Source: Acidobacteria bacterium 13_1_20CM_3_53_8
GTDB taxonomy: Bacteria; Acidobacteriota; Blastocatellia; Pyrinomonadales; Pyrinomonadaceae
Length of the DNA stretch: 64,000 nt
Direction: 5' to 3'
Assembly: GCA_001920415.1 (NCBI GenBank)
Contig: MNJR01000047.1
Span: 62,001-126,000, forward strand
The notes beneath the pieces are model-generated. The model worked only from the letters and a program-made list of their open reading frames with translations. It was not told the origin of the DNA and did not search any database. The translations under genes and the position numbers were made by a program. Positions 1 through 64,000 of this stretch are shown here, piece by piece. The first letter of the stretch is position 1. Each line of letters begins with the position of its first letter.

Positions 1-2
1 TT

Positions 3-98
3 CGCCGCATGAATTCAACCTTCGACAAGAATTTTCGTACCTACCTCTTCACAGAAGGCGACATCACGGAGTTAGAAGAGAAGGAAGAGGGAAGGTAA
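3..98 (+). CDS. C-terminal end of an unidentified protein (cut by window edge)
   Basis: One frame is open from the window edge to a TAA at 96-98. It gives 31 residues with an acidic, glutamate-rich tail (TELEEKEEGR). The family cannot be recognised from so little sequence. The stop codon lies inside the first bases of the GTAAAAG-word inverted repeat that follows, so the last codons may have been written by that repeat. The gene could equally be noise; the clean junction with the repeat is the main support. Confidence 0.4.
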   Translation, partial: RRMNSTFDKNFRTYLFTEGDITELEEKEEGR

Positions 99-229
99 AA
101 GTAAAAAGTAAAAAGGTAAAAGGCAAAAGTGAAGACAAAGCATTCACCCCTTATTTTTAATCTATAATTCACGCCTGCAAGGCGTATCCACACTTTTGCC
201 TTTTGCCTTTTTACTTTTTACTTTCTTTT
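93..229. repeat. Word-type inverted repeat, GTAAAAG family, copy 1
   Basis: The left arm (about 93-131) is made of GTAAAAAG/GGTAAAAG/GGCAAAAG words. The right arm (about 191-229) is its complement. The centre carries a small palindrome ACGCCTGCAAGGCGT also present in the copy near 48.1 kb. The element fills the gap between the stop codons of two convergent genes and encodes the last residues of both, so it may also act as a bidirectional terminator. Confidence 0.8.
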
Positions 230-921
230 AGAAGTTCTCTGACAGCGCTTTCGGCGTGAATGCGTGTGGTGTCCAGAAAAGGAATATCTTCATCGTCTCC
301 GTCCCTTAAAATCAGCGATAGCTCAGTTCCGCCTAAAATTAATCCTTCAATATTTTGCTCCGCTTTCAGACCTTGCACGATTCTCAATAATTCCTCCTTG
401 GTTTCATCCCGGACGATACCGCTTATCAACTCAGTCATATACTTTTCGTGAATAAAATTCTGGTCATCAATTGCCGGTGTGATGATCACTATTGCTTCTT
501 TACCAAAAACCTTCTCGTAGAATCTGCCCTGCATCGTGAACCTTGTCCCGAACAATCCAACTCGCCGCAGCCCAAGACTTTTAGCGTGCTTACAAGTTTC
601 CTCTACGATGCTGATGAGCGGGATAGATGATCTGGCCTGCACGCTCTCGAAAATAATATGCGGCGTGTTCGCCGTCAGAAGACAGAAGCTAGCGCCTGCT
701 TTCTCTAACTTCTCTATCTCCTCTACAAGATAGCTGGCCGCTTCCTCTAATTGATTTTCACCAAACATGTCCACCATGCGTTTCAAATTGATGCTGTTGA
801 TGAGAATCGGAGGATTGTTGCCGTCGCTTCTGTATTCACGATAAAACGAGAGTATCAGACGATAGTATTCAATTGTTGATTCCGGCCCGATTCCTCCAAT
901 GATTCCAATCGTTCGCATCAT
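211..921 (-). CDS. Aspartate/glutamate racemase family protein lacking both usual cysteines
   Basis: 236 residues, the normal family length. The N-terminus IGIIGGIGPEST is the typical first strand and phosphate/carboxylate-binding loop of Asp/Glu racemases. Known members use two cysteines, one in a CNT motif and one in a GCTE motif. Here the corresponding segments are TANTPH (83-88), with Ala at the Cys position, and GGTE (197-200), with Gly at the second. Racemisation by the usual two-base cysteine mechanism is therefore doubtful; a one-base, lyase-like or binding role is possible. Homologues with ANTPH/GGTEL exist as a subgroup, to my recollection. The final residues KESKK and the stop are encoded by the adjoining repeat. 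Confidence 0.8.
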   Translation of the reverse strand: MMRTIGIIGGIGPESTIEYYRLILSFYREYRSDGNNPPILINSINLKRMVDMFGENQLEEAASYLVEEIEKLEKAGASFCLLTANTPHIIFESVQARSSIPLISIVEETCKHAKSLGLRRVGLFGTRFTMQGRFYEKVFGKEAIVIITPAIDDQNFIHEKYMTELISGIVRDETKEELLRIVQGLKAEQNIEGLILGGTELSLILRDGDDEDIPFLDTTRIHAESAVRELLKESKK

Positions 922-981
922 TAACTTTTCAATATTTGAAATGGTTCATTCGGCTCGCGTGCGCTGATTAATCAACGCTGC

Positions 982-1482
982 TCATTCCACATAAATCTTC
1001 TCCATCCAATTCACTTCAGGATGATCCTCGCGTGGCCCTAAATCTTTCCAGCCATTTTTGAGATAAAACTTCACGGCTGCCGTATTCGTAGGGCTAACGC
1101 TCAAACGCGCCGATGTGCAGCCAAGCTTCTGAAAGAATTTTTGGGCATATTCATCAAGCAGGCCGCTAATGCCTTTGCCCCGAAACTCCGGCACTAGATA
1201 GAACAGATTAACGTAACCCGCCGACGCGTTATCTCTAGATAGTCGCATCTCCATTTGCCCTACGTTGTGCTCACCGTCCCAGACATGTACACAACTGTTC
1301 GGCAGATCAGTCATCCTCTGCCTTAGCCATTCCAAATATCTTTCCGCACCCTTTCCGTCGCTTTCGTGAAACTGCTCCGCCGAACCGAAGCTGCAAAGAT
1401 AAGAGTCCTCGCGGAAACTGACGCACACGTCAGAGTGCTTTTCCAGATCAATAGGTCGAAACTCAAGATGCCCAATTCTCAT
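982..1482 (-). CDS. GNAT-family N-acetyltransferase
   Basis: 166 residues with the GNAT fold. Motif A reads VPEFRGKGISGLLDEY, with the acetyl-CoA pyrophosphate loop RGKGIS at residues 101-106. Motif B follows around 133-145 (N-T-A-A-V-K-F-Y-L-K-N-G-W). The substrate is unknown; this size and the preceding acidic/aromatic strands are common in aminoglycoside, peptide or small-amine acetyltransferases, but nothing fixes the choice. It starts about 30 bases after the 3' end of an attC-like sequence on the same strand, which suggests an integron-type cassette gene. Start ATG at 1480-1482. Confidence 0.85.
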   Translation of the reverse strand: MRIGHLEFRPIDLEKHSDVCVSFREDSYLCSFGSAEQFHESDGKGAERYLEWLRQRMTDLPNSCVHVWDGEHNVGQMEMRLSRDNASAGYVNLFYLVPEFRGKGISGLLDEYAQKFFQKLGCTSARLSVSPTNTAAVKFYLKNGWKDLGPREDHPEVNWMEKIYVE

Positions 1483-1513
1483 GGCTTCTCTTATACGTCA
1501 CCTGACATAAGCA

Positions 1514-1626
1514 GCCGAACGCCGGAATTCACATGCCGCCTGACGATACCATACAATCCGCGTCACAGGACATAGCGTTGATGAGAGGCACGCTACCGGC
1601 AGTCGGCTTGAATAGTTTGTTAGCGC
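1514..1626 (-). repeat. attC-like integron recombination site (degenerate)
   Basis: Read on the minus strand it begins GCGCTAACAAACTATTCAAG, with AAC, a 5-base spacer and TTCAAGCCGAC as in the 5' half of classical attC sites. It ends with GTGAATTCCGGCGTTCGGC, where GTTCGGC would be R' (consensus GTTRRRY, two mismatches at most). Length 113 bp fits attC sites. A partial second copy of the 3' half lies at 2353-2376 (4 mismatches over 24 bases). No integrase gene is present in the window. Confidence 0.5.
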
Positions 1627-1665
1627 GGCGTTAAAGAATTACGTTAAAGTATCGCTGAGCCAAAT

Positions 1666-2175
1666 ATGAAAGAAACTCTCAAGGTCATGAACCGTATGGT
1701 CAAAGATGGAGTAATTGAAGAGTACGCCATTGGAGGAGCGGTCGGCGCAATCTATTATCTTGAGCCATTCGATACGGCAGACCTTGATGTTTTTGTTCAG
1801 GTAAGCTCGACCGGCAGCGACTTGGGCGTCATCGCTCCCATTTATGATTACTTAATCGGGCGAGGCTACGAGGCCAGAGGTGAGTTCATCTACATCGAAG
1901 AGATTCCTGTTCAATTCTTGCCGGTCTTTAACTCTCTCACGGAGGAAGCGGTGAAGAACGCGCAGACAATCAAATACTCGCGTGTGACGACGCGCATCAT
2001 GCGCCCGGAGCATCTTGTGGCTATAATGCTGGACACAGGACGCCCCAGAGACTACTTGCGCATCAGCATGTTTTTAGAAGAAGGCGCGGTCAACATGCGC
2101 GCACTGAATGCTGTTTTGAAGCGACACGGTTTGATGAAGAAATGGAAAGATAACGAGTATAGATTCAAGCCATGA
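1666..2175 (+). CDS. Nucleotidyltransferase-fold protein, first gene of a coupled pair
   Basis: 169 residues. The segment AIGGAVGAIYYLEPFDTADL followed by DVFV contains the nucleotidyltransferase signature: GG at 23-24, then an acidic pair at D39 and D41. A later IPVQFLP strand (80-86) is typical of this small family; the third carboxylate is not obvious. Proteins with this N-terminus usually sit before a short basic protein, exactly as here (ATGA overlap with the next gene). The pair resembles a toxin-antitoxin or tRNA-modifying module in layout, but I know of no proven function for it. The gene lies between two attC-like half sites, so it may have arrived as a cassette, although in the opposite orientation to those sites. 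Confidence 0.75.
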   Translation: MKETLKVMNRMVKDGVIEEYAIGGAVGAIYYLEPFDTADLDVFVQVSSTGSDLGVIAPIYDYLIGRGYEARGEFIYIEEIPVQFLPVFNSLTEEAVKNAQTIKYSRVTTRIMRPEHLVAIMLDTGRPRDYLRISMFLEEGAVNMRALNAVLKRHGLMKKWKDNEYRFKP

Positions 2176-2354
2176 AAAAGTACCCGGACATAAGCGAGAT
2201 CATCAAGAAGAAAGCGAGGCACAGGCGCTCGCTGGCCGCGCTTCCGTTTGAGAAAAAGATCGAGATGGTTTTTAATCTTCGAGAGCGACGGAAGTTTATT
2301 AAATCTGGTCGAGCAGTAAGCAACTCACAAAAACCTAAAACAAAAAGCACTTGA
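2172..2354 (+). CDS. Small basic partner of the nucleotidyltransferase
   Basis: 60 residues, strongly basic. Its start ATG overlaps the upstream TGA (ATGA), implying translational coupling. The central segment RRSLAALPFEKKIEMVFNLR matches the conserved RLAxLPFEEKIRIL-like segment I associate with short proteins found beside such nucleotidyltransferases. It is predicted mostly helical, with no catalytic motif. It could be an antitoxin, adaptor or RNA-binding partner; the role is inferred only from coupling. Confidence 0.6.
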   Translation: MKKYPDISEIIKKKARHRRSLAALPFEKKIEMVFNLRERRKFIKSGRAVSNSQKPKTKST

Positions 2355-2491
2355 CGCCGGAATTAAATCGCCGCCTGCATGAAGCACATAAGCAACTCGG
2401 AGAAGACCATGAAAGAGATGCTATCGAGCCATTCACTTTTGATGTATTATCAACGCTCGTCTGGTTCAATAGCAATTTCAACCTCTTTAGG

Positions 2492-2641
2492 AGTTACGCA
2501 GTTGAGAGAAAAGCGCAAGCCTTGTCAGTACCGCCTGCGGTAGCGGGCGGGTATTAGTTTGATTAGCAAGCAAGTCCCAAAGCAGAAAACACCCGCCCGC
2601 TACCGCAGGCGGTACTGACCTGCTCATTCAACTGCGTAACT
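2492..2641. repeat. Two-level nested inverted repeat
   Basis: The outer arms AGTTACGCAGTTGA (2492-2505) and its exact complement (2628-2641) enclose a second perfect 29-bp inverted repeat at 2524-2552 and 2591-2619, which begins GTCAGTACCGCCTGCGGTAG. The inner element recurs at 57308-57381 and as a lone arm at 35473-35500. The 2355-2719 gap holds this structure and no convincing gene. Confidence 0.9.
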
Positions 2642-2719
2642 ACTACTCTTTACATTCTGGCTTCTGATACTCGAATTATTTCGCTTCAGAACTAAACTTT
2701 CCTTTCGGAGGCAAACTTG

Positions 2720-3997
2720 ATGAGCAAGCCGCAGGGTGCGACCGCAGTTAAGGAAGAACTCAACCCGTTCGAGATAGCAAAGCAGCAGTTCAATCGCGCG
2801 GCGGATTACCTTGATCTGGACGATTCTATGCGCGCCGTCCTGAGCAACACGAAGCGTCAGCTTATTGTCTCAATCCCTGTGAAGATGGATTCAGGCCACG
2901 TGGAAGTCTTCGAGGGTTATCGTGTTCAGCACAACATAGCGCGCGGGCCTGCGAAGGGCGGCATACGCTATCACCCGAACGTGACGCTGGACGAAGTCAA
3001 AGCGCTTGCATCTTGGATGACCTGGAAATGCGCGACCGTTGGCATTCCTTACGGCGGAGGCAAAGGCGGCGTCATATGTGACCCGAAGAGTCTTTCTATG
3101 TCTGAGCTTGAACGGTTGACGCGCCGGTACGCTTTCGAGATTGCGCCGATAATTGGCCCAGACCGTGACATTCCAGCGCCCGATGTTTACACGACCGAGC
3201 AAACTATGGCGTGGATTATGGACACTATCTCGATGGTGCGCGGCCACACGCAGTTGGGCGTTGTGACCGGGAAACCGATTGCGCTCGGCGGCTCGGAAGG
3301 TCGCAGCGAGGCTACTGCGCGCGGCTGTCTCTATGCGTTGCGCGAAGCTTGTCGCGTGCGCGGGATGGAGCTTTCGGGCGCGCGTGTCTCTGTTCACGGT
3401 TTCGGCAACGCGGGCGCGAACATTGCTCGTTTCACAGCGGCTGACGGCGCGCGCGTAGTAGCAGTCAGCGATTCGCGCTGCGGACTCTATTCTGAAAATG
3501 GTTTGGACGTAGCAGCCGCGCTTCGACACAAAGCCGAGACGGGTTCGTTGATGGGACTGCCGGGCGCGAAAGAGATTGCGTCAGACGAAGTGCTCTTTGT
3601 TGATTGCGATGTGTTGTTGCCGTCGGCTCTTGAAAACGCAATTACTCTTGAGAACGTGCATAAGGTGAAAGCCACGATCATAGCTGAGCTTGCCAACGGG
3701 CCTACTACGCCGGGCGCTGACCGTGTGCTGGCAGACAATGATGTGTTCCTGGTTCCAGACATTCTTGCCAATGCGGGCGGCGTGACCGTCAGTTATTACG
3801 AGTGGGTGCAGGATCAATACTCATTCTTCTGGTCTGAAAATAGAATCAACGACACGCTTGAGCGAAGTATGCGCGCAGCCTTTCAATCAGTTTACGAGAC
3901 GGCGCAGCGCTACCACACGGACATGCGCACGGGCGCTTACATTCTAGCCATCAGCCGCGTGGCCGAAGCTACGAGCGTGCGCGGCATCTTCCCGTAG
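2720..3997 (+). CDS. gdhA: Glutamate dehydrogenase (Glu/Leu/Phe/Val family)
   Basis: 425 residues from the ATG at 2720; a TTG directly before it is less likely because GGAG at 2707-2710 is well spaced for the ATG. The enzyme interconverts glutamate and 2-oxoglutarate plus ammonia with NAD(P). Visible family motifs are KGGIRYHP (79-86), the substrate lysines in WKCATVGIPYGGGKGG (K103 and the catalytic K115), an active-site Asp around 155 in PAPDV, and the Rossmann loop GFGNAG (227-232). Length is that of the hexameric bacterial/archaeal class. It is followed 18 bases later by the ArsC-like gene, with which it may be cotranscribed. Confidence 0.95.
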   Translation: MSKPQGATAVKEELNPFEIAKQQFNRAADYLDLDDSMRAVLSNTKRQLIVSIPVKMDSGHVEVFEGYRVQHNIARGPAKGGIRYHPNVTLDEVKALASWMTWKCATVGIPYGGGKGGVICDPKSLSMSELERLTRRYAFEIAPIIGPDRDIPAPDVYTTEQTMAWIMDTISMVRGHTQLGVVTGKPIALGGSEGRSEATARGCLYALREACRVRGMELSGARVSVHGFGNAGANIARFTAADGARVVAVSDSRCGLYSENGLDVAAALRHKAETGSLMGLPGAKEIASDEVLFVDCDVLLPSALENAITLENVHKVKATIIAELANGPTTPGADRVLADNDVFLVPDILANAGGVTVSYYEWVQDQYSFFWSENRINDTLERSMRAAFQSVYETAQRYHTDMRTGAYILAISRVAEATSVRGIFP

Positions 3998-4015
3998 AAA
4001 GGAATTTTAACGAAG

Positions 4016-4384
4016 ATGAGTAACGCTGAAGATAGGATTGTAGTTTACGAAAAGCCTACTTGAACGACTTGCAGGAAGACAGACCAACTGCTCCGTGAGA
4101 GCGGCGTTGATTTCGAGAAGGTGAACTATTACATAGAGCCTGTAGGCGAAGAGAAACTGCGCGAACTTATTGCGAAAATGGGAATCAGCGCGCGCGAGCT
4201 TCTACGCACCAGAGAGCCTGTTTATAAAGAGCTTGGCCTAGACGCACTAGAACTTTCCGACGATGAGTTGGTTCATTTGATGGTTGAGCATCCCGATTTA
4301 ATGCAGCGCCCGATTGTCGAACGAGGTGACCGCGCCGTTCTCGGTCGTCCCGTCGAAAATATAAAGCCACTGCTTGACCAATGA
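4016..4384 (+). CDS. ArsC/Spx-family thioredoxin-fold reductase with in-frame TGA at the first redox Cys (candidate selenoprotein)
   Basis: Read through one TGA (4061-4063, codon 16), the frame encodes 122 residues of an ArsC-family protein: strand IVVYEKPT, then [TGA]-T-T-C-R-K-T-D-Q-L-L, then the helix and C-terminal half LRELIAKMGISARELLRTRE...RPIVERGDRAVLGRPVENIK. Relatives carry CTTC here, so TGA stands exactly where the catalytic first Cys belongs, giving UxxC. Everything on both sides is intact and in one frame, and family length is normal. A SECIS-like hairpin lies at 4088-4104. Without selenocysteine insertion only an 87-residue fragment from the GTG at 4121 would be made, lacking the active site. 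A simple Cys-to-stop mutation remains possible. Confidence 0.75.
4088..4104 (+). promoter_or_regulatory. Candidate bacterial SECIS element
   Basis: CTGCTC (4088-4093) pairs with GAGCGG (4099-4104; five Watson-Crick pairs and one T-G), with a five-base loop CGTGA. The loop starts 30 bases after the TGA at 4061-4063, and a G is the second loop base. Known bacterial SECIS hairpins sit within roughly 16-37 bases of the UGA and need a G at the first or second apical position. Identified by eye, not by folding. Confidence 0.45.
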
Positions 4385-4430
4385 TTAATTTCAACATCTA
4401 TGCTCAACCCTTTGCGAGCTTCTGATTTTC

Positions 4431-4510
4431 CTTTGCGCCTTTGCGAGAACCCTCAATTCTATTAAAGCTCAAGATTCATGTGAGTTGGAGTTTCACGCAA
4501 AGGCGCAAAG
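4431..4510. repeat. Inverted repeat CTTTGCGCCTTTGCG
   Basis: CTTTGCGCCTTTGCG at 4431-4445 and its exact complement at 4496-4510, with a further AGCTTATCG/GCGAGCTT-like outer pairing. It fills the gap between the ArsC-like gene and the esterase and could terminate transcription. I have seen this CTTTGCG word in intergenic DNA of many bacteria. Confidence 0.75.
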
Positions 4511-4585
4511 ATAAACGATAAGCTCGCTAAGATGGTTTTGAATCGCGCTCTGAGTCTGCAAACATATTCAGGAAGGGTGAACATA

Positions 4586-5326
4586 ATGAAACGATCGCTT
4601 CTCCTCATCTGCTTCCTACTCCTTCTTGCCTCAACAGCAACGGCCAGCGATATAAAGAAGCTGAAGATTAATTCGCAGGGTAAGAATAGAACCTATTATC
4701 TGTTTGTCCCCGAAAGTGTGACGGCGGCGAAGCCTGTGCCGCTCGTTGTGCTGTTGCATGGCTCTGGCCGCGACGGGCTTTCGCAGGTGGAGAAGTGGAA
4801 GGAGTTGGCCGCAAAGGAAGGGTTCATCATCGCCGGGCCTGATTCGCTCAATTCAAACGTATGGTCTGAGCCGCAGGACGGGCCAGATTTTCTACGAGAC
4901 CTAGTCACAGAACTCGAATCGAAATATCCCATCAACGCGCGCCGCGTCTATCTCTTCGGCCATTCGGGCGGCGCTGTGTTCGCGCTCTTTATAGGGCTAC
5001 AGGAGTCTGAATATTTTGCGGCAGTCGCCATTCACGCAGGCGCTTTGCGCAAGCAAGACTACGAGTTGATTGACCAGGCGAAACGTAAAATTCCCATAGC
5101 GCTCTTCGTGGGCACAATTGATCCCTTCTTTCCCTTAAATGATGTGCGCGCCACGCGCGACGCATTACAACAACGCGGCCTCACTGCGCATCTAACTGAG
5201 ATTGCCGGACACGATCACAACTACTATGTCATTGCATCGAAGATCAATCAGGAGGCTTGGAGTTTCCTGAAGAGTTACGAACTTGACGCCGATCCTAGAT
5301 ACGAGCAGTACAATTTTTCGCATTAG
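4586..5326 (+). CDS. Secreted alpha/beta hydrolase (PHB-depolymerase/feruloyl-esterase-like)
   Basis: 246 residues from the ATG at 4586, preferred over an upstream ATG because GGAAGGG lies 9 bases before it and because it exposes a signal peptide (MKRSLLLICFLLLLASTATA, residues 1-20). The fold signatures are PLVVLLHGSGRDG (oxyanion-hole region), the nucleophile elbow FGHSGGA, an Asp in GTIDPFFP and the late His in AGHDHNYY. These match the LpqC/poly(3-hydroxybutyrate) depolymerase-type esterases, which hydrolyse polyesters or feruloyl esters. Substrate cannot be decided; periplasmic or secreted location is inferred from the leader. Confidence 0.8.
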   Translation: MKRSLLLICFLLLLASTATASDIKKLKINSQGKNRTYYLFVPESVTAAKPVPLVVLLHGSGRDGLSQVEKWKELAAKEGFIIAGPDSLNSNVWSEPQDGPDFLRDLVTELESKYPINARRVYLFGHSGGAVFALFIGLQESEYFAAVAIHAGALRKQDYELIDQAKRKIPIALFVGTIDPFFPLNDVRATRDALQQRGLTAHLTEIAGHDHNYYVIASKINQEAWSFLKSYELDADPRYEQYNFSH

Positions 5327-5358
5327 AAGTTTTTTTAAACAAGGGGGAAGTTAAGAAA

Positions 5359-6732
5359 GTGGCTAAAGCGCCAGCGACAATTTACGTCTGCCAGAATTGC
5401 GGTTATCAATCCCGAAAATGGCTTGGAAAATGTCCAGACTGCGGCGAGTGGAATTCTCTTGTAGAAGAAAGAGCGCGCGCCTCTGCTAAAAAAGATTCTA
5501 CGCGCGGCGGCGGATTCCGTCTGCGCGAAGTTCATCCAGTAGCTTACGGCGAGATCGAATCGCAGAACGACTCACGTATTCCATCGGGCGTAGCGGAATT
5601 CGACCGCGTACTTGGCGGCGGAATAGTCCCAGGCTCGCTCATACTCATTGGCGGCGACCCGGGTGTCGGGAAGTCCACGCTGCTGCTTGATGTCGCGGAC
5701 AAGCTGAGCGCTTCGGGCGAGAGCGTGCTTTATGTTTCGGGCGAAGAGAGCGAGCGGCAGATAAAGCTTCGCGGCGAGCGGCTAGGCGTTCATGCGCAAA
5801 ATCTCTTTCTTCTGCCGGAAACGAATCTGGAAAATATTTTCGGCGAAATCGAAAAGATGAATCCGGGCGCGGTCATAGTTGATTCTATTCAGACGGTCTT
5901 TTCGGAAAAGATTGAATCCGCGCCCGGCTCTGTCTCGCAGGTGCGCGAAGTCGCAGGACAATTCCTGCTGCTTGCAAAGAACCGAACGATACCTGTTTTT
6001 CTGATAGGCCACGTCACGAAGGAAGGCTCAATCGCCGGGCCGAAAGCCTTAGAGCACATTGTTGACACTGTGCTCTATTTCGAGGGCGAGCGCCATCACA
6101 ATCATCGCATCGTGCGCGCGACGAAAAATCGCTTTGGCGCTGCGAACGAAGTCGGAGTGTTTGAGATGACGAATACGGGACTGGTCGCCGTAGCAAATCC
6201 GTCAGAGATGTTTTTGCAGGAGCGACCCATAGGCGTGGCCGGTTCTGTTGTGACCGCGTGCATGGAAGGAACGCGGCCTGTGCTCGTGGAGATTCAAGCG
6301 CTGGTGTCAGGCTCAAAGTACAACTATCCTGTGCGAACAGCGCAAGGATTCAATGCCAGCCGTATCGCACTCCTGCTCGCGGTGCTTGAAAAGCGCGTTG
6401 GACTTCATCTGCTCGGCGACGATGTGTTCGTGAACATAGCGGGCGGGCTTGAGATTGACGAACCCGCTGCGGACTTGGGCGTGGTGGCCGCAATCGCATC
6501 TAGCTTCAAAGAGAGGCCGATTGACGCGCACACGGCTGTCTTCGGCGAAGTCGGATTGACAGGTGAAGTGCGCGGCGCGCTTCAGGCGCAGGTGCGCGCG
6601 CGCGAAGCTCAGGCGCTCGGCTTCAAAAAAATCGTCATGCCCGCGTCGAACACAGCCGGGCTTGAAAGGCTTCTTGGCCTGCGCGTCGTCGGCGTTCGCT
6701 CTGTCGAAGAAGCGCTCGATGAACTGTTCTAA
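5359..6732 (+). CDS. radA: DNA repair protein RadA (Sms)
   Basis: 457 residues, full family length, starting at GTG 5359 after an AAGGGGGAAG ribosome site. Domains in order: four-cysteine zinc finger (C11, C14, C25, C28 in CQNCGYQSRKWLGKCPDC), RecA-like ATPase with Walker A GGDPGVGKST (98-107) and Walker B VIVDS (172-176), the RadA-specific KNRFG motif (256-260), and a C-terminal Lon-protease-like domain (about 290-457) with VNIAGGLEIDEPAADLG. RadA extends D-loops during homologous recombination as a hexameric helicase. No oddity seen. Confidence 0.97.
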   Translation: MAKAPATIYVCQNCGYQSRKWLGKCPDCGEWNSLVEERARASAKKDSTRGGGFRLREVHPVAYGEIESQNDSRIPSGVAEFDRVLGGGIVPGSLILIGGDPGVGKSTLLLDVADKLSASGESVLYVSGEESERQIKLRGERLGVHAQNLFLLPETNLENIFGEIEKMNPGAVIVDSIQTVFSEKIESAPGSVSQVREVAGQFLLLAKNRTIPVFLIGHVTKEGSIAGPKALEHIVDTVLYFEGERHHNHRIVRATKNRFGAANEVGVFEMTNTGLVAVANPSEMFLQERPIGVAGSVVTACMEGTRPVLVEIQALVSGSKYNYPVRTAQGFNASRIALLLAVLEKRVGLHLLGDDVFVNIAGGLEIDEPAADLGVVAAIASSFKERPIDAHTAVFGEVGLTGEVRGALQAQVRAREAQALGFKKIVMPASNTAGLERLLGLRVVGVRSVEEALDELF

Positions 6733-6750
6733 ATCAATCGTCAATTGAGG

Positions 6751-6898
6751 AGAGAATTAAAGATTAACCACGGAGGACACGCAGGTTATATAAAGAAAAA
6801 AATAGAGCATTTCAGATTTCAAATTTCAGATTTGAGATTTAAGATTAAAAATTCTCTGTGCTTCCTACGTGCCTTCTGTAGCGAATCTTCAATTCTCT
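6751..6898. repeat. Degenerate inverted repeat between radA and a membrane-protein gene
   Basis: Outer arms AGAGAATT (6751-6758) and AATTCTCT (6891-6898) are followed inward by AAAGATTAACCACGGAGGAC and a partly matching CTTCCTACGTGCC...GAATCTT on the other side. TTTCAGATTTCAAATTTC words lie in the middle. The two genes converge here, so a bidirectional terminator role is plausible. Nothing else is seen in the 6733-6939 gap. Confidence 0.55.
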
Positions 6899-6939
6899 CT
6901 TCACTCAACTGAAATTCCCTTAAGTCCTCCGCGCTAGCT

Positions 6940-8754
6940 TTATTGCCCTGACCTGCTCTCTTCTATCTGAATCCATTCTACTCTCAAAGCAAGCTGGCGC
7001 TGCTCCGGGCTGTCTTCGATTTGATCGGGCGCGTCGGCATCCGGCAGTTTCAGGACAAGAATGTTGTTTTGCTTCAAAAGATTTCCGGGAAGCGCAATTG
7101 TATTTTCACTCGCCGCCTCGTTCCTGAGCCAGAGCGTTCCAACCTTCTGCCCGTTCAGAAAAAATAGAACTCTCTGTTGAAAGAGCTTTCCTTGAGCTAG
7201 AAACGCGCCCGTCCTTATCTTGAGCGTCAGGTCGCTCGTCCTGTTCAAGCCGAAGATGAGCGCTGCCTCTCTGCCGTCGCTCCAGCGATACTCGCCTTCC
7301 TCGTGGCTCCATCCGTACCAGAGAAATGGGTCGGCGCTTTTGCGCGTGAAATCAATCCTAGAATCAACTTCGACCGCAGGAAACTTTTGGGGAAGCGGCG
7401 GGTGAATCAGCCCGGCCAGAAACTGCGGGTATCGCCAATCCCACACGCGCGCGGGGTCAAAGTCAACGCTCACAGGCCAACCGTTCCATCGCCAGGTGTC
7501 CCACGCGAGCGCGCCGCGCGCGTTTATGAAGACGCTGATCATTAAAAGCGCAGCGCCGATTGCTAATTGGCCGCGCCATCTGAAAATGGAAACTCTCTGC
7601 GCATTCTTTTCTCGCCATGCAAGCATCGCGGCGATGCCGAGGATTGCTAATAGAATGAACCAGGGAACGATTCCGGTCGTGTATCGTGGGCCGTAGCAGC
7701 CGCCTCCGTGCCAGGGAACAAAGCCTGAGCTGGCGATTACGTGAACAACGCAGACGCTGAGCGCTGTGATGATGAGAGCGGGAAAATTCAGTTCTCTACG
7801 ATAGCGCAGCAGAAGATAGATGACGAAGAAGAGAACGGGGACGAAGACAAAGAGACCTCTGGACGGGCTTATGAGATTGCCCGGCAGCGCAGTCCAGAAC
7901 TCGTTGTATCTCAACCGACTGGCCTCGTAGTAGCTTGGAAGCAGGCTATGAAAGTAGTGCCATGAATAGAATATGAAAGCCGCTAGCCAGAGTGCGCCCG
8001 TGATAAGGAACGGGATGAGAAGATTGCGATGACAGATGAACAGATAGATTGTGATTGCGATAATAGTTACAGCATTGGTCGGGCGTACGAAATATGTCCA
8101 TGAAAGAATTGTGGCAAATAGAACAGGACTGAGTTTATGTCTGCCTGTACGTTGCGCTATCAACATGAAGAGAGCTAGCCCAAGCAGAAGAATCGCCCAC
8201 GTATCGTTCCACATCACCCTGGACGCAGTGCTCCACACCTGAGTTCCCAGCGCGCCACCCAGAGCTATCAATAGACTCCAGGAGATTGAAAGCAAAAGCC
8301 TGCCCGTGAAGAAAAAGATTGCCGCAAGCAGCGCCATAAGAATTGCAGCGAGCCTTGACTGAATAATCAATTCATTATGGCGCGAATATGTTCCGTCGGG
8401 GTTCGCTGCTGAAACCCCAAGCGCGTTCATTATAGCGACGTGCGGGACGGATAGAATGGAAGTGCCTACGGGCAGAAAATAGAAGGTGTGATTATTAATC
8501 TCTTCCAGATGATAATCCCAGACCTTAGAGAGACGACCATCGGGTTTGCGCTCGTACTCAATTACTTTGTAATTGTCCAACTCGAACGTGTGATGCCGCA
8601 AAAGATTTTCGCTCAGGAGCATGGAGAAGTTCGAGTCCGTCATTATGCGAACGGGCGAGAGAGTGAAGATTATAAGCGTAACGATGAAGATACCAGCGCC
8701 GATGGAATAATCTTTTGCGTAGAAAGATGTGGGTTGCGCCCTGCTTGAGGACAT
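6940..8754 (-). CDS. Large polytopic membrane protein, GT-C-like, with C-terminal beta domain
   Basis: About 604 residues from the ATG at 8754; an in-frame TTG at 8793 has no ribosome site, while AGGAG lies 17 bases before the ATG. Roughly a dozen hydrophobic helices run from residue 20 to about 400 (for example SIGAGIFIVTLIIFTL, LLIALGGALGTQVWS, IIAITIYLFIC). The long loop between the first two helices carries acidic residues, as in GT-C lipid-linked sugar transferases, but the DxD-type motif is not certain. The last 150 residues are soluble and beta-rich (NGQKVGTLWLRNE). I do not recognise the exact family; polyprenyl-sugar transferase is a guess. Confidence 0.7.
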   Translation of the reverse strand: MSSSRAQPTSFYAKDYSIGAGIFIVTLIIFTLSPVRIMTDSNFSMLLSENLLRHHTFELDNYKVIEYERKPDGRLSKVWDYHLEEINNHTFYFLPVGTSILSVPHVAIMNALGVSAANPDGTYSRHNELIIQSRLAAILMALLAAIFFFTGRLLLSISWSLLIALGGALGTQVWSTASRVMWNDTWAILLLGLALFMLIAQRTGRHKLSPVLFATILSWTYFVRPTNAVTIIAITIYLFICHRNLLIPFLITGALWLAAFIFYSWHYFHSLLPSYYEASRLRYNEFWTALPGNLISPSRGLFVFVPVLFFVIYLLLRYRRELNFPALIITALSVCVVHVIASSGFVPWHGGGCYGPRYTTGIVPWFILLAILGIAAMLAWREKNAQRVSIFRWRGQLAIGAALLMISVFINARGALAWDTWRWNGWPVSVDFDPARVWDWRYPQFLAGLIHPPLPQKFPAVEVDSRIDFTRKSADPFLWYGWSHEEGEYRWSDGREAALIFGLNRTSDLTLKIRTGAFLAQGKLFQQRVLFFLNGQKVGTLWLRNEAASENTIALPGNLLKQNNILVLKLPDADAPDQIEDSPEQRQLALRVEWIQIEESRSGQ

Positions 8755-8982
8755 GGAATCTTTTTTCGTGTGAACTCCTGATTGATTCAGCAAATTTGAG
8801 ACTGTCTTTCAAGCCGCGATTCCGAGCGCCATCATGGAACACGATGTAAGGCGCAAGAATACGCGCATTTTATGATTTTTATCAAAGCTCTAACTGCTTC
8901 CATGCTCTGTATTTCCCCAAAATTCTCTTTTCCGATTTGGCTTAAACCTTTTCATGGCGCGCGCGCCTTGGAGCGTGCTAAT

Positions 8983-10119
8983 ATGCTCGCCGGTATGCAT
9001 ACAAACGTTATTCTTATACGAATAGTCTTTACAGCGATCTTGGTGGGCGCTGGCTACGTTTTGCATCCTATACAGGGCAATAGAATTCTCTCGGCAGTAG
9101 TGGGCGCTCTGGTTGCGGCAGCAATTATATTTTTCGAGTTGAGAATCAGGCGTGCATCTTTGAAAACTCTAATAGGCGCAGCCGTAGGCTCTATAATGGG
9201 AATCGTAGGAGCCTACTTGATAGGCTCGCTCATCAGCAGCCAGGAATCGCAGGCCGTCCCTTCAGAGATGAAGACTTATCTCACGCTCTCGCTCACCTTC
9301 TTCATGGCCTACGTAGGGCTGATGGTGGGCGCTGCTAAAGGCGACTACCTTGACCTGTCTGCGCTCGGCGGAATTTTTAGCGACAAGGCTTCGCGCCGCG
9401 ACCTTAAAATTCTTGACACTTCAGTCATCATTGACGGTCGCATCGCAGACGTTGCCGAGACAGGTTTCTTGACAGGCACGCTCATCATCCCGCAATTCAT
9501 ACTGCGCGAGCTTCAACAGGTTGCAGACTCGCCCGATTCATCAAAGCGCCAGCGCGGTCGGCGCGGCCTTGACATGCTCAACCGGCTTCAGAACAACAAT
9601 TCTCTGGACATTCAGATTGTCGAAACCGATTTCCCTGCGGTGCGTGAAGTTGATCTGAAGCTGATTGAACTTGGCAAGCAACTCGATGCCGTCATCGTCA
9701 CTAACGATTTCAACTTGAACAAAGTGGCGCAACTGCGCGGCGTGAACGTTCTGAATATCAACGAGCTTGCTAACGCCCTGAAACCCGTAGTGCTTCCGGG
9801 CGAGGCCATGCGCGTCTTCATCTTGAAAGAGGGCAAGGAGTACAACCAAGGCGTAGCCTATCTGGATGACGGCACGATGGTTGTAGTGGACAACGCGCGC
9901 CGTCTCATAGGCAAGAACGCTGACATAGCGGTCACAAGCGTGCTGCAAACCACCGCAGGCAAGATGATCTTCGGCAAGCTCTGGGAAGAGTCGCCCGAAG
10001 GCGGCGCGTCCATAGAAAATTCGCGCGCGCCCAATGGAGGCAGCCGACGCCAGGTGCGCGACGTGCGCGGAGGCGCGCCTGCGCGCATCACAGACCACAG
10101 CGAATCAGCCGCAGACTGA
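8983..10119 (+). CDS. Membrane-anchored PIN-TRAM domain protein (YacL-like)
   Basis: 379 residues from the ATG at 8983, chosen because TTGGAG sits 9 bases upstream; upstream in-frame ATGs lack such a site. Four hydrophobic segments occupy about residues 5-115. A PIN nuclease domain follows, LDTSVIIDGRIADV...PQFILRELQ...LDAVIVTNDFNLN, with the expected acidic residues for metal binding. Next is a TRAM domain (about 280-345) ending in VTSVLQTTAGKMIFGK. Such proteins are presumed RNA-binding ribonucleases at the membrane. The gene sits directly before ispD, an arrangement also familiar from Gram-positive bacteria. Confidence 0.9.
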   Translation: MLAGMHTNVILIRIVFTAILVGAGYVLHPIQGNRILSAVVGALVAAAIIFFELRIRRASLKTLIGAAVGSIMGIVGAYLIGSLISSQESQAVPSEMKTYLTLSLTFFMAYVGLMVGAAKGDYLDLSALGGIFSDKASRRDLKILDTSVIIDGRIADVAETGFLTGTLIIPQFILRELQQVADSPDSSKRQRGRRGLDMLNRLQNNNSLDIQIVETDFPAVREVDLKLIELGKQLDAVIVTNDFNLNKVAQLRGVNVLNINELANALKPVVLPGEAMRVFILKEGKEYNQGVAYLDDGTMVVVDNARRLIGKNADIAVTSVLQTTAGKMIFGKLWEESPEGGASIENSRAPNGGSRRQVRDVRGGAPARITDHSESAAD

Positions 10120-10128
10120 TAAAAGGCA

Positions 10129-10207
10129 GTGATAAGTGATGAGTGATAAGTGATAAGAGAAAACCTCTTTTTCTTTCTTATCACTTATCACTTATTACTC
10201 ATCACTT
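10129..10207. repeat. Word-type inverted repeat, TGATAAG/TGATGAG family
   Basis: GTGATAAGTGATGAGTGATA and further words (10129-10157) are mirrored by TTATCACTTATCACTTATTA and ATCACTTAT on the right, around a centre AGAGAAAACCTCTTTTTCTT. The right arm runs into the ispD ATG with no conventional ribosome site between them. Confidence 0.85.
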
Positions 10208-10897
10208 ATGAATACTGCCATTATCGCCGCCGCAGGGGAGGGGAAGCGGTTCGGTGCTGGGCGCGCGAAACAGTTTTTAGAGTTAGCAGGCGTGCCCATC
10301 ATCGTTCATACGCTCAGGCACTTTGAAGAGTGCGCGACGATTCATGAGGTGATAGTTGTCCTGCCTGCGCCAGACGCGACCGCGTTCGTGGAGCTTGCCG
10401 GCAAGTACGGTCTGAGAAAAGTCGCGCGCGTAGTTGCGGGCGGCGCAACGCGAAGTGAATCGGTTCTTCGCGGTCTTCAACTGATTCGCCCTGCGACCGC
10501 TGAAGTCGTAGCCGTTCACGACGGCGTGCGGCCTCTGGTCACTACGGAAGAGATAACGCGAACGGTTCGAGCCGCCGAAAGAACGGGCGCGGCGGTGTTG
10601 GCCGCTCCGGTCGTTGACACCATCAAAGAAGTTCAAGACGAAAAAATTAAGCAGACGCTCGAACGCGCCCTTCTCTATCGCGCGCTCACGCCGCAGTGCT
10701 TTCGATACTCTCTGCTGCGCAGAGCTTACGAAGAAGCAGGAGCGGATATAAGGGAGGCGACTGACGATAGCGCCATTGTCGAGCGTCTTGGCGTCGCGGT
10801 GACAATCGTCGAAGGCGACCCTCGCAACATCAAGATCACGCGCCCCGAAGACATCGCGCTGGCGGAAATACTTCTTAAAAGTCTGGAGTCAGATTGA
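10208..10897 (+). CDS. ispD: 2-C-methyl-D-erythritol 4-phosphate cytidylyltransferase
   Basis: 229 residues. The third MEP-pathway step: MEP plus CTP gives CDP-ME. The N-terminus AAAGEGKRFGAGRAKQFLEL is the CTP-binding signature with the catalytic Arg and Lys. VHDGVRPLV (about 102-110) and a late TDDSAIVERLG and ITRPEDIALAE are further family blocks. ispF follows after a repeat, so the two consecutive-pathway genes are neighbours. The last residues KSLESD and the stop are inside the next inverted repeat. The ATG directly follows a repeat arm, so initiation may be leaderless or depend on coupling. Confidence 0.95.
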   Translation: MNTAIIAAAGEGKRFGAGRAKQFLELAGVPIIVHTLRHFEECATIHEVIVVLPAPDATAFVELAGKYGLRKVARVVAGGATRSESVLRGLQLIRPATAEVVAVHDGVRPLVTTEEITRTVRAAERTGAAVLAAPVVDTIKEVQDEKIKQTLERALLYRALTPQCFRYSLLRRAYEEAGADIREATDDSAIVERLGVAVTIVEGDPRNIKITRPEDIALAEILLKSLESD

Positions 10898-11005
10898 TTT
10901 TGGATTTTAGATTTGCGATTTTCGATTTAAAAGCTTTTCGCTTCTTCCAATCGAAAATCTAAAATCCAAAATCGAAAATCCTTCCGGCTCCAGACTCCAG
11001 ACTTT
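10884..11005. repeat. Word-type inverted repeat, GATTTTAG family, overlapping the ispD 3' end
   Basis: The outermost arms AAAGTCTGGAGTC (ispD codons for KSLES) and GACTCCAGACTTT (10993-11005) are exact complements. Inside them GATTTTGGATTTTAGATTTG and matching AATCCAAAATCGAAAATC words pair around TTTAAAAGCTTTTCGCTTCT. The same 110-bp element, inverted, lies at 52882-53004, and a third copy at 60186-60290. Confidence 0.9.
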
Positions 11006-11482
11006 ATGTATCGAGTCGGCATTGGTCACGACATGCACAGGCTGGTTGAGGGGCGACCTCTCATCATTGGCGGGGTGCGTGTAGAGTCTGAGCGCGGGGC
11101 TGATGGGCATTCGGATGCGGATGTGTTAGCGCACGCTATAACGGACGCTATCTTAGGCGCGTTGTGCGAAGGCGATCTTGGCGTGCACTTTCCTGATCGT
11201 GATCCCAGATGGAAGGACGCGGATAGTCTTGAACTGCTTGCACGCGTCATATGGCTGGCGGGCGAGCGAGGCTTTCATGTAGTGAACGTTGATGCGACCG
11301 TTATGCTGGAAAAGCCCAGGTTGAGGCCGCACGTGGTCGCTATAAGAGAGAATCTGGCAGGGACGCTGAAAGTTGATTGTGACTGTGTGAGCGTGAAGGC
11401 TAAAACGGGCGAAGGGCTTGATGCTGTCGGGCGCTATGAAGCAGTGACGGCGCAGGCTGTGATTCTACTGGAGCAAGATTAA
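11006..11482 (+). CDS. ispF: 2-C-methyl-D-erythritol 2,4-cyclodiphosphate synthase
   Basis: 158 residues, full length. Converts CDP-ME 2-phosphate to the cyclodiphosphate. The metal-binding RVGIGHDMHRL (Asp8, His10) and the next block DADVLAHAITDAILGA with its His are intact, as are DLGVHFPD and the C-terminal ExxG(R)xEA region (GLDAVGRYEAV). The ATG immediately follows a repeat arm. The next gene begins 4 bases after its stop, implying cotranscription with pyrimidine phosphorylase. Confidence 0.96.
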   Translation: MYRVGIGHDMHRLVEGRPLIIGGVRVESERGADGHSDADVLAHAITDAILGALCEGDLGVHFPDRDPRWKDADSLELLARVIWLAGERGFHVVNVDATVMLEKPRLRPHVVAIRENLAGTLKVDCDCVSVKAKTGEGLDAVGRYEAVTAQAVILLEQD

Positions 11483-11486
11483 ACAT

Positions 11487-12812
11487 TTGCTTAGACCACA
11501 GGACATCATTCGTAAGAAGCGTGACGGCGGCACACTCACGCGCGAAGAGATAGAGTTCTTCGTTCGCGGCGCAACGAACGACGAGGTTGCTGATTATCAA
11601 GCTGCCGCGCTGCTGATGGCAATCTTCCTGAACGGGATGAACGAAGATGAGCAGCAGGCGCTCACGCAGGCTATGCTCCATTCCGGCGAGATTCTAAACT
11701 TTCGGGACATTCAGAAACCGAAAGCCGATAAGCATTCGACGGGCGGCGTTGGCGATAAGACCTCTTTGATAATCGCTCCGCTTGCTGCCGCATGCGGCCT
11801 GTGTGTGCCAATGATTTCGGGGCGCGGCCTTGGGCACACAGGTGGAACGCTCGACAAGCTGGAATCAATTCCGGGCTACAGAGTTAGACTTTCGCTCGAA
11901 GAGTTTCGCAAAATTTTAGGGCAAGTAGGGTTCGCAATGATGGGACAGACGGCGGAACTTGCTCCCGCAGACAAAAAGCTCTACGCGCTTCGTGATGCGA
12001 CCTCGACGGTCGAAGCAATTCCGCTCATAGTCGCTTCCATAATGTCGAAAAAACTTGCCGCAGGTTTGGAAACGCTCGTGCTTGACGTGAAGACGGGCAG
12101 CGGCGCATTCATGCGCGAAGAAGAGGACGCACGACGGCTGGCTCGCGCTCTAGTACAGACTGGTAACTCTTGCGGCGTTCGCACGGAAGCTCTCATCACT
12201 GACATGAATCAGCCTCTGGGTGAAGCTGTTGGAAATGCGCTGGAAACAAAAGAATGTATTGACATTATGCGCGGTGAGGTTGATGACCGAACGCGACCTG
12301 TCCTAGACCTTTCAATAGAACTAACTGCAAGAATGCTGACCAACTCCGGTCTTGAAAAATCGCTTACGGCTTCACGCGAGCGAGTTCGTAAAGCTCTAGA
12401 CGACGGCTCGGCTCTTGAATATTTTCGGAAAAATGTAGAGGCACAGGGCGGCGACGCGCGCGTGTGCGATGAACCCGCAAAGATTTTGGATTTGAAACTC
12501 GGCGGGGTTAAGGTAGAATCTCGGCGAAAAGGATTTATTAATAGAATTAATGCGGCTGAGATTGGGCTTGCCGTGGCTACGATTGGCGGTGGCCGTGTAC
12601 GCGTCGAAGACAAGATTGACGTGGCGGTAGGATTTCTCGCAGAGGCAAAAATTGGCGACGAGGTGGGCGATGGTGAAGCCCTGGGCGTGCTCTATTGCCG
12701 CAATGAATCTCAGGCTGAAGAAGCAACGGCGCGCGTCCGTGCTGCTTACGAGATTATTGATGAGCCGCCGCAAACTCTTCCAGACTTAATCAAGGAAGTT
12801 ATTTCTGTATGA
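11487..12812 (+). CDS. pdp: Pyrimidine-nucleoside (thymidine) phosphorylase
   Basis: 441 residues starting at TTG 11487, preceded by GGAGCAAG. Cleaves uridine/thymidine/deoxyuridine with phosphate to base plus (deoxy)ribose 1-phosphate. The family signature KHSTGGVGDKTSL (phosphate-binding) lies near residue 80, followed by MISGRGLGHTGGTLDKLESI, and a C-terminal pyrimidine-phosphorylase domain. It overlaps the following BMP lipoprotein gene by 4 bases (ATGA), tying the enzyme to nucleoside import. Whether it prefers thymidine or uridine cannot be told. Confidence 0.95.
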   Translation: MLRPQDIIRKKRDGGTLTREEIEFFVRGATNDEVADYQAAALLMAIFLNGMNEDEQQALTQAMLHSGEILNFRDIQKPKADKHSTGGVGDKTSLIIAPLAAACGLCVPMISGRGLGHTGGTLDKLESIPGYRVRLSLEEFRKILGQVGFAMMGQTAELAPADKKLYALRDATSTVEAIPLIVASIMSKKLAAGLETLVLDVKTGSGAFMREEEDARRLARALVQTGNSCGVRTEALITDMNQPLGEAVGNALETKECIDIMRGEVDDRTRPVLDLSIELTARMLTNSGLEKSLTASRERVRKALDDGSALEYFRKNVEAQGGDARVCDEPAKILDLKLGGVKVESRRKGFINRINAAEIGLAVATIGGGRVRVEDKIDVAVGFLAEAKIGDEVGDGEALGVLYCRNESQAEEATARVRAAYEIIDEPPQTLPDLIKEVISV

Positions 12813-13885
12813 AACTATCTCTTGCGCTACTTCTGGTTTGCGCCCTTGCCATAGCGCTCGCTAGTACGGGATGTCGCACGCCCACAAGCTACGCGACCGC
12901 AGACGACCCGCACAAGATTCACGTGGGCATAGTGTTCGACATAGGCGGCAAGGACGACCGTTCGTTCAACGCAGCAGCGTGGACTGGAGTCAAATGCGCA
13001 GAGACCGGATTGCTACCAAACGGCCAGTCATGCGGAAAGCCAAAGCTGGACATCGTGCTGCGCGACGTTGAACCCGGCAACCCGACTTCCATAGAGCCTG
13101 CTATGCGCGCGTTCGCCGAGCGCCACTATGATCTGATTATCGGCGTGGGCTTTGCGCAAGCGCCCATCATGGAATCTGTCGCGCGCGATTACCCAAATAT
13201 CAACTTCGCAATTGTTGACGGAGTAAGCCAACTGCCAAACGTCGCATCCCTGGTCTTCCGCGAGCACGAAGGCTCTTATCTGGTAGGCATGATAGCCGCG
13301 AAGACATCCAAGTCCGGCACTATAGGATTCATAGGCGGCATGGACATTCCGCTCATACACCGATTCGAGAAGGGCTACGAAGAGGGCGCGCGCGCGGTTA
13401 ACCCGAACATACGCATCATTCAAAACTACGTTGGCGTCACAGACAGCGCGTGGAATAATCCCGGTAAAGGAAAAGAGCTTGCGCTGTCCCAGATAGGAAA
13501 AGGCGCAGACGTAATATTCACTGCTGCCGGTAATTCAGGTCTTGGAGCATTCGACGCCGTAGAGCAAGCAGGCACACAGAACGGTCGCGCCACGCACTTC
13601 GTCATAGGCGTTGATTCTAATCAGAACGGCGTCAAACCCGGCTTCGTCCTGACCAGCATGGTCAAGCGCGTTGACAACGCCGTCTACGACATAGTACAGC
13701 AGGTCGTCAATCATCAATTCAAAGGCGGCTTCCACGTTTTCGGCCTGTCCGAAGAGGGCGTAGGTTACGCCATGGACGACAACAACCGCTCGCTGATTTC
13801 GCCCGACGTGATTCTAGAAACAGAGGCCGCTAAGCAGAAAATAATCAACGGACAAATTAAAGTCACAGATGCAATGGCACAATAA
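12809..13885 (+). CDS. BMP-family nucleoside-binding lipoprotein of an ABC transporter
   Basis: 358 residues. The signal peptide ends in a lipobox ASTGC (about 18-22), so the protein should be lipid-anchored in the periplasm. The body is a type I periplasmic-binding fold of the Bmp/PnrA family: IHVGIVFDIGGKDDRSFN at the start, GKGKELALSQIGKGADVIFTAAGNSGLGA in the middle and GVDSNQNG. Characterised relatives bind purine nucleosides. The ATPase and two permeases follow, each separated by an inverted repeat. Confidence 0.93.
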   Translation: MKLSLALLLVCALAIALASTGCRTPTSYATADDPHKIHVGIVFDIGGKDDRSFNAAAWTGVKCAETGLLPNGQSCGKPKLDIVLRDVEPGNPTSIEPAMRAFAERHYDLIIGVGFAQAPIMESVARDYPNINFAIVDGVSQLPNVASLVFREHEGSYLVGMIAAKTSKSGTIGFIGGMDIPLIHRFEKGYEEGARAVNPNIRIIQNYVGVTDSAWNNPGKGKELALSQIGKGADVIFTAAGNSGLGAFDAVEQAGTQNGRATHFVIGVDSNQNGVKPGFVLTSMVKRVDNAVYDIVQQVVNHQFKGGFHVFGLSEEGVGYAMDDNNRSLISPDVILETEAAKQKIINGQIKVTDAMAQ

Positions 13886-13886
13886 T

Positions 13887-13985
13887 AGTTTACAGTTTTT
13901 AGTTTTCAGTTTTCAGTTAGTTGATTGTCAGCAAGGTTTGTAGCTTTTTCTGAAAACTAAAAACTGTAAACTAAAAACTGCTTTC
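13887..13985. repeat. Word-type inverted repeat, GAAAACT family, copy 1
   Basis: AGTTTACAGTTTTTAGTTTTCAG (13887-13909) and its exact 23-base complement (13950-13972), then one further CTAAAAACTG word, end 13 bases before the next ATG. The loop is about 40 bases. Confidence 0.85.
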
Positions 13986-15503
13986 ATGCTCGAACTAAGG
14001 AACATAACGAAGCGCTTCGGCGATGTGCTGGCGAATGACCATGTGAATATCAAGGTCAAGCCGGGGACGATTCATTCCATAGTGGGTGAAAATGGCGCGG
14101 GCAAGTCAACGGCTATGCGCATAGCCTACGGCTTCTACACGCCGGACAGCGGCGAGATTCTTGTTGATGGCGAGGTGCGAGAAATCCGCACGCCGCACGA
14201 CGCGATTGCGCTCGGCATAGGCATGGTTCATCAGCATTTCATGCTGGTCGAGCCTATGACCGTTGCTGAGAATATTGTGCTAGGCGCTGAGCCGGGCACG
14301 ACTGCCGCGCTCGATCTCAATAAGGCTGCATCGGAGATTCGCGCTCTCTCGGATGAGTTCAAACTGGCCGTTGATCCGCATGCGACGATTGAAACTCTTT
14401 CTGTAGGGCAACAGCAGCGTGTAGAGCTTCTCAAAGCGCTCTATCGTCATGCGCGCATTCTCATTCTGGATGAACCAACGGCTGTGCTGACTCCGCAAGA
14501 GGTTGAAGAGTTTTTCGCAATCTTGCGCCGCATGCGCGAGCAGGGCAAGACGGTCGTTATCATCACGCACAAGCTCTCGGAAGTGCTCGCAATCTCGGAC
14601 GAAGTCACAGTGATGCGTGATGGTCGTGTTGTGGGCGAATTGAAGACGAGCGACACAAACGCAGCAGAGCTTGCGCGCCTTATGGTTGGACGTGACGTGC
14701 TCTTGCGCGTTGAGAAGCCTGAAGCGAAGGCGGGTGAGACTGTTCTGCGAGTACAGAACATGGTCGTTGCCGTAGCCGATGGTACCAGGCGCGTGAATGA
14801 TGTTTCGTTTGAAGTTCGCGCGGGCGAGATTGTAGGTGTGGCTGGCGTCGAAGGGAATGGTCAGACAGAGTTGATCGAATCGCTGGCGGGATTAACGGCA
14901 CAGTCGCGCGTAAGCGGTAAAGTTGATTTCGCAGGGCGCGATATTACGAACATGAGCGCACGCGACCGAAAAGAGTTGGGCATCGCTCACGTGCCGGAAG
15001 ACCGACACCGTCGCGGTCTTCTTCTCGATTTCGATCTGGCCGAAAATTCTATTCTTGGGATTCATTATCGTCAGCCTGCGGTCACAGGTCTGGGCGGCAT
15101 ACTTCTGGATGAAAAGGGAATTGAGCGGCGCGCTCGGCAGGTTATAAAGGATTTCGACGTGAGACCGCCGAACCCTGATCTGCCTGCGCGCGCACTTTCG
15201 GGTGGCAACCAGCAGAAGCTAATCATAGGGCGCGAGTTTGAATTGAATCCCAAACTATTGCTCGTCTCGCAGCCCACGCGCGGCGTTGACATAGGCGCTA
15301 TAGAATTCATTCACCGCAAATTGGTGGCCTTGCGCGACGCTGGATGCGCAGTCCTGCTTGTCTCCGCAGAGCTTGAAGAAGTCACTGCTCTGGCAGACCG
15401 CCTGCTCGTCATCTATCATGGCCAGATAGTCGGCGAAGTTGACCCCAAGCAGACCAGCAACGAAGAGATAGGATTGCTTATGACGGGAGGAAAAAAGCAG
15501 TGA
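13986..15503 (+). CDS. Nucleoside ABC transporter ATP-binding protein (two NBDs)
   Basis: 505 residues, a tandem ATPase like NupA/YufO. The first domain has Walker [10 protein letters not shown] (about 36-44), an [15 protein letters not shown] signature and Walker B ILILDEPT. The second domain has the degenerate P-loop [10 protein letters not shown] and signature [14 protein letters not shown], as is normal for carbohydrate/nucleoside (CUT2-like) importers. It powers import with the BMP lipoprotein and the two following permeases. The start ATG follows a GAAAACT-word repeat by a few bases, with no clear ribosome site. Confidence 0.95.
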
Positions 15504-15610
15504 CAAGAAACAGTTTTCAGTTTTCAGAAATAAGAGAAATGCTTTTACTGAAAACTGAAAACTAAAAACTAAAAACTGAAAACTGTTTCTTGTCACTCGT
15601 CACTGTTCTT
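15499..15610. repeat. Word-type inverted repeat, GAAAACT family, copy 2 (asymmetric arms)
   Basis: AGTGACAAGAAACAG plus two TTTTCAG words on the left face five GAAAACT/TAAAAACT words plus CTGTTTCTTGTCACT on the right. The number of words differs between arms, as expected if words are gained and lost by slippage. It begins inside the last codons of the ATPase gene and ends next to the permease start. Confidence 0.85.
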
Positions 15611-16726
15611 ATGAAGCATTTACGCGAACTGCTCTTTCCGTTGATTGCCGTTATCGCAGCCTTTGTGGTGGGCGGCATCTTCGTGCTGGCGATAGGCGAT
15701 AGCCCCATAAAGGCATATAGCGAGTTGATAGGTAATGCTTTCGCCTGGCCTGACGGTATAGGCTATACGCTTTTCAATGCTACGCCGCTGATTTTTACGG
15801 GGCTTGCTGTTGCTGTGGCTTTCCGTTGTGGCTTGCTGAACATAGGGGCGGAAGGGCAGTTGTACGTCGCTGCGTTTGCGACCGCGTGGGTTTCTATGAA
15901 GTTCGGCGGAGTGGTCGTTGACGTGTTCGGGCAGAAGGTTAGCTATTCGTGGATGACGCTTCCCGCGGTGATTCTAGTTCCACTGGCGATATTCGCTGCG
16001 ATTTTTGCTGGCGCATTCTGGGGCGCGATTCCAGGCTTCCTGAAAGCTCGCTTCGGCTCGCACGAAGTCATCAACACCATCATGTTGAACTTCATAGCCG
16101 TCGCGCTCTGTAGCTACTTCACGCAGTATCACTACAAAGTTCCCGGCGACCCGATTATGCAATCCGCGCCGATTGGAGAAAGCGCGCACATAGCGCACTT
16201 GGGAAAATTTATTCCAGGTTTGCCGGAGCGCATTCCTGTAAACCTTGCATTTATTCTCGCGCTCATAGCGTGCGCGCTCGTTTACGTCTTTCTGTGGAAG
16301 ACCAAGTGGGGCTACGAGATTCGCGCGACGGGCGCGAACCCCAGCGCAGCCGAGTATGGTGGAATCTCTGTTCGCAAGCAGATAGTTCTTGCTATGGCCG
16401 TATCGGGCGGGCTGGCCGGAATGGTCGGGATTAACGAAGTGCTTGGCTATCATCATCGCTACTACGACGGCTTCTCGGATAACTACGGGTTCACAGGAAT
16501 TGCTGTGGCGCTTCTTGGTCGCAATCATCCTGTGGGCGTTCTGCTTGCCGCGATTCTTTTCGCCATACTGCTGCGCGGCGGGATTTTCGTTGACGCATTC
16601 ACAGATCACGTCTCAAAAGACATAGTTCAGATTCTACAAGCGCTCGTCATACTCTTTGTCGCAGCCGGAGCGCGTTATCGCGGCTCACTCAACGTGTTCG
16701 GCCTGCTGAAGAGATCGAAAGTGTGA
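15611..16726 (+). CDS. Nucleoside ABC transporter permease 1 (YufP-like)
   Basis: 371 residues from the ATG at 15611; an in-frame upstream start at 15590 would encode repeat sequence and is rejected. About ten hydrophobic helices. Diagnostic blocks of the BPD_transp_2 family are GLAVAVAFRCGLLNIGAEGQ and YEIRATGANPSAAEYGGI. Forms the membrane channel with the second permease. Separated from both neighbours by GAAAACT-word repeats. Confidence 0.93.
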   Translation: MKHLRELLFPLIAVIAAFVVGGIFVLAIGDSPIKAYSELIGNAFAWPDGIGYTLFNATPLIFTGLAVAVAFRCGLLNIGAEGQLYVAAFATAWVSMKFGGVVVDVFGQKVSYSWMTLPAVILVPLAIFAAIFAGAFWGAIPGFLKARFGSHEVINTIMLNFIAVALCSYFTQYHYKVPGDPIMQSAPIGESAHIAHLGKFIPGLPERIPVNLAFILALIACALVYVFLWKTKWGYEIRATGANPSAAEYGGISVRKQIVLAMAVSGGLAGMVGINEVLGYHHRYYDGFSDNYGFTGIAVALLGRNHPVGVLLAAILFAILLRGGIFVDAFTDHVSKDIVQILQALVILFVAAGARYRGSLNVFGLLKRSKV

Positions 16727-16730
16727 GAAG

Positions 16731-16850
16731 AACAGTTTTCAGTTTTCAGCAATCAATTGTAGAGCGAAGATTAACCACTAATGTTGCTCAATCAAGATTG
16801 CTCTTCTGAAAAACTGAAAACCGAAAACTGAAAACTAAAAACTGAAAATC
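16731..16850. repeat. Word-type inverted repeat, GAAAACT family, copy 3
   Basis: AACAGTTTTCAGTTTTCAG on the left (about 16731-16749) and a longer array of CTGAAAAACTGAAAACCGAA-type words on the right (about 16806-16847). The right arm stops 3 bases before the permease ATG at 16851. Confidence 0.8.
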
Positions 16851-17735
16851 ATGCGTGACCTTTTCAACATAGGGCTTCTTCTCTCGACTATCAGGTTGGC
16901 GACGCCGCTGATTCTGGCGGCGCTCGGCGGGCTGTATTCCGAAAGGTCTGGCGTCATCAATATTGCGCTGGAAGGGTTGATGCTGGCCGGTGCTTTCACG
17001 GCTGCGTCCGTCACGCATTATCTTCAAAACCCCTGGGCGGGATTGATTGCAGCAATCTGCGCGGGCGTCCTGATTGCCTCGATTCACGCCATCGCGTGCA
17101 TACGCTTCAAAGCAGATCAAGTGGTGACGGGCACGGCGATTAACATATTGATGATTGGGCTTCCGCCGTTCATCAGCGGCGCGCTATTTCTTTCGACAGG
17201 CTCTACGCCACAAATACCTGTCAATAAGCTTATACCCTGGACGCCTGTTGTCATAGCCTTCCTGCTGGTCTTCGTTACGTGGTATGTACTTTACAAAACG
17301 CCGTTCGGTTTGCGTCTTCGCGCGGTCGGAGAAAACCCTGGGGCTGCGGACGCGGCTGGCATAAGTGTTACGAAAATTCGTTACGCTGGCGTGCTGCTAT
17401 CGGGCGCGCTCGCAGGAATTGGCGGGGCTTATCTTTCAATCGGACAGTCGTCGCTCTTTACGCGCAACATGACTTCGGGGCGCGGCTTTATAGCGCTGGC
17501 CGCGCTCATCTTCGGAAAGTGGCGACCTGTTCAGACTATGCTAGCGTGCTTGCTCTTCGGATTCACTGATGCCATAGCCATTCAACTTCAGGGCGTCCGA
17601 TACGGCGGCGAAGAGATTCCGAACCAGTTCATTCAGATCATTCCGTACCTGCTCACCATCATAGTGCTCGCAGGCTTCATAGGCACTTCAAGAGCGCCGC
17701 GCGCTTTGGGCCAACCTTACGAGAAGGAGAGATGA
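16851..17735 (+). CDS. Nucleoside ABC transporter permease 2 (YufQ-like)
   Basis: 294 residues with 8-9 hydrophobic helices. Family blocks: LGGLYSERSGVINIALEGLM near the N-terminus and LRAVGENPGAADAAGISVTK in the cytoplasmic loop. It is the second half of the channel. Its stop overlaps the start of the phosphorylase gene (ATGA), so import and cleavage of purine nucleosides are translationally linked. No Shine-Dalgarno sequence is visible, since the ATG abuts a repeat. Confidence 0.93.
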   Translation: MRDLFNIGLLLSTIRLATPLILAALGGLYSERSGVINIALEGLMLAGAFTAASVTHYLQNPWAGLIAAICAGVLIASIHAIACIRFKADQVVTGTAINILMIGLPPFISGALFLSTGSTPQIPVNKLIPWTPVVIAFLLVFVTWYVLYKTPFGLRLRAVGENPGAADAAGISVTKIRYAGVLLSGALAGIGGAYLSIGQSSLFTRNMTSGRGFIALAALIFGKWRPVQTMLACLLFGFTDAIAIQLQGVRYGGEEIPNQFIQIIPYLLTIIVLAGFIGTSRAPRALGQPYEKER

Positions 17736-18574
17736 GCGCCGAAACACTTTACGAGCGGGTTGAGCACGCTGCGCGAACCGTTCGAGCGCGGCGCGACGAA
17801 GACATTAGCGTGGCGCTCGTTCTTGGAAGCGGCCTGGGAGCTTTCGCAGACGATCTTGAAGATGCGCTCGCCGTTCCCTATTCAGAAATCCCTGGGTTCG
17901 CTCGTCCTACGGTTGAAGGTCACGCAGGGCGTCTAGTCATAGGACGAGTTGACGGCCTGACTTTGGCTGTGATGCAGGGTCGCTTCCATTATTACGAGGG
18001 CTACAGCTTTGACGAAGTGACGTTCCCGGTCAGGATGCTTGGGCTTCTGGGCATTCAGTCTCTCATCCTGACGAACGCTGCGGGCGGCATCAACATAGAG
18101 TTCGATCAGGGCGCGCTCATGGTCATCAGCGATCACTTGAATCTAATGGGCATCAACCCTTTGCGCGGCGCGCATGACGAACGTTTCGGCGCGCGCTTCC
18201 CGGACATGACGGAAGTGTATGACCGCGAGTTTCAGGAGATAGCCATAGAAGAAGCCAACCAGATGGACGTGGCGATTCGGCGTGGTATTTACGCAGCCCT
18301 GACAGGCCCAAGCTACGAAACGCCAGCAGAGATTCGCATGCTGCGCACGCTAGGCGCTGACGCCGTAGGCATGAGCACAGTGCCCGAAGCAATCGTTGCA
18401 CGCCAGATGGGCATGAAAATCCTTGGCATCTCCTGCATCACGAACCTCGCGGCGGGTCTGGTGGATCATCCAATCAATCACGAAGAGGTAATGGAAGCAG
18501 GCGCGCGCGTCCGCGACACCTTCAAGCAACTGCTGCGCAGAATTATTCCAAGACTGAAAAGCAGTGATGAGTGA
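17732..18574 (+). CDS. punA: Purine-nucleoside phosphorylase (trimeric, PNP I)
   Basis: 280 residues. Cleaves inosine/guanosine with phosphate. Motifs of the low-molecular-mass trimeric class are visible: VLGSGLGAFAD (phosphate-binding), VMQGRFHYYEGYS, LTNAAGGIN, GPSYETPAEIRM (base-binding Glu) and AVGMSTVPE. An Asn of the active site lies in CITNLAAG. The final residues KSSDE and the TGA fall in the following TGATGAG-word repeat. Confidence 0.95.
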   Translation: MSAETLYERVEHAARTVRARRDEDISVALVLGSGLGAFADDLEDALAVPYSEIPGFARPTVEGHAGRLVIGRVDGLTLAVMQGRFHYYEGYSFDEVTFPVRMLGLLGIQSLILTNAAGGINIEFDQGALMVISDHLNLMGINPLRGAHDERFGARFPDMTEVYDREFQEIAIEEANQMDVAIRRGIYAALTGPSYETPAEIRMLRTLGADAVGMSTVPEAIVARQMGMKILGISCITNLAAGLVDHPINHEEVMEAGARVRDTFKQLLRRIIPRLKSSDE

Positions 18575-18654
18575 TAAGTGATAAGAAAGAAGAAGAACGA
18601 AAAGCTTTTCACTGAAAACTGAAAACTAAAAACTGAAAACTGCTCTTATCACTT
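18561..18654. repeat. Hybrid word-type inverted repeat (TGATGAG plus GAAAACT words)
   Basis: The left arm has GTGATGAGTGATAAGTGATA words. The right side has CTGAAAACTGAAAACTAAAA words, then CTCTTATCACTTAT next to the udk ATG. The centre is AAGAACGAAAAGCTTTTC. Two word families are combined in one element. Confidence 0.8.
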
Positions 18655-19290
18655 ATGATAATTGGCATTTGCGGCGGCACTGGATCAGGCAAGACTACTG
18701 TGGCGAACAGGATTCTGGAATCCGTTAGCGCGCAGGACGTGGCGTTCATACAGCAGGATTCGTACTACCGCAATCTGAAAGACATGCCGCTTGATTACCG
18801 CCATCAGGTTAACTTCGATCACCCGGACGCGCTTGACAACGACCTGCTCGTGAATCACATCAGAAGATTGAAGGCTGGCGAGCCTGTAGAGCTTCCCGTC
18901 TACGACTTCAAGACGCATTCGCGGATGAACGAGACTCTTCCGCTTGACCCAAAGCCGATTGTGATTATCGAAGGCATACTCATCTTCACAGACCCTCGAT
19001 TGCTTGAACAGATTGATATAAAAATTTTCGTAGAGACGCCGGACGACATACGCTTCATACGCAGACTTCGTCGCGACATTGACGAGCGCGGGCGCACCCT
19101 GGAATCTGTCATAGAACAATACTTAGCAACGGTGCGCCCCATGCACATGCAGTTCGTCGAGCCATCGAAGCGCTACGCGGATGTCATTATTCCAGAAGGC
19201 GGGTACAATTTAGTCGGCATTGATCTTATCAGCGGAAAGGTGCGCGAGCGTCTGGCGCAGGCACTTGCGGGCACAGGAGGGAAAGTTTGA
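18655..19290 (+). CDS. udk: Uridine kinase
   Basis: 211 residues. Phosphorylates uridine and cytidine to the monophosphates. Walker A GGTGSGKTT (about 6-14), the conserved QQDSYYR (34-40) and NFDHPDA (substrate-binding), and the Arg-rich lid RRLRRDIDERGR are all present. The stop codon overlaps the TTG start of cytidine deaminase. Start ATG directly after a repeat arm. Confidence 0.96.
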   Translation: MIIGICGGTGSGKTTVANRILESVSAQDVAFIQQDSYYRNLKDMPLDYRHQVNFDHPDALDNDLLVNHIRRLKAGEPVELPVYDFKTHSRMNETLPLDPKPIVIIEGILIFTDPRLLEQIDIKIFVETPDDIRFIRRLRRDIDERGRTLESVIEQYLATVRPMHMQFVEPSKRYADVIIPEGGYNLVGIDLISGKVRERLAQALAGTGGKV

Positions 19291-19706
19291 GCGAACTTGA
19301 CGAGGGGAAATTAATTGAGGCCGCGCGGCGCGTGCGAGAATTGTCCGTTGCGCCATTCTCGAATTTCAAAGTCGGCGCGGCGGTCGAAACCGAAGACGGG
19401 AAAATCTACACGGGCTGCAACATTGAAAGCGCAAGCTACGGGCTGACGGTCTGCGCCGAGCGCGTAGCAATCTGGAAAGCTTTATCCGAAGGCGAGCGAC
19501 GATTCAAAGGGCTTGCCGTCGTCACAGGCACAGAGCAGCTAACGCCACCGTGCGGCACATGCCGACAGATCATCTGGGAATTTTGTCGAGACACGACAGT
19601 TGTGCTTGCGAATCTCAATGGCGATTCGCAAACAGTGAGAATGAGCGAACTGCTACCGCGCGCATTCGACGCTAGATTTCTTAAAGAGGCCACGAGAGAG
19701 AAATGA
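19287..19706 (+). CDS. cdd: Cytidine deaminase
   Basis: 139 residues, TTG start at 19287 overlapping the udk stop. Deaminates cytidine/deoxycytidine to uridine forms. Zinc site intact: CNIESASYGLTVCAERVAI (with the catalytic Glu of CAE) and PCGTCRQ giving the two further Cys ligands. Length matches the small tetrameric class. Overlaps the next gene by 4 bases. Confidence 0.96.
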   Translation: MSELDEGKLIEAARRVRELSVAPFSNFKVGAAVETEDGKIYTGCNIESASYGLTVCAERVAIWKALSEGERRFKGLAVVTGTEQLTPPCGTCRQIIWEFCRDTTVVLANLNGDSQTVRMSELLPRAFDARFLKEATREK

Positions 19707-21130
19707 GCCTGCAATCAACTACCGCACTGCTGCTTATCTTTTTGCTTTGCTTCCCCTTTCTGGCTCTGGCACAAGGCCGCCGCTCGCGCGTTGACATAAT
19801 CGTGCGCGGCGGAACAGTCGTCACTATGGATGCCGAGCGCCATGTCATAAGAAACGGCGCGGTCGCCATACGCGCGGGGCGCATCGTAGCGGTCGGCGAG
19901 CAGGCGGAAATTGATAGAAAGTATATTGCGCCTGATGTGATTGATGCGACCGGCAAGGTTGTGATTCCCGGTCTAATCAACGGCCACACGCACATACCTA
20001 TGACTCTGTTTCGTGGTCTCGCGGATGACATGGATTTGAACGAGTGGCTTACGAAATACATTTTTCCGGCTGAGGCAAGAAACGTCACGGAAGATTTCGT
20101 GCGCGCGGGCACACAACTTGGGCTGGCCGAGATGATTCGCGGCGGCACAACCACCTACTGCGACATGTACTACTTCGAGGATGCAGTCGCTGACGAGACA
20201 GAGCGCGCTGGCGTTCGCGGCATTTTAGGCGAAACCATCATTGATTTTCCAGTAGCTGATAACAAGACGAACGCTGAGGCTATGGCCTACACGGAGAGAT
20301 ATGTAAAGAAGTGGAAAGGGAATCGCTTGATAACTCCCGCAATCGCCCCGCACGCTCCTTACACAGTTTCAGAAGAGCATTTGAGGGCGATTCGAGCTTT
20401 CTCAAATCGCACGGGCGCGCCCATTGTCATTCACGTGGCCGAGACTAAAAAGGAGGTGGCCGACATCACGCGCGATCACGGGGCGTCGCCCGTCACCTAT
20501 CTGGATCGCATAGGTTTTCTGAACGACCGAGTGATTGCCGCGCACATGGTCTATCCCACGGAAGATGAACTTGCCATTCTGAAGCGGCTGAACGTAGGCA
20601 TCGTTCACAACCCGCAGTCGAATATGAAACTTGCTTCAGGGGTTGCGCCAGTGCCTCAGATGCTGGCCGGGGACATGAGCCTTGGGCTTGGGACGGACGG
20701 CGCTGCGTCTAACAACGACCTGAATATGTGGGAGGAGATGGACACGGCGGCCAAGCTTCATAAAGTATTCACGGGCGACCCGCGCGTTGTTTCCGCCGAG
20801 CAGGCTTTCGAGATGGCTACTATACGCGGCGCTCGTGCGCTTCATATGGAGCATGAAATAGGTTCTATTGAGCGTGGAAAGCGTGCAGACATTGTAATCG
20901 TTGACCAGGATTCACTGAATCAAACCCCTTTTTACAATATCTATTCCGACTTGGTTTATTCTACCAAGGCAGCCGACGTGCGCACTGTAATCATCGAAGG
21001 ACGTGTGGTTATGCGCGACCGAAGGTTGCAAACTCTCGACGAAAACGCTATAAAGCAACGCGCACGCATCTTTCGCGAGCGCATCTTGCGGAGTTTAGCC
21101 CCTCAAGGCTCGCAGCCAAGCGGAAACTAA
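19703..21130 (+). CDS. Exported amidohydrolase, S-adenosylhomocysteine/methylthioadenosine deaminase-like
   Basis: 475 residues. The catalytic part is the MtaD/SAH-deaminase type of the amidohydrolase superfamily: VIPGLINGHTHIPMTLFRGL (metal-binding HxH), APHAPYTVSEE, VIHVAETKKEV, AHMVYPTEDE and GTDGAASNND (metal Asp). Unlike the usual cytoplasmic enzymes, the N-terminus MSLQSTTALLLIFLLCFPFLALAQ is a signal peptide (about 1-24), so it should act in the periplasm. As the fourth overlapping gene of the salvage block, it may deaminate adenosine-like nucleosides before uptake; substrate is inferred. Confidence 0.85.
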   Translation: MSLQSTTALLLIFLLCFPFLALAQGRRSRVDIIVRGGTVVTMDAERHVIRNGAVAIRAGRIVAVGEQAEIDRKYIAPDVIDATGKVVIPGLINGHTHIPMTLFRGLADDMDLNEWLTKYIFPAEARNVTEDFVRAGTQLGLAEMIRGGTTTYCDMYYFEDAVADETERAGVRGILGETIIDFPVADNKTNAEAMAYTERYVKKWKGNRLITPAIAPHAPYTVSEEHLRAIRAFSNRTGAPIVIHVAETKKEVADITRDHGASPVTYLDRIGFLNDRVIAAHMVYPTEDELAILKRLNVGIVHNPQSNMKLASGVAPVPQMLAGDMSLGLGTDGAASNNDLNMWEEMDTAAKLHKVFTGDPRVVSAEQAFEMATIRGARALHMEHEIGSIERGKRADIVIVDQDSLNQTPFYNIYSDLVYSTKAADVRTVIIEGRVVMRDRRLQTLDENAIKQRARIFRERILRSLAPQGSQPSGN

Positions 21131-21252
21131 TTCACAGAGGCTTGTTTTAAGTCATAGGGTTAAAGCCTTAACCGAGCGCGTACAATTTTAATGCGCGCAG
21201 GTTGGGGAAAGCCTTAAGGCTCGCCCGGCCTCTTTTGTATGGAGTATTTGTA

Positions 21253-22440
21253 GTGAATTGTAATCCCCAACGCAATACAATCTGGCTATCCCTCGTCGCA
21301 CTGATTCTGTTCTCATCTGTAGCCGCGAAAGCTCAGACTCAACCAGCGCAACCCGCTCAACCAACTCAACCCGACCCGGAGGTTGTGCAGAAGAGGCTGG
21401 ATCGTGCGCGCGCGCTTTCCGCGTCTCACAATCTACCGGCTGCGGCTCTTGAGCTTGATTCAATCATCAGCGCAACGAACGACGACACAGTGCGGGAAAT
21501 AGCCCGTCTGATGCTGATGGGGATTTACCTTGAGGAGGCCGATTACACACGCGCAGATGCGCTGCTGGTCGCAACATACAAGGCGCGCACATCGAACAAT
21601 GAATCTTCGCAGCGTGCTTACTTCGCACTGGCTGGACAGACTGTGAACGGCGCTCGCGCGCATCTTGAGCGCTACCGTTCGTTCGGCATCAACATCGCCG
21701 ACAGGGATTTGCCGCAGGAAGCTCTAAATGATCTTGATCGAATACGGTTGCTGCTCGAACGGGTTGCGGAGCAGGCCAAAGAGATAAGCGACGCGAACAC
21801 GCGCAGCACTGACGCAGCAGCCTTGCTCGAAGATGTTATAAGCGTGCGTTCGACTCTAGCGCGTGACGAGGCTGACCGCCAGCACTGGCAGCGAGAGTTC
21901 GCAGACGCTCGACAGCGCCTTGCTACATCAGAAGCGCGCATCAATCCTGCATTAGTTGCTACGAATCATCCTGTGAACACGCAGCCTCAAGCTATAGCGA
22001 CAAGCACAGCGCAGCCCGCTTCAAACAGCACTCAACAAACAGCAACGCCTGCGCCTGCTGCATCGCCTGAGCGCACGACCTCTGCTGCCGCCGCGCCGAT
22101 AACAACAACTACTGCGCGCGAGGCGCACAGGCCACAAACGCAGCCTCAACAGGCTGCCCCTTTGCCAAGCCCGCAAAGTAGCGGCGGGAGCGCTGCTCAG
22201 GCGCCTAAGACTTTGAACATAGGGTCTCTTGCAGAGAGGGCTAACGTCACGGGAATGGTGGTCGTCTACATTGAAGTTGATGAGAGGGGCGCTGTTGTAA
22301 ATGTTCTGAAAGTAACAGGACCTCAGATGCTACGTCAGGCTGCGATTGACGCCGCGCGGCGCTGGCGCTTCCAGCCCGCTATGGTGGACGGCCAGCCCGC
22401 ACGCATGTCCGGTTATCTCTCCTTTAATTTCACACTCTAA
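21253..22440 (+). CDS. Exported protein with helical repeat region and C-terminal TonB-like domain
   Basis: 395 residues from GTG 21253, chosen because GGAG (21241-21244) precedes it and it gives a signal peptide (TIWLSLVALILFSSVAAKAQ). Residues about 30-200 are helical with a TPR-like look (PAAALELDSIISATNDDTVREIARLMLMG). A Gln/Pro/Thr/Ala-rich linker covers about 225-325. The last 70 residues are a TonB C-terminal domain (GMVVVYIEVDERGAVVNVLK...AARRWRFQP). Such energy-transducer-like endings are common in Acidobacteriota proteins. Partner receptor not visible. Confidence 0.8.
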   Translation: MNCNPQRNTIWLSLVALILFSSVAAKAQTQPAQPAQPTQPDPEVVQKRLDRARALSASHNLPAAALELDSIISATNDDTVREIARLMLMGIYLEEADYTRADALLVATYKARTSNNESSQRAYFALAGQTVNGARAHLERYRSFGINIADRDLPQEALNDLDRIRLLLERVAEQAKEISDANTRSTDAAALLEDVISVRSTLARDEADRQHWQREFADARQRLATSEARINPALVATNHPVNTQPQAIATSTAQPASNSTQQTATPAPAASPERTTSAAAAPITTTTAREAHRPQTQPQQAAPLPSPQSSGGSAAQAPKTLNIGSLAERANVTGMVVVYIEVDERGAVVNVLKVTGPQMLRQAAIDAARRWRFQPAMVDGQPARMSGYLSFNFTL

Positions 22441-22443
22441 TAA

Positions 22444-22551
22444 ATAAGGCAAAAGTAAAAAGGTAAAGGGCAAAAGTCAGGCGGAAACCATTCTTTAATT
22501 AAAATGCTTTTGTCCGCACCTTTGCCTTTTACCTTTTTACTTTTGCCTTTC
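22444..22551. repeat. Word-type inverted repeat, GTAAAAG family, copy 2
   Basis: AAGGCAAAAGTAAAAAGGTA and further words (22446-22477) mirror CTTTGCCTTTTACCTTTTTA and the following CTTTTGCCTT (22519-22549). The centre AGGCGGAAACCATTCTTTAA...AAAATGCTTTTGTCC is closely like that of the copy at 37.1 kb. It separates the TonB-like gene from the suf promoter. Confidence 0.85.
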
Positions 22552-22558
22552 GCTAATC

Positions 22559-22613
22559 TTGACTTAAAAGTAAGGTATGATATAATCCCTTCAAATCCTG
22601 AAACTTAAGGATT
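22559..22613 (+). promoter_or_regulatory. Promoter and candidate operator of the Rrf2-suf cluster
   Basis: TTGACT (22559-22564), a 16-base spacer and a perfect TATAAT (22581-22586) form a sigma-70 type promoter. Just downstream, AATCCT (22594-22599) and AGGATT (22608-22613) form an inverted repeat with an 8-base spacer over the expected transcription start. An Rrf2 regulator bound there would block its own transcription. The binding assignment is inference. Confidence 0.65.
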
Positions 22614-22618
22614 ATTTG

Positions 22619-23098
22619 ATGAAGGTTTCGGCGCAGGAAGAATACGGGCTTCGATGCCTGGTGCAACTGGCTGGCTTGAAGGATGGCGAGTCGTTGACGC
22701 TCGCGCAGATGGCTGGGCGCGAGGGCATTTCCGTTGCGAACGCGGGAAAACTTTTGTGGATTTTGAGCAAGGCTGGGCTTGTGCAATCGCTCAGAGGAAC
22801 AAAGGGTGGTTATTACCTTGCGCGCCCGGCTTCGGAGATTTACCTGAGCGAGATTATTCGCGTGATGGACGAAGAGGAGATAAGTGGTCACTGCAAGAGC
22901 TACACGGGCGTGCTTGACGAGTGCGTGCATACGAGCGACTGCGGAATTCGTCCCGTCATTATGAGCATACATGAGATTGTGCAGGAGTCGCTCTCGAAAA
23001 TTACACTGGCGCAGCTTGTTGGGTCAGAGAAGAACGTTGACGCCACGCTGCATCAGATTCAAAGCTTTCAGTCGCGACGCGACGCTGAAGCACATTAG
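22619..23098 (+). CDS. Rrf2-family iron-sulfur regulator of the suf operon
   Basis: 159 residues from the ATG at 22619. N-terminal winged helix (SAQEEYGLRCLVQLA...LTLAQMAGREGISVANAGKLLWILSKAGLVQSLRGTKGGYYLARP). A cysteine cluster C-x(10)-C-x(5)-C at HCKSYTGVLDECVHTSDC in the C-terminal part fits Fe-S cluster ligation as in IscR/SufR-like proteins. It is the first gene before sufB with its own promoter, so it probably senses cluster supply and represses the operon. Confidence 0.9.
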   Translation: MKVSAQEEYGLRCLVQLAGLKDGESLTLAQMAGREGISVANAGKLLWILSKAGLVQSLRGTKGGYYLARPASEIYLSEIIRVMDEEEISGHCKSYTGVLDECVHTSDCGIRPVIMSIHEIVQESLSKITLAQLVGSEKNVDATLHQIQSFQSRRDAEAH

Positions 23099-23131
23099 CC
23101 CGAAAATTTTTACTTAGACCGAATCAATAAG

Positions 23132-24568
23132 ATGAGCAACATAGAGCTACTTACAAACAGGGAATACAAATACGGGTTCGTGACAGACATTGAATCCGAA
23201 ACGATTCCAAAGGGACTGACGGAAGATACGATCCGACTCATCTCTGCAAAGAAGCAGGAGCCTGAGTGGATGCTTGAGTTTCGTCTGAAAGCCTATCGCC
23301 AGTGGCTGACGATGAAGGAGCCGCGCCATTGGCCCAATATTAAATATCCCGAAGTTAATTATCAGGACGTTATCTACTACAGCGCGCCGAAGCAAAAGGT
23401 AAACAAGGCGAGCCTTGACGAAGTTGATCCTGAGCTTCTGCGTACGTTCGAGAAGCTAGGCATACCTCTTCAAGAACAGAAGCAGTTGGCGGGCGTAGCC
23501 ATTGACGCTGTCTTCGATTCCGTTTCGGTTGCAACTACTTATAAAGAGAAACTGAAGAAGCACGGTGTAATCTTCTGTTCATACACCGACGCGATTAGGG
23601 ATTACCCTGAGCTTGTCAAAAAGTATCTAGGCTCCGTAGTCCCGGTCGGCGACAACTACTTCGCCGCCTTGAACAGCGCTGTCTTCTCTGACGGCTCATT
23701 CGTCTTCGTACCGAAGGGGGTACGCTGTCCAATGGAGCTTTCAACCTACTTCCGAATAAACAATCAGGAGTCTGGACAGTTCGAGCGCACCCTCATCATC
23801 GCCGAAGAGGGTGCGTCTGTGTCGTACAACGAAGGCTGTACCGCGCCCAAGTTCGACAAAAACCAACTGCACGCCGCAGTGGTCGAGTTGGTTGCTCTTG
23901 ATGATGCCGAGATTAAATATTCGACTGTGCAGAACTGGTATGCGGGCGATGAAGAGGGCAAGGGCGGCATCTACAATTTTGTTACGAAGCGCGGCAAGTG
24001 CGCCGGAAGAAATTCAAAGATTTCGTGGACTCAGGTCGAGACGGGTTCTGCGATCACTTGGAAATATCCTTCCTGCATCTTGCAGGGCGAGAACTCGATT
24101 GGCGAGTTCTATTCCGTCGCGCTCACCAACCATTCGCAGCAGGCCGACACGGGCACGAAGATGATTCATCTGGGCAAGAACACGCGCTCTACTATCATCT
24201 CGAAAGGCATCTCGGCAGGAAAGTCTAATAACAGCTATCGCGGGCTTGTGAAAGTGATGCCGAAGGCAGAGGGCGCGCGCAACTACACGCAGTGCGATTC
24301 AATGTTGATAGGCTCGCGCTGCGGCGCTAACACCTTCCCGTACATAGAAGTGATGAACAACACGGCGCGCGTAGAGCACGAGGCTTCCACCTCGAAGATA
24401 AGCGAGGAGCAGTTGTTCTACTTGCAGCAGCGCGGCATTTCACAGGAGGACGCAGTAAGCCTGATCATCAACGGCTTCTGCAAAGCGGTCTTTCGGGAAC
24501 TGCCTATGGAATTTGCCGTTGAAGCCCAGCGCTTGCTCGGATTAAAACTTGAAGGAAGCGTAGGGTAA
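23132..24568 (+). CDS. sufB: Fe-S cluster assembly scaffold SufB
   Basis: 478 residues, full family length. Forms the SufBC2D scaffold on which clusters are built. Conserved blocks such as [40 protein letters not shown] and the C-terminal [21 protein letters not shown]...[17 protein letters not shown] are present, including the late Cys of GFCK. Order Rrf2-sufB-sufC-sufD-sufS-sufU. An inverted repeat lies between sufB and sufC. Confidence 0.97.
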
Positions 24569-24569
24569 A

Positions 24570-24645
24570 GCAGTGATGAGTGATGAGTGATAAGTGATGA
24601 GAAAGAGCGGAAAGTTTTTCTCTCATCACTTATCACTCATCACTA
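24570..24645. repeat. Word-type inverted repeat, TGATGAG family
   Basis: GTGATGAGTGATGAGTGATA and following words are mirrored by CTCATCACTTATCACTCATC about a centre GAGCGGAAAGTTTTTCTCTC. Unlike most copies here, a GAGGAG ribosome site (24652-24657) follows before the sufC start. Confidence 0.85.
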
Positions 24646-24669
24646 AATTTTTGAGGAGCAAAAATTTCA

Positions 24670-25473
24670 GTGTTAGAGATTCGCGATTTGCACGCTAGTA
24701 TTGAGGGGAAAGAGATATTGAAGGGAATTAGCCTCTCGATTAATAAAGGCGAAGTGCACGCCATAATGGGGCCGAACGGGTCTGGGAAATCAACGCTGGC
24801 GAAAGTGCTGGCGGGGCATCCGCAGTACGTGGTGACTAAGGGCGAGGTGCTTTACGAGGGGCGCAATCTGCTTGAGATGCCGCCGGACGAGCGCGCGCGC
24901 GAGGGAATTTTTTTAGCTTTTCAATATCCGGTTGAAGTGCCGGGCGTGTCTAACTCGCAGTTCCTGCGCCTTGCCTACAATGAGAAACAGAAACATCTGA
25001 ATGAAGAGGAGCTTGATCCGCTTGAGTTCAAAGATTTATTGAAAGAGCGCGCACGGATTGTTGAGATGGACGAGAGCTTCATGAATCGCTCTGTGAACGA
25101 AGGCTTTTCGGGCGGAGAGAAAAAACGTAACGAGATTTTGCAGATGGCCGTGCTTGAGCCGAAACTGGCCGTTTTGGATGAAACAGATTCCGGCCTGGAC
25201 ATTGACGCGCTGCGCATAGTAGCTGGCGGCGTCAACAAACTTCGCACACCTGAGAATGCAATCGTTCTGGTCACGCACTATCAGCGTCTTCTGAATTACA
25301 TAGTGCCGGATTACGTTCACGTTCTGGCGGGCGGGCGCATTGTGCGCGAGGGCGGAAAAGAACTTGCGCTTGAACTGGAAGAGAAGGGTTACGACTGGAT
25401 TAAGAACATGGGCACGGAGAGGAGCGGGGCAGTTAAAGAAAAAAGCTTTATGGAAGAATTACAAGAGTTATGA
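24670..25473 (+). CDS. sufC: SufC ATPase of the SUF complex
   Basis: 267 residues from GTG 24670, with GAGGAG upstream. An ABC-type ATPase that drives SufBCD: Walker [10 protein letters not shown] (about 35-43), the SufC signature [14 protein letters not shown], Walker [15 protein letters not shown]. Overlaps the sufD start (ATGATG). Confidence 0.97.
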
Positions 25474-26846
25474 TGGCCGCCCCAGATGATTTAAGGAAAA
25501 TGTCAACGCAGATTTTTACAGAAGAGAACTCCTATTCGCTAGCTCATCAAGAGTTGCAGGAAGAGCCGGGGCGTGTAGCTTCATGGGTGAAGCGGCTGCG
25601 AGACGAGGCGTTCGAGAGCTTCGCGCATTCTGGTTTTCCAACCACAGAGCAGGAAGAATGGAAATACACGAACGTCGTTCAGATTGCGAAAGCAAAGTTC
25701 GAGCCTTTTATTAAGAGCGATGCCGACGAGGGTATAACACAGAAACAGATTGCCCCGTTCATTTACGAAGAGGCGAATTCCAGCCGCCTCGTCTTCATCA
25801 ACGGCATCTTCAACGAGCGACTCTCTTCGCTCGAAAGTTTGCCGGGCGAAACGGTCGCAGTTGATCTGGCTAGAGCATTGACTGAAAGTGAGCAGGCAGA
25901 GATTGTGCGCGAGTATCTGGCTCGCAGCGCTGACGTTGACGGAAATCCCTTCACGGCTCTTAACACTGCATTCCTTTCTGGCGGCGCTTTTCTCTTCTTT
26001 CCAGCAGGCGTGGTGGTCGAGAATCCCATTCATCTGCTTTTCATTTCATCTGCCGAAAATTCGCGCTTCGCTTCATTCCCGCGCGTGCTGATTGTCGCAG
26101 GGCGTGGAAGTTCTGCTACTGTGATAGAAAGCTACGCGAGCTTGAAACAAGGTGAATATTTTACAGACGCTGTGGTCGAAGTCGTCATAGAGGACGACGC
26201 GCGCATTGAGCATTACAAAGTTCAGAACGAGAGCGAAAAGGCATTCCATGTTGCGCGCACTATCGCTGAGCTTGGCCGTAACAGCAGTTACAATTCCACC
26301 GTTATCACGCTCGGCGCTCGTCTTTCGCGTCACGACATCTCTGTGAATTTCAACCATGAAGGCGCTGAATGCTGGGTTGACGGTCTTTATATAGTCGAAG
26401 ACGGCCAGCACACAGACACGCATTCAGTGATTGACCACAAGCTGCCGCACTGTACAAGCCGCCAGCTTTACAAGGGAATTCTGAACGGAAAATCGCGCGC
26501 CGTCTTCAACGGCAAAGTCTTCGTGCGGCAGGGAGCGCAAGGGACAGACGCAATGCAGACGAACAGGAATTTGATGCTCTCAAACGACGCGCGCGTGGAT
26601 ACAAAGCCGCAGTTGGAAATTTTCGCGGACGACGTAAAATGCGCGCATGGCGCGACCGTTGGGCAATTAGAAGAGGAAGAGCTTTTCTATCTTGTAAGCC
26701 GTGGGCTTCACACAGAGCTTGCCAGAAATCTTCTGACCTACGGGTTCGCAGAAGAGGTTGTGGAAAAAATTAAGATTGATTCCATCAAGGCGCAGTTGGA
26801 CGAAGCGGTTCTGAACCGGCTGCACGCTCGTCTTGAGGCGCAGTAA
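25470..26846 (+). CDS. sufD: Fe-S cluster assembly protein SufD
   Basis: 458 residues. Second beta-helix subunit of SufBC2D. N-terminal helical region with [14 protein letters not shown], central beta-helix, and the C-terminal [34 protein letters not shown] with the typical Cys-His pair. First ATG overlaps the sufC stop; a second in-frame ATG lies directly after. Confidence 0.96.
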
Positions 26847-26856
26847 TTTTCATAAA

Positions 26857-28125
26857 ATGATAGCAACTGAGAAGACAGTCGAACAGGAACAGCCCATCTC
26901 AAACATCGAATGGGATGTCGAGCGCGTGCGCGAGGATTTCCCGGTCTTGAGCCAGACTGTGAACGGTAAGCCTCTGGTCTATCTTGATAACGCTGCGTCT
27001 TCGCAAGTTCCGCAGGTTGTAATTGATCGCGGCTCTAAATATCTTCAGGAAGAGCACTCGAACATTCATAGAGGCGTGCATTACTTGAGCCAGCGCGCGA
27101 CGACCGCCTACGAGGGAGCGCGCGAGAAGGTGCGCCGCTTCATCAATGCGCGGGACTCGCGCGAATGCATCTTCGTGCGCGGCGCAACCGAAGGCATCAA
27201 TCTGGTGATGCACGGCTACGGACGAAAATTCGTGGGCGAGGGCGACGAGATAATCATCTCCGCTATGGAGCACCACGCGAACATTGTTCCCTGGCAGATG
27301 CTCTGCGAAGAGAAAGGCGCGCATCTTCGCGTCATTCCAATCAACGACGCTGGCGAGCTAATCTTGGACGAGTACGACGCGCTTTTGAACGAGCGAACAA
27401 AACTTGTAGCCATCGCGCACATCTCTAACGCTTTGGGCACTGTCAATCCTGTGAAAGAGATAGTTGCGCGCGCGCACAAGATGGGCGTGCCAGTGCTTGC
27501 TGATGGAGCGCAGAGCGCGCCGCACATGGTCGTTGACGTTCAGGATTTAGACTGCGACTTCTTCGCTTTCTCAGGCCATAAAATGTTTGCGCCTACGGGG
27601 AGCGGCGTTGTTTACGGCAAGCGTGAGCTTCTTGAAAAGATGAACCCGTTCCAGGGCGGCGGCGACATGATTCGCACGGTCACTTTCGAGAAGACAACTT
27701 ATGCCGGCCTGCCCAACAAATTCGAGGCGGGCACTCCTGCCATCGCTTCACAGATTGGATTGGGCGCAGCGATTGATTATCTGAATTCAATCAACCGTGA
27801 ACAGGCAGTAGCTTACGAACATGAGTTGCTGCGTTATGCGACCGAGAAGATTTCATCAATTGAGGGCGTGCGCATCATTGGAACTGCGCGCGAGAAGGCC
27901 AGCGTGCTTTCGTTCATCGTCGAAGACGTTCACCCGCACGACATAGGCACAATCCTGGATCAAGAGGGCATAGCTGTTCGAGCAGGTCATCATTGCGCGC
28001 AACCCGTCATGCAGCGCTTCCAGGTTCCCGCGACCGCACGCGCCTCCTTCGCCTTCTACAACACCAGAGAGGAAGTTGACACGCTCGCCCGCGCGATTGA
28101 AAAAGTGATTGAGGTGTTTTCGTAA
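26857..28125 (+). CDS. sufS: Cysteine desulfurase SufS
   Basis: 422 residues from ATG 26857; an earlier in-frame start at 26833 lies inside sufD and is less likely. PLP-dependent, class V aminotransferase fold; releases sulfur from cysteine. FFAFSGHKMFAPTGSGVVYG contains the PLP lysine, and AVRAGHHCAQPVMQ holds the persulfide cysteine. GVHYLSQRATTAYEGAREKV is a further signature. Partner SufU follows after a repeat. Confidence 0.96.
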   Translation: MIATEKTVEQEQPISNIEWDVERVREDFPVLSQTVNGKPLVYLDNAASSQVPQVVIDRGSKYLQEEHSNIHRGVHYLSQRATTAYEGAREKVRRFINARDSRECIFVRGATEGINLVMHGYGRKFVGEGDEIIISAMEHHANIVPWQMLCEEKGAHLRVIPINDAGELILDEYDALLNERTKLVAIAHISNALGTVNPVKEIVARAHKMGVPVLADGAQSAPHMVVDVQDLDCDFFAFSGHKMFAPTGSGVVYGKRELLEKMNPFQGGGDMIRTVTFEKTTYAGLPNKFEAGTPAIASQIGLGAAIDYLNSINREQAVAYEHELLRYATEKISSIEGVRIIGTAREKASVLSFIVEDVHPHDIGTILDQEGIAVRAGHHCAQPVMQRFQVPATARASFAFYNTREEVDTLARAIEKVIEVFS

Positions 28126-28197
28126 ATGGTAAATAGTAAATGGTGAATAGAAGAACTCTTTTCTCCATTTACCATTCACCATTTACCATTTACCGCT
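28121..28197. repeat. Word-type inverted repeat, AAATGGTAAATAG family
   Basis: AAATGGTAAATAGTAAATGG plus TGAATAG on the left mirror CCATTTACCATTCACCATTT on the right around AAGAACTCTTTTCTCC. The left arm starts at the sufS stop codon and the right arm ends at the sufU ATG. Confidence 0.85.
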
Positions 28198-28647
28198 ATG
28201 TCCGAACTCAGCGAACTCTACCAGCAGGTCATTCTGGACCATAACAAGAAGCCGCGTAACTTTCGTAAAATCGAGCAGGCAGACCGAACCGCCGAAGGTT
28301 TCAATCCTCTGTGCGGCGACCAGCTAACCGTTTACATGCAGTTGGAAGACGATGTTGTGAAGGACATAAGTTTCGAGGGTTCTGGCTGCGCAATCTCTAA
28401 GGCTGCGGCTAGCATGATGACGCAGAGTGTTAAGGGGAAGAGCAGGGAAGAGGCCGAAGCCCTGTTCGACGAATTTCACCGCATGGTGACGGGCGAGTTG
28501 GACGAGAAGACGACGCCGAATCGTCTTGGTCGGTTGACTATCTTTGCGGGCGTGCGCGATTACCCGGCGCGAGTCAAATGCGCAAGCCTCTCATGGCACA
28601 CCATGCACGCGGCGCTACACGGTGAGGAAACAATCTCAACGGAATAG
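28198..28647 (+). CDS. sufU: SufU sulfur acceptor/scaffold
   Basis: 149 residues. Zinc-dependent persulfide acceptor for SufS, IscU-like. The three cysteines are in NPLCGDQL, GSGCAISKAAASMM and VKCASLSWHTM; the Asp after the first Cys is also present. The 18-20 residue insertion typical of SufU versus IscU is present around the middle. Gene follows a repeat with no clear ribosome site. Confidence 0.95.
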   Translation: MSELSELYQQVILDHNKKPRNFRKIEQADRTAEGFNPLCGDQLTVYMQLEDDVVKDISFEGSGCAISKAAASMMTQSVKGKSREEAEALFDEFHRMVTGELDEKTTPNRLGRLTIFAGVRDYPARVKCASLSWHTMHAALHGEETISTE

Positions 28648-28690
28648 CTCAATTTGCGTGATCGGAAGTCTTAAGCCGTCTTTAGACAGC

Positions 28691-28890
28691 GACAGCATAA
28701 AGCCCAGCCCGTGAGGGCTGGGTTAAGATAGTAAAGATTAATCAAGCCCGCGTGAGCGGGCGACAGAGCAGTAATAATCAAATCTCTGTCGCCCGCTCAC
28801 GCGGGCTTGATTATCTTTTGCTAACGCCAACCCAGCGCTAACGCACTGGGCTTTATGCTGTCGCCCGCTTGCGCGGGCTTTATGCTGTTT
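28691..28890. repeat. Nested GC-rich inverted repeats
   Basis: Outer arms 28691-28724 (GACAGCATAAAGCCCAGCCC start) and 28829-28862 are near complements. Inside lies a perfect 30-base inverted repeat, 28739-28768 and 28784-28813 (core AAGCCCGCGTGAGCGGGCGA). A third, related arm CGCCCGCTTGCGCGGGCTTT follows at 28862-28881. The 28648-28976 gap contains this and no gene. Confidence 0.9.
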
Positions 28891-28976
28891 GTCTCTTCAC
28901 TCCTTCCGCTTCTTTTTTTTTAGAATCTAAAAGGGCATAATGCTCCCAACCATTTTCATCTTGTCGGAGTCAAACT

Positions 28977-30086
28977 TTGAAGATAGTCCGTCTTGAGTTG
29001 CGCGAGATTCGCCTGCCGCTCGTACATTTTTTTGAGACGAGCTTCGGGCGCACGACCGAGCGGCGCATCTTGCTTGTGCGCGTTGAGGATGAGACGGGCG
29101 CGGAAGGCTGGGGCGAGTGCACTGCGGGCGAGGGGCCTTTTTATTGTGAAGAGTGGACGGAAACGGCCTGGAATACTATCGCCGGTTATTTGATGCCTAT
29201 GGTCGCAGGCCGTGAGGTTGAGAGCGCGTCGGAAGTTAATAGTTTGATGAAGGCCGTGCGCGGAAATCGAATGGCGAAGGCTGCGGTCGAAACCGCGTGC
29301 TGGGATTTGGAAGCAAAACGAGCGGGCGTGCCGCTATGGAAACATCTGGGCGGCGTTCGTGGCGAGATAGCGTGCGGCGTCTCAATAGGTATTCAAGAGA
29401 CTGTGGACGCGCTTCTCGAAAAAATTCAAAGGGAGACGGATGCCGGATACCAGCGCATCAAGATTAAGATTAAGCCGGGTTGGGATACGGCTGTTCTTGA
29501 GAAAGTCCGCGAAAACTTTCCAGACATTCAATTGATGGGCGATGCGAATTCGGCTTACACACTTGCCGACACTGAAATCTTCCGCGAGATGGAAAAGTTT
29601 AATTTGATGATGATAGAGCAGCCGCTCGCCTACGACGACATTTTCGATCACGCGAAGTTGCAGCAGCAGATTAAGACGCCAATCTGTCTTGACGAATCAA
29701 TACGAACGCCGTCGGACGCCGAGCACGCTATTGAAATCGGAGCATGCCGCATAATCAACGTGAAGCTTGGGCGCGTAGGCGGGCACGCGGAAGCTAAGAG
29801 GGTCGAGCGCGTGACGCGCGAGCGCGGTGTTCCCGTCTGGTGCGGCGGGATGCTTGAATCCGGTGTGGGGCGCGCGCACAACATTGCTATGTCCACGCTC
29901 GAAAACTTTCGACTTCCGGGCGATGTTTCCGCGAGCGCGCGCTACTGGGAAGAGGACGTTGTTGATCCGCCTGTGACCGTCACGCCGCTAGGAACGATTA
30001 AAGTGCCGGACGCACCGGGAATTGGTTTTGCGGTGAAGATCGCGCGCATTGATGAATTAACAGTGCGACGGGAGAGCAAAGGCTAG
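28977..30086 (+). CDS. menC: MenC-type enolase: o-succinylbenzoate synthase / N-acylamino-acid racemase
   Basis: 369 residues from TTG 28977, preceded by GTCGGAG. Enolase superfamily, MLE subgroup. Catalytic residues visible: second lysine of KIKIKPGW, metal ligands in MGDANSAY (Asp), MIEQPL (Glu) and CLDES (Asp), and the opposite-face lysine in NVKLGRVGG. Family members either dehydrate SHCHC in menaquinone synthesis or racemise N-acyl amino acids. No other men genes are near, while an M20 amidohydrolase follows, so the racemase role is as likely. Confidence 0.88.
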
Positions 30087-30176
30087 AGGTTAGAGAAAGA
30101 TTTCAAATCTCAAATTTGAGATTTCAGATTCAGATTTCGTCAGCGGTCACTGACCTCCGATCTCTGACCTCTATGT
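30083..30176. repeat. Inverted repeat AGAGGTTAGAGA with inner AAATCTCAAATTTGAGATTT
   Basis: AGAGGTTAGAGA at the menC stop pairs with TCTCTGACCTCT at 30161-30173. Inside is a tight palindrome TTTCAAATCTCAAATTTGAG. It occupies almost the whole gap before the M20 peptidase gene. Confidence 0.7.
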
Positions 30177-30193
30177 TGAGCACATAGCTATAA

Positions 30194-31363
30194 ATGTCGT
30201 TTCGAGAAATCAAGACATCGCAGGCGAAAGAACTGCTCGAATATTTCACGCGGCGTGAGCGAGAGTTTCTTAAATTCACTCGCGCGCTCGTTGAGACGGA
30301 ATCTCCTTCTGGATACGTCGAGGGAATTCGCGCCGTAGTTGCTCTGTTGGCAGACTATGCGCGAGTGATTGACGGCGTGACTTCCGTTGAGCGGATCGAG
30401 AGCGAGCAATATGGTGAGCATTTGCGAGTGCGTGCGTTCGACACGATTAGCGATGCAGAGCAAATCTTAATCGTTGGGCATACAGACACAGTTCACGAAC
30501 TGGGATCGTGGAAAAATCTCTGGCGTGAGGCGCAAAAGTGCGTATTCGCGCCGGGAATCTTCGACATGAAAGCCAATTGCGCTCTAGCCATTGAAGCAAT
30601 CCTCGCACTCTCCGTTCTGAATTTGAGACCGCAACGGCCTGTTGTCCTGCTGCTCACATGTGATGAGGAGATTGGCAGCATGTCCGGTCGTCCTTTGATT
30701 GAGGAAGAGGCGAAAAGGGCCGCGTGTGCGCTTGTGCTTGAGCCTCCTGCGGCGGGAGGCCGTGTGAAGACAGAGCGAAAGGGGACTGGAATATTCACGC
30801 TCGAAGCAAGAGGACGCGCGGCTCACGCTGGGCTTGAGCCTGAGAAGGGTGCGAGCGCCGTCCTGGAAATAGCGCGCCAGATAGAGCGGCTGCATTCTTT
30901 GAATGATGCTGCACAGGGCACGACCATTAATGTTGGCACGGTGCAAGGTGGAACTAGAGTCAACGTTGTTGCTGCGGAAGCAAAGGCTGAGATTGATGTA
31001 CGCTTCAGCACTGCGACTGAAGCGAAGCGAATCAACGAAGCGATTCGCAACCTGAAACCTTTCGACGAGCGTGTGCAGTTAACCGTAAGCGGCGGCATCA
31101 ACCGCCCGCCGCTTGAACGATCCGCAGGAGTCGTAGAACTCTACAATCATGCGCGTAGCGTAGCTTCCGCGTTCGATTACGAATTGGGCGAGGCGCGCGT
31201 TGGAGGAGCTTCTGACGGAAATTTCGTGGCCGCCGTGGGAACTTCGGTGCTCGACGGACTGGGCATTGATGGAGACGGCGCGCACGCCGCACACGAGCAT
31301 ATCAAGACGGAAGACATAGCGCGGCGAGGAGCGCTGCTTGCGGGTTTGCTTGCGACCTTATGA
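30194..31363 (+). CDS. M20-family metallopeptidase (glutamate carboxypeptidase-like)
   Basis: 389 residues. Dinuclear zinc site of the M20 family: VGHTDTVHELGSW (His and following Asp), APGIFDMKANCA (bridging Asp), TCDEEIGSMSGR (catalytic Glu and ligand), LEPPA (ligand) and late AAHEHIKTED. The lid domain (about 180-290) is present. Closest in look to carboxypeptidase G2, which removes C-terminal glutamate; other N-acyl amino acids possible. Overlaps the exonuclease gene by 4 bases. Confidence 0.9.
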   Translation: MSFREIKTSQAKELLEYFTRREREFLKFTRALVETESPSGYVEGIRAVVALLADYARVIDGVTSVERIESEQYGEHLRVRAFDTISDAEQILIVGHTDTVHELGSWKNLWREAQKCVFAPGIFDMKANCALAIEAILALSVLNLRPQRPVVLLLTCDEEIGSMSGRPLIEEEAKRAACALVLEPPAAGGRVKTERKGTGIFTLEARGRAAHAGLEPEKGASAVLEIARQIERLHSLNDAAQGTTINVGTVQGGTRVNVVAAEAKAEIDVRFSTATEAKRINEAIRNLKPFDERVQLTVSGGINRPPLERSAGVVELYNHARSVASAFDYELGEARVGGASDGNFVAAVGTSVLDGLGIDGDGAHAAHEHIKTEDIARRGALLAGLLATL

Positions 31364-32127
31364 AGATTGCTACGTGGAATGTTAACTCTATAACGGCGCG
31401 TCTTCCTGTAGTAACTAAGTGGCTTGAGACAGAGCGCCCGGACGTTCTGTGTCTTCAGGAGATTAAGTGCATTGACGAAAAGTTTCCGGCTGAAACGTTT
31501 TCTGAAATGGGTTATCAATCGAAAACATTCGGGCAGAGGACTTACAACGGCGTGGCTATTCTTTCCCGCAAGCCTATTGAAACGGTCGAGCGCGGTTTCC
31601 CGGATGACGAAGAAGGCGCGCACGCTCGTCTTCTTTCCGCTATGATCAATGACATTCACGTCGTAAACGTTTACATTCCGAACGGGGCTTTCGTAGGCTC
31701 GGACAAGTACGCTTTCAAACTGAAATGGATGCGACGGCTTCGCTCGCTCTTTGATGAACGATACAAAAGGAGCGGGCGGGTTCTGCTCTGCGGCGACTTC
31801 AATGTCGCGCCGGAAGAACGTGATGTTCACGATCCTGAGTTGTGGGAAGGGCGCGTGCTTTTTAGCCGACGAGAGCGCGAAGCTCTTGCGCACATAAAAG
31901 AGTGGGGATTCGTGGACGCATTCCGACAGCACACGGAAGAGGGCGGCCATTATTCGTGGTGGGATTATCGGCAGGGAGCTTTTCGGCGCAACGCAGGCTT
32001 GCGCATTGACCACATATGGGTGTCTAAACCATTGGCGGAAAAATGCACAGCTTCATGGATTGACAGAGAGCCGCGCGCATGGGAACGCCCGTCGGATCAC
32101 ACGCCGGTTGTGGCAGAGTTCAAGTGA
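31360..32127 (+). CDS. xthA: Exodeoxyribonuclease III / AP endonuclease
   Basis: 255 residues. Repairs abasic sites and 3' blocks. Family blocks MKIATWNVNSITARLP (Asn), VLCLQEIK (metal Glu), NVYIPNG, LLCGDFNVAP (Asp/Asn pair), GLRIDHIWVS and WERPSDHTPVVAEF (Asp-His) are intact. The TGA stop sits at the first bases of a GATTTTGG-word repeat. Confidence 0.96.
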   Translation: MKIATWNVNSITARLPVVTKWLETERPDVLCLQEIKCIDEKFPAETFSEMGYQSKTFGQRTYNGVAILSRKPIETVERGFPDDEEGAHARLLSAMINDIHVVNVYIPNGAFVGSDKYAFKLKWMRRLRSLFDERYKRSGRVLLCGDFNVAPEERDVHDPELWEGRVLFSRREREALAHIKEWGFVDAFRQHTEEGGHYSWWDYRQGAFRRNAGLRIDHIWVSKPLAEKCTASWIDREPRAWERPSDHTPVVAEFK

Positions 32128-32246
32128 TTTTGGATTTTAGATTTTGGATTTTGGATTGGCGCGGTAATTGAGCAAGTGAAGTTAAGGCTCACACCAGTGC
32201 CACGCTAGTTCTTAATCCAAAATCCAAAATCTAAAATCCAAAATTC
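32125..32246. repeat. Word-type inverted repeat, GATTTTGG family
   Basis: GATTTTGGATTTTAGATTTT and further words (32126-32157) face AATCCAAAATCCAAAATCTA and following words (32213-32246). The central 55 bases differ from the other copies of this family. Confidence 0.8.
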
Positions 32247-32262
32247 ATGATGGAGTTTGGCT

Positions 32263-33288
32263 ATGGCAAAACATAACGGGGATGGATTGATGATGGCTGC
32301 TGCGGGCGTGGGTGGTTTTCTGGCGGCGCGCGCGTTGTGGAACTGGTGGCGCGAGTATGATCTGCGCGGGCGCGTTGTGTTGATTACGGGCGGGTCGCGT
32401 GGGCTGGGGTTGGTCATGGCGCGCGAGTTTGCGCGCGAAGGGGCGAGGCTTGCTTTATGTGCGCGCGATGTTGACGAGCTTGAGCGTGCGCGTGCCGATT
32501 TGATGAAGCGGGGCGCAGAGGTTTTCGTCTTTCCGTGTGACGTGACCGAAAAGGCGCAGGTCTGCGAAATGATTGAAGTTGTGCACGATCATTACGGCAG
32601 GATTGATGTGCTCGTCAATAATGCTGGCGTGATTCAGGTTGGGCCAATCGAGGTGATGACTGTAGAAGACTTCGACCAGGCCATGCGTGTTCATTTCTGG
32701 GGGCCGCTTTTTACTACGCTCGCAGTCCTGCCGGAAATGCGTCGGCGCAGAGAGGGGCGCATCGTCAACATCTCTTCAATAGGCGGCAAGATTAGCGTCC
32801 CGCACCTTGTTCCATACAGCGCCAGCAAGTTCGCGCTCGTGGGATTGTCAGAAGGTCTTCGGGCTGAATTGCAGAAGGACGGAATCGTTGTGACGACCGT
32901 TTGCCCTGGGCTGATGCGAACGGGCAGCCCGCGCAACGCTACTTTTAAGGGCAAGAACCGCGCAGAGTACGCATGGTTCAGCATAAGCGATGCGCTTCCT
33001 CTCTCTTCTATGATGGCAGAGCGAGCGGCGCGACAGATCATAGCGGCAACAAAGCGCGGCGACGCCGAAATCGTTCTCACCATTCAAGCCCAACTCGCGG
33101 TCAGATTCCATGCTCTCTTTCCCGGACTCACAGCAGATATGCTTGGGCTTATCAACAGACTCCTGCCCGCGCCGGGCGGCATAGGCAGGCGACGCGCGAA
33201 AGGAAAGGATAGCGGTTCCGAGCTTTCACCTTCATGGCTCACAGCCTTAAGCGATAAAGCTGCACAGAGAAATAATGAAGTGGCTTAG
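32263..33288 (+). CDS. Short-chain dehydrogenase/reductase with N-terminal membrane segment
   Basis: 341 residues from ATG 32263, with TGGAG 8 bases upstream (a TTG at 32257 is also in frame). Residues about 8-25 are hydrophobic (MMAAAGVGGFLAARALW), a possible membrane anchor. The Rossmann part has GGSRGLGLVMAREFA (cofactor loop), VNNAGVIQVGP, NISSIGGK (Ser) and PYSASKFALVG (Tyr-Lys). NADP preference is suggested by the basic residue after the loop. The C-terminal 70 residues are variable. Substrate unknown. Confidence 0.88.
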   Translation: MAKHNGDGLMMAAAGVGGFLAARALWNWWREYDLRGRVVLITGGSRGLGLVMAREFAREGARLALCARDVDELERARADLMKRGAEVFVFPCDVTEKAQVCEMIEVVHDHYGRIDVLVNNAGVIQVGPIEVMTVEDFDQAMRVHFWGPLFTTLAVLPEMRRRREGRIVNISSIGGKISVPHLVPYSASKFALVGLSEGLRAELQKDGIVVTTVCPGLMRTGSPRNATFKGKNRAEYAWFSISDALPLSSMMAERAARQIIAATKRGDAEIVLTIQAQLAVRFHALFPGLTADMLGLINRLLPAPGGIGRRRAKGKDSGSELSPSWLTALSDKAAQRNNEVA

Positions 33289-33369
33289 GGAACAAATTTC
33301 TATCTAATAAGCTCAAGCATGCGCACGATCAGTTTAGACATAATAGAGGGAGCGACGAAAGAGCGATAG

Positions 33370-33444
33370 TTATCCACGAAAACAGACGAAGCAGCACGAA
33401 ATAAATTGACTCCTTCGTGTTGCTTCGTCTGTTTTCGTGGATAA
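33370..33444. repeat. Inverted repeat with TTCGTGTTGCTTCGTCTG words
   Basis: TTATCCACGAAAACAGACGA and following bases (33370-33400) pair with 33414-33444 at 30 of 31 positions, leaving a 13-base loop. A sister element of the same word type lies at 59313-59384. The 33289-33880 gap holds this repeat, a promoter and a long leader, and no gene. Confidence 0.9.
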
Positions 33445-33589
33445 TTCACCTCATGTGAAATGTTTCATTCCATTTCTTCATTATTAATAGAGACAGTCGG
33501 CGAGAGTGAGCGCGTATACCGACAGTTTTCCGAAAAAGAGGGAGCGGCGACAAATCTGTCTGCGCTCTGCAATGGCTTGATGATTTAGG

Positions 33590-33618
33590 TTGACAAGTTC
33601 CGCCGGGCAAAGTATAAG
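33590..33618 (+). promoter_or_regulatory. Sigma-70 type promoter for the peptidoglycan hydrolase gene
   Basis: TTGACA (33590-33595), a 17-base spacer and TATAAG (33613-33618). It lies about 265 bases before the ATG at 33881, so the transcript would have a long 5' leader. Confidence 0.65.
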
Positions 33619-33880
33619 TCACGACCGGAATTCACGGACGTACTTGAACCAAAGCGCTCCATCGAATCGGTAGAGCATTCGCATGAGCAACGATAGAAGC
33701 AAACCTTTGCCGCTCCACTCGCACGCTTTCGCGGCAAATCATGTTCTCTGCAATTTCTCACAAAGCTTTTTATAGTCCCGGCGGCTTCGGCAATTCCGGC
33801 CAGAGGAATTTCAGCAGAGCCTTTTCAAAATCACTTACTTTACTTCTGTCTTCAACTACACCTACGAAGGAGGAAGAAAA

Positions 33881-35338
33881 ATGGCAGATACAAACGGAAG
33901 CGGCTCCATCGTGCTGCTCGACGTTGTTGGGAGCGACAAGGTGAGCCAGGCGTTCAAAGATAAGGTCGTGCAGATCGCTTCAGACCTGGGGACCAATCCA
34001 AACTTTCTGATGGCCGTGATGAGTTTTGAATCCGGCGGCACATTCAGTCCATCTGTAAAGAACGCTGCCGGAAGCGGCGCGGTCGGTCTCATTCAGTTCA
34101 TGCCCCCAACGGCGAAGGGGCTGGGAACGAGCACGGCTGCTCTTGCTCAGATGACTGCCGAAGAGCAGTTGGATTTCGTCGCAAAGCACCTGAAGCCTTT
34201 TAAGAATCGCCTGAAGACCATTGAAGACGCATACATGGCTGTGCTCATGCCTTCGGCCATAGGCAAAGGCAGTAACCATGTGCTCTTCCGCAAACCCAGC
34301 AAAGCTTTCACACAGAACAGAGGACTTGACGTTGATAAAGACGGAGTGATTACTGTGGGCGAAGCAGCCGACAGGGTCAGAAAGAGATTGGGCGACGCGT
34401 CCACAGGCACAGCGACGGGCGAGATTCTTCGTCGCGGAATGAAAGGCCCTGAGGTCGGGCGTCTGCAAGACGAGTTGATTGACCTGGGCTACATGACTAC
34501 GGCGCAGAAGCAGAGCGGCGTGGACAATTTCGGGCCGATAACCGAGGGCGCGCTCAAGCATTTTCAAGCAGACAATCATTTGGACGCTAACGGAACATTT
34601 GATCTTCCGACGCAAAGCGCTATTCGACAGATCAACGAGGGCGTCAAGCAGGGAAGCACAGGCCCAGTTGTTCAGGGGCTTCAGGACAGGCTAGTAGCGG
34701 TCGGCGGGATGACAATCGCACAGGTGAGCACAGGGATTGGAACTTTCGGGCTACAGACGGAAGGTGCGCTCAAGGCATTTCAGATGCAGCATGGCATGAA
34801 TCCGCCTAGCGGCATTCTCACGGACGAGACTTACAAAGCTCTGCTTCTGGCCGCGCCCGACGCCATTCACAAACCGGAGCTATCGAGCAGCACTTCGATT
34901 GATGTTGTGCTGCCGGATTCCGGTATAGGTTACAAGACCTATAACCGCGAGCCTGGCGGCGCAGATCAGATAGGGCGCGCATCCACCATACGCAATGTTC
35001 AGCACCTTGGCGAACTGTGGAACGCAATACACCCTGACATAGTGGTAGCCATAGGCGACATTAGCCGCAAAGGCGGAGGTCCATTCCCTCCACACAAAAC
35101 GCACAAGGACGGGCTTGATGTGGACATGAGGCCGCTCACAAATAACGGCGTCAACGAAGCAACTCAAGTCGGCGCAGGAAACTTTTCGCACGGGCGCACA
35201 CGAGAGTTGATCCTGCTAATCAGGAATAACTTCCAGATTGAAGTCATCTTCTTCAACGATCCGCTGACGATCACCGAAGGGTTGACCAAACATGCTGCTG
35301 GTCACGGCAATCATGTCCACGTGCGTTTCAAAGCTTAA
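33881..35338 (+). CDS. Modular peptidoglycan hydrolase: transglycosylase, two PG-binding domains, MepA-like peptidase
   Basis: 485 residues, ATG 33881 with a strong GAAGGAGGAAG site. Residues about 15-140 are an SLT/lysozyme-like domain (NPNFLMAVMSFESGGTFSPS, catalytic Glu in FESGG; AVGLIQFMPPTA). A short calcium-like loop DVDKDGVITVGEA follows. Two peptidoglycan_binding_1 repeats cover about 185-330 (GMKGPEVGRLQDELIDLGYM; GSTGPVVQGLQDRLVAVGGM). The C-terminus resembles MepA (M74): GDISRKGGGPFPPHKTHKDG-LDVDM and GHGNHVHVRF give the zinc His/Asp set. No signal peptide is visible, as in phage or tailocin endolysins. It should cut both glycan and peptide bonds. Confidence 0.87.
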   Translation: MADTNGSGSIVLLDVVGSDKVSQAFKDKVVQIASDLGTNPNFLMAVMSFESGGTFSPSVKNAAGSGAVGLIQFMPPTAKGLGTSTAALAQMTAEEQLDFVAKHLKPFKNRLKTIEDAYMAVLMPSAIGKGSNHVLFRKPSKAFTQNRGLDVDKDGVITVGEAADRVRKRLGDASTGTATGEILRRGMKGPEVGRLQDELIDLGYMTTAQKQSGVDNFGPITEGALKHFQADNHLDANGTFDLPTQSAIRQINEGVKQGSTGPVVQGLQDRLVAVGGMTIAQVSTGIGTFGLQTEGALKAFQMQHGMNPPSGILTDETYKALLLAAPDAIHKPELSSSTSIDVVLPDSGIGYKTYNREPGGADQIGRASTIRNVQHLGELWNAIHPDIVVAIGDISRKGGGPFPPHKTHKDGLDVDMRPLTNNGVNEATQVGAGNFSHGRTRELILLIRNNFQIEVIFFNDPLTITEGLTKHAAGHGNHVHVRFKA

Positions 35339-35354
35339 GCCGAAATAGCTATAT

Positions 35355-35420
35355 GAGCATGAAGCCTTGATGAAACACCGCCTCGCTTGAGAAGAGGCAT
35401 TTCATCAGGGCTTCATGCTT
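35355..35420 (+). terminator. Long hairpin after the peptidoglycan hydrolase gene
   Basis: GAGCATGAAGCCTTGATGAA, then GCCTC, pair with GAGGC, then TTTCATCAGGGCTTCATGCT, giving about 25 paired bases with a loop of 9. No T-run follows, so it may be a repeat element as well as a terminator. Confidence 0.65.
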
Positions 35421-35472
35421 GCGCTCTCCCTAGATTGTTCGCTCTAAGATCATGTTGAGCTACGGGAGACAG

Positions 35473-35612
35473 GTCAGTACCGCCTGTGGTAGCGGGCGGG
35501 GGACAGAGGGATGAAGGATGAGGGATGAGGGATGAATAAGAAGGAGTAGTTGTGTCAACATGCAATTGACCTTATCTTACTCATCCCTCATCCCTCCGCC
35601 CTCATCCCTTCA
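35473..35612. repeat. Lone GTCAGTACCGCC arm and GGATGAG-word inverted repeat
   Basis: 35473-35500 is one arm of the GTCAGTACCGCCTGCGGTAG element with one mismatch and no second arm. Directly after, GGATGAAGGATGAGGGATGA words (about 35509-35535) face TCATCCCTCATCCCTCCGCC and CTCATCCCT (35580-35609). The right arm ends just before the cyclase-like gene. Confidence 0.85.
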
Positions 35613-35617
35613 ATCTG

Positions 35618-36130
35618 ATGGACATGTCAGGCTTTTCAAGGCTCACGATCAAGCACGGCCTCATACATTTTCTGGCAATGATTCATCGCATGCACCAGAT
35701 TGCGCTGCCTACGGTCGAAGAGCATGTAGGCGAAGTCATCAAATGGGAGGCCGATAACGTCTTCGCTCTGTTTCCAGAAGTTGAGCAGGCTGTTGACGCC
35801 GCGATTGACATACTGAAACGTTTCTCTGCCGCGAACACAATGCTTCCAGAAGAGATGGACCTTTATGGAAAATTCGGCATTGGCTACGGCGAAACTTTAA
35901 TCGTGGAGCGCGAAGACCTGTACGGCTCTGAGGTCAACATTGCTTCAAAGCTCGGCGAAGATTTGGCAAAGGCCGGAGAGGTTTTACTGACCGAAGCAGC
36001 CTTCGCCAGAGTTGATCGAAAGGCGCGCTCCTTTAAGAAGGAGAAGAAATCAATCTCAGGCTTGAGCCTGATTGTTCATAAAGTCCTGCAAGACGAACAG
36101 CCACAAAAAAGATCGCGGAAGAAAAGATGA
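35618..36130 (+). CDS. Class III adenylate/guanylate cyclase-like domain, probably N-terminally truncated
   Basis: 170 residues. MDMSGFSRLT carries the first metal-site Asp at position 2, whereas intact cyclase domains have a beta strand of 6-10 residues before it. Later blocks fit the fold: VEEHVGEVIKWEADNVFALF (second metal region; intact ones read GDxxxAxF) and the GIGYGETL...DLYGSEVNIASKLGEDLAKAGEVLLTEAAF substrate/C-terminal part. The ATG directly follows the repeat arm, and upstream codons encode repeat words, so the element seems to have displaced the true N-terminus. Catalysis is uncertain. Overlaps the nnrD start (ATGA). Confidence 0.7.
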   Translation: MDMSGFSRLTIKHGLIHFLAMIHRMHQIALPTVEEHVGEVIKWEADNVFALFPEVEQAVDAAIDILKRFSAANTMLPEEMDLYGKFGIGYGETLIVEREDLYGSEVNIASKLGEDLAKAGEVLLTEAAFARVDRKARSFKKEKKSISGLSLIVHKVLQDEQPQKRSRKKR

Positions 36131-37089
36131 AGCCGCAGAAACGAAAATTCTCGTCGCCCAAATCAAACGAAAAAAGAAACGCCTCGTCGCCGAAAGAGAT
36201 CACTCCCGGTCTTCTTAAGAAATGGCCTCTGCCGCAGCCCGATGAGGAGAGCGACAAAGAGGAGCGTGGCCGTGTGCTCATCTTAGGCGGGTCTACTGAA
36301 ATGCCCGGCGCTGTTATCTTAGCCGCAGTTGCAGCGCTAAGAGCAGGCGCAGGGAAACTTCGCATAGCAACCTGCTCAAGCATTGCGCGCTCAATCGCTG
36401 TAGCCGTGCCCGAATCGCGTGTCATCGCTCTGGAAGAAACAGAAGAGGGATGCGTTTCGCCTTCAGCCGCAAAGATGGTTGCCGATAGCGCTAATAGAGT
36501 TCAGGCGTTGCTATTTGGGCCAGGGATGATAGGCGGAGAAGATTTGATAAATCTCGCGTTGCGTGTGTTGAAAGGGCTTCACGAGCCAACGCTTGTTTTA
36601 GATGCGGACGCGCTCGCGTGTCTCAGGAAAAGACCGGCATGCTTGCACAGGCTGAAGATGAAAGCGGTGCTCACGCCTAATGCGGAGGAGATGGCTGAGA
36701 TGTTGGGTCTGAAGAAGAAAGAGATAACAGGCGGCGCAGCATCAATCACACGACGAGCCGCACATGAGTTCAGAGCTATTGTTGCTCTCAAAGGCGCAGA
36801 AACTTTCGTTGCATCTCCTGCGGGCGAGGTTTTCGTCAACCACACTAGAAACGTCGGCCTAGCAACTTCAGGCTCAGGCGACGTACTCTCTGGCATCATC
36901 GCAGGTCTTGCAGCGCGAGGAGCAACGCCTCTTCAAGCAGCAATCTGGGGCGTTCATCTTCACGCACGAGCCGGAGACGCGCTTGCTCGTCGCGTCGGCC
37001 CCCTTGGGTTTCTCGCCCGTGAGATTTTAGCGGAAATTCCTGCCCTCATGGCATCACTGAACACAAGGCAAAGGAAAGGCAAAAGGTAA
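36127..37089 (+). CDS. nnrD: ADP/ATP-dependent NAD(P)H-hydrate dehydratase
   Basis: 320 residues. Repairs hydrated NADH/NADPH. The ribokinase-like core shows LILGGSTEMPGAVILAAVAALRAGAG, LFGPGMIGGE, VLDADALACL, VLTPNAEEMAEMLG and the diagnostic NVGLATSGSGDVLSGIIAGL with its catalytic Asp. The NnrE epimerase domain fused in many bacteria is absent. The first 35 residues are a lysine-rich extension. The last residues (RQRKGKR) and TAA are written by the GTAAAAG-word repeat. Confidence 0.92.
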   Translation: MKPQKRKFSSPKSNEKRNASSPKEITPGLLKKWPLPQPDEESDKEERGRVLILGGSTEMPGAVILAAVAALRAGAGKLRIATCSSIARSIAVAVPESRVIALEETEEGCVSPSAAKMVADSANRVQALLFGPGMIGGEDLINLALRVLKGLHEPTLVLDADALACLRKRPACLHRLKMKAVLTPNAEEMAEMLGLKKKEITGGAASITRRAAHEFRAIVALKGAETFVASPAGEVFVNHTRNVGLATSGSGDVLSGIIAGLAARGATPLQAAIWGVHLHARAGDALARRVGPLGFLAREILAEIPALMASLNTRQRKGKR

Positions 37090-37190
37090 AAGTAAAAAGG
37101 CAAAAGTTAGGCGGAAGCCAACTTTTTGATTAAAATGCTTTTCGCCTTATCCCTTTTGCCTTTTACCTTTTTACTTTTACCTTTTCTTTC
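37075..37190. repeat. Word-type inverted repeat, GTAAAAG family, copy 3
   Basis: GGCAAAAGGTAAAAGTAAAA words on the left mirror CCTTTTGCCTTTTACCTTTT and further words on the right, around AGGCGGAAGCCAACTTTTTG. Placed between convergent genes, it could terminate both. Confidence 0.85.
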
Positions 37191-37197
37191 GCACTGG

Positions 37198-38523
37198 CTA
37201 GACTTCTTGCGCAACGACGTTCGCAGTCTCGGCGGGCGCTGGTTGTCCGCTCGTGCTGAACAGGTATTTGAAGAGTAAAGAATTTGCTAGAACATTTTTG
37301 ATGCCTTCGATTCGTCCTTCCAACTCTTTCGCCTGCTCTGCTGAATATTCTTTGTGCAGCGCATGCTTGATCTCATCTTCGCTCATTCCTACTAGCATGC
37401 ACTGGAATACGAACAGGTGCAGGTCATCGAAGTCGGCCATGCCCAGAAGATTCGGTTCAGTCGAGCCGTAAACTCTGGTCGTCGTCAATTCGTCAACCCA
37501 GTCCGTCACAACCTCCGCAGGCTCTCTCTCAGGGTAGCGTGATTTAACCAGTTCGAGAATCTTCTCCCTGTCGGGAACGTTCAAGAGCAGAGCTAAGAAG
37601 AAGCGGTGATCGCTATCCGTGATGGTCGCGCGACGCTTGACTATGTTGGTTAGGCGTCGCATCTCATCGAAGACTGGCGGCAGAAAATCCACAAGCGCTC
37701 CGTGCCTGAGCCGTGCTGTCTGCATCAGCGCGTCAAAGCGTTTCATGATCGAGGATGCGTTGAACAGGCTAGCAAGATCGTTTTCGGAAAAGTAGGTGAA
37801 TGCCGTTTGAAGGACGTAAAAGGCTGTCTGAAAATCCGAGTGGCTTAAAAGGTCTGCTACGAACGAATCGGCCTCCGCGTGCTTCATTTGCAGCAGTAGC
37901 GATGTGGTTTGAAGTCGCCTGATAGTCTGCGGCTCTTTGTAAAAGGGGTCGTGCGCAATGTGCGGTTTGAGGTAACTGTACTGAGGCTGGTTCTTCGGCA
38001 GCCCGTAGGTTCTGATCGTAATAGTGGCCGATGGTCTCTCAAGATGAAAAAGCGCGTGTATGTATTGATTGCCCGGAAGGATTTGCTGTGTGTCCCCTTC
38101 GCGCAACAGCTTTACGCCTTTGAGCGCCGTGTTTCCGACAAGAAAGCGCGAGTTGATCTCTTCGATAAGCTCAAACGCATAATGACTGTGAATGCTTGAT
38201 CCGGCCAGAACCTGAAACGCGCCGCAGAAGCTGTGCTGGTGAATCTCCGTTGTTCCGTCCAGCCAGAAGTAAACGTCAATATAAAACCTGGAGCCGTTGT
38301 ACAGAGTAATCGGAGGATTGCCGAACTTCGCATCAATGTCCTGCTGAAGAGGCAACTGCGTCGCAGCTTGCGTCCAGCGTACTATCTCCCAAGGGTCAAC
38401 ACGATTGAGCAAATCCGCTTCCATGAGCGCTTGCTGAGCAATTGAAGAAAAAACTTCTTCATCGTAATTCTTATTCTTCCATCGCTCCTCTATGAGCGCG
38501 CCCAACTCTTCGAAAACTTTCAT
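37198..38523 (-). CDS. Uncharacterised protein with cupin-like segment
   Basis: 441 residues, cytoplasmic, no signal or membrane segment. I do not recognise the family. Residues 80-170 look like a cupin-type barrel: FYIDVYFWLDGTTEIHQHSF gives His95 and His97, and GSSIHSHYAFE gives His112 and His114, a possible metal site. The rest (200-430) is helical with acidic stretches (SEDEIKHALHKEYSAEQAKE). Start ATG at 38521-38523. It is followed by a DUF4328 gene on the same strand, but a 110-base gap argues against tight coupling. Function unknown. Confidence 0.75.
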   Translation of the reverse strand: MKVFEELGALIEERWKNKNYDEEVFSSIAQQALMEADLLNRVDPWEIVRWTQAATQLPLQQDIDAKFGNPPITLYNGSRFYIDVYFWLDGTTEIHQHSFCGAFQVLAGSSIHSHYAFELIEEINSRFLVGNTALKGVKLLREGDTQQILPGNQYIHALFHLERPSATITIRTYGLPKNQPQYSYLKPHIAHDPFYKEPQTIRRLQTTSLLLQMKHAEADSFVADLLSHSDFQTAFYVLQTAFTYFSENDLASLFNASSIMKRFDALMQTARLRHGALVDFLPPVFDEMRRLTNIVKRRATITDSDHRFFLALLLNVPDREKILELVKSRYPEREPAEVVTDWVDELTTTRVYGSTEPNLLGMADFDDLHLFVFQCMLVGMSEDEIKHALHKEYSAEQAKELEGRIEGIKNVLANSLLFKYLFSTSGQPAPAETANVVAQEV

Positions 38524-38634
38524 GGTGTCACCTTTGAAATCAGGTCACAGGCTTTAAGAGCGCGCCTGCGACCGACATGACCAACGTTCTTCTTGAGAAG
38601 AAGGCAGTTGAAATAATCCGAATCGCCCTCGCTC

Positions 38635-39357
38635 TTAATACTGCGTTGCAAATATTGGCGGAGGCGGAGGCGGAACGTTAACAATCTGCTGCTTGCTTCT
38701 CTCTTCCTGCCGCTTGTAGATGCCATATACGACCATGATGGCAAGCGCTCCCGCAGCGATTCTGAATGTGCTGGCAAAGAGATCAACCTTAAGAGAGAGG
38801 AAAACCGTATCAGGCGACTTCGATTCAGATAGACCGCCCGCCGCTCGCAGCAGAACGTTTGAGATGATCCAAATAAACCACCACCAAGTTACTAAAGAAG
38901 TCGAACTACTCTGTTGCCATGCTTCGCCAGTGCCCACATCGGGCGCGCTCTTGACCCACACCTCTTTAACGACCTTGTAAGGCATATAAATGTTTAGGAA
39001 GGGAATGAAGAACCATCCAACAGCCCACCCCGGCGTAAACTCTATGTTACGAGCGCCGAGGGAGCGCAAATTCTTATTCACCCTGTGTAGCCATATTGAA
39101 AAGAGTATGATCGTAATGAGAAGAACGAGAAGTTCCAGCAGAGCCGTCAATCCTCTCAACACGTTCGGCCATGCCTCGCCTCCTTCAAGGGAAGCTATAT
39201 CTGCTGTAACAGAGTTCGGAAGAATTACAAGCTGATAAGCATCTAACAGCAGCGTGAGCAGATAAAGACCTACGCTCAACGCCAGAAACACTATGACCAA
39301 CTGTGTTCGAGTTCGCGCTGAGACATATTGTGAGAACTGGCTTTCGGCGTAGCTCAA
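38635..39357 (-). CDS. DUF4328-like membrane protein
   Basis: 240 residues with about six hydrophobic helices. Blocks ILFSIWLHRVNKNLRSLGAR, FTPGWAVGWFFIPFLNIYMP and YKVVKEVWVKSAPD match the DUF4328 family. The C-terminus is proline-rich (NVPPPPPPIFATQY). Function of the family is unknown. Located next to the remnant of the preA 3' end. Confidence 0.8.
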   Translation of the reverse strand: MSYAESQFSQYVSARTRTQLVIVFLALSVGLYLLTLLLDAYQLVILPNSVTADIASLEGGEAWPNVLRGLTALLELLVLLITIILFSIWLHRVNKNLRSLGARNIEFTPGWAVGWFFIPFLNIYMPYKVVKEVWVKSAPDVGTGEAWQQSSSTSLVTWWWFIWIISNVLLRAAGGLSESKSPDTVFLSLKVDLFASTFRIAAGALAIMVVYGIYKRQEERSKQQIVNVPPPPPPIFATQY

Positions 39358-39374
39358 ATCTTAATTCTCCTGAT

Positions 39375-39470
39375 TCAGTCGCCAGTCATTGTTTCCGGTT
39401 GGCGACTCGTCATCTCGCGCCATGTGAGCGGCTGGCTGCCGTCGTCAACGCGAACCATTGAGATGCAACC
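39375..39470 (-). pseudogene. Second, diverged copy of the preA 3' end
   Basis: On the minus strand this stretch encodes GCISMVRVDDGSQPLTWREM followed by TSRQPETMTGD and a stop. It matches the last 31 codons of preA (42227 onward) with one amino-acid change (Val for Leu) but many third-base differences. No start or upstream part exists. The two copies are direct repeats flanking the STAND-TPR module, so this is a boundary scar of an insertion or exchange rather than a gene. Confidence 0.85.
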
Positions 39471-39504
39471 TAGAGAAGGGAAAGCATCAGAAATCCCCAT
39501 ATAT

Positions 39505-41733
39505 TTACGATGCTCTGTTAGCCTCTAGATTATTCAAATCAAGGCGCACTATCTCTGCATAAGGCGAACGAAGTTTCTCGAAGATACTCAAGGCTTCACG
39601 AAACATTCGCGCCGCTTCTGCTATGTCGCCTTCATCCACTGCAAGTCTCCCTAATTGGCTCAAGGTAATCGCAATGCCATTCTGATCACCAAGTCTTTTT
39701 TTAATTTCTAGACTCTCACTGTAGAGCCGTCGTGCCTCTTCTGACTTTCCATGAGCCTGTGCCAAGCCACCTAATTCGTGCAAAGCGGTAGCAATGCTAC
39801 TTTGATTACCAAGCATCTTTGCGATTTCTAAGCTCTCGTTGTAGAGCCGTCGTGCCTCTTCTAGCTCTTCCTGTGCTTGTGCGAGCCTTCCTAACTCATG
39901 CAGAGTAATCGCAATGCCATTCTGATCGCCAAGTCTTTTTTTAATTTCTAGACTCTCACTGTAGAGCCGTCGTGCCTCTTCTAGCTCTCCTTGATCTTGG
40001 GCGATCGCCGCAAGGTTATGTAAGGTGTTAGCAATGCCCCTCTGGCTACTAAGCTTCTTATTGATCTCCAAACTCTCGTTGTAGAGTTGCCGAGCCTCTT
40101 CTAGCTCTCCTTGATCTTGGGCAAGTCTCCCTAACTGATGCAAGTTGGCGGCGATACCACTCCGATTAGCAAGCTCTTTTGTGATCTCCAAGCTCTCGCT
40201 GTAGAGTCGTCGCGCCTCTTCTAGCTCTCCACGAAGTTGATATGTTATTGCCAGATTATGCGCAAAACGCGCGATCTGATTCTCGGCTGATAAATTGCGC
40301 GCAACATTCAACGCCTGCTTGCCTCTTCGTATCGCTTCATCCCAGTACCCACGCACCATCAATAAGCCGTTCACTCCGTCACAATTGATAGCATCCATCA
40401 ACTGTATTACACTCATCCAGTCCCGCAACTCGAACGCTATATCCATCGCATTTAGCAGGTTATCTTTCTCCGTCTCCAACGCATCCCAATCTTCCGGCGT
40501 CGGCTGCGTGTGGGCTTCAGCATAATTGAGAAAGTAGGATACCAATCGCTGACGGTACTCGTCAGCGTGCTCATCCTTCATCAAACGCACCTTCGCCAAC
40601 TCACGTATCAAGCCTTGAATGATTAATCGTTCGCCGCCGTCAGTTGTATTCACTAGACGCAGAGCCGCCATTCGCTTAACCGCTTCGTTCAAGCGTTTCT
40701 CATCGCTGCCGAATCCCGCTACCTCTGCGAGCGCGAGGCGTGATGCGCTTGGCACAAAGAGCGAGAGAGCAAGCAAGGCTGCACGCCCGTCATCGGTTAA
40801 TTGTGATAAATCGAAGGAACGATCAAAGACGCGCTGCGCTGCATCGCCCGCACCGTGCGCCAGATCATCTAGCACATCATCTAGGCTCATCGCCAAGTCA
40901 ACCTGGGCTACTATCCATTGCATGACCAGAGGGTTCGCTGCGGCTGTCTGAATGATGCGCTCGCGCATAGACGGAGTAAAGACTTGCGGGTCAGGTGACT
41001 GTTGAATCAGGCGCTCCAAGAATTCTCGCGCCTCTTCCGGCGACATGGCATCTATCAGGATGTTGTATGCGCCCTCAACTCTCTGCCGCGTTGTGATGAG
41101 CGCAGGGTGCGGGGACTTTTGCCCTAAAAACTCCGCGCAGCGTTTCCCCTCATCGTTGGATATGGTCTCAAAGTTATCCAGCACGACGAGCGTTGGCGCG
41201 GAAGAAATTAATGCTTGTACTTCTGCTGTCTTCGGCTCAATGGCTAACCTGAGCGCATCGTCGTGATTCAACTGCCGTGCAATCTCATCAAGGAAGGTGG
41301 AAAAAGTGAAGTCCGCGCGCCCATCTGCGCTCACCCAGACAATACGTTGCTTGTAAGATTCACTTAAGGCACGAGCTGCTTCAGCCGCTAGCGTAGTCTT
41401 CCCTATGCCGCCAGGCCCCCATAGCGATAGTAACTGATTCTTGCCGGGGGCAAGTTCCTCTTTTAATAACTCAACAATATCGTGTCCATCTTTATCTCGT
41501 CTCGCAACAAAACCTATGACAGGAGGTCTAGGGATAAGTGGAATAGGGGAAAGGGAATCTGCGTCTGATGGTTTAGACACTAAAATCTTTTCAGGTACGC
41601 TAGGTGGTTGGGGTTGAGGAAGGGAAGTACCCGCGGTAGGTGCGCGGGGTGACAGTAAACGGATTAAAAGCCAAAGCACTAAACTAGTGGCTGCGCCAGC
41701 TAGGACCGTAATTAAAATAGAAGTGAATTCCAT
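39505..41733 (-). CDS. Membrane-anchored STAND (NB-ARC) ATPase with TPR sensor
   Basis: 742 residues from ATG 41733 (a TTG at 41742 overlaps the upstream stop). Residues about 3-28 form a membrane helix (SILITVLAGAATSLVLWLLI). A proline-rich linker follows. The NB-ARC ATPase has Walker A SLWGPGGIGKTTLA, Walker B TLVVLDNFE and sensor ALITTRQR. After a winged-helix region, six 40-residue TPRs of the EEARRLYSESLEIKKRLGDQ type fill about 480-720. STAND proteins oligomerise on ligand sensing and switch an effector; here no cytosolic effector domain is fused, so the coupled four-helix membrane protein may be the output. AT-richer than its surroundings, suggesting transfer. Confidence 0.88.
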   Translation of the reverse strand: MEFTSILITVLAGAATSLVLWLLIRLLSPRAPTAGTSLPQPQPPSVPEKILVSKPSDADSLSPIPLIPRPPVIGFVARRDKDGHDIVELLKEELAPGKNQLLSLWGPGGIGKTTLAAEAARALSESYKQRIVWVSADGRADFTFSTFLDEIARQLNHDDALRLAIEPKTAEVQALISSAPTLVVLDNFETISNDEGKRCAEFLGQKSPHPALITTRQRVEGAYNILIDAMSPEEAREFLERLIQQSPDPQVFTPSMRERIIQTAAANPLVMQWIVAQVDLAMSLDDVLDDLAHGAGDAAQRVFDRSFDLSQLTDDGRAALLALSLFVPSASRLALAEVAGFGSDEKRLNEAVKRMAALRLVNTTDGGERLIIQGLIRELAKVRLMKDEHADEYRQRLVSYFLNYAEAHTQPTPEDWDALETEKDNLLNAMDIAFELRDWMSVIQLMDAINCDGVNGLLMVRGYWDEAIRRGKQALNVARNLSAENQIARFAHNLAITYQLRGELEEARRLYSESLEITKELANRSGIAANLHQLGRLAQDQGELEEARQLYNESLEINKKLSSQRGIANTLHNLAAIAQDQGELEEARRLYSESLEIKKRLGDQNGIAITLHELGRLAQAQEELEEARRLYNESLEIAKMLGNQSSIATALHELGGLAQAHGKSEEARRLYSESLEIKKRLGDQNGIAITLSQLGRLAVDEGDIAEAARMFREALSIFEKLRSPYAEIVRLDLNNLEANRAS

Positions 41734-41738
41734 CGTCG

Positions 41739-42161
41739 TCAATGACTATCGGATGACATCAAATTATAGAATAATCTTGAACCAGTAAGTAACGTCGCTA
41801 AACCGATACCAAATGCAAGAGAAGAACTTAATCCTTTCCCAATGGAATTTGATTTGGAGATTAAAACAAGAGTGAGAAGCCAACATACGCCGAAGGCAAT
41901 CGCAAGGATAAACATTATAGCTAAATCTTTAGGATGGCGGGCTGAAATTCTTGCGTCATTCACCGAAGTTATAGACAGTAATCGTAATCTGTCAATGAGC
42001 AGTGTTAGGAAACTTGCAACAGTGGCAAGCGCCAAATCGGCTCCAACATCTCCTACATCTATATTCAGTCCGAACCTGAGAAGCGTATCCGCTAGTAGTA
42101 ACAGGACCGGGAATAGGAATGTGATTATAAATTCTAATCTGTTGCGGAGAGTGGGCAACAT
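41739..42161 (-). CDS. Four-helix membrane protein coupled to the STAND-TPR gene
   Basis: 140 residues with hydrophobic segments near 10-30, 42-58, 80-100 and 110-130. No motif that I recognise. Its stop lies within a few bases of the STAND start, so the two are one transcription unit. Possible roles: membrane partner, pore-type effector or anchor for the ATPase; all inferred from coupling. Confidence 0.65.
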   Translation of the reverse strand: MLPTLRNRLEFIITFLFPVLLLLADTLLRFGLNIDVGDVGADLALATVASFLTLLIDRLRLLSITSVNDARISARHPKDLAIMFILAIAFGVCWLLTLVLISKSNSIGKGLSSSLAFGIGLATLLTGSRLFYNLMSSDSH

Positions 42162-42226
42162 CTGCTTAATTCATAAATGTAATTCTAACATATTGAGAAT
42201 GCTGATGGATCAGGTACGAGTCAAAC

Positions 42227-43495
42227 TTAATCGCCGGTCATCGTTTCCGGTTGGCGGCTCGTCATCTCGCGCCATGTGAGTGGCTGGCTGCCGTCGTCCA
42301 ATCTCACCATAGAGATGCAGCCCGGCGAGGGGCAGACCAGATAACATAGATTGCAGCCGACGCATTCTTGCTCATCAACAACCGGCCAGCGCTTGCCGTT
42401 GATCTCTACAAGCGGGACGCATTGATGCGCGCCGTCTTCGCAGGCTATGTGGCAGAGATTGCATTGAATGCAGAGGCTATGGTCAATGCGCGCGACAGTT
42501 TTGTAGTGAAGGTCCAGGTTGCCCCAATCGGTCACGCGCCGCGTGCTCATGCCTATAATGTCGCCGACGCTGGCAAAGCCTTTCTCATCCAGATAATTTG
42601 AAAGCCCATCAATCATGTCCTCTACTATGCGGTAGCCGTAATGCATGACTGCTGTGCAGACTTGAACAGTTGTCGCTCCGAGCAGAAGGAATTCCGCCGC
42701 ATCGCGCCACGTTGAGATTCCGCCAATGCCGCTGATAGGTATGTTCACTTCCGGGTCGCGCGCGAGTTCCGAGACCATGTTGAGCGCGATGGGTTTCACA
42801 GCCGGGCCGCAATAGCCGCCGTGCGCGGCCATGCCGTTCACGTTCGGATGCGGAATCATCGTTTCAAGATCAACTCCCATCATAGAGTTAATCGTGTTGA
42901 TGAGCGAGAGCGCGTCCGCTCCACCTTTAACTGCCGCACGTCCAGGCGGGAGTATGCTCGTCACGTTCGGCGTCAGTTTCACTATGACGGGAAGTTTTGT
43001 AGCCTCTTTCACCCATTCCGTGACCATGCAGGTGTAATCTGGCACTTGACCCATCGCCGCACCCATGCCGCGCTCACTCATGCCGTGCGGGCAGCCGAAG
43101 TTCAATTCAACGCCGTCCGCGCCCGTGTCTTCGACCTTCTTGGCAATCTCGTGCCACGCCTCGCGTTTCGATTCGACCATGAGCGAAATGATAAGCGCGT
43201 TCTTCGGATACTTTCGCTTGCACTCGCGTATCTCTCTGAGATTAACGTCGAGCGGGCGGTCTGTGATGAGTTCTATGTTATTCAAGCCCATCATGCGCTG
43301 CGGCCCCATGTCAATAGAGGCCAGCCGCGAGCAGACGTTCACAATCGGCTCGCCTAAAGTTTTCCAGACAGCGCCGCCCCAGCCCGCGTCGAATGCGCGC
43401 TCAACCATAGAACCCATGTTCGTAGGAGGCGCGCTCGCAAGCCAAAATGGATTTGGTGATTTGATGCCAGCGAAATTAACACTCAAGTCTGCCAT
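42227..43495 (-). CDS. preA: NAD-dependent dihydropyrimidine dehydrogenase subunit PreA
   Basis: 422 residues from ATG 43495 with GGGAG upstream; the in-frame extension to 43570 overlaps preT and is rejected. Reduces uracil/thymine to dihydropyrimidines. The N-terminal FMN barrel resembles dihydroorotate dehydrogenase (NPFWLASAPPTNMG, LNFGCPHGMSERGMGAAMGQ, KLTPNVT). The C-terminal ferredoxin domain has two 4Fe-4S motifs, CIQCNLCHIAC and CVGCNLCYLVCP. Partner PreT is 19 bases upstream. Its last 31 codons are repeated at 39375-39470. Confidence 0.95.
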   Translation of the reverse strand: MADLSVNFAGIKSPNPFWLASAPPTNMGSMVERAFDAGWGGAVWKTLGEPIVNVCSRLASIDMGPQRMMGLNNIELITDRPLDVNLREIRECKRKYPKNALIISLMVESKREAWHEIAKKVEDTGADGVELNFGCPHGMSERGMGAAMGQVPDYTCMVTEWVKEATKLPVIVKLTPNVTSILPPGRAAVKGGADALSLINTINSMMGVDLETMIPHPNVNGMAAHGGYCGPAVKPIALNMVSELARDPEVNIPISGIGGISTWRDAAEFLLLGATTVQVCTAVMHYGYRIVEDMIDGLSNYLDEKGFASVGDIIGMSTRRVTDWGNLDLHYKTVARIDHSLCIQCNLCHIACEDGAHQCVPLVEINGKRWPVVDEQECVGCNLCYLVCPSPGCISMVRLDDGSQPLTWREMTSRQPETMTGD

Positions 43496-43514
43496 TATCT
43501 CGCTCCCTATTTGC

Positions 43515-44930
43515 TTAGTGGGATTTAATATCCTGAGTCTCTTCGAGAAGTGGTATGCGCGCTCCGGCAAATTCTACTTGCTCGCCTGTCAAAGCTTTAT
43601 GAATCCCCATCGCCGCAAGCTTGCCCGCTTGTGATGCATCTACAGCTTCGCGCCCGCCGTTGACGCAATCGCCGCCCGCGAAATACTTAGGGTTGTCGGT
43701 CTGCATTGTCTCGCGGTTGACTATGACGCGGCCTGAATTGTCGAGTTTCAAGCCCGCAACATTGCCGAAAAACTCGCGCATCTTCTGTTGACCAAGAGCC
43801 TTTATGACCATGTCAACAGGGATGTCAAACTCGGAGCCTGCGATTGCTTGGGCTGAGCGGCGGCCAGACGAATCAGGCTCGCCCAATTCCATGCGAACGC
43901 AACGAAGCGCGGCAACGCGCGAACCATCTTCGCCTGCCATAATCTCAACGGGCGCTGTCTGCCACCAGAATTCCACTGCGTCCTTCTTCGCCAATTCATA
44001 TTCGTATTCATACGCGGGCATCTCTTTTTGCGAGCGACGATAGATCATAAGCACGCGCTCTGCGCCCAATCTTCTAGCCTGCGTGACGGCATCAATCGCA
44101 GTGTTGCCCGCGCCTATGACTGCTACAGTGCGGCCAATGGGCACGTTGGCCCAATCTCGCGCCTTGATCTTTTCGATAAAATCAAGCGCGTCGTAAACCC
44201 CTTGAAGGTCTTCGCCGGGAATGTTGAGCCGCCCGGTTGCGCCCAATCCTGTGCCGAGAAAGATAGCGTCGTGATGTGATTCTAGATCGGAAAGGGAAAT
44301 ATCTGTTCCGATTTCTGTGTTGAGTTTGAACTTAACGCCAAGATGCTCGGCCATCGCAGCCTCTTCGGTCGAAACCTTCTGCGTCATCTTGTATTCGGCC
44401 ATGCCGTATGTGTTCAGACCGCCCGCTAGAGGCTTGCGGTCGTAGATGGTCACGTCGTAGCCAAGGCGCGCTAAGTAAGTAGCGCAAGAGATTCCAGCAG
44501 GGCCACAACCTATGATGCCTGCGGATTTCCCGTTCGGCTCACCGGCTTTAAAGAGGTCGCGCCCGCGCTCCATCACGTAATCCGTCGCGTAGCGTTGAAG
44601 ACGGCCAATCTCAATAGGCTTATCCATAAGGACGTTTTCAACGCACGCGCCTTCGCAAAGAGCCTCTACGGGACAGACTCGCGCGCAGGTAGCGCCAATC
44701 GGGTTCGCGTCGAAGATAACGCGAGCAGAGCCTAGAAGATTTCCGCTCGCAATCTTCTTGATGAACGCGGGCACGTCAATGTGCGTAGGGCACGCGCGCG
44801 TGCACGGAGCGTCGAAGCAATAGACGCAGCGATTCGCCTCGAAAATCGCTTCCGCCTCAGTTAGAGGCGGGGCGATTTCACGAAAGTTATGTTCAATCTC
44901 TTGGGTGGTGATTGGGGATTTTTGAGACAT
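43515..44930 (-). CDS. preT: NAD-dependent dihydropyrimidine dehydrogenase subunit PreT
   Basis: 471 residues from ATG 44930 (a TTG at 44948 is in frame). Glutamate-synthase small-subunit type flavoprotein feeding electrons from NADH to PreA. N-terminal Fe-S part with CVYCFDAPCTRACPTHIDVP and CARVCPVEALCEGAC. FAD site IGCGPAGISCATYLARLGYD. NAD site VAVIGAGNTAIDAVTQARRLGA. C-terminal FAGGDCVNGG. Start of the pyrimidine degradation cluster on this strand. Confidence 0.94.
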   Translation of the reverse strand: MSQKSPITTQEIEHNFREIAPPLTEAEAIFEANRCVYCFDAPCTRACPTHIDVPAFIKKIASGNLLGSARVIFDANPIGATCARVCPVEALCEGACVENVLMDKPIEIGRLQRYATDYVMERGRDLFKAGEPNGKSAGIIGCGPAGISCATYLARLGYDVTIYDRKPLAGGLNTYGMAEYKMTQKVSTEEAAMAEHLGVKFKLNTEIGTDISLSDLESHHDAIFLGTGLGATGRLNIPGEDLQGVYDALDFIEKIKARDWANVPIGRTVAVIGAGNTAIDAVTQARRLGAERVLMIYRRSQKEMPAYEYEYELAKKDAVEFWWQTAPVEIMAGEDGSRVAALRCVRMELGEPDSSGRRSAQAIAGSEFDIPVDMVIKALGQQKMREFFGNVAGLKLDNSGRVIVNRETMQTDNPKYFAGGDCVNGGREAVDASQAGKLAAMGIHKALTGEQVEFAGARIPLLEETQDIKSH

Positions 44931-44972
44931 TGTGTTTTTGAGCTTCAAGATAGTTATTGCTGCAAGATTATT

Positions 44973-45316
44973 TTATAAGTCATCACGCGCCAGAATCTGC
45001 CCTACGATTTGCGCGAGCGGCGGAATCTTGTTTAAGACAGCGTCCCAAACAATCTCATAATCAACGCCAAAGTAGCCATGAATTAAACGGTCGCGCATCC
45101 CGGCGATTGAGCGCCACTCAATCTGCGGATACTGCTGGCGTAGATCATCTGGAATCTGTTTTACTGCTTCTCCAATAACCTCTATGCTTCGAACGAATGC
45201 GCGCTTGCGCGTCTCGTCATGCAGAAAGGCATCTCTATCTAGTTGATAGTGCTACGGCTCAGGTAGTCAGTTTCATCCAGAATATGCTGAAGATAATCAC
45301 GAATCAAGCGCGGCAT
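44973..45316 (-). pseudogene. hepT: HepT-like HEPN toxin gene with a frameshift
   Basis: The start ATG (45314-45316) overlaps the end of mntA, as usual for this toxin-antitoxin pair. It encodes PRLIRDYLQHILDETDYLSR, then meets a TAG in ...STIN. Shifting frame at that point (one base missing near 45240) continues as [20 protein letters not shown], then [11 protein letters not shown], and the HEPN RNase motif [12 protein letters not shown] (R-x4-H). The remainder runs to the stop at 44973-44975. The protein is therefore interrupted unless the base is a sequencing error. Confidence 0.8.
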
Positions 45317-45608
45317 ATTCAACCTCACGCAGTATTCGCGGCCCAATATAGGGACTTAAAGATTCAGGCGTGACCATCTCAACCTTTCTTCCCAGAGTCT
45401 CTTCAAGAAAAAAGGCGAGGCGCATGAAATTGTCAAAAGATTTCTGCTCTGGCCTGAACTCAACCAACAAATCAATATCACTTCGACTGCTCTGTTGCCC
45501 GCGCAGAAAAGAACCGAACAGCCCGCAACGCCTGACGCCGAAGCCTTGTAATTCGCGCCGGTGTGCATTGAGTAGCGATAACACCTGATCTTTGTTCTGG
45601 ACGACCAT
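45297..45608 (-). CDS. mntA: MntA-like nucleotidyltransferase antitoxin
   Basis: 103 residues. Minimal nucleotidyltransferase: CGLFGSFLRGQQSSRSDIDL contains GSF (32-34) and the Asp pair D44/D46, then LLVEF and a further acidic position in VEMVTPE. Characterised MntA proteins neutralise HepT by AMPylating it. Overlaps the broken hepT by 20 bases. Sits between preT and the ureidopropionase gene, interrupting the catabolic cluster. Confidence 0.9.
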   Translation of the reverse strand: MVVQNKDQVLSLLNAHRRELQGFGVRRCGLFGSFLRGQQSSRSDIDLLVEFRPEQKSFDNFMRLAFFLEETLGRKVEMVTPESLSPYIGPRILREVEYAALDS

Positions 45609-45619
45609 CAGAAATTCCT

Positions 45620-46489
45620 TTAGTCGGCTACAAGTGGCCCGTAACTATCTGGCCTGCGGTCTCGGAAGAACTGCCATGTGTTGCGAACCTCACGAATCAT
45701 ATCTAAATCAAGATCAGCGACGACAAGAAAATCTTTATCACGCGGCGCTTCGGCTATTAACTGGCCACGCGGGTCGCAGAAGTAGCTCTGCCCATAAAAT
45801 TCGCCAATGTCCCAGGGCTGTTCGTGTCCTACGCGATTAATAGCGCCTATGAAATAGCCGTTGGCGACAGCGTGCGCGGGCTGTTCCAGCTTCCATAGAT
45901 ATTCTGATAGACCTGCGACGGTTGCGGAAGGATTGAAAACAATCTCCGCGCCGTTTAGTCCAAGTGCGCGTGCGCCTTCCGGGAAGTGGCGGTCGTAGCA
46001 GATGTAAACTCCTATCTGCGCATAAGCCGTCTCGAAAGTTGGATAGCCCAGATTGCCCGGACGAAAGTAGAACTTCTCCCAGAAGCCGGGCGCGACGTGC
46101 GGGATGTGATTCTTGCGGTACTTCCCTAAAAATTTCCCGTCCGCATCAATCACTGCTGCGGTGTTGTAATAGATGCCCGTTATCTCCTCTTCGTAGATGG
46201 GCACGATGATGACCATCTCGTGTTGACGCGCGACATCCTGCATCAAGCGCACGGTTGGCCCGTCTGGAACTTTTTCGACCGCCTCGTACCAGCGCGTCTG
46301 TTGTTCAGCGCAAAAATATGGAGTCGTGAAGACTTCCTGCATGCATAGAATCTTCACTCCCTGGCGCGCGGCGTCTTCAATCATATGAATATGCTTTTCG
46401 ATATTCGCGCGCTTGATCTCTTCAATCGGCGCGTCCGTAGGCGCAGCGTTCGTCGCCTGAATCAGACCGCATTTAACTGTTCTTGCCAT
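45620..46489 (-). CDS. Beta-ureidopropionase (N-carbamoyl-beta-alanine amidohydrolase)
   Basis: 289 residues, nitrilase superfamily. Third step of reductive pyrimidine degradation: N-carbamoyl-beta-alanine to beta-alanine, CO2 and ammonia. Catalytic triad: Glu in CMQEVFTTPYF, Lys in GKYRKNHIPHVAP, and Cys in GVYICYDRHFPEGAR. The RKNHIP and DRHFPE variants are typical of this enzyme rather than of general nitrilases. Ends 11 bases from mntA. Confidence 0.93.
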   Translation of the reverse strand: MARTVKCGLIQATNAAPTDAPIEEIKRANIEKHIHMIEDAARQGVKILCMQEVFTTPYFCAEQQTRWYEAVEKVPDGPTVRLMQDVARQHEMVIIVPIYEEEITGIYYNTAAVIDADGKFLGKYRKNHIPHVAPGFWEKFYFRPGNLGYPTFETAYAQIGVYICYDRHFPEGARALGLNGAEIVFNPSATVAGLSEYLWKLEQPAHAVANGYFIGAINRVGHEQPWDIGEFYGQSYFCDPRGQLIAEAPRDKDFLVVADLDLDMIREVRNTWQFFRDRRPDSYGPLVAD

Positions 46490-46527
46490 AACTCAACATT
46501 TCCTTTTTAGAATTTCACAGAAATTTT

Positions 46528-48057
46528 TTAAGCTTGAGCCTGTTGCTCTAAAGTTTCAGCCTCGACCGTGACAGCTTCTCGCGGCGGCAGAATTTTCATC
46601 AACGCGTAATGTACAAGAAAGGCAGCGCCGAAGCCTACGAACCATGCATAATCGTAGAGCGTGTGCAAAGACTGCACGAATACGCCTATCCATGCAAAGA
46701 AGCAGCCGACTAGAGTAGCAACAACGGCGCGCCAGTTCCAACCGCCAGCGTAAGTGTAAGCGCCATGCGTGCGGTAAAGGTCTGGAAGTTTTAATCGCTT
46801 TTGCCTGACAATCCAGTAATCGGCAATCATCACGCCAGCGATTGATCCAAGGCCGCCCGAATATCCAACGAGCCATTGAAAAATATAGCCAGAAGGATCA
46901 GCAAGCAATCGCCAGGGTTGCATCAACAGGCCGACGATTCCTGTAATAAGGCCGCCCAGACGAAACGAAATCAGTTTCGGGAAAGCGTTGGCGAAATCGT
47001 TCGCGGGCGAAACTACGTTCGCGGCAATGTTGACGGCGAGCGTTGCTACGACAACCGTGAACATAGAGATCGCAACTATCCAGACTTGACTGAATTGTCC
47101 GACCAACTTCATAGGGTCCCACAACTCATCTGGTCTCATCTGCGGATAGATGACCATAGCTGCGGAAGTAATCATCACGCCCATCGCCGCAAAAACCGTC
47201 ATCGTAGTGGGAAGCGCAACGACCTGCCCTACAACTTGATCGCGCTGGCTTTTACCGAATCGAGTGAAGTCGGGCATGTTAAGCGAAAGCGTAGCCCAGT
47301 AACCAATCATCGCCGTCAAACTAGGAATGAAGATGGGCGCAAACTCTCGCCAACTGTGAAACTTTCCTTCTTGAGTCAGAAGATAACCAAGCCCGTGCGC
47401 TTTCCATATTGCCCACGTCAGAAGAAGCGCCGTCATCACCAGCACGAAAGGCGCAGCCCAGTTCTCAACCTTTCTGAGCAAATCCATGCCGCGATAGATT
47501 ATGTAAATGTTCAAGCTCCAGAAGAGCAGAAACGATAACCACTCAGTAACCATGTGGCCGCCAATTGGGCCACCTAGAAGAGTGTTCCAGCCGGGAAGGA
47601 GCGCGCGAAAGAATGTGTTCAGCGCCTCGCCGCCAATCCACGCCTGAATACCGAACCAGCCGCACGCTACAATCGCGCGCATCAACGCAGGAAGATTTGA
47701 CCCGTATGTTCCATAGCTTGCGCGAGCGAAGACCGGAAAGGGAATGCCGTATTTTGTGCCGGGATGAGAATTGAGAAGAATAGGAGCTAGAACAATTGAG
47801 TTGCCCAGCAAGATTGTGATGAGCGCCTGCCACCAGTTCATGCCAGCGCTAATCAATCCAGACGACAGCATGTAGGTCGGAATACAATGCGCCATGCTTA
47901 TCCATAGCGCCGCGTAGTTATACGTAGTCCAGTTGCGACGCGCAACAGGCACAGGCGCCAGGTCTTCATTGTAGAGCGGGCTGGATTTTATGGAAGAGTA
48001 ATCCCGAAGCTCCACGCGCCCGTCCGCATGTTGTATCACTTCCGAGTTATTCATCAT
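46528..48057 (-). CDS. NCS1-family pyrimidine/allantoin permease
   Basis: 509 residues, about 12 membrane helices. Family blocks: NWWQALITILLGNSIVLAPI, GTKYGIPFPVFARASYGTYG, ACGWFGIQAWIGGEAL and NMPDFTRFGKSQRDQ. NCS1 carriers import uracil, hydantoins or allantoin with a cation; the neighbouring catabolic genes point to uracil or dihydrouracil. Tandem ATGATG start after a GGAGAGGG ribosome site; which ATG is used is not certain. Confidence 0.92.
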   Translation of the reverse strand: MMNNSEVIQHADGRVELRDYSSIKSSPLYNEDLAPVPVARRNWTTYNYAALWISMAHCIPTYMLSSGLISAGMNWWQALITILLGNSIVLAPILLNSHPGTKYGIPFPVFARASYGTYGSNLPALMRAIVACGWFGIQAWIGGEALNTFFRALLPGWNTLLGGPIGGHMVTEWLSFLLFWSLNIYIIYRGMDLLRKVENWAAPFVLVMTALLLTWAIWKAHGLGYLLTQEGKFHSWREFAPIFIPSLTAMIGYWATLSLNMPDFTRFGKSQRDQVVGQVVALPTTMTVFAAMGVMITSAAMVIYPQMRPDELWDPMKLVGQFSQVWIVAISMFTVVVATLAVNIAANVVSPANDFANAFPKLISFRLGGLITGIVGLLMQPWRLLADPSGYIFQWLVGYSGGLGSIAGVMIADYWIVRQKRLKLPDLYRTHGAYTYAGGWNWRAVVATLVGCFFAWIGVFVQSLHTLYDYAWFVGFGAAFLVHYALMKILPPREAVTVEAETLEQQAQA

Positions 48058-48068
48058 CCCTCTCCACT

Positions 48069-48186
48069 GAAGAAGGCAAAAGTAAAAAGGTAAAAGGCAA
48101 AAGTTAGGAGGAAGCCATTTTTAATTTCTAATTCACGCCTGCAAGGCGTCTCTTAACTTTTGCCTTTTTACTTTCCTTTTGCCTTA
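48069..48186. repeat. Word-type inverted repeat, GTAAAAG family, copy 4
   Basis: AAGGCAAAAGTAAAAAGGTA and further words face CTTTTGCCTTTTTACTTTCC and TTTTGCCTT on the right. The centre ATTCACGCCTGCAAGGCGT is shared with copy 1 at 93-229, while the preceding AGGAGGAAGCCATTTTTAAT is shared with copies 2 and 3. Confidence 0.85.
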
Positions 48187-48189
48187 TCT

Positions 48190-48858
48190 TTACTGCATGC
48201 AATCCGATTGTCCGTCATCGCCACACTGAAAAAGCTTTGGCACTTCCGCTCTGGTCAGCGATCTCGTTGAATTCCACACCTTTGTGCCCTCGTACTTCTC
48301 CGCCGTCCAGCCGAGTTTCTGTTTATTGCGCCAGACGCCTTCGAGCGCAACTGCTTCGCCGTGACCGAAAAGATGATAACTCTCGTGCAAAAGAATCGCC
48401 GCGCGTTCCTCGTCGTCCGCAGAGTCTGTGAAAAATTCCGGGTAGAGCGTCACGACCTCGAAAGGGAAATTGGTCGAAGCGTAAGCGTCTCTGTGACCAA
48501 CGTAACGGTTCCACCAGTTGTCTGTCGAACGAAAGTTGACGACGTGGCGCAGCATTGTTGCTTCTGTCCCAAAACCTCTCTCATCAAGCACGTTGATTGC
48601 GACGTAAAGCTCGCGCTTCTGATCGGAAGAGAGCGCATCGGATGACATGAGAAGGGAAGTGTACCAGATGAAGAGAATGACGAAAGTCGTCCCAGTTATC
48701 CACGCTATTCTCTGTCCCAGACTTCTCTTGGCTTTCTTCTCTTCGCCAGCGTCAATGAACTCTTCTGATGTTTCGCCCAAAATCGCGCCGCAGCGACGAC
48801 AGGCTTCGTCCGTAGAAAAGTTTACCAGCCCGCAGTTCGTACACTTGCTTCTGCTCAT
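48190..48858 (-). CDS. Zinc-ribbon membrane protein with HExxH motif
   Basis: 222 residues from ATG 48858 (an ATG at 48906 would overlap the dihydropyrimidinase end). N-terminal zinc ribbon: CTNCGLVN and CRRCGA (four Cys). One membrane helix about 55-75 (IAWITGTTFVILFIWYTSLL). The outer domain has ILLHESYHLFGHGE, a gluzincin-type HExxH with further His/Glu, so it may be a metallopeptidase or a degenerate one. Family not recognised. It is not an obvious part of pyrimidine degradation. Confidence 0.7.
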   Translation of the reverse strand: MSRSKCTNCGLVNFSTDEACRRCGAILGETSEEFIDAGEEKKAKRSLGQRIAWITGTTFVILFIWYTSLLMSSDALSSDQKRELYVAINVLDERGFGTEATMLRHVVNFRSTDNWWNRYVGHRDAYASTNFPFEVVTLYPEFFTDSADDEERAAILLHESYHLFGHGEAVALEGVWRNKQKLGWTAEKYEGTKVWNSTRSLTRAEVPKLFQCGDDGQSDCMQ

Positions 48859-48890
48859 AGAGCGAAACTCCTGCAAGCTTGAGTCGCGCT

Positions 48891-50215
48891 TTACATAGAA
48901 ACGCACGTGCCGCGCTTCAAGAATTTTCCGTCGCCGGGCTTACCCTTGTATTCGCCGCCTTCAATGATGACGCGACCGCGCGACAGAACAGTCTCGACTA
49001 CACCCTTGATCTTCTTACCTTCATAAGTGTTGTAGTCAACGTTCATGTGTTGAGATTCAACTGAAAGAGTCTGTTCTTTGTCTGGATCGAAGATGACTAT
49101 GTCCGCGTCCGAGCCTACGGCAATCGTGCCTTTCTTCGGAAAAAGGCCGAACATTTTTGCTGCTGCGGTCGAGGTTAATTCTACAAAGCGATTGAGACTG
49201 ACGCGATTCTCCACGACGCCTCCGTTGTATATGAGAGGCACACGGTTCTCAACGCCCGGCGCTCCGTTCGGAATTTTCGAGAAATCGTCACGCCCCAACT
49301 CCTTCTGCTCCTTCATGCAGAACGGGCAATGGTCTGTTGAGATGACTTGCAGGTCATCCATCTTCAATCCCTTCCACAACTCCTTCTGATTCCACTTCTC
49401 ACGAAGCGGCGGCGTCATCACATACTTCGCGCCATTGAAGTCAGGCTCTTCGTAGTTGTCATATGAAAGGAAAAGATACTGCGGACACGTTTCGGCGAAA
49501 GCTGGAATCCCACGGTCGCGCGCCTCTCTCACCTGATTGAGCGCGTCTGCGCAAGAGAGGTGAACGATGTAAACCGGAGTCTCCGCCATCTCTGCAATAG
49601 CAATTGCTCGATGAACTCCTTCGGCTTCCGCAACAGTCGGTCTAGTCAACGCATGATATTTCGGCGCAGTTCTACCTTCGGCCAGCGCACGCTTTATTAT
49701 CTCGTTAATAACCACACCGTTCTCAGCGTGCATACATATCAACCCGCCGCGCTCGCCTGCCGTAGTCATCGCCCGATATATCGTCGCGTCGTCAACAAGA
49801 AACACACCCGGATAAGCCATGAACAACTTGAAACTCGTCACGCCCTCGTCAATGAGCGTGTGCATCTGCTCTGTCTGATTATCTTCAAACTCAGTCGTAA
49901 TCAGATGAAACCCGTAATCAATCGCCGTCTTCCCCTCAGCCTTCGCATGCCAGTTATCAAGCCCTTCAATCAACGATTGCCCCTGCCAGTGCGAAAATCA
50001 TCCGACGCCTGCGTTCCCCCGAACGGCAACTCCATGTGCGTATGTGGGTCAATGCCACCGGGGATAACAAGCTTCCCGCTCGCATCAATCACACGATCCG
50101 CTTCCACATCAAGCTTCGCGCCTATGACCGACACGACCTCACCGTCAACCAGTACGTCAGCTTTGTAATCATCAACGGCGGTGACAACGCGACCGTTACG
50201 AATTAAAGTTTTCAT
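48891..50215 (-). pseudogene. hydA: Dihydropyrimidinase broken by an internal deletion
   Basis: Two out-of-frame pieces of one gene. Piece one, from ATG 50215: MKTLIRNGRVVTAVDDYKAD...GGIDPHTHMELPFGGTQASD, DFRTG, then a stop at 49970-49972. Piece two continues at QSLIEGLDNWHAKAEGKTAI...DYGFH to the end at 48891, with the later metal ligands and ISTDHCPF. Intact relatives have about 20 residues of the TIAAAFGGTTSIVDFAIQ type between FxTG and the GQSL-like segment. So about 60 bases near 49985 are missing, with a frame change. The enzyme would lack a core strand. It is the second step of the local pathway, so this is either recent decay or an assembly error. Confidence 0.88.
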
Positions 50216-50226
50216 AGTTTTTCCAA

Positions 50227-50679
50227 TTAACGGCGACCAGCTTTGTACCAATTCTGGGCTTTGTGGACTTGGTCAGCCCAGAAAGCTAAGATCGTGTCCT
50301 TATTGTTATCGGGCAGCACACCGAGTTTTTCCATCCACTCAAAGAACTGATTGCTTGGTTCGTACCCGGTGCTGTTTACAACAAGAGCGCTTGCCATGAA
50401 GCCTGCTTCTCGATAACTGCGAGTGGAGGTGTATCCTAAAAATTCACCAAGGATAGCGCGGTCTAATCCAGTCCAGTTATAAGTTTGAATACTATAGGCT
50501 TCGCCTTTACGAATATTTGGCAAATGAAAATCAACACCTTCTACAAGCTTAGAATAAGTAATGAGTCCAAGCTTACGTCCAGTACCAGCAATTTTTTCTT
50601 CGAGAATTGAGAGTGCTTGAGGGTCTTTATCTGCGTAAATCCACTCAATTTCAGCCATCTTTTTGGCGATTTCATCCAC
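50227..50679 (-). CDS. Uncharacterised 150-residue protein
   Basis: Soluble, no signal peptide or metal motif; I do not recognise it. The N-terminus (IAKKMAEIEWIYADKDPQAL) is helical, followed by a mixed region with VEGVDFHLPNIRKGEAYSIQ and GEFLGYTSTRSYREAGFMAS. Located 12 bases from the start of the broken dihydropyrimidinase and 160 bases from the next gene. Lower GC than the catabolic genes. It may belong with the next two small genes as inserted cargo. Confidence 0.6.
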   Translation of the reverse strand: MDEIAKKMAEIEWIYADKDPQALSILEEKIAGTGRKLGLITYSKLVEGVDFHLPNIRKGEAYSIQTYNWTGLDRAILGEFLGYTSTRSYREAGFMASALVVNSTGYEPSNQFFEWMEKLGVLPDNNKDTILAFWADQVHKAQNWYKAGRR

Positions 50680-50842
50680 TGAACTTCTCCGAATTTATCG
50701 TCTCACGACATCGTAGTTCAATTTAATCTCGCCTTGCTCCACAACTCCTTTGAATATCACCGCGCCCATTATGTGAACACAATGTGGCAACTAAACCTGT
50801 GCGGTCGCAACGCGCTTAATCATAATGTTTCTAAATCCTGCT

Positions 50843-51112
50843 TCACTGCCCGCGCAGAATCTGTTTGATGTCCGCGTTCGCCGGGTCAATATCAATCATC
50901 AAATCTCCGCCGCGACGCCCGACGTAATCTCTCGCACCGTAATGCACGCGCCAGAGCCAAACGCCTTTCGCCAAATGCTGCGAAACGGTAATCAGACTTG
51001 TTCGGGCGTCAACCCCCAACTCTTTTGCTTTACGATTTGCCGAAGCCAAGACTTGCGCCACCGAAACGGCTATTTCGTCTTGTAAAGTTTCATTGCTCAA
51101 AACTGCTGGCAT
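50843..51112 (-). CDS. Small uncharacterised protein paired with a JAB peptidase
   Basis: 89 residues. The C-terminal half YVGRRGGDLMIDIDPANADI followed by KQILRGQ resembles small PepSY-like or secretion-associated proteins with a beta hairpin and conserved RGQ end, but no family is certain. Starts 5 bases after the JAB gene on the same strand, so the two are cotranscribed. Confidence 0.6.
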   Translation of the reverse strand: MPAVLSNETLQDEIAVSVAQVLASANRKAKELGVDARTSLITVSQHLAKGVWLWRVHYGARDYVGRRGGDLMIDIDPANADIKQILRGQ

Positions 51113-51117
51113 GATTT

Positions 51118-51552
51118 TTACCTCTCAAAGATTTCATCTGTCTTTCCGATTACGACGATTTGTCCCGAAGGCTCTATCAAATAGAGATTGTCCTGCGAGA
51201 TAACGAGTTCGCCAAGATAAAACTCGCCCTTCAACTCCGCGTCGTCGCGTATGGCGCGAACGTCAGTTAGACTCGGCTCTTGCTGAAAATTCGCGCCCGT
51301 GTTCGGATGTGAATGAAACGACGCAACGATTGCTCTGCCGCCGACAGAGCAATTTTGATGCACTGGCAAAATAATTTCGTTCTGTGTTCCTTTCTCCCAG
51401 CGCACGACGCTCAAAAATCCTAAATCATCAATGACGATAAATCCGCCTTCTTCATGTCCGCCTGAAACATTTGGCTCTGAATCTAGCCATGCTTGTTTCA
51501 GTTTGGCGACGACTTTAGAATTCTGCAAAATTTCAAACGCTGAAAGTTTCAT
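51118..51552 (-). CDS. JAB/MPN-type metallopeptidase-like protein
   Basis: 144 residues. The JAMM motif is visible: Glu in GGHEEGGFIVID, then FHSHPNTGANFQQEPSLTDV (HxHP, spacer, SxxD). JAB proteins cleave isopeptide or C-terminal bonds, including in bacterial ubiquitin-like systems; no ubiquitin-like or E1 gene is adjacent. It directly follows the aminotransferase gene (3-base gap) and precedes the 89-residue gene. Substrate unknown. Confidence 0.8.
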   Translation of the reverse strand: MKLSAFEILQNSKVVAKLKQAWLDSEPNVSGGHEEGGFIVIDDLGFLSVVRWEKGTQNEIILPVHQNCSVGGRAIVASFHSHPNTGANFQQEPSLTDVRAIRDDAELKGEFYLGELVISQDNLYLIEPSGQIVVIGKTDEIFER

Positions 51553-51555
51553 CTT

Positions 51556-52860
51556 TCAAACTGTAGCAAAACTCTGATCCAAAGCTTCTATCAACTCGTC
51601 AATTGTGTCTTTGGTCGCATTGAGCATCACGCCTGTGCGTATGACATTTCCGTAAAGGCCGCCTTTGCCTATGAGGACGCCGCGCTTACGGGTCTCCTCG
51701 AAAACTTTTACAACCGATTGCGGGTCTGGCTCTTTGGTCTCGCGGTCTTTGACGAGTTCGAGCGCCTGCATCAATCCCATGCCGCGCACGTCACCTATAA
51801 CGGGATATTTCTCTTTCAGTCCATCCAACTTCTCGCGGAAATATGCGCCGACGGTCGCGGCGTTCGTCTTCAAATCTTCGTCCTCTATGTAATTGATTAC
51901 TGCGAGCGCTGCGGCTGACGAAACGGGATTGCCGCCGAAGGTTGAGAAGGTAAGGCCGGGATATTTGTCTGCGACTTCCGGCGTGGCTACGGTGATGCCT
52001 ACGGGGACGCCGTTGCCTAAGCCTTTGGCTGAGGTGATGATGTCGGGCGTGACGTTCCAGTGTTCTATGCCGAACCATTTGTCGCCAGTGCGACCCCAGG
52101 CGGTTTGAACTTCGTCTGCTATGAAAAGCCCGCCATGCTTCTTTGTTATCTCGACAGCTTTTTCAAAATATCCGGGGGGCGGGACTATGAAGCCGCCAAC
52201 GCCAAGAATGGGTTCGGCCATGAACGCGGCTATCTCGCCTGTGGTCGCGGTCATAATCACGTCTTCTATGTCGTCTGCGCAGGCAAGGCCGCATTCAGGG
52301 TAAGTGAGTTTGAAAGGACAGCGATAACAATAAGGCGCGCGAGCGTGAACTATGCCTGCGACTTGAGCGGGAAGAGGTCGCCACGTCGAATGGCCTACAG
52401 CCGAGAGCGAGGTCGCGCTTCGTCCGCTGTAGCTGTGGCGAAGAACAACAATCTCGTGTCTTCCAGTAGCCGTCTTCGCGGCGTGTATCGCTGTGTCGTC
52501 TGCTTCCGTGCCGCTGTTCGTGAAAAATGATTTCTTAAGATTGCCGGGCGTTATCTGCGCAAGCTTTTCAGCCAGATCAGATTGAGGCTTGTTAGCGTAG
52601 AGCGTAGAAGTGTGCTGAAGCGTCTGAACTTGATTGATGATCGCCTCGTTCACCTTAGGGTTGCAGTGGCCTACGCTGACTGTGAGCACGCCGCCGAAAC
52701 AGTCAAGATAACGATTGCCCTGATCGTCCCAGACGTGCATGCCTTCGCCTTTGACGAGCGCCAGAGGCTCTTGATAATAGGTTGCAACGGCAGGGAAGAG
52801 AAATTCTTTGTGCTTGCGTACTGTCTCGGACTGTGTTGGCTTCTGTTCGGCTGTGCTCAT
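51556..52860 (-). CDS. Class III aminotransferase (probable beta-alanine aminotransferase)
   Basis: 434 residues. PLP enzyme of the alanine-glyoxylate/omega-aminotransferase type: FFTNSGTEADDTAIHAAKTA (phosphate-binding), FIADEVQTAWGRTG (Asp), ITSAKGLGNGVPVG (PLP lysine) and FSTFGGNPVSSAAALAV. Placed beside ureidopropionase and aldehyde dehydrogenase genes, it most likely turns beta-alanine into malonate semialdehyde; the substrate is inferred from context. Confidence 0.9.
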   Translation of the reverse strand: MSTAEQKPTQSETVRKHKEFLFPAVATYYQEPLALVKGEGMHVWDDQGNRYLDCFGGVLTVSVGHCNPKVNEAIINQVQTLQHTSTLYANKPQSDLAEKLAQITPGNLKKSFFTNSGTEADDTAIHAAKTATGRHEIVVLRHSYSGRSATSLSAVGHSTWRPLPAQVAGIVHARAPYCYRCPFKLTYPECGLACADDIEDVIMTATTGEIAAFMAEPILGVGGFIVPPPGYFEKAVEITKKHGGLFIADEVQTAWGRTGDKWFGIEHWNVTPDIITSAKGLGNGVPVGITVATPEVADKYPGLTFSTFGGNPVSSAAALAVINYIEDEDLKTNAATVGAYFREKLDGLKEKYPVIGDVRGMGLMQALELVKDRETKEPDPQSVVKVFEETRKRGVLIGKGGLYGNVIRTGVMLNATKDTIDELIEALDQSFATV

Positions 52861-52881
52861 TGGTTCTCCTAGTGATAAGTG

Positions 52882-53010
52882 ATAGGGAAGTCTGGAGACA
52901 GATTGATTTTGGATTTTAGATTTTAGATTTTCGATTGGAAGAAGCGGAAAGCTTTTAAATCGAAAATCGCAAATCTAAAATCGAAAATAACCGGACTCCA
53001 GACTTATTTC
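52882..53010. repeat. Word-type inverted repeat, GATTTTAG family, inverted copy
   Basis: AGTCTGGAGACAGATTGATT, then GATTTTAG words, face AATCGCAAATCTAAAATCGA and CCGGACTCCAGACTT. The centre GGAAGAAGCGGAAAGCTTTT is the reverse complement of the ispD-ispF copy. A short GTGATAAGTGATA remnant precedes it at 52871-52883. Confidence 0.85.
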
Positions 53011-53011
53011 T

Positions 53012-54490
53012 TTAGTACAAATTCCCCTCGCGTTTGCGTCCGGTGTAATCAACGTAAACGACTTTCAGTTCGGTGTAGAAATCGAGCGCTGTAGAGCCTT
53101 GCTCGCGCTCGCCTATGCCTGTGGACTTGATGCCGCCGAATGGGATGTGCGCCTCGCCGCCTGTCGTTGGCGAGTTGATGTGCGTCATGCCTGTTTCAAT
53201 CTCGTCAACGAAGCGGAAGATGCGCGCGGCGTCGTTCGAGAAGATTGATGAAGAGAGACCGTACTCGGAATCGTTCGCAACCTGCATGGCTTCGTCGAAA
53301 TCTTTCACGCGAAGCACAGAAAGCACAGGCCCGAAAATCTCTTCGCGCCCGATGCGCATATCTGGCTTGACCTTATCGAATACTGTTGGCTGTACGAAAT
53401 AGCCTTTGTTCAATCCTGCGCCGCGAGGCAGGTCGCCTCCGCACACTAACTCTGCGCCGTCCTCGCGCCCCACATTGATGTAGTGAAGCACAGACTTGAA
53501 TTGATTGCTGTCAACTACTGGGCCAACCTCCGTCTGCGTGTCTGCGCCGTCTCCAATCCTCAGATTTTTCGCGCGCTCGGCTATGCGCGAGACAAACTCA
53601 TCCGCAATTTCGTTGACGACGATGGCGCGGCTCGTAGCCGTGCAGCGCTGTCCAGTAGAACCGAATGCGCCCTGCGCAGTTGATTCAACCGCCAAGTCAA
53701 GATCGGCGTCTTCAAGAATAACGACGGGATTCTTGCCGCCCATCTCGCACTGAACTTTAGCGCCGCGACGCGAACACTCTTCGTAAAGTCGAACGCCTAC
53801 AGAGTTTGAGCCTGTGAAAGATACTGCGCGAACAGCAGGGTGATTGATTATCTCGTCGCCAGCTTCCGAGCCTGAGCCTAAGATAAGGTTTAGAACGCCG
53901 CGCGGGATTCCTGCTTCTTCAAAAAGTTCTACTATACGAATGGCTGTCGCTGGCGTTAAAGAAGCAGGTTTGAAGACGACCGTGTTGCCAGCCGTCAGAG
54001 CAGGCGCGATCTTCCAGACAGGAATTGCGACTGGAAAATTCCAGGGCGTGACGCAGGCTACGACGCCTAGCGGCTGCTTGATTGTGTAAGCGAAATTCAG
54101 AGGAAGCTCGGACGGAATCGTCTCGCCCGTCATCCTTCTTGATTCGCCTGCACAGAAATCCGCGACGTTGATTGAGCGTTGAAGCTCGCCGCGCGATTCG
54201 GCTACAGTTTTGCCCTCTTCGCGCGTCAAAATCTGTGAAAGATTCTCTTTATCTTCTTCCAGAAGCCTTGCGAAGCGCGCTACGATGCGGCCACGTTGCG
54301 GCGCGGGCGTCGAGCGCCATGAGCGAAACGCTTCGCTCGCAGCTTCAACGGCGCTGCGGGCTTCATCGCGTGTGGCCTGTTTGATAGTGCCCAGAACATC
54401 GTCCGTGTTCGCAGGGTTGATGTTGTCGGCTGTCTTTGACGAAATGGATTCGACCCACTCGCCGTTGATGAAATTTCGATAAATAGCCAT
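53012..54490 (-). CDS. NAD(P)-dependent aldehyde dehydrogenase
   Basis: 492 residues. Family blocks: [20 protein letters not shown], the cofactor strand [22 protein letters not shown] (general-base Glu nearby), and the nucleophile Cys in [13 protein letters not shown] (about residue 290). The GQRCTATSR form resembles oxoglutarate-semialdehyde dehydrogenases, but next to the aminotransferase it may oxidise malonate semialdehyde. Separate from the aminotransferase by a word-type repeat. Confidence 0.9.
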
Positions 54491-54498
54491 CTAAAATA

Positions 54499-54812
54499 AG
54501 TTTCAAGTTTCAAGTTTCAGGTTAAAAGAAGCCTGCGCGAAAAGTAAGCCGCGTTAGCGGCTAGTTGAATTTAGCCCGGCTTTTCAAAGCCGGGAGTGTG
54601 TAGGCCAAATGTTGATCCTCGTCGCGCGAGCGACGATTGATAAAGGATGATAATTCAATCGTCGCTCACGCGACGAGGCGCGTGTGGTGAACGTTGCTGT
54701 TCCCGGCTTTGAAAAGCCGGGCTAAACTCAACTGGCCGCTAACGCGGCTCACTTGCTAACTTGGCGCACTTGCTTCATTCAACTTGAAACCTGAAACTTG
54801 AAACTTGAAACT
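54499..54812. repeat. Four-level nested inverted repeat
   Basis: Level 1: 54499-54523 / 54788-54812, TTTCAAG words, 25 of 25 paired. Level 2: AGCCGCGTTAGCGGC 54547-54561 / 54735-54749, exact. Level 3: 54564-54594 / 54702-54732 (TTTAGCCCGGCTTTTCAAAG core), one mismatch. Level 4: 54617-54640 / 54655-54678 (CCTCGTCGCGCGAGCGACGA), one mismatch. All share one centre. The 54491-54867 gap contains nothing else apparent. Confidence 0.93.
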
Positions 54813-54867
54813 TTTTGTCCTCTCCAGTGGTGACTCAAGCGTGGCTTAATATATCATAGAAAACGTG

Positions 54868-56427
54868 ATGAATAGCAAAGACGAGAGGGCTGAGAAGCCA
54901 AGGGGCGAACCGAATAATCTGCGCGAACTTCTGGAAGAAAGAGTACGAGAGCATACCGATAAGAATTTCCTCTTCTCTGAATCGGACGCCTCCCGCTACA
55001 CTTATCATGAATTTGACGAGGCCGTGAACAGGCTGGCTCGAATGCTCGCATCGCTAGGCATTGCGAAAGGCGACGTGGTAAGCCTTCTGATGCCGAACTG
55101 TGTTGAGTACATCATAGGATACTTCGCCTGCTTCAAACTCGGCGCGCTCGCAGGGCCTATCAACTCGCTTCTGAAGTCACAGGAGATTTCGTACGTCATC
55201 AACAACTCGGAAGCAAAGGCGATTCTTGTAAATTCAGAGTTCCTTCCACGCATAGAGGAGATTCCCGAAGAATTGCCGCACCTGCATCACGTTATTATGT
55301 TTGACGACGAGGCAAAGGTGACGGAAGAGTTCGCGCGCGAGGACGAAAAGCTTCCGGGCGTAGATTTAGAGCCGGATGATGAAGCTATAATCATTTACAC
55401 ATCGGGCACGACTGGAAAGCCCAAAGGCTGTCTGCTCACTCACCAAAATCTGATTGCGAACGCGCGACAGATAGCGCGCTGGCTCAGATTCACAGAGAAA
55501 GACAGGCTCCTGACCATCATGCCGCTCTTTCACATGAACGCGGTTTCGGTAACTACGCTGACTCCGCTTTACGCTGGCGCTTCGACAGTCGTCAGTCCGA
55601 AATTTTCAGCCAAGCGCTTCTGGCAGATAATTTCTGATTACGAGATAACGTCGTTCGGCTCCGTCGCAACGATGCTCTCTATGCTTCTGACTACCTATCC
55701 TAACGGAGTTCCCGAAAATCTGAAGACGGATCAATTGAGATTCGCGATGTGCGGCTCAGCGCCCGTGCCAGCCGAAGTTTTGAGAAAATTTGAAGAGACC
55801 TTCAACTGTCTGGTTATAGAAGGATACGGACTGTCGGAATCAACCTGCCGCTCTACTTTCAATCCTCCGAGCACGGAGAGGCGACCGGGTTCGTGTGGGA
55901 TGCCAATTGGAAATGAGATGAAGGTCGTTGACGATAATGACATGGAAGTGCCGGACGGCACACTCGGCGAGATAGTCCTTCGCGGCGAGAATATCTTGAA
56001 GGGTTATTTCAAAAACGAGGAAGCCAACGCGCAGGCGTTTCGCAACGGCTGGTTCCACACGGGCGACGTTGGCTACCGCGACTCGGATGGCTTCTTCTAC
56101 ATCGTTGACAGAAAATCCGACATGATTATTCGCGGCGGCGAGAACATCTACCCGCGCGAGATTGACGAGGTTCTTTACCAATACCCTGCCGTCTCTCATG
56201 CAGCAACCATAGGCGTGCCCGATAAACTATACGGCGAAGAGGTTGCGGCCTTCGTCGTTCTCAAAGACGGGGCGACGGCAACCGAAGAAGAGATTATAAA
56301 TTTTTGCCGCGAGCGTCTAGCGGATTACAAATGCCCTAAGAGCGTGCGATTTGTCGCAGACATTCCGAAAGGGCCGACTGGGAAACTACTGAAACGGGAA
56401 TTGGCTGCGCCATTTAAAAATAGTTGA
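54868..56427 (+). CDS. Acyl-CoA synthetase (AMP-forming)
   Basis: 519 residues from ATG 54868 (GTG 54865 is the alternative). Adenylates a carboxylic acid and forms the CoA thioester. Motifs: P-loop IIYTSGTTGKPKGCLLTHQN, YGLSESTCRS, GWFHTGDVGYRDSDGFFYIV, DRKSDMIIRGGENIYPREID hinge, and the C-terminal catalytic lysine in GPTGKLLKREL. The substrate may be a fatty or aromatic acid; no neighbouring gene decides. Confidence 0.93.
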   Translation: MNSKDERAEKPRGEPNNLRELLEERVREHTDKNFLFSESDASRYTYHEFDEAVNRLARMLASLGIAKGDVVSLLMPNCVEYIIGYFACFKLGALAGPINSLLKSQEISYVINNSEAKAILVNSEFLPRIEEIPEELPHLHHVIMFDDEAKVTEEFAREDEKLPGVDLEPDDEAIIIYTSGTTGKPKGCLLTHQNLIANARQIARWLRFTEKDRLLTIMPLFHMNAVSVTTLTPLYAGASTVVSPKFSAKRFWQIISDYEITSFGSVATMLSMLLTTYPNGVPENLKTDQLRFAMCGSAPVPAEVLRKFEETFNCLVIEGYGLSESTCRSTFNPPSTERRPGSCGMPIGNEMKVVDDNDMEVPDGTLGEIVLRGENILKGYFKNEEANAQAFRNGWFHTGDVGYRDSDGFFYIVDRKSDMIIRGGENIYPREIDEVLYQYPAVSHAATIGVPDKLYGEEVAAFVVLKDGATATEEEIINFCRERLADYKCPKSVRFVADIPKGPTGKLLKRELAAPFKNS

Positions 56428-56528
56428 CCGGGCGTAAATTTAGAAGCAGTTTGAAAAATTCTTTTAGCCGCGTAAGCGGCCAGCAGAAGATAGCCAGATG
56501 TGAAGCGTCTGGAACAGGTGAAGCATAT

Positions 56529-57215
56529 GTTAGGCGCTGGCCTTCTTTTAAGCTCTGGATTACATATGAACAACACGAAGATTCTACAGTCACATCGGCT
56601 TACGCTTATTGCTTCCACTCTTGCACACGTTCGCACGGAGTTGGAGTCACCTGAGCAGTTTGCAACCCTCTTGGGCGCAGTGGTCTCAACTGAATGGCCG
56701 ACTGGGGAGTATGATCGGGATGCGATAGAGTTCTTCCGTGCGCGCATGGAGGAAGGCGGGGCAGAGGTTGAGGGCTGGTACGGTTGGTATGCCGTGCGTG
56801 TGGCTGATTTAGAGTGTCCTCGAACGCTGGTCGGTGTCGGAGGATACTTCGGTCCCCCGGATGCGGAAGGCACGGTGGAGATTGGCTACTCAGTCCTGCC
56901 CGAATGGCAGCGTCGCGGCTACGCGAGCGAAATGGTCCAGATGCTCGTGGAGCATGCCTTTACGTTCGCCCACATCGAGCGGGTAATTGCCCAGACAACG
57001 GAGGCGAACCCGGCATCAATCGCAGTTCTCCTTCGCTGTGGTTTTCATGCAGCAGGAGTAGGACGGGAGTTCGGTACTCTGCGCTTTGAGCGTTCTCGGA
57101 CACCCCGCGCCTAACAACTCATTCAACCGGAGCGGAAATAGCGCGGCTTTCATTCGCCAACTTGGATGCTTGGTTCGTTGTGTCCCGCCCGGTTAAATTC
57201 GGGCGATAGCCCGCG
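56529..57215 (+). mobile_element. Integron-type gene cassette carrying an acetyltransferase
   Basis: The region begins G/TTAGGCGC (56529-56537). Right after the gene comes GCGCCTAAC (57107-57115), its exact reverse complement, as R' and R'' of one cassette should be. Then AACTCATTCAACCGG (attC 5' half) and CCGGTTAAATTCGGGCGATAG (57190-57209, 3' half with a decayed R'). The upstream side (GTGAAGCATAT) is not attC-like, so the cassette probably entered a secondary site. The exact right end is uncertain. Confidence 0.7.
56566..57114 (+). CDS. GNAT-family acetyltransferase, cassette gene
   Basis: 182 residues from ATG 56566; upstream in-frame ATGs at 56500 and 56527 overlap the cassette boundary. 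Acetyl-CoA loop QRRGYA (115-120) in YSVLPEWQRRGYASEMVQML, and NPASIAVLLRCGFHAAG as motif B. This fits the RimJ/RimL-like group, which acetylates ribosomal N-termini or small molecules; substrate unknown. The TAA stop lies inside the attC R'' sequence, a usual feature of cassette genes. Confidence 0.88.
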   Translation: MNNTKILQSHRLTLIASTLAHVRTELESPEQFATLLGAVVSTEWPTGEYDRDAIEFFRARMEEGGAEVEGWYGWYAVRVADLECPRTLVGVGGYFGPPDAEGTVEIGYSVLPEWQRRGYASEMVQMLVEHAFTFAHIERVIAQTTEANPASIAVLLRCGFHAAGVGREFGTLRFERSRTPRA

Positions 57216-57270
57216 TTGAAGACGTGGCACATGGTCTGGCGCTCCTTCAGAGCGCGATCATTATTACGGT

Positions 57271-57402
57271 TTGCAATTGAGTGCGACCGTTGCGATACAG
57301 CCGCTTGGTCAGTACCGCCTGCGGTAGCGGGCGGGTAATTAGCGCATCCATAACCCGCCCGCTACCGCAGGCGGTACTGACTTGAGTCGCACTCAATTGC
57401 AA
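57271..57402. repeat. Two-level nested inverted repeat with the GTCAGTACC element inside
   Basis: Outer arms TTGCAATTGAGTGCGAC (57271-57287) and its exact complement (57386-57402). Inner perfect 29-base arms 57308-57336 and 57353-57381, identical to the inner element at 2524-2619. The 57115-57493 gap holds this, the attC half and the right arm of the outer split repeat. Confidence 0.92.
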
Positions 57403-57493
57403 CTCGCTATAATTCGCTTTATCCCAGACGTTTCACATCTGGCTACCTTCTGCTTGCGCCTTCGGCGCTGATTAGGAATTTTCAAACTGCTTC

Positions 57494-59119
57494 TTATTGT
57501 TCAGTCAATGGAATTATAGCAAGGTCTGCGCGCACGGGGCCTAGCGGCGAGACGCCTGTTATTCGCAGAGGCAGGCGGCGACTGTCGTCGCTCACCCAGA
57601 GCCGTAGCTGGTATTTGTCAGGAACGGGATCGTCCGTCGTCAGAGAAATCTGTATGGCTCGAACCTGTGTGCTGCCCAGGGTTATCGTCTCGCGCCTGAG
57701 CGATGTGATGAAGAGTGTACGCGGGCGATTGTGCACAAGAATAGAGACAGCGTTGCGCTTCGGCGGATCAAGGTTGAAGGAGCGAAGCGCGTAGGCGACC
57801 GATACAAAGTCGTGCGTGCCCACTGGAATTTCCAGTCGCTGCCCTGTGCTGGACGCGGCCAAGCCGTGATCCTGATCGAGCGTGAAGATTTGCGAGACGC
57901 GGTTCGTCCCTTCGACTAAGTTAAGCTCTGAGCGAAATGGAAGAAGCGTCACGGGATCAACGTAAGAGTTAATCTGATCGTTCACGAAAAATATGCGTTG
58001 CGCGGCGGGCACGGTCTGCACCCTCACGGCGTAAAGCATCCCGTCGTGATTGAAATACTTCGCGCGCGGTCGCACCAGAAAAGATGCAGTGCCTACGGGC
58101 TGCGTCGCGCTTCCAAGATAGACGTTGTAGTTGAGTTGCTCGCCCACCTTGAACGGCAGGTTCGTAGGCTGTGGCCTTGTCACAGTCTGCGCGTTGTTCG
58201 ACGCATCCGATGATGCGGGCGGTGGCCGCCTACTCTGCACGGGATTCCTGCCCTGCGGCGGAACGATTATCTGTCTTGACGGGACGGGCGAAGGTGTGGG
58301 AGAGGCCACGCCGCTCGCCTGCACAGGTTGCACGCCACGCAAATCTGAGCTTGCAAGCTCAGCGCGAATTTCTCCAGACTTGTGCTGAGCAGTTAAGAGA
58401 ACAGGCACGTGCCGCTCGTCGTCGCTGAAATATATGCGCGCGTGGTAGCTGTTTGCGTCCCCGTTGTTGGGCGCTCGAACCTGCGTTACGATTGTACTGA
58501 ACGAGCCTACGTTGGTCTTGATTAGTTGATGGCCTGTGACCTTCAACTCAAGCTGATACATCTCGTCCTCGCCCTGCATCTGGAATCTGTAAGTTGCGCC
58601 CTCTGCGAGCGGCAAAGCGCGCAGACGATAGAAGGTTGAGAGCATGTCGTATGTTCCTGGAAACTCGCCCGTGCGCAGACGCGCAGGAATTGCGCTTGTG
58701 CCAAGCGGCGCGTTGTACTCGCTGGAAGTGTCTGCTGTGCGCCCACCCTCGCGCAAAGTCTGTTGGGAGCGGAAGGGAAGTCCGGTCTCAGGATCAATGT
58801 ATGTAGTGTAGTCGTTGTTTATTGAATAGAGCGCGGCGTTGACGATGCCTGTGGTCTCCACATGCGCGCGAAGCAGAAGGCTGTCGCGATTAAAATATGT
58901 CCCGCGCCCTACGACCTGCAATTCAACGTGAGCGGCGTCAATGAAGCTAGAGAAAGAGACGTGATAGGTCAGCCGCTCGCCTATGCGGTAGGGAGCTTTT
59001 GAGAAGGGAACTGCCTCGTCGTTATGCTGCGCAAGAAGTGGCGCGCAAACGACGCATGCGATTAACAAAAGTCCGATCATAAAGAGCAATCTTTTCAAAA
59101 CGTGTGGGCTTCCCTTCAT
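57494..59119 (-). CDS. Exported protein with two DUF3108-like domains
   Basis: 541 residues. Signal peptide LLFMIGLLLIACVVCAPLLA within the first 30 residues. Two copies of the same beta-rich domain: about 37-250 (PYRIGERLTYHVSFSSFIDA...YIDPETGLPFRSQ) and about 325-540 (PFKVGEQLNYNVYLGSATQP...YVDPVTLLPFRSE). A Pro/Ser/Arg-rich linker (PPQGRNPVQSRRPPPASSDA) separates them. DUF3108 proteins are periplasmic and often tied to outer-membrane or lipid functions, not defined. Tandem duplication in one chain is less usual. Confidence 0.85.
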   Translation of the reverse strand: MKGSPHVLKRLLFMIGLLLIACVVCAPLLAQHNDEAVPFSKAPYRIGERLTYHVSFSSFIDAAHVELQVVGRGTYFNRDSLLLRAHVETTGIVNAALYSINNDYTTYIDPETGLPFRSQQTLREGGRTADTSSEYNAPLGTSAIPARLRTGEFPGTYDMLSTFYRLRALPLAEGATYRFQMQGEDEMYQLELKVTGHQLIKTNVGSFSTIVTQVRAPNNGDANSYHARIYFSDDERHVPVLLTAQHKSGEIRAELASSDLRGVQPVQASGVASPTPSPVPSRQIIVPPQGRNPVQSRRPPPASSDASNNAQTVTRPQPTNLPFKVGEQLNYNVYLGSATQPVGTASFLVRPRAKYFNHDGMLYAVRVQTVPAAQRIFFVNDQINSYVDPVTLLPFRSELNLVEGTNRVSQIFTLDQDHGLAASSTGQRLEIPVGTHDFVSVAYALRSFNLDPPKRNAVSILVHNRPRTLFITSLRRETITLGSTQVRAIQISLTTDDPVPDKYQLRLWVSDDSRRLPLRITGVSPLGPVRADLAIIPLTEQ

Positions 59120-59312
59120 CGGAATATAAATAATTTTAGAGAGCGCTAACCTTCGGCACGCTTCGATTGTACACGCGCGTAAGCACCCGGGAGTTCCGAA
59201 TCGTCTTGCTTTAACTTCTTTTCCTGTTACAGTTTTAATATAAAACCTGTGAAAAGCTCAATCGTAAGCGACCGGGTTACATGATTTATCATTTTCAGAA
59301 GGAGCAGGGACA

Positions 59313-59384
59313 GTCCACTAAATCACACTAAACAACACGAATCTGCCATCTCTTCTTCGTGTTGTTTAGTGTGATTTAGTGGAC
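59313..59384. repeat. Perfect 29-base inverted repeat with TTCGTGTTGTTTAGTG words
   Basis: 59313-59341 pairs exactly with 59356-59384 (loop 14 bases). Word structure resembles the copy at 33370-33444. Shorter outer arms AGCAGGGA / TCCCTGCT surround it. The 59120-59446 gap holds nothing else that I see, apart from a probable promoter area for the divergent side that cannot be defined. Confidence 0.92.
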
Positions 59385-59446
59385 AATCTTTTCATAGTCC
59401 TAGAAATCCCTGCTCATGCTCGAAAACGAGTTAAGACCGTTCGCAT

Positions 59447-60184
59447 TCAAATATTCTCAAACTCCGCCAGCCAGTCGCGCACGCGCACGCGCGGCGAGAG
59501 CATTGCGGCGTGGCCTACGCCTTCCAGCAGCTTGAGCCTTGCGCGTGGAAGCTTTTGCGCTATGGCTTTCGCGGAATCAGCGGAAGGAAGAAAGTTGTCC
59601 TCAAGCCCTGCGACGACGAGCGCGGGTTGTTTGATCTCGCAGAGCCGTTTGCGCAAATCCGTATCGCGGACTATACGCAGGCGCGAAAGATAACCGGACG
59701 TTGCGGCCTCGCGCGTTCTCTCTCTATAGGCCAGCTTGACCTCTTCAGGCGCGCCTCTATCAAAGAGATTTTCTCCTGCGGTTCTTCCACGATACGCTCT
59801 TATCCACGAGTAGGGCAGAATCGAATAGAGGGCTACGCCGACGTTTATCTTCTTACGGTCATGGAAGCGCGCGAAAGTGTTGACCAGAATAATTCGTTCG
59901 ATCAACTCAGGATGAGCCAGCGCCGCAGCCATCGTCAACAGCCCGCCGAAAGATTCGCCCAGCACAGTCGCTTTCTCAAATCCAGCATCACGCACGGCCA
60001 AGACCATGTCTTCAATCAAATCCAGAATCGAATAGCGCCCTTCAGCGCGAAGTTTCAACGCTATAACCGTATGATCGCTCTGCAAATCCTCCGCCTGCTT
60101 ATGAAACATCCTGCCCGTTCCCTCGATTCCCGGAACGTAAACGAAAGCCGGGCCGCTGCCCTGTTTGAAATATACCGATTTCAT
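59447..60184 (-). CDS. Alpha/beta hydrolase
   Basis: 245 residues, no signal peptide. FVYVPGIEGTGRMFHKQAED near the start (oxyanion region), nucleophile elbow VLGESFGGLLTMAA (Ser in GESFG), Asp in VVAGLEDNFLPS and His in EGVGHAAMLSPR. Related to small esterases and C-C hydrolases. Substrate unknown. It converges with nothing; pyrF lies upstream on the same strand beyond a repeat. Confidence 0.85.
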   Translation of the reverse strand: MKSVYFKQGSGPAFVYVPGIEGTGRMFHKQAEDLQSDHTVIALKLRAEGRYSILDLIEDMVLAVRDAGFEKATVLGESFGGLLTMAAALAHPELIERIILVNTFARFHDRKKINVGVALYSILPYSWIRAYRGRTAGENLFDRGAPEEVKLAYRERTREAATSGYLSRLRIVRDTDLRKRLCEIKQPALVVAGLEDNFLPSADSAKAIAQKLPRARLKLLEGVGHAAMLSPRVRVRDWLAEFENI

Positions 60185-60185
60185 A

Positions 60186-60290
60186 TTAATTTTCGATTTT
60201 AGATTTGCGATTTTCGATTTAAAAGCACTCCGCTTCTTCCAATCGAAAATCGCAAATCTAAAATCGAAAATTAGTCTGGCTCCAGACTAA
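60186..60290. repeat. Word-type inverted repeat, GATTTTAG family, copy near pyrF
   Basis: ATTTTCGATTTTAGATTTGC words and AATCGCAAATCTAAAATCGA words pair around TTTAAAAGCACTCCGCTTCT, followed by TTAGTCTGGCTCCAGACTAA, itself palindromic. That last part encodes the C-terminus of PyrF (ISLEPD) on the minus strand. Confidence 0.85.
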
Positions 60291-61014
60291 TTTCTTGTTC
60301 CATCTCTTCTATAATTCTTTGCGCGGCGATTTCTGGATTCGTAGCATTGATAATCGCGCGTCCTATCACAAGATAATCCGCGCCAGCGCGCAAGGCATTG
60401 GCTGGCGTCATCACGCGTCTCTGATCGTCGTGGCCTACGCCTGCCGGGCGCAAACCGGGCGCGACTATGATGAAGTTTCTATCATGCACTGTTTCGCGCA
60501 CAAGCCCGGCTTCGTGCGGAGAAGCCACAGCGCCGTCTAGCTTGCTCTCGAAAGCAAGTCGTGCCAATCGTCTGACCTGGCTTTCTATGCCTGATGCGAT
60601 TCCCACCTCATAGAGCGTGCTATCGTCCATGCTTGTGAGCACGGTGACAGCTATTGCGCGTGGTCTGGGGAGTCCTTCGCGCTCGGCTGTTTCGGAAATC
60701 GCTTCGGCTGTGCGACGCATCATCTCGCCTCCGCCAGCCGCATGAACTGTGAAGATCGAGACGCCCAGCCTCGTTGCCTCCACGCCCGCAGCAGCTACAA
60801 CAGCCGGGATGTCATGGAATTTTAGATCGAGGAAGACGCGCCCGCCGAGCGCTACAATCTCGCGCACGATTTGCGGCCCCGTTGCCGTGAAAAGTTTCGA
60901 GCCGATTTTGAAGAAATTGGTGAATGAACGCAGCCGCGAGAAAAGGTCTAGAGCTTCGCGTGCGCTTTCTACATCGAGCGCGATGATAAGTTTATCTCTG
61001 GCTAAAATGTTCAT
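60271..61014 (-). CDS. pyrF: Orotidine 5'-phosphate decarboxylase
   Basis: 247 residues. Last step of UMP synthesis. The active-site set VFLDLKFHDIPAVV (Asp-Lys-Asp) is intact; IALDVESAREAL at the N-terminus and VAPGLRPAGVGHDDQRRVMT with ADYLVIGRAI form the phosphate-binding part. The final codons for SLEPD and the stop coincide with a repeat motif also found at the ispD end. pyrD lies 46 bases upstream on the same strand. Confidence 0.95.
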   Translation of the reverse strand: MNILARDKLIIALDVESAREALDLFSRLRSFTNFFKIGSKLFTATGPQIVREIVALGGRVFLDLKFHDIPAVVAAAGVEATRLGVSIFTVHAAGGGEMMRRTAEAISETAEREGLPRPRAIAVTVLTSMDDSTLYEVGIASGIESQVRRLARLAFESKLDGAVASPHEAGLVRETVHDRNFIIVAPGLRPAGVGHDDQRRVMTPANALRAGADYLVIGRAIINATNPEIAAQRIIEEMEQEISLEPD

Positions 61015-61060
61015 AGAGTAGCCTCACTCAAAAAAAGTGTTCTCTTCGTCCATCACAACT

Positions 61061-62191
61061 TCAATCATGGCTCATGCCTTCCGAAAACTCTTTCGCGCGC
61101 GAGCCTACGGCTTCGTCAAGTGAGCGTAAGCCTTCTCGTTCTAAAATCCTTGCCAGCCCTTCATTGATCTCGCGCGCCACTCGCGGCCCCTGATATATGA
61201 AGCCCGTGTAAAGTTGCACCAGACACGCTCCTGCGCAAATCTTCTCCCATGCGTCTTCGGCTGTAAAAATTCCGCCGACACCAATTATTGGCATAGAGCC
61301 GCGCGTCATTCTATAGAGCGCTGCGACGACTTCGGTCGAGCGCGAGCGCAAAGGCGCGCCGCTCAGGCCGCCTTCGCCGAAAGATTCTATATTACGTTTG
61401 GGCGTACGCAACCCTTTGCGCTCCGTAGTAGTGTTCGTTGCGATTATCCCTGCAATTTTTGTCTCCTGCGCGACACGAACAATCTCTTCTATCTCTACAG
61501 AAATCAAATCAGGAGCGATCTTAACAAGCATAGGCACGGCTTCGCGCCCCGCTCTTTTCTCCGCCAACTCACGATTTCGTTTTTGAAGAGCATAGAGCAG
61601 AGAACTGAGCGCTTCGGCGCTTTGCAGCTTGCGCAGGTTCGGCGTGTTCGGCGAGCTTACGTTCACTACGACGTAATCGGCCACATCATAAATCTTATCA
61701 AAACAGGCTAGGTAATCCTCGGCAGCTTCTTCAAGAGGAACAGCGCGGCTCTTGCCTATATTGATGCCAAGCACGCAGTCTGTAGGATGCTGGCGCAACC
61801 GCTCCGCAATTCTAGCCGCGCCTTCATTATTAAAGCCCGCGCGATTTATCAGAGCCTGATCCTGCGGAAGCCGGAAGAGGCGTGGGCGAGGATTCCCCGG
61901 CTGCGGTTGGTTGGTCACCGAGCCGACCTCTACGAATCCGAAGCCAAGCGCACAGAGAGCCTGCGCCGCAGCACCATTTTTGTCGAACCCCGCCGCAATC
62001 CCAACAGGATTTTTGAAGAGTAAACTGAAGCGCCGCAGTTCGCCAAAAGGTGAGCGCATGTATCTGCTCGCAGCAGCGTGCCGCGCCCAGCGAGTGCCAA
62101 GCATCATGGCTAGCGAGTGAAGCGCAAGTTCGTGCGCCGTTTCAGGCGGGAGTCGAAAAAGAAGCGGTCTAAGGATTGAGCGATAAAGCAT
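61061..62191 (-). CDS. pyrD: Dihydroorotate dehydrogenase (quinone)
   Basis: 376 residues from ATG 62191; the in-frame extension to 62263 merely translates repeat words and is rejected. Class 2 enzyme, membrane-associated, oxidises dihydroorotate with quinone. N-terminal hydrophobic helix region (LYRSILRPLLFRLPPETAHE), KNPVGIAAGFDKNG, VEVGSVTNQPQPGNPRPRLF, NINIGKS-like GINIGKSRAV, NVSSPNTPNLRKLQ (catalytic Ser region) and IGVGGIFTAEDAWEKI for FMN binding. Confidence 0.95.
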   Translation of the reverse strand: MLYRSILRPLLFRLPPETAHELALHSLAMMLGTRWARHAAASRYMRSPFGELRRFSLLFKNPVGIAAGFDKNGAAAQALCALGFGFVEVGSVTNQPQPGNPRPRLFRLPQDQALINRAGFNNEGAARIAERLRQHPTDCVLGINIGKSRAVPLEEAAEDYLACFDKIYDVADYVVVNVSSPNTPNLRKLQSAEALSSLLYALQKRNRELAEKRAGREAVPMLVKIAPDLISVEIEEIVRVAQETKIAGIIATNTTTERKGLRTPKRNIESFGEGGLSGAPLRSRSTEVVAALYRMTRGSMPIIGVGGIFTAEDAWEKICAGACLVQLYTGFIYQGPRVAREINEGLARILEREGLRSLDEAVGSRAKEFSEGMSHD

Positions 62192-62210
62192 CAGTGGCCG
62201 AGGCGACAAG

Positions 62211-62273
62211 TAACGAGTGACAAGTCGGGTTGAAGAATAATCTTTTCTCCTATGACTTGTCATCTTTCACACA
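62211..62273. repeat. Word-type inverted repeat GTGACAAGTC
   Basis: AGTGACAAGTCGGGTTGAAG and CTCCTATGACTTGTCATC form imperfect arms around AATAATCTTTTCTCC. It covers the region just before the pyrD start, as seen for many genes here. Confidence 0.6.
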
Positions 62274-62776
62274 TCACTGCTTTGCGGCTTATGTGATTAT
62301 CCCCTAAAGCTCATACAATCTCCCACAGTACGCTTTGCCTAAAAGCTACAGCGATAGAATGTCAAAATAAGGATTGAGATTTGCTATGAATAGCTGTAAA
62401 AGTAACCTATCTGGTGTGGAAGCACCACAGCCACCTAATTCATCAACTAGTATTGGCTGCCTAATTACTCGGCCAATACAAATTCCATAGCAATTCCTTA
62501 AGGTGCGGCGGATTAGACGGTTAAATGGGCGTAATATGACACGGCGATTAGTACGCCTAATTATAGTTATGTCTCCGCTTCGCATTGATACAAAGTTGAG
62601 CACCGCCTCGCCTCTGTTGATGAATTGAGACATTGAATGGATAATTCGTGTGGCTGGTTGAATCTGGATGCAGGCTGAATCAACCTATAGTGAAAGTACA
62701 TGCCATTCAGTGTTGGCTATTCAAGTTGATAATTGAAAAGATCAATCGTTCGGCTCGGCGGAATGTATGCGCTACA

Positions 62777-62884
62777 ACATAACAATTCGATCAACCCGAC
62801 GCCTCAATTGAAATCCTTTCATCATTGTCCTCTCCGATTTGCTAGAATGCTGCTCGTCGGCACGGGTTATCTCAAGCGTTATCT
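62777..62884 (+). repeat. attC site 1 of an integrase-less cassette pair
   Basis: 108 bases. 5' half ACATAACAATTCGATCAACC then CGACGC; 3' half GTCGGCACGGGTTATCTCAA then GCGTTATCT. The AAC-spacer-TCAACCCGAC and GGGTTA-spacer-GCGTTA layout is that of attC. Shares 17 bases (GGTTATCTCAAGCGTTA) and CCTTTCATCATT with site 2. Confidence 0.75.
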
Positions 62885-63058
62885 GTACTGCGCCGCTAAT
62901 GCGAGAGTTGAATTGAAAAGAGGTTGTGCATCGCCGCTCGCTTCGTTGAATAATGATGAGAGTTGAATTGCTTGACTTCGGCGAATTGGATAGAACATTG
63001 AATGATAATGCGAGGCCAATCGCTGTCGCGTGCGCTCGCGGCGAGAGTTGTGGCGCGC

Positions 63059-63167
63059 CAGATAACAAATCAATCAACCGGACGCTCGACCTGGATGCCT
63101 TTCATCATTTATCTTTACGACGATAGTTGGATGATTGCTCTCACGCCGGTTATCTCAAGCGTTAGGC
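63059..63167 (+). repeat. attC site 2
   Basis: 109 bases. R'' CAGATAAC (63059-63066) is the exact complement of GTTATCTG that starts the cassette at site 1 (62878-62885), the strict rule for one cassette. Then AAATCAATCAACCGGACGCT; 3' half CGCCGGTTATCTCAAGCGTT with R' GTTAGGC (63161-63167, a full match to GTTRRRY). The enclosed cassette is 283 bases and has no convincing gene. Upstream, 62283-62776 shows no gene either. Confidence 0.8.
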
Positions 63168-63334
63168 GCAATTGAGAGAAACGAATACAATATAAGCGTT
63201 ATGAATGATAAGAAACTAGAAAAATTAGCTGTCTTATTAACGGCAGCAGCAGGAGACTGCCACACCTTAATCTAGTGAATAAAAAACATTGATATAAGCA
63301 AGTTTCTTACGGAGACTACTAATTACATTGGAAA

Positions 63335-64000
63335 CTAAGTTTTCTGATATTGAGCATTCTCAGCATTGACTTCTCTGTAATGCCGGTTCAATTTGCCTCT
63401 GGCTGATTCAATCGAGAACTGCCACTTGATCTTGATGGCTTTCTCTTCGCGCTCTTTGACAATCGTCAAGACTTCTGTGGTTAGCTCTTCTTTGCTGGCG
63501 ATGCGCCTCGACAAACATTGCTTGGAGAGAGCAGAAAACTCGATCTCGATCATGTTGAGCCAACTGGCCGACTTCGGTGTGTAATGAAACTCAAAGCGTT
63601 GCGCCAAGGCGAAGGCTTCTGCTGCACTGAAGCTCTCGTAAAAAGAGCTGGTCGAATGCGTGTTGAGGTTGTCCTGCACGACCCTGATCTTCTTAGCTTC
63701 TGGGTATCGGGCAGCCAACTCTTTCATAAACAGTGCGTATTCTTATTTGGTCCGGCGGTCAAAGACTTGCGCCACTCGCCGCCCGGTCTTTGGTTCAATC
63801 GCCATCAGCAGTGCGCAAGAGCCATTTTTCTGGTAAGCATAATGCTCGCGCACGGGCTGGCCTGCTTTCATCTCAAGACCTGCCACCTGCTCGCCAATCA
63901 AGAAACATGGGCGCTCATCGAAGCAAATCACTGGATATTGCTGATCATACGGCAAGGCATAAAGAGAGAGAATCTGTTCCATGCGCGCGATGAAAGAGGA
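63335..64000 (-). pseudogene. IS630-family transposase with in-frame stop (runs off the window)
   Basis: The minus-strand frame is open from the window edge: PVICFDERPCFLIGEQVAGL (first catalytic Asp region), EHYAYQKNGSCALLMAIEPK, VAQVFDRRTK, then TAA at 63743-63745, then in the same frame EYALFMKELAARYPEAKKIR, VVQDNLNTHS (second Asp) and FHYTPKSASWLNMIEIEFSA (Glu). That is the IS630 DDE core. One sense codon has become TAA, without loss of frame. The protein ends at 63335 with the usual basic tail. Terminal repeats and TA duplication could not be assigned. Confidence 0.88.

Follow-up and report, generated by a model that had tools for sequence, protein, structure and literature searches.

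A predicted selenocysteine-containing ArsC-type reductase of the UxxC form encoded between gdh and radA in Pyrinomonadaceae (Acidobacteriota)

Selenocysteine (Sec, U)-containing relatives of arsenate reductase (ArsC) have been predicted repeatedly. ArsC-like selenoproteins were reported in 2006 (PMC1794560), and the Global Ocean Sampling (GOS) survey comprised arsenate reductase selenoproteins with a UxxS (ArsC 1) as well as a UxxC motif (ArsC 2, cd03032; PMC2398784). A first-pass annotation of the DNA studied here likewise mentioned ArsC-like selenoproteins predicted from metagenomes. A 2026 review assigns UxxS selenoproteins to TIGR00014 and UxxC selenoproteins to NF041106 (PMC13188914). The gene described here resides in a stretch of 64,000 nucleotides (in the following, the window; contig MNJR01000047.1, positions 62,001 to 126,000, forward strand) of the Pyrinomonadaceae member Acidobacteria bacterium 13_1_20CM_3_53_8, and very probably encodes a selenoprotein with Sec at the catalytic position of an ArsC-type reductase. 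Since Sec-containing ArsC proteins of both the UxxS and the UxxC type have already been predicted in surveys, it represents a new lineage and not a new kind of selenoprotein, i.e., a UxxC lineage outside NF041106 that is common in Pyrinomonadaceae. A literature search, with most subscription journals outside its scope, retrieved no paper joining Pyrinomonadaceae with selenocysteine.

Reading frame, fold and active site

The gene (4016–4384, plus strand) starts with ATG at 4016, harbours a single internal TGA as codon 16 (4061–4063, plus strand) and terminates with a second TGA (4382–4384, plus strand), with homologues ending at the same place. Translation of the frame confirmed the course given by the first-pass annotation, from an ATG through one TGA to a normal end. 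With the internal TGA read as U, the product is a protein of 122 amino acids (MSNAEDRIVVYEKPT[U]TTCRK...LLDQ), in which U16 and C19 form a UxxC motif; the putative resolving Cys19 is encoded by TGC at 4070–4072 (plus strand). The sequence AAAGGA (3998–4003, plus strand), located 12 nt before the ATG, presumably serves as ribosome-binding site. Directly upstream, an open reading frame (2717–3997, plus strand), which we take to be gdh for a Glu/Leu-type dehydrogenase, ends 18 nt before the start of arsC, while a radA-like gene (5359–6732, plus strand), recognized from its open reading frame and conserved synteny, represents the conserved downstream neighbour. An intergenic inverted repeat (4410–4531) with 50-nt arms of 78% complementarity and an exact CTTTGCGCCTTTGCG core is located just 3' of arsC; no second exact copy of it was found within the window.

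For profile scoring and the AlphaFold2 model, Cys was written for Sec at position 16. The protein passed the Pfam ArsC model PF03960 (82.4 bits, cut-off 24) and is the only PF03960 (ArsC-family) member found in its own genome. Among NCBIfam models, TIGR00014 (arsenate reductase (glutaredoxin)) scored best and was narrowly missed (105.4 bits, cut-off 106.05), TIGR01617 for the broad Spx/MgsR subfamily was passed (76.5 bits, cut-off 75.05), and the Spx-specific models (NF002459 and relatives) did not reach their cut-offs (63.2 vs 123 bits). Membership in NF041106 (ArsC_rel_Se_1) was rejected (23 bits, cut-off 85). The AlphaFold2 model (mean pLDDT 92), with its first strand at residues 8–12 and first helix at 17–29, has bacterial arsenate reductases as best matches in the PDB (TM 0.86–0.90), followed by Spx (about 0.8). 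The original label ArsC/Spx family is refined in that the sequence is nearer to arsenate reductase (TIGR00014) than to Spx and the closest folds are those of arsenate reductases.

In the R773 ArsC of Escherichia coli, Cys12, R60, R94 and R107 are active-site residues. An ungapped alignment to its structure (PDB 1jzw) places U16 at Cys12, C19 at Ser15 and R64, R98 and R111 at R60, R94 and R107, respectively. The TGA does, as had been claimed, occupy the position of the catalytic Cys of the family, and the active-site arginine triad is kept.

Codon 16 among relatives and selenocysteine machinery

The family survey covered 119 Pyrinomonadaceae genomes, with the protein matched in 97; two distant matches were left out and codon 16 was read in 96 homologues. 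This codon is TGA in 59 and TGC or TGT in 37 of them, no other codon being present. A uniform presence of Cys in relatives, one of the outcomes that the first-pass annotation had named as speaking against Sec, is not seen. TGA at the same codon was also detected in some homologues from other Acidobacteriota families. Cys at U+3 is invariant within the family (58/58 Sec forms, 36/36 Cys forms), and the residues flanking the TGA (ITVYEKPT-U-TxCR) constitute the most conserved part of the protein in Sec and Cys forms alike. Homologues end 100–112 codons past codon 16, the one exception being L035, in which an additional TAG is present in frame; a disruption is likewise seen in L145. Median dN/dS values downstream of the TGA amount to 0.16 for TGA genes and 0.13 for Cys genes, indicating purifying selection. 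With a TGA "stop" as Sec codon, the gene would be liable to truncation or oversight in the ordinary annotation of many genomes.

The own genome (6.1 Mb, 95.9% complete) contains all components for which a search had been suggested, namely tRNA-Sec (selC; 69.8 bits, anticodon TCA), SelB (368 bits), SelA (560 bits) and SelD (356 bits). SelD is itself Sec-coding (motif SCAG-U-AAKL; locus L048, contig C5, minus strand near 2397), and its Sec codon is followed by a strong hairpin. Across the family, a tRNA-Sec match above 59 bits is present in all 59 TGA-bearing genomes, and among the genomes with the gene, the seven in which tRNA-Sec and SelB are both missing invariably have the Cys form (Fisher p 7.6e-4; related genomes are treated as independent in the tests, and p-values are accordingly optimistic). 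A SelB match over the cut-off is missing in five TGA genomes, mostly fragmented assemblies. The co-occurrence of machinery and codon goes in the direction that a selenoprotein requires.

The SECIS hairpin and other explanations of the TGA

Bacterial selenocysteine insertion sequences (bSECIS) are modelled with a loop of 3–9 nt, a stem of 4–16 bp, a G among the first two loop nucleotides, a distance of 16–37 nt from the UGA and an MFE of -7.5 kcal/mol or lower (PMC13188914). The hairpin at 4088–4104 (plus strand) agrees with this model, having a 6-bp stem (4088–4093/4099–4104) and a 5-nt loop, CGUGA (4094–4098), situated 30 nt after the UGA; if short flanks are included, its local MFE is -7.8 to -8.1 kcal/mol, compared with -6.7 kcal/mol for the bare hairpin. 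In selD of the same genome, a similar hairpin follows the TGA, its loop (GGUGU) starting 32 nt from this codon. Location (25–41 nt after the TGA) and loop are as the first-pass annotation had described them. The fold of the single sequence is unconvincing (55 nt, no better than shuffles, z 0.43), so that comparative evidence was relied on, and by comparison the hairpin is convincing.

RNAalifold recovered the same stem de novo from 54 distinct TGA sequences and found no structure with 36 Cys sequences. In the TGA set, 96.6% of the cells of the six-pair stem are paired and four pairs changed on both sides; cells changed on both sides number 49 vs 16.5 in shuffles, none of 500 shuffles reaching as high a count and slid registers coming nowhere near. 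The inner four pairs are kept in 55 of 58 TGA genes (one inner pair broken in the other 3) vs 13.7 expected under random synonymous recoding, and in 9 of 36 Cys genes vs 5.0 expected. At the wobble positions of Phe(+10) and Glu(+12), TGA genes combine TTT with GAA (22) or TTC with GAG (11), TTC-GAA occurring once and TTT-GAG never (p 4e-8); this purely synonymous covariation points to selection on RNA pairing and not on the protein. At the amino acid level, the residue at U+11, the codon of which forms the beginning of the loop, is Arg in 58/58 TGA genes vs 15/36 Cys genes, and positions +10/+13 are Leu-Ser or Phe-Asn, paired, in 56/58 TGA genes and mixed in Cys genes. Some covariation is also seen in the control with the Cys set, which we attribute to relatedness, shared amino acid sequence and relic hairpins (e.g., L016, L020, L022 and L128); the case for the SECIS accordingly relies on the contrast between Sec and Cys genes and on the synonymous-codon expectation. 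The hairpin is conserved and covaries in the TGA set, whereas its lack of conservation had been listed among the findings that would count against a selenoprotein.

These results bear on two other explanations of the TGA. A recent nonsense mutation, as initially considered, or a sequencing or assembly error would turn the gene into a pseudogene of an ordinary Cys ArsC by one change from TGC/TGT, and close Cys homologues exist. The low dN/dS past the TGA, the covarying SECIS, the complete Sec machinery and the absence of TAA or TAG at this codon are at odds with such an origin, and the same TGA recurs in 59 separately assembled genomes; nonsense mutation, chance or sequencing error can be excluded because the TGA is shared by these 59 family homologues, and we consider a pseudogene exceedingly improbable. 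Hardly more credible is the notion that the TGA closes a 15-codon leader and that the 87-aa open reading frame which exists from GTG 4121 is translated separately. This GTG represents codon 36 and lies past the first strand and helix, so that a separate product would have no catalytic site, and the region around the TGA is the very part most conserved in both Sec and Cys forms; on the basis of this conservation and the fold model, separate translation was rejected. Reading codon 16 as Sec is thus retained.

Sec/Cys interchange, proposed function and comparison with known systems

In nearly all Pyrinomonadaceae contigs examined, gdh is located upstream and radA downstream of the gene, irrespective of whether it is of the Sec or the Cys form; the two forms share the same gdh-arsC-radA locus and are therefore orthologues. 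When the codon-16 column is masked in the protein tree, which has no firm root, parsimony yields at least 19 Sec/Cys changes, a rough count since the tree has few columns; at least four changes are forced by well-supported branches. Several Cys genes neighbouring Sec relatives (L016, L020, L022 and L128) still carry a SECIS-like hairpin, which suggests that their change from Sec to Cys was recent and that the hairpins are apparently relics. One genome (G098) contains two copies of the gene (L019 and L082), one with Cys and one with Sec. The lineage is useful because relatives switch many times between selenium and sulfur: orthologues of the two forms, sharing a syntenic locus in a single bacterial family, provide a natural experiment on why selenium is retained or given up, as well as a direct view of an RNA element within a coding region constraining amino acids.

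From the elements described above, we infer Sec insertion, catalytic cycle and substrate as follows. Directed by the in-frame SECIS hairpin at 4088–4104, SelB with Sec-tRNA-Sec would decode UGA codon 16 as Sec, which would stand in for the nucleophilic Cys12 of the glutaredoxin-type ArsC fold and form a UxxC pair with Cys19. Within the arginine-lined pocket, the selenolate may then attack a substrate that is either an oxyanion (arsenate-like) or a disulfide, Cys19 would resolve the adduct to an intramolecular selenenylsulfide, and thioredoxin or glutaredoxin would reduce the latter. The chances that this chemistry of a UxxC thiol/oxyanion reductase is correct are about even.

Given a selenoprotein, two functions come into consideration. 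An arsenate reductase proper, serving in arsenic resistance and sped up by Sec, would agree with the presence of all equivalents of Cys12, R60, R94 and R107, with bacterial arsenate reductases as best folds and with a TIGR00014 score close to its cut-off. The protein may well reduce arsenate in vitro. That cut-off was missed nonetheless, and an arsenic operon was not found, the conserved neighbours being gdh and radA instead of ars genes. Neither Acr3 nor pI258-type (Trx-type) ArsC was found in the own genome, nor was ArsB, the latter being a softer negative as the E. coli control genome likewise gave no ArsB match. A role in arsenic resistance is doubtful because Acr3, ArsB and pI258-type ArsC were not detected and the neighbours are housekeeping genes; a dedicated role of this kind in the own genome is unlikely. 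An Spx/YffB-like redox switch or a general thiol-disulfide reductase acting via UxxC, which we tentatively regard as possible, would be in accord with the invariant CxxC/UxxC (as in Spx), the passing of TIGR01617, the matches to Spx folds at a TM of about 0.8 and the chromosomal housekeeping neighbourhood. The Spx-specific models, however, stay far under their cut-offs, and the arginine triad of the arsenate site is kept although superfluous for a pure redox switch.

Taken jointly, the results are compatible with a so far undescribed UxxC ArsC lineage at the gdh-arsC-radA locus that has switched many times between Sec and Cys, in which protein sequence is dictated by the SECIS (Sec forms hold, and Cys forms release, Arg at U+11 together with the residue pairs Leu-Ser or Phe-Asn at +10/+13) and which has a housekeeping redox role and not one in arsenic resistance; we judge this combined view to be about as probable as its opposite. 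Elsewhere in the phylum, a second ArsC-like lineage with a UxxC motif (IC-x-x-T-U-x-x-CRKAVALL) comprises 12 loci from other Acidobacteriota families with TGA at this same site (L176–L181 and L183–L188); one representative had no NF041106 match and scored below the TIGR00014 cut-off. Further TGA forms, both UxxS, are represented by L182 and L195, with the motifs YHNPG-U-SKS (scoring above the TIGR00014 cut-off) and FHNRH-U-NSS.

Among known proteins, the R773 glutaredoxin-type ArsC (PDB 1i9d, 1jzw) shares with the window protein the fold, the position of the catalytic Cys and the three active-site arginines at about 37% identity in structural alignment, whereas the window protein has Sec for Cys12, Cys for Ser15 and no ars operon. 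Spx/YffB, ArsC-related regulators and reductases, likewise share the fold, and Spx also has CxxC; the window protein, however, scores low with Spx models and keeps the arginine triad. The UxxS selenoproteins (ArsC 1, PMC2398784; TIGR00014, PMC13188914) resemble it in the ArsC fold, in Sec at the Cys12 position and in having been predicted computationally with a downstream SECIS, while the window lineage is UxxC and lies just under the TIGR00014 cut-off. The UxxC selenoproteins (ArsC 2, cd03032, PMC2398784, compared by description only; NF041106, PMC13188914) are, like the window protein, ArsC-related and UxxC, but by its score the window protein stands outside NF041106.
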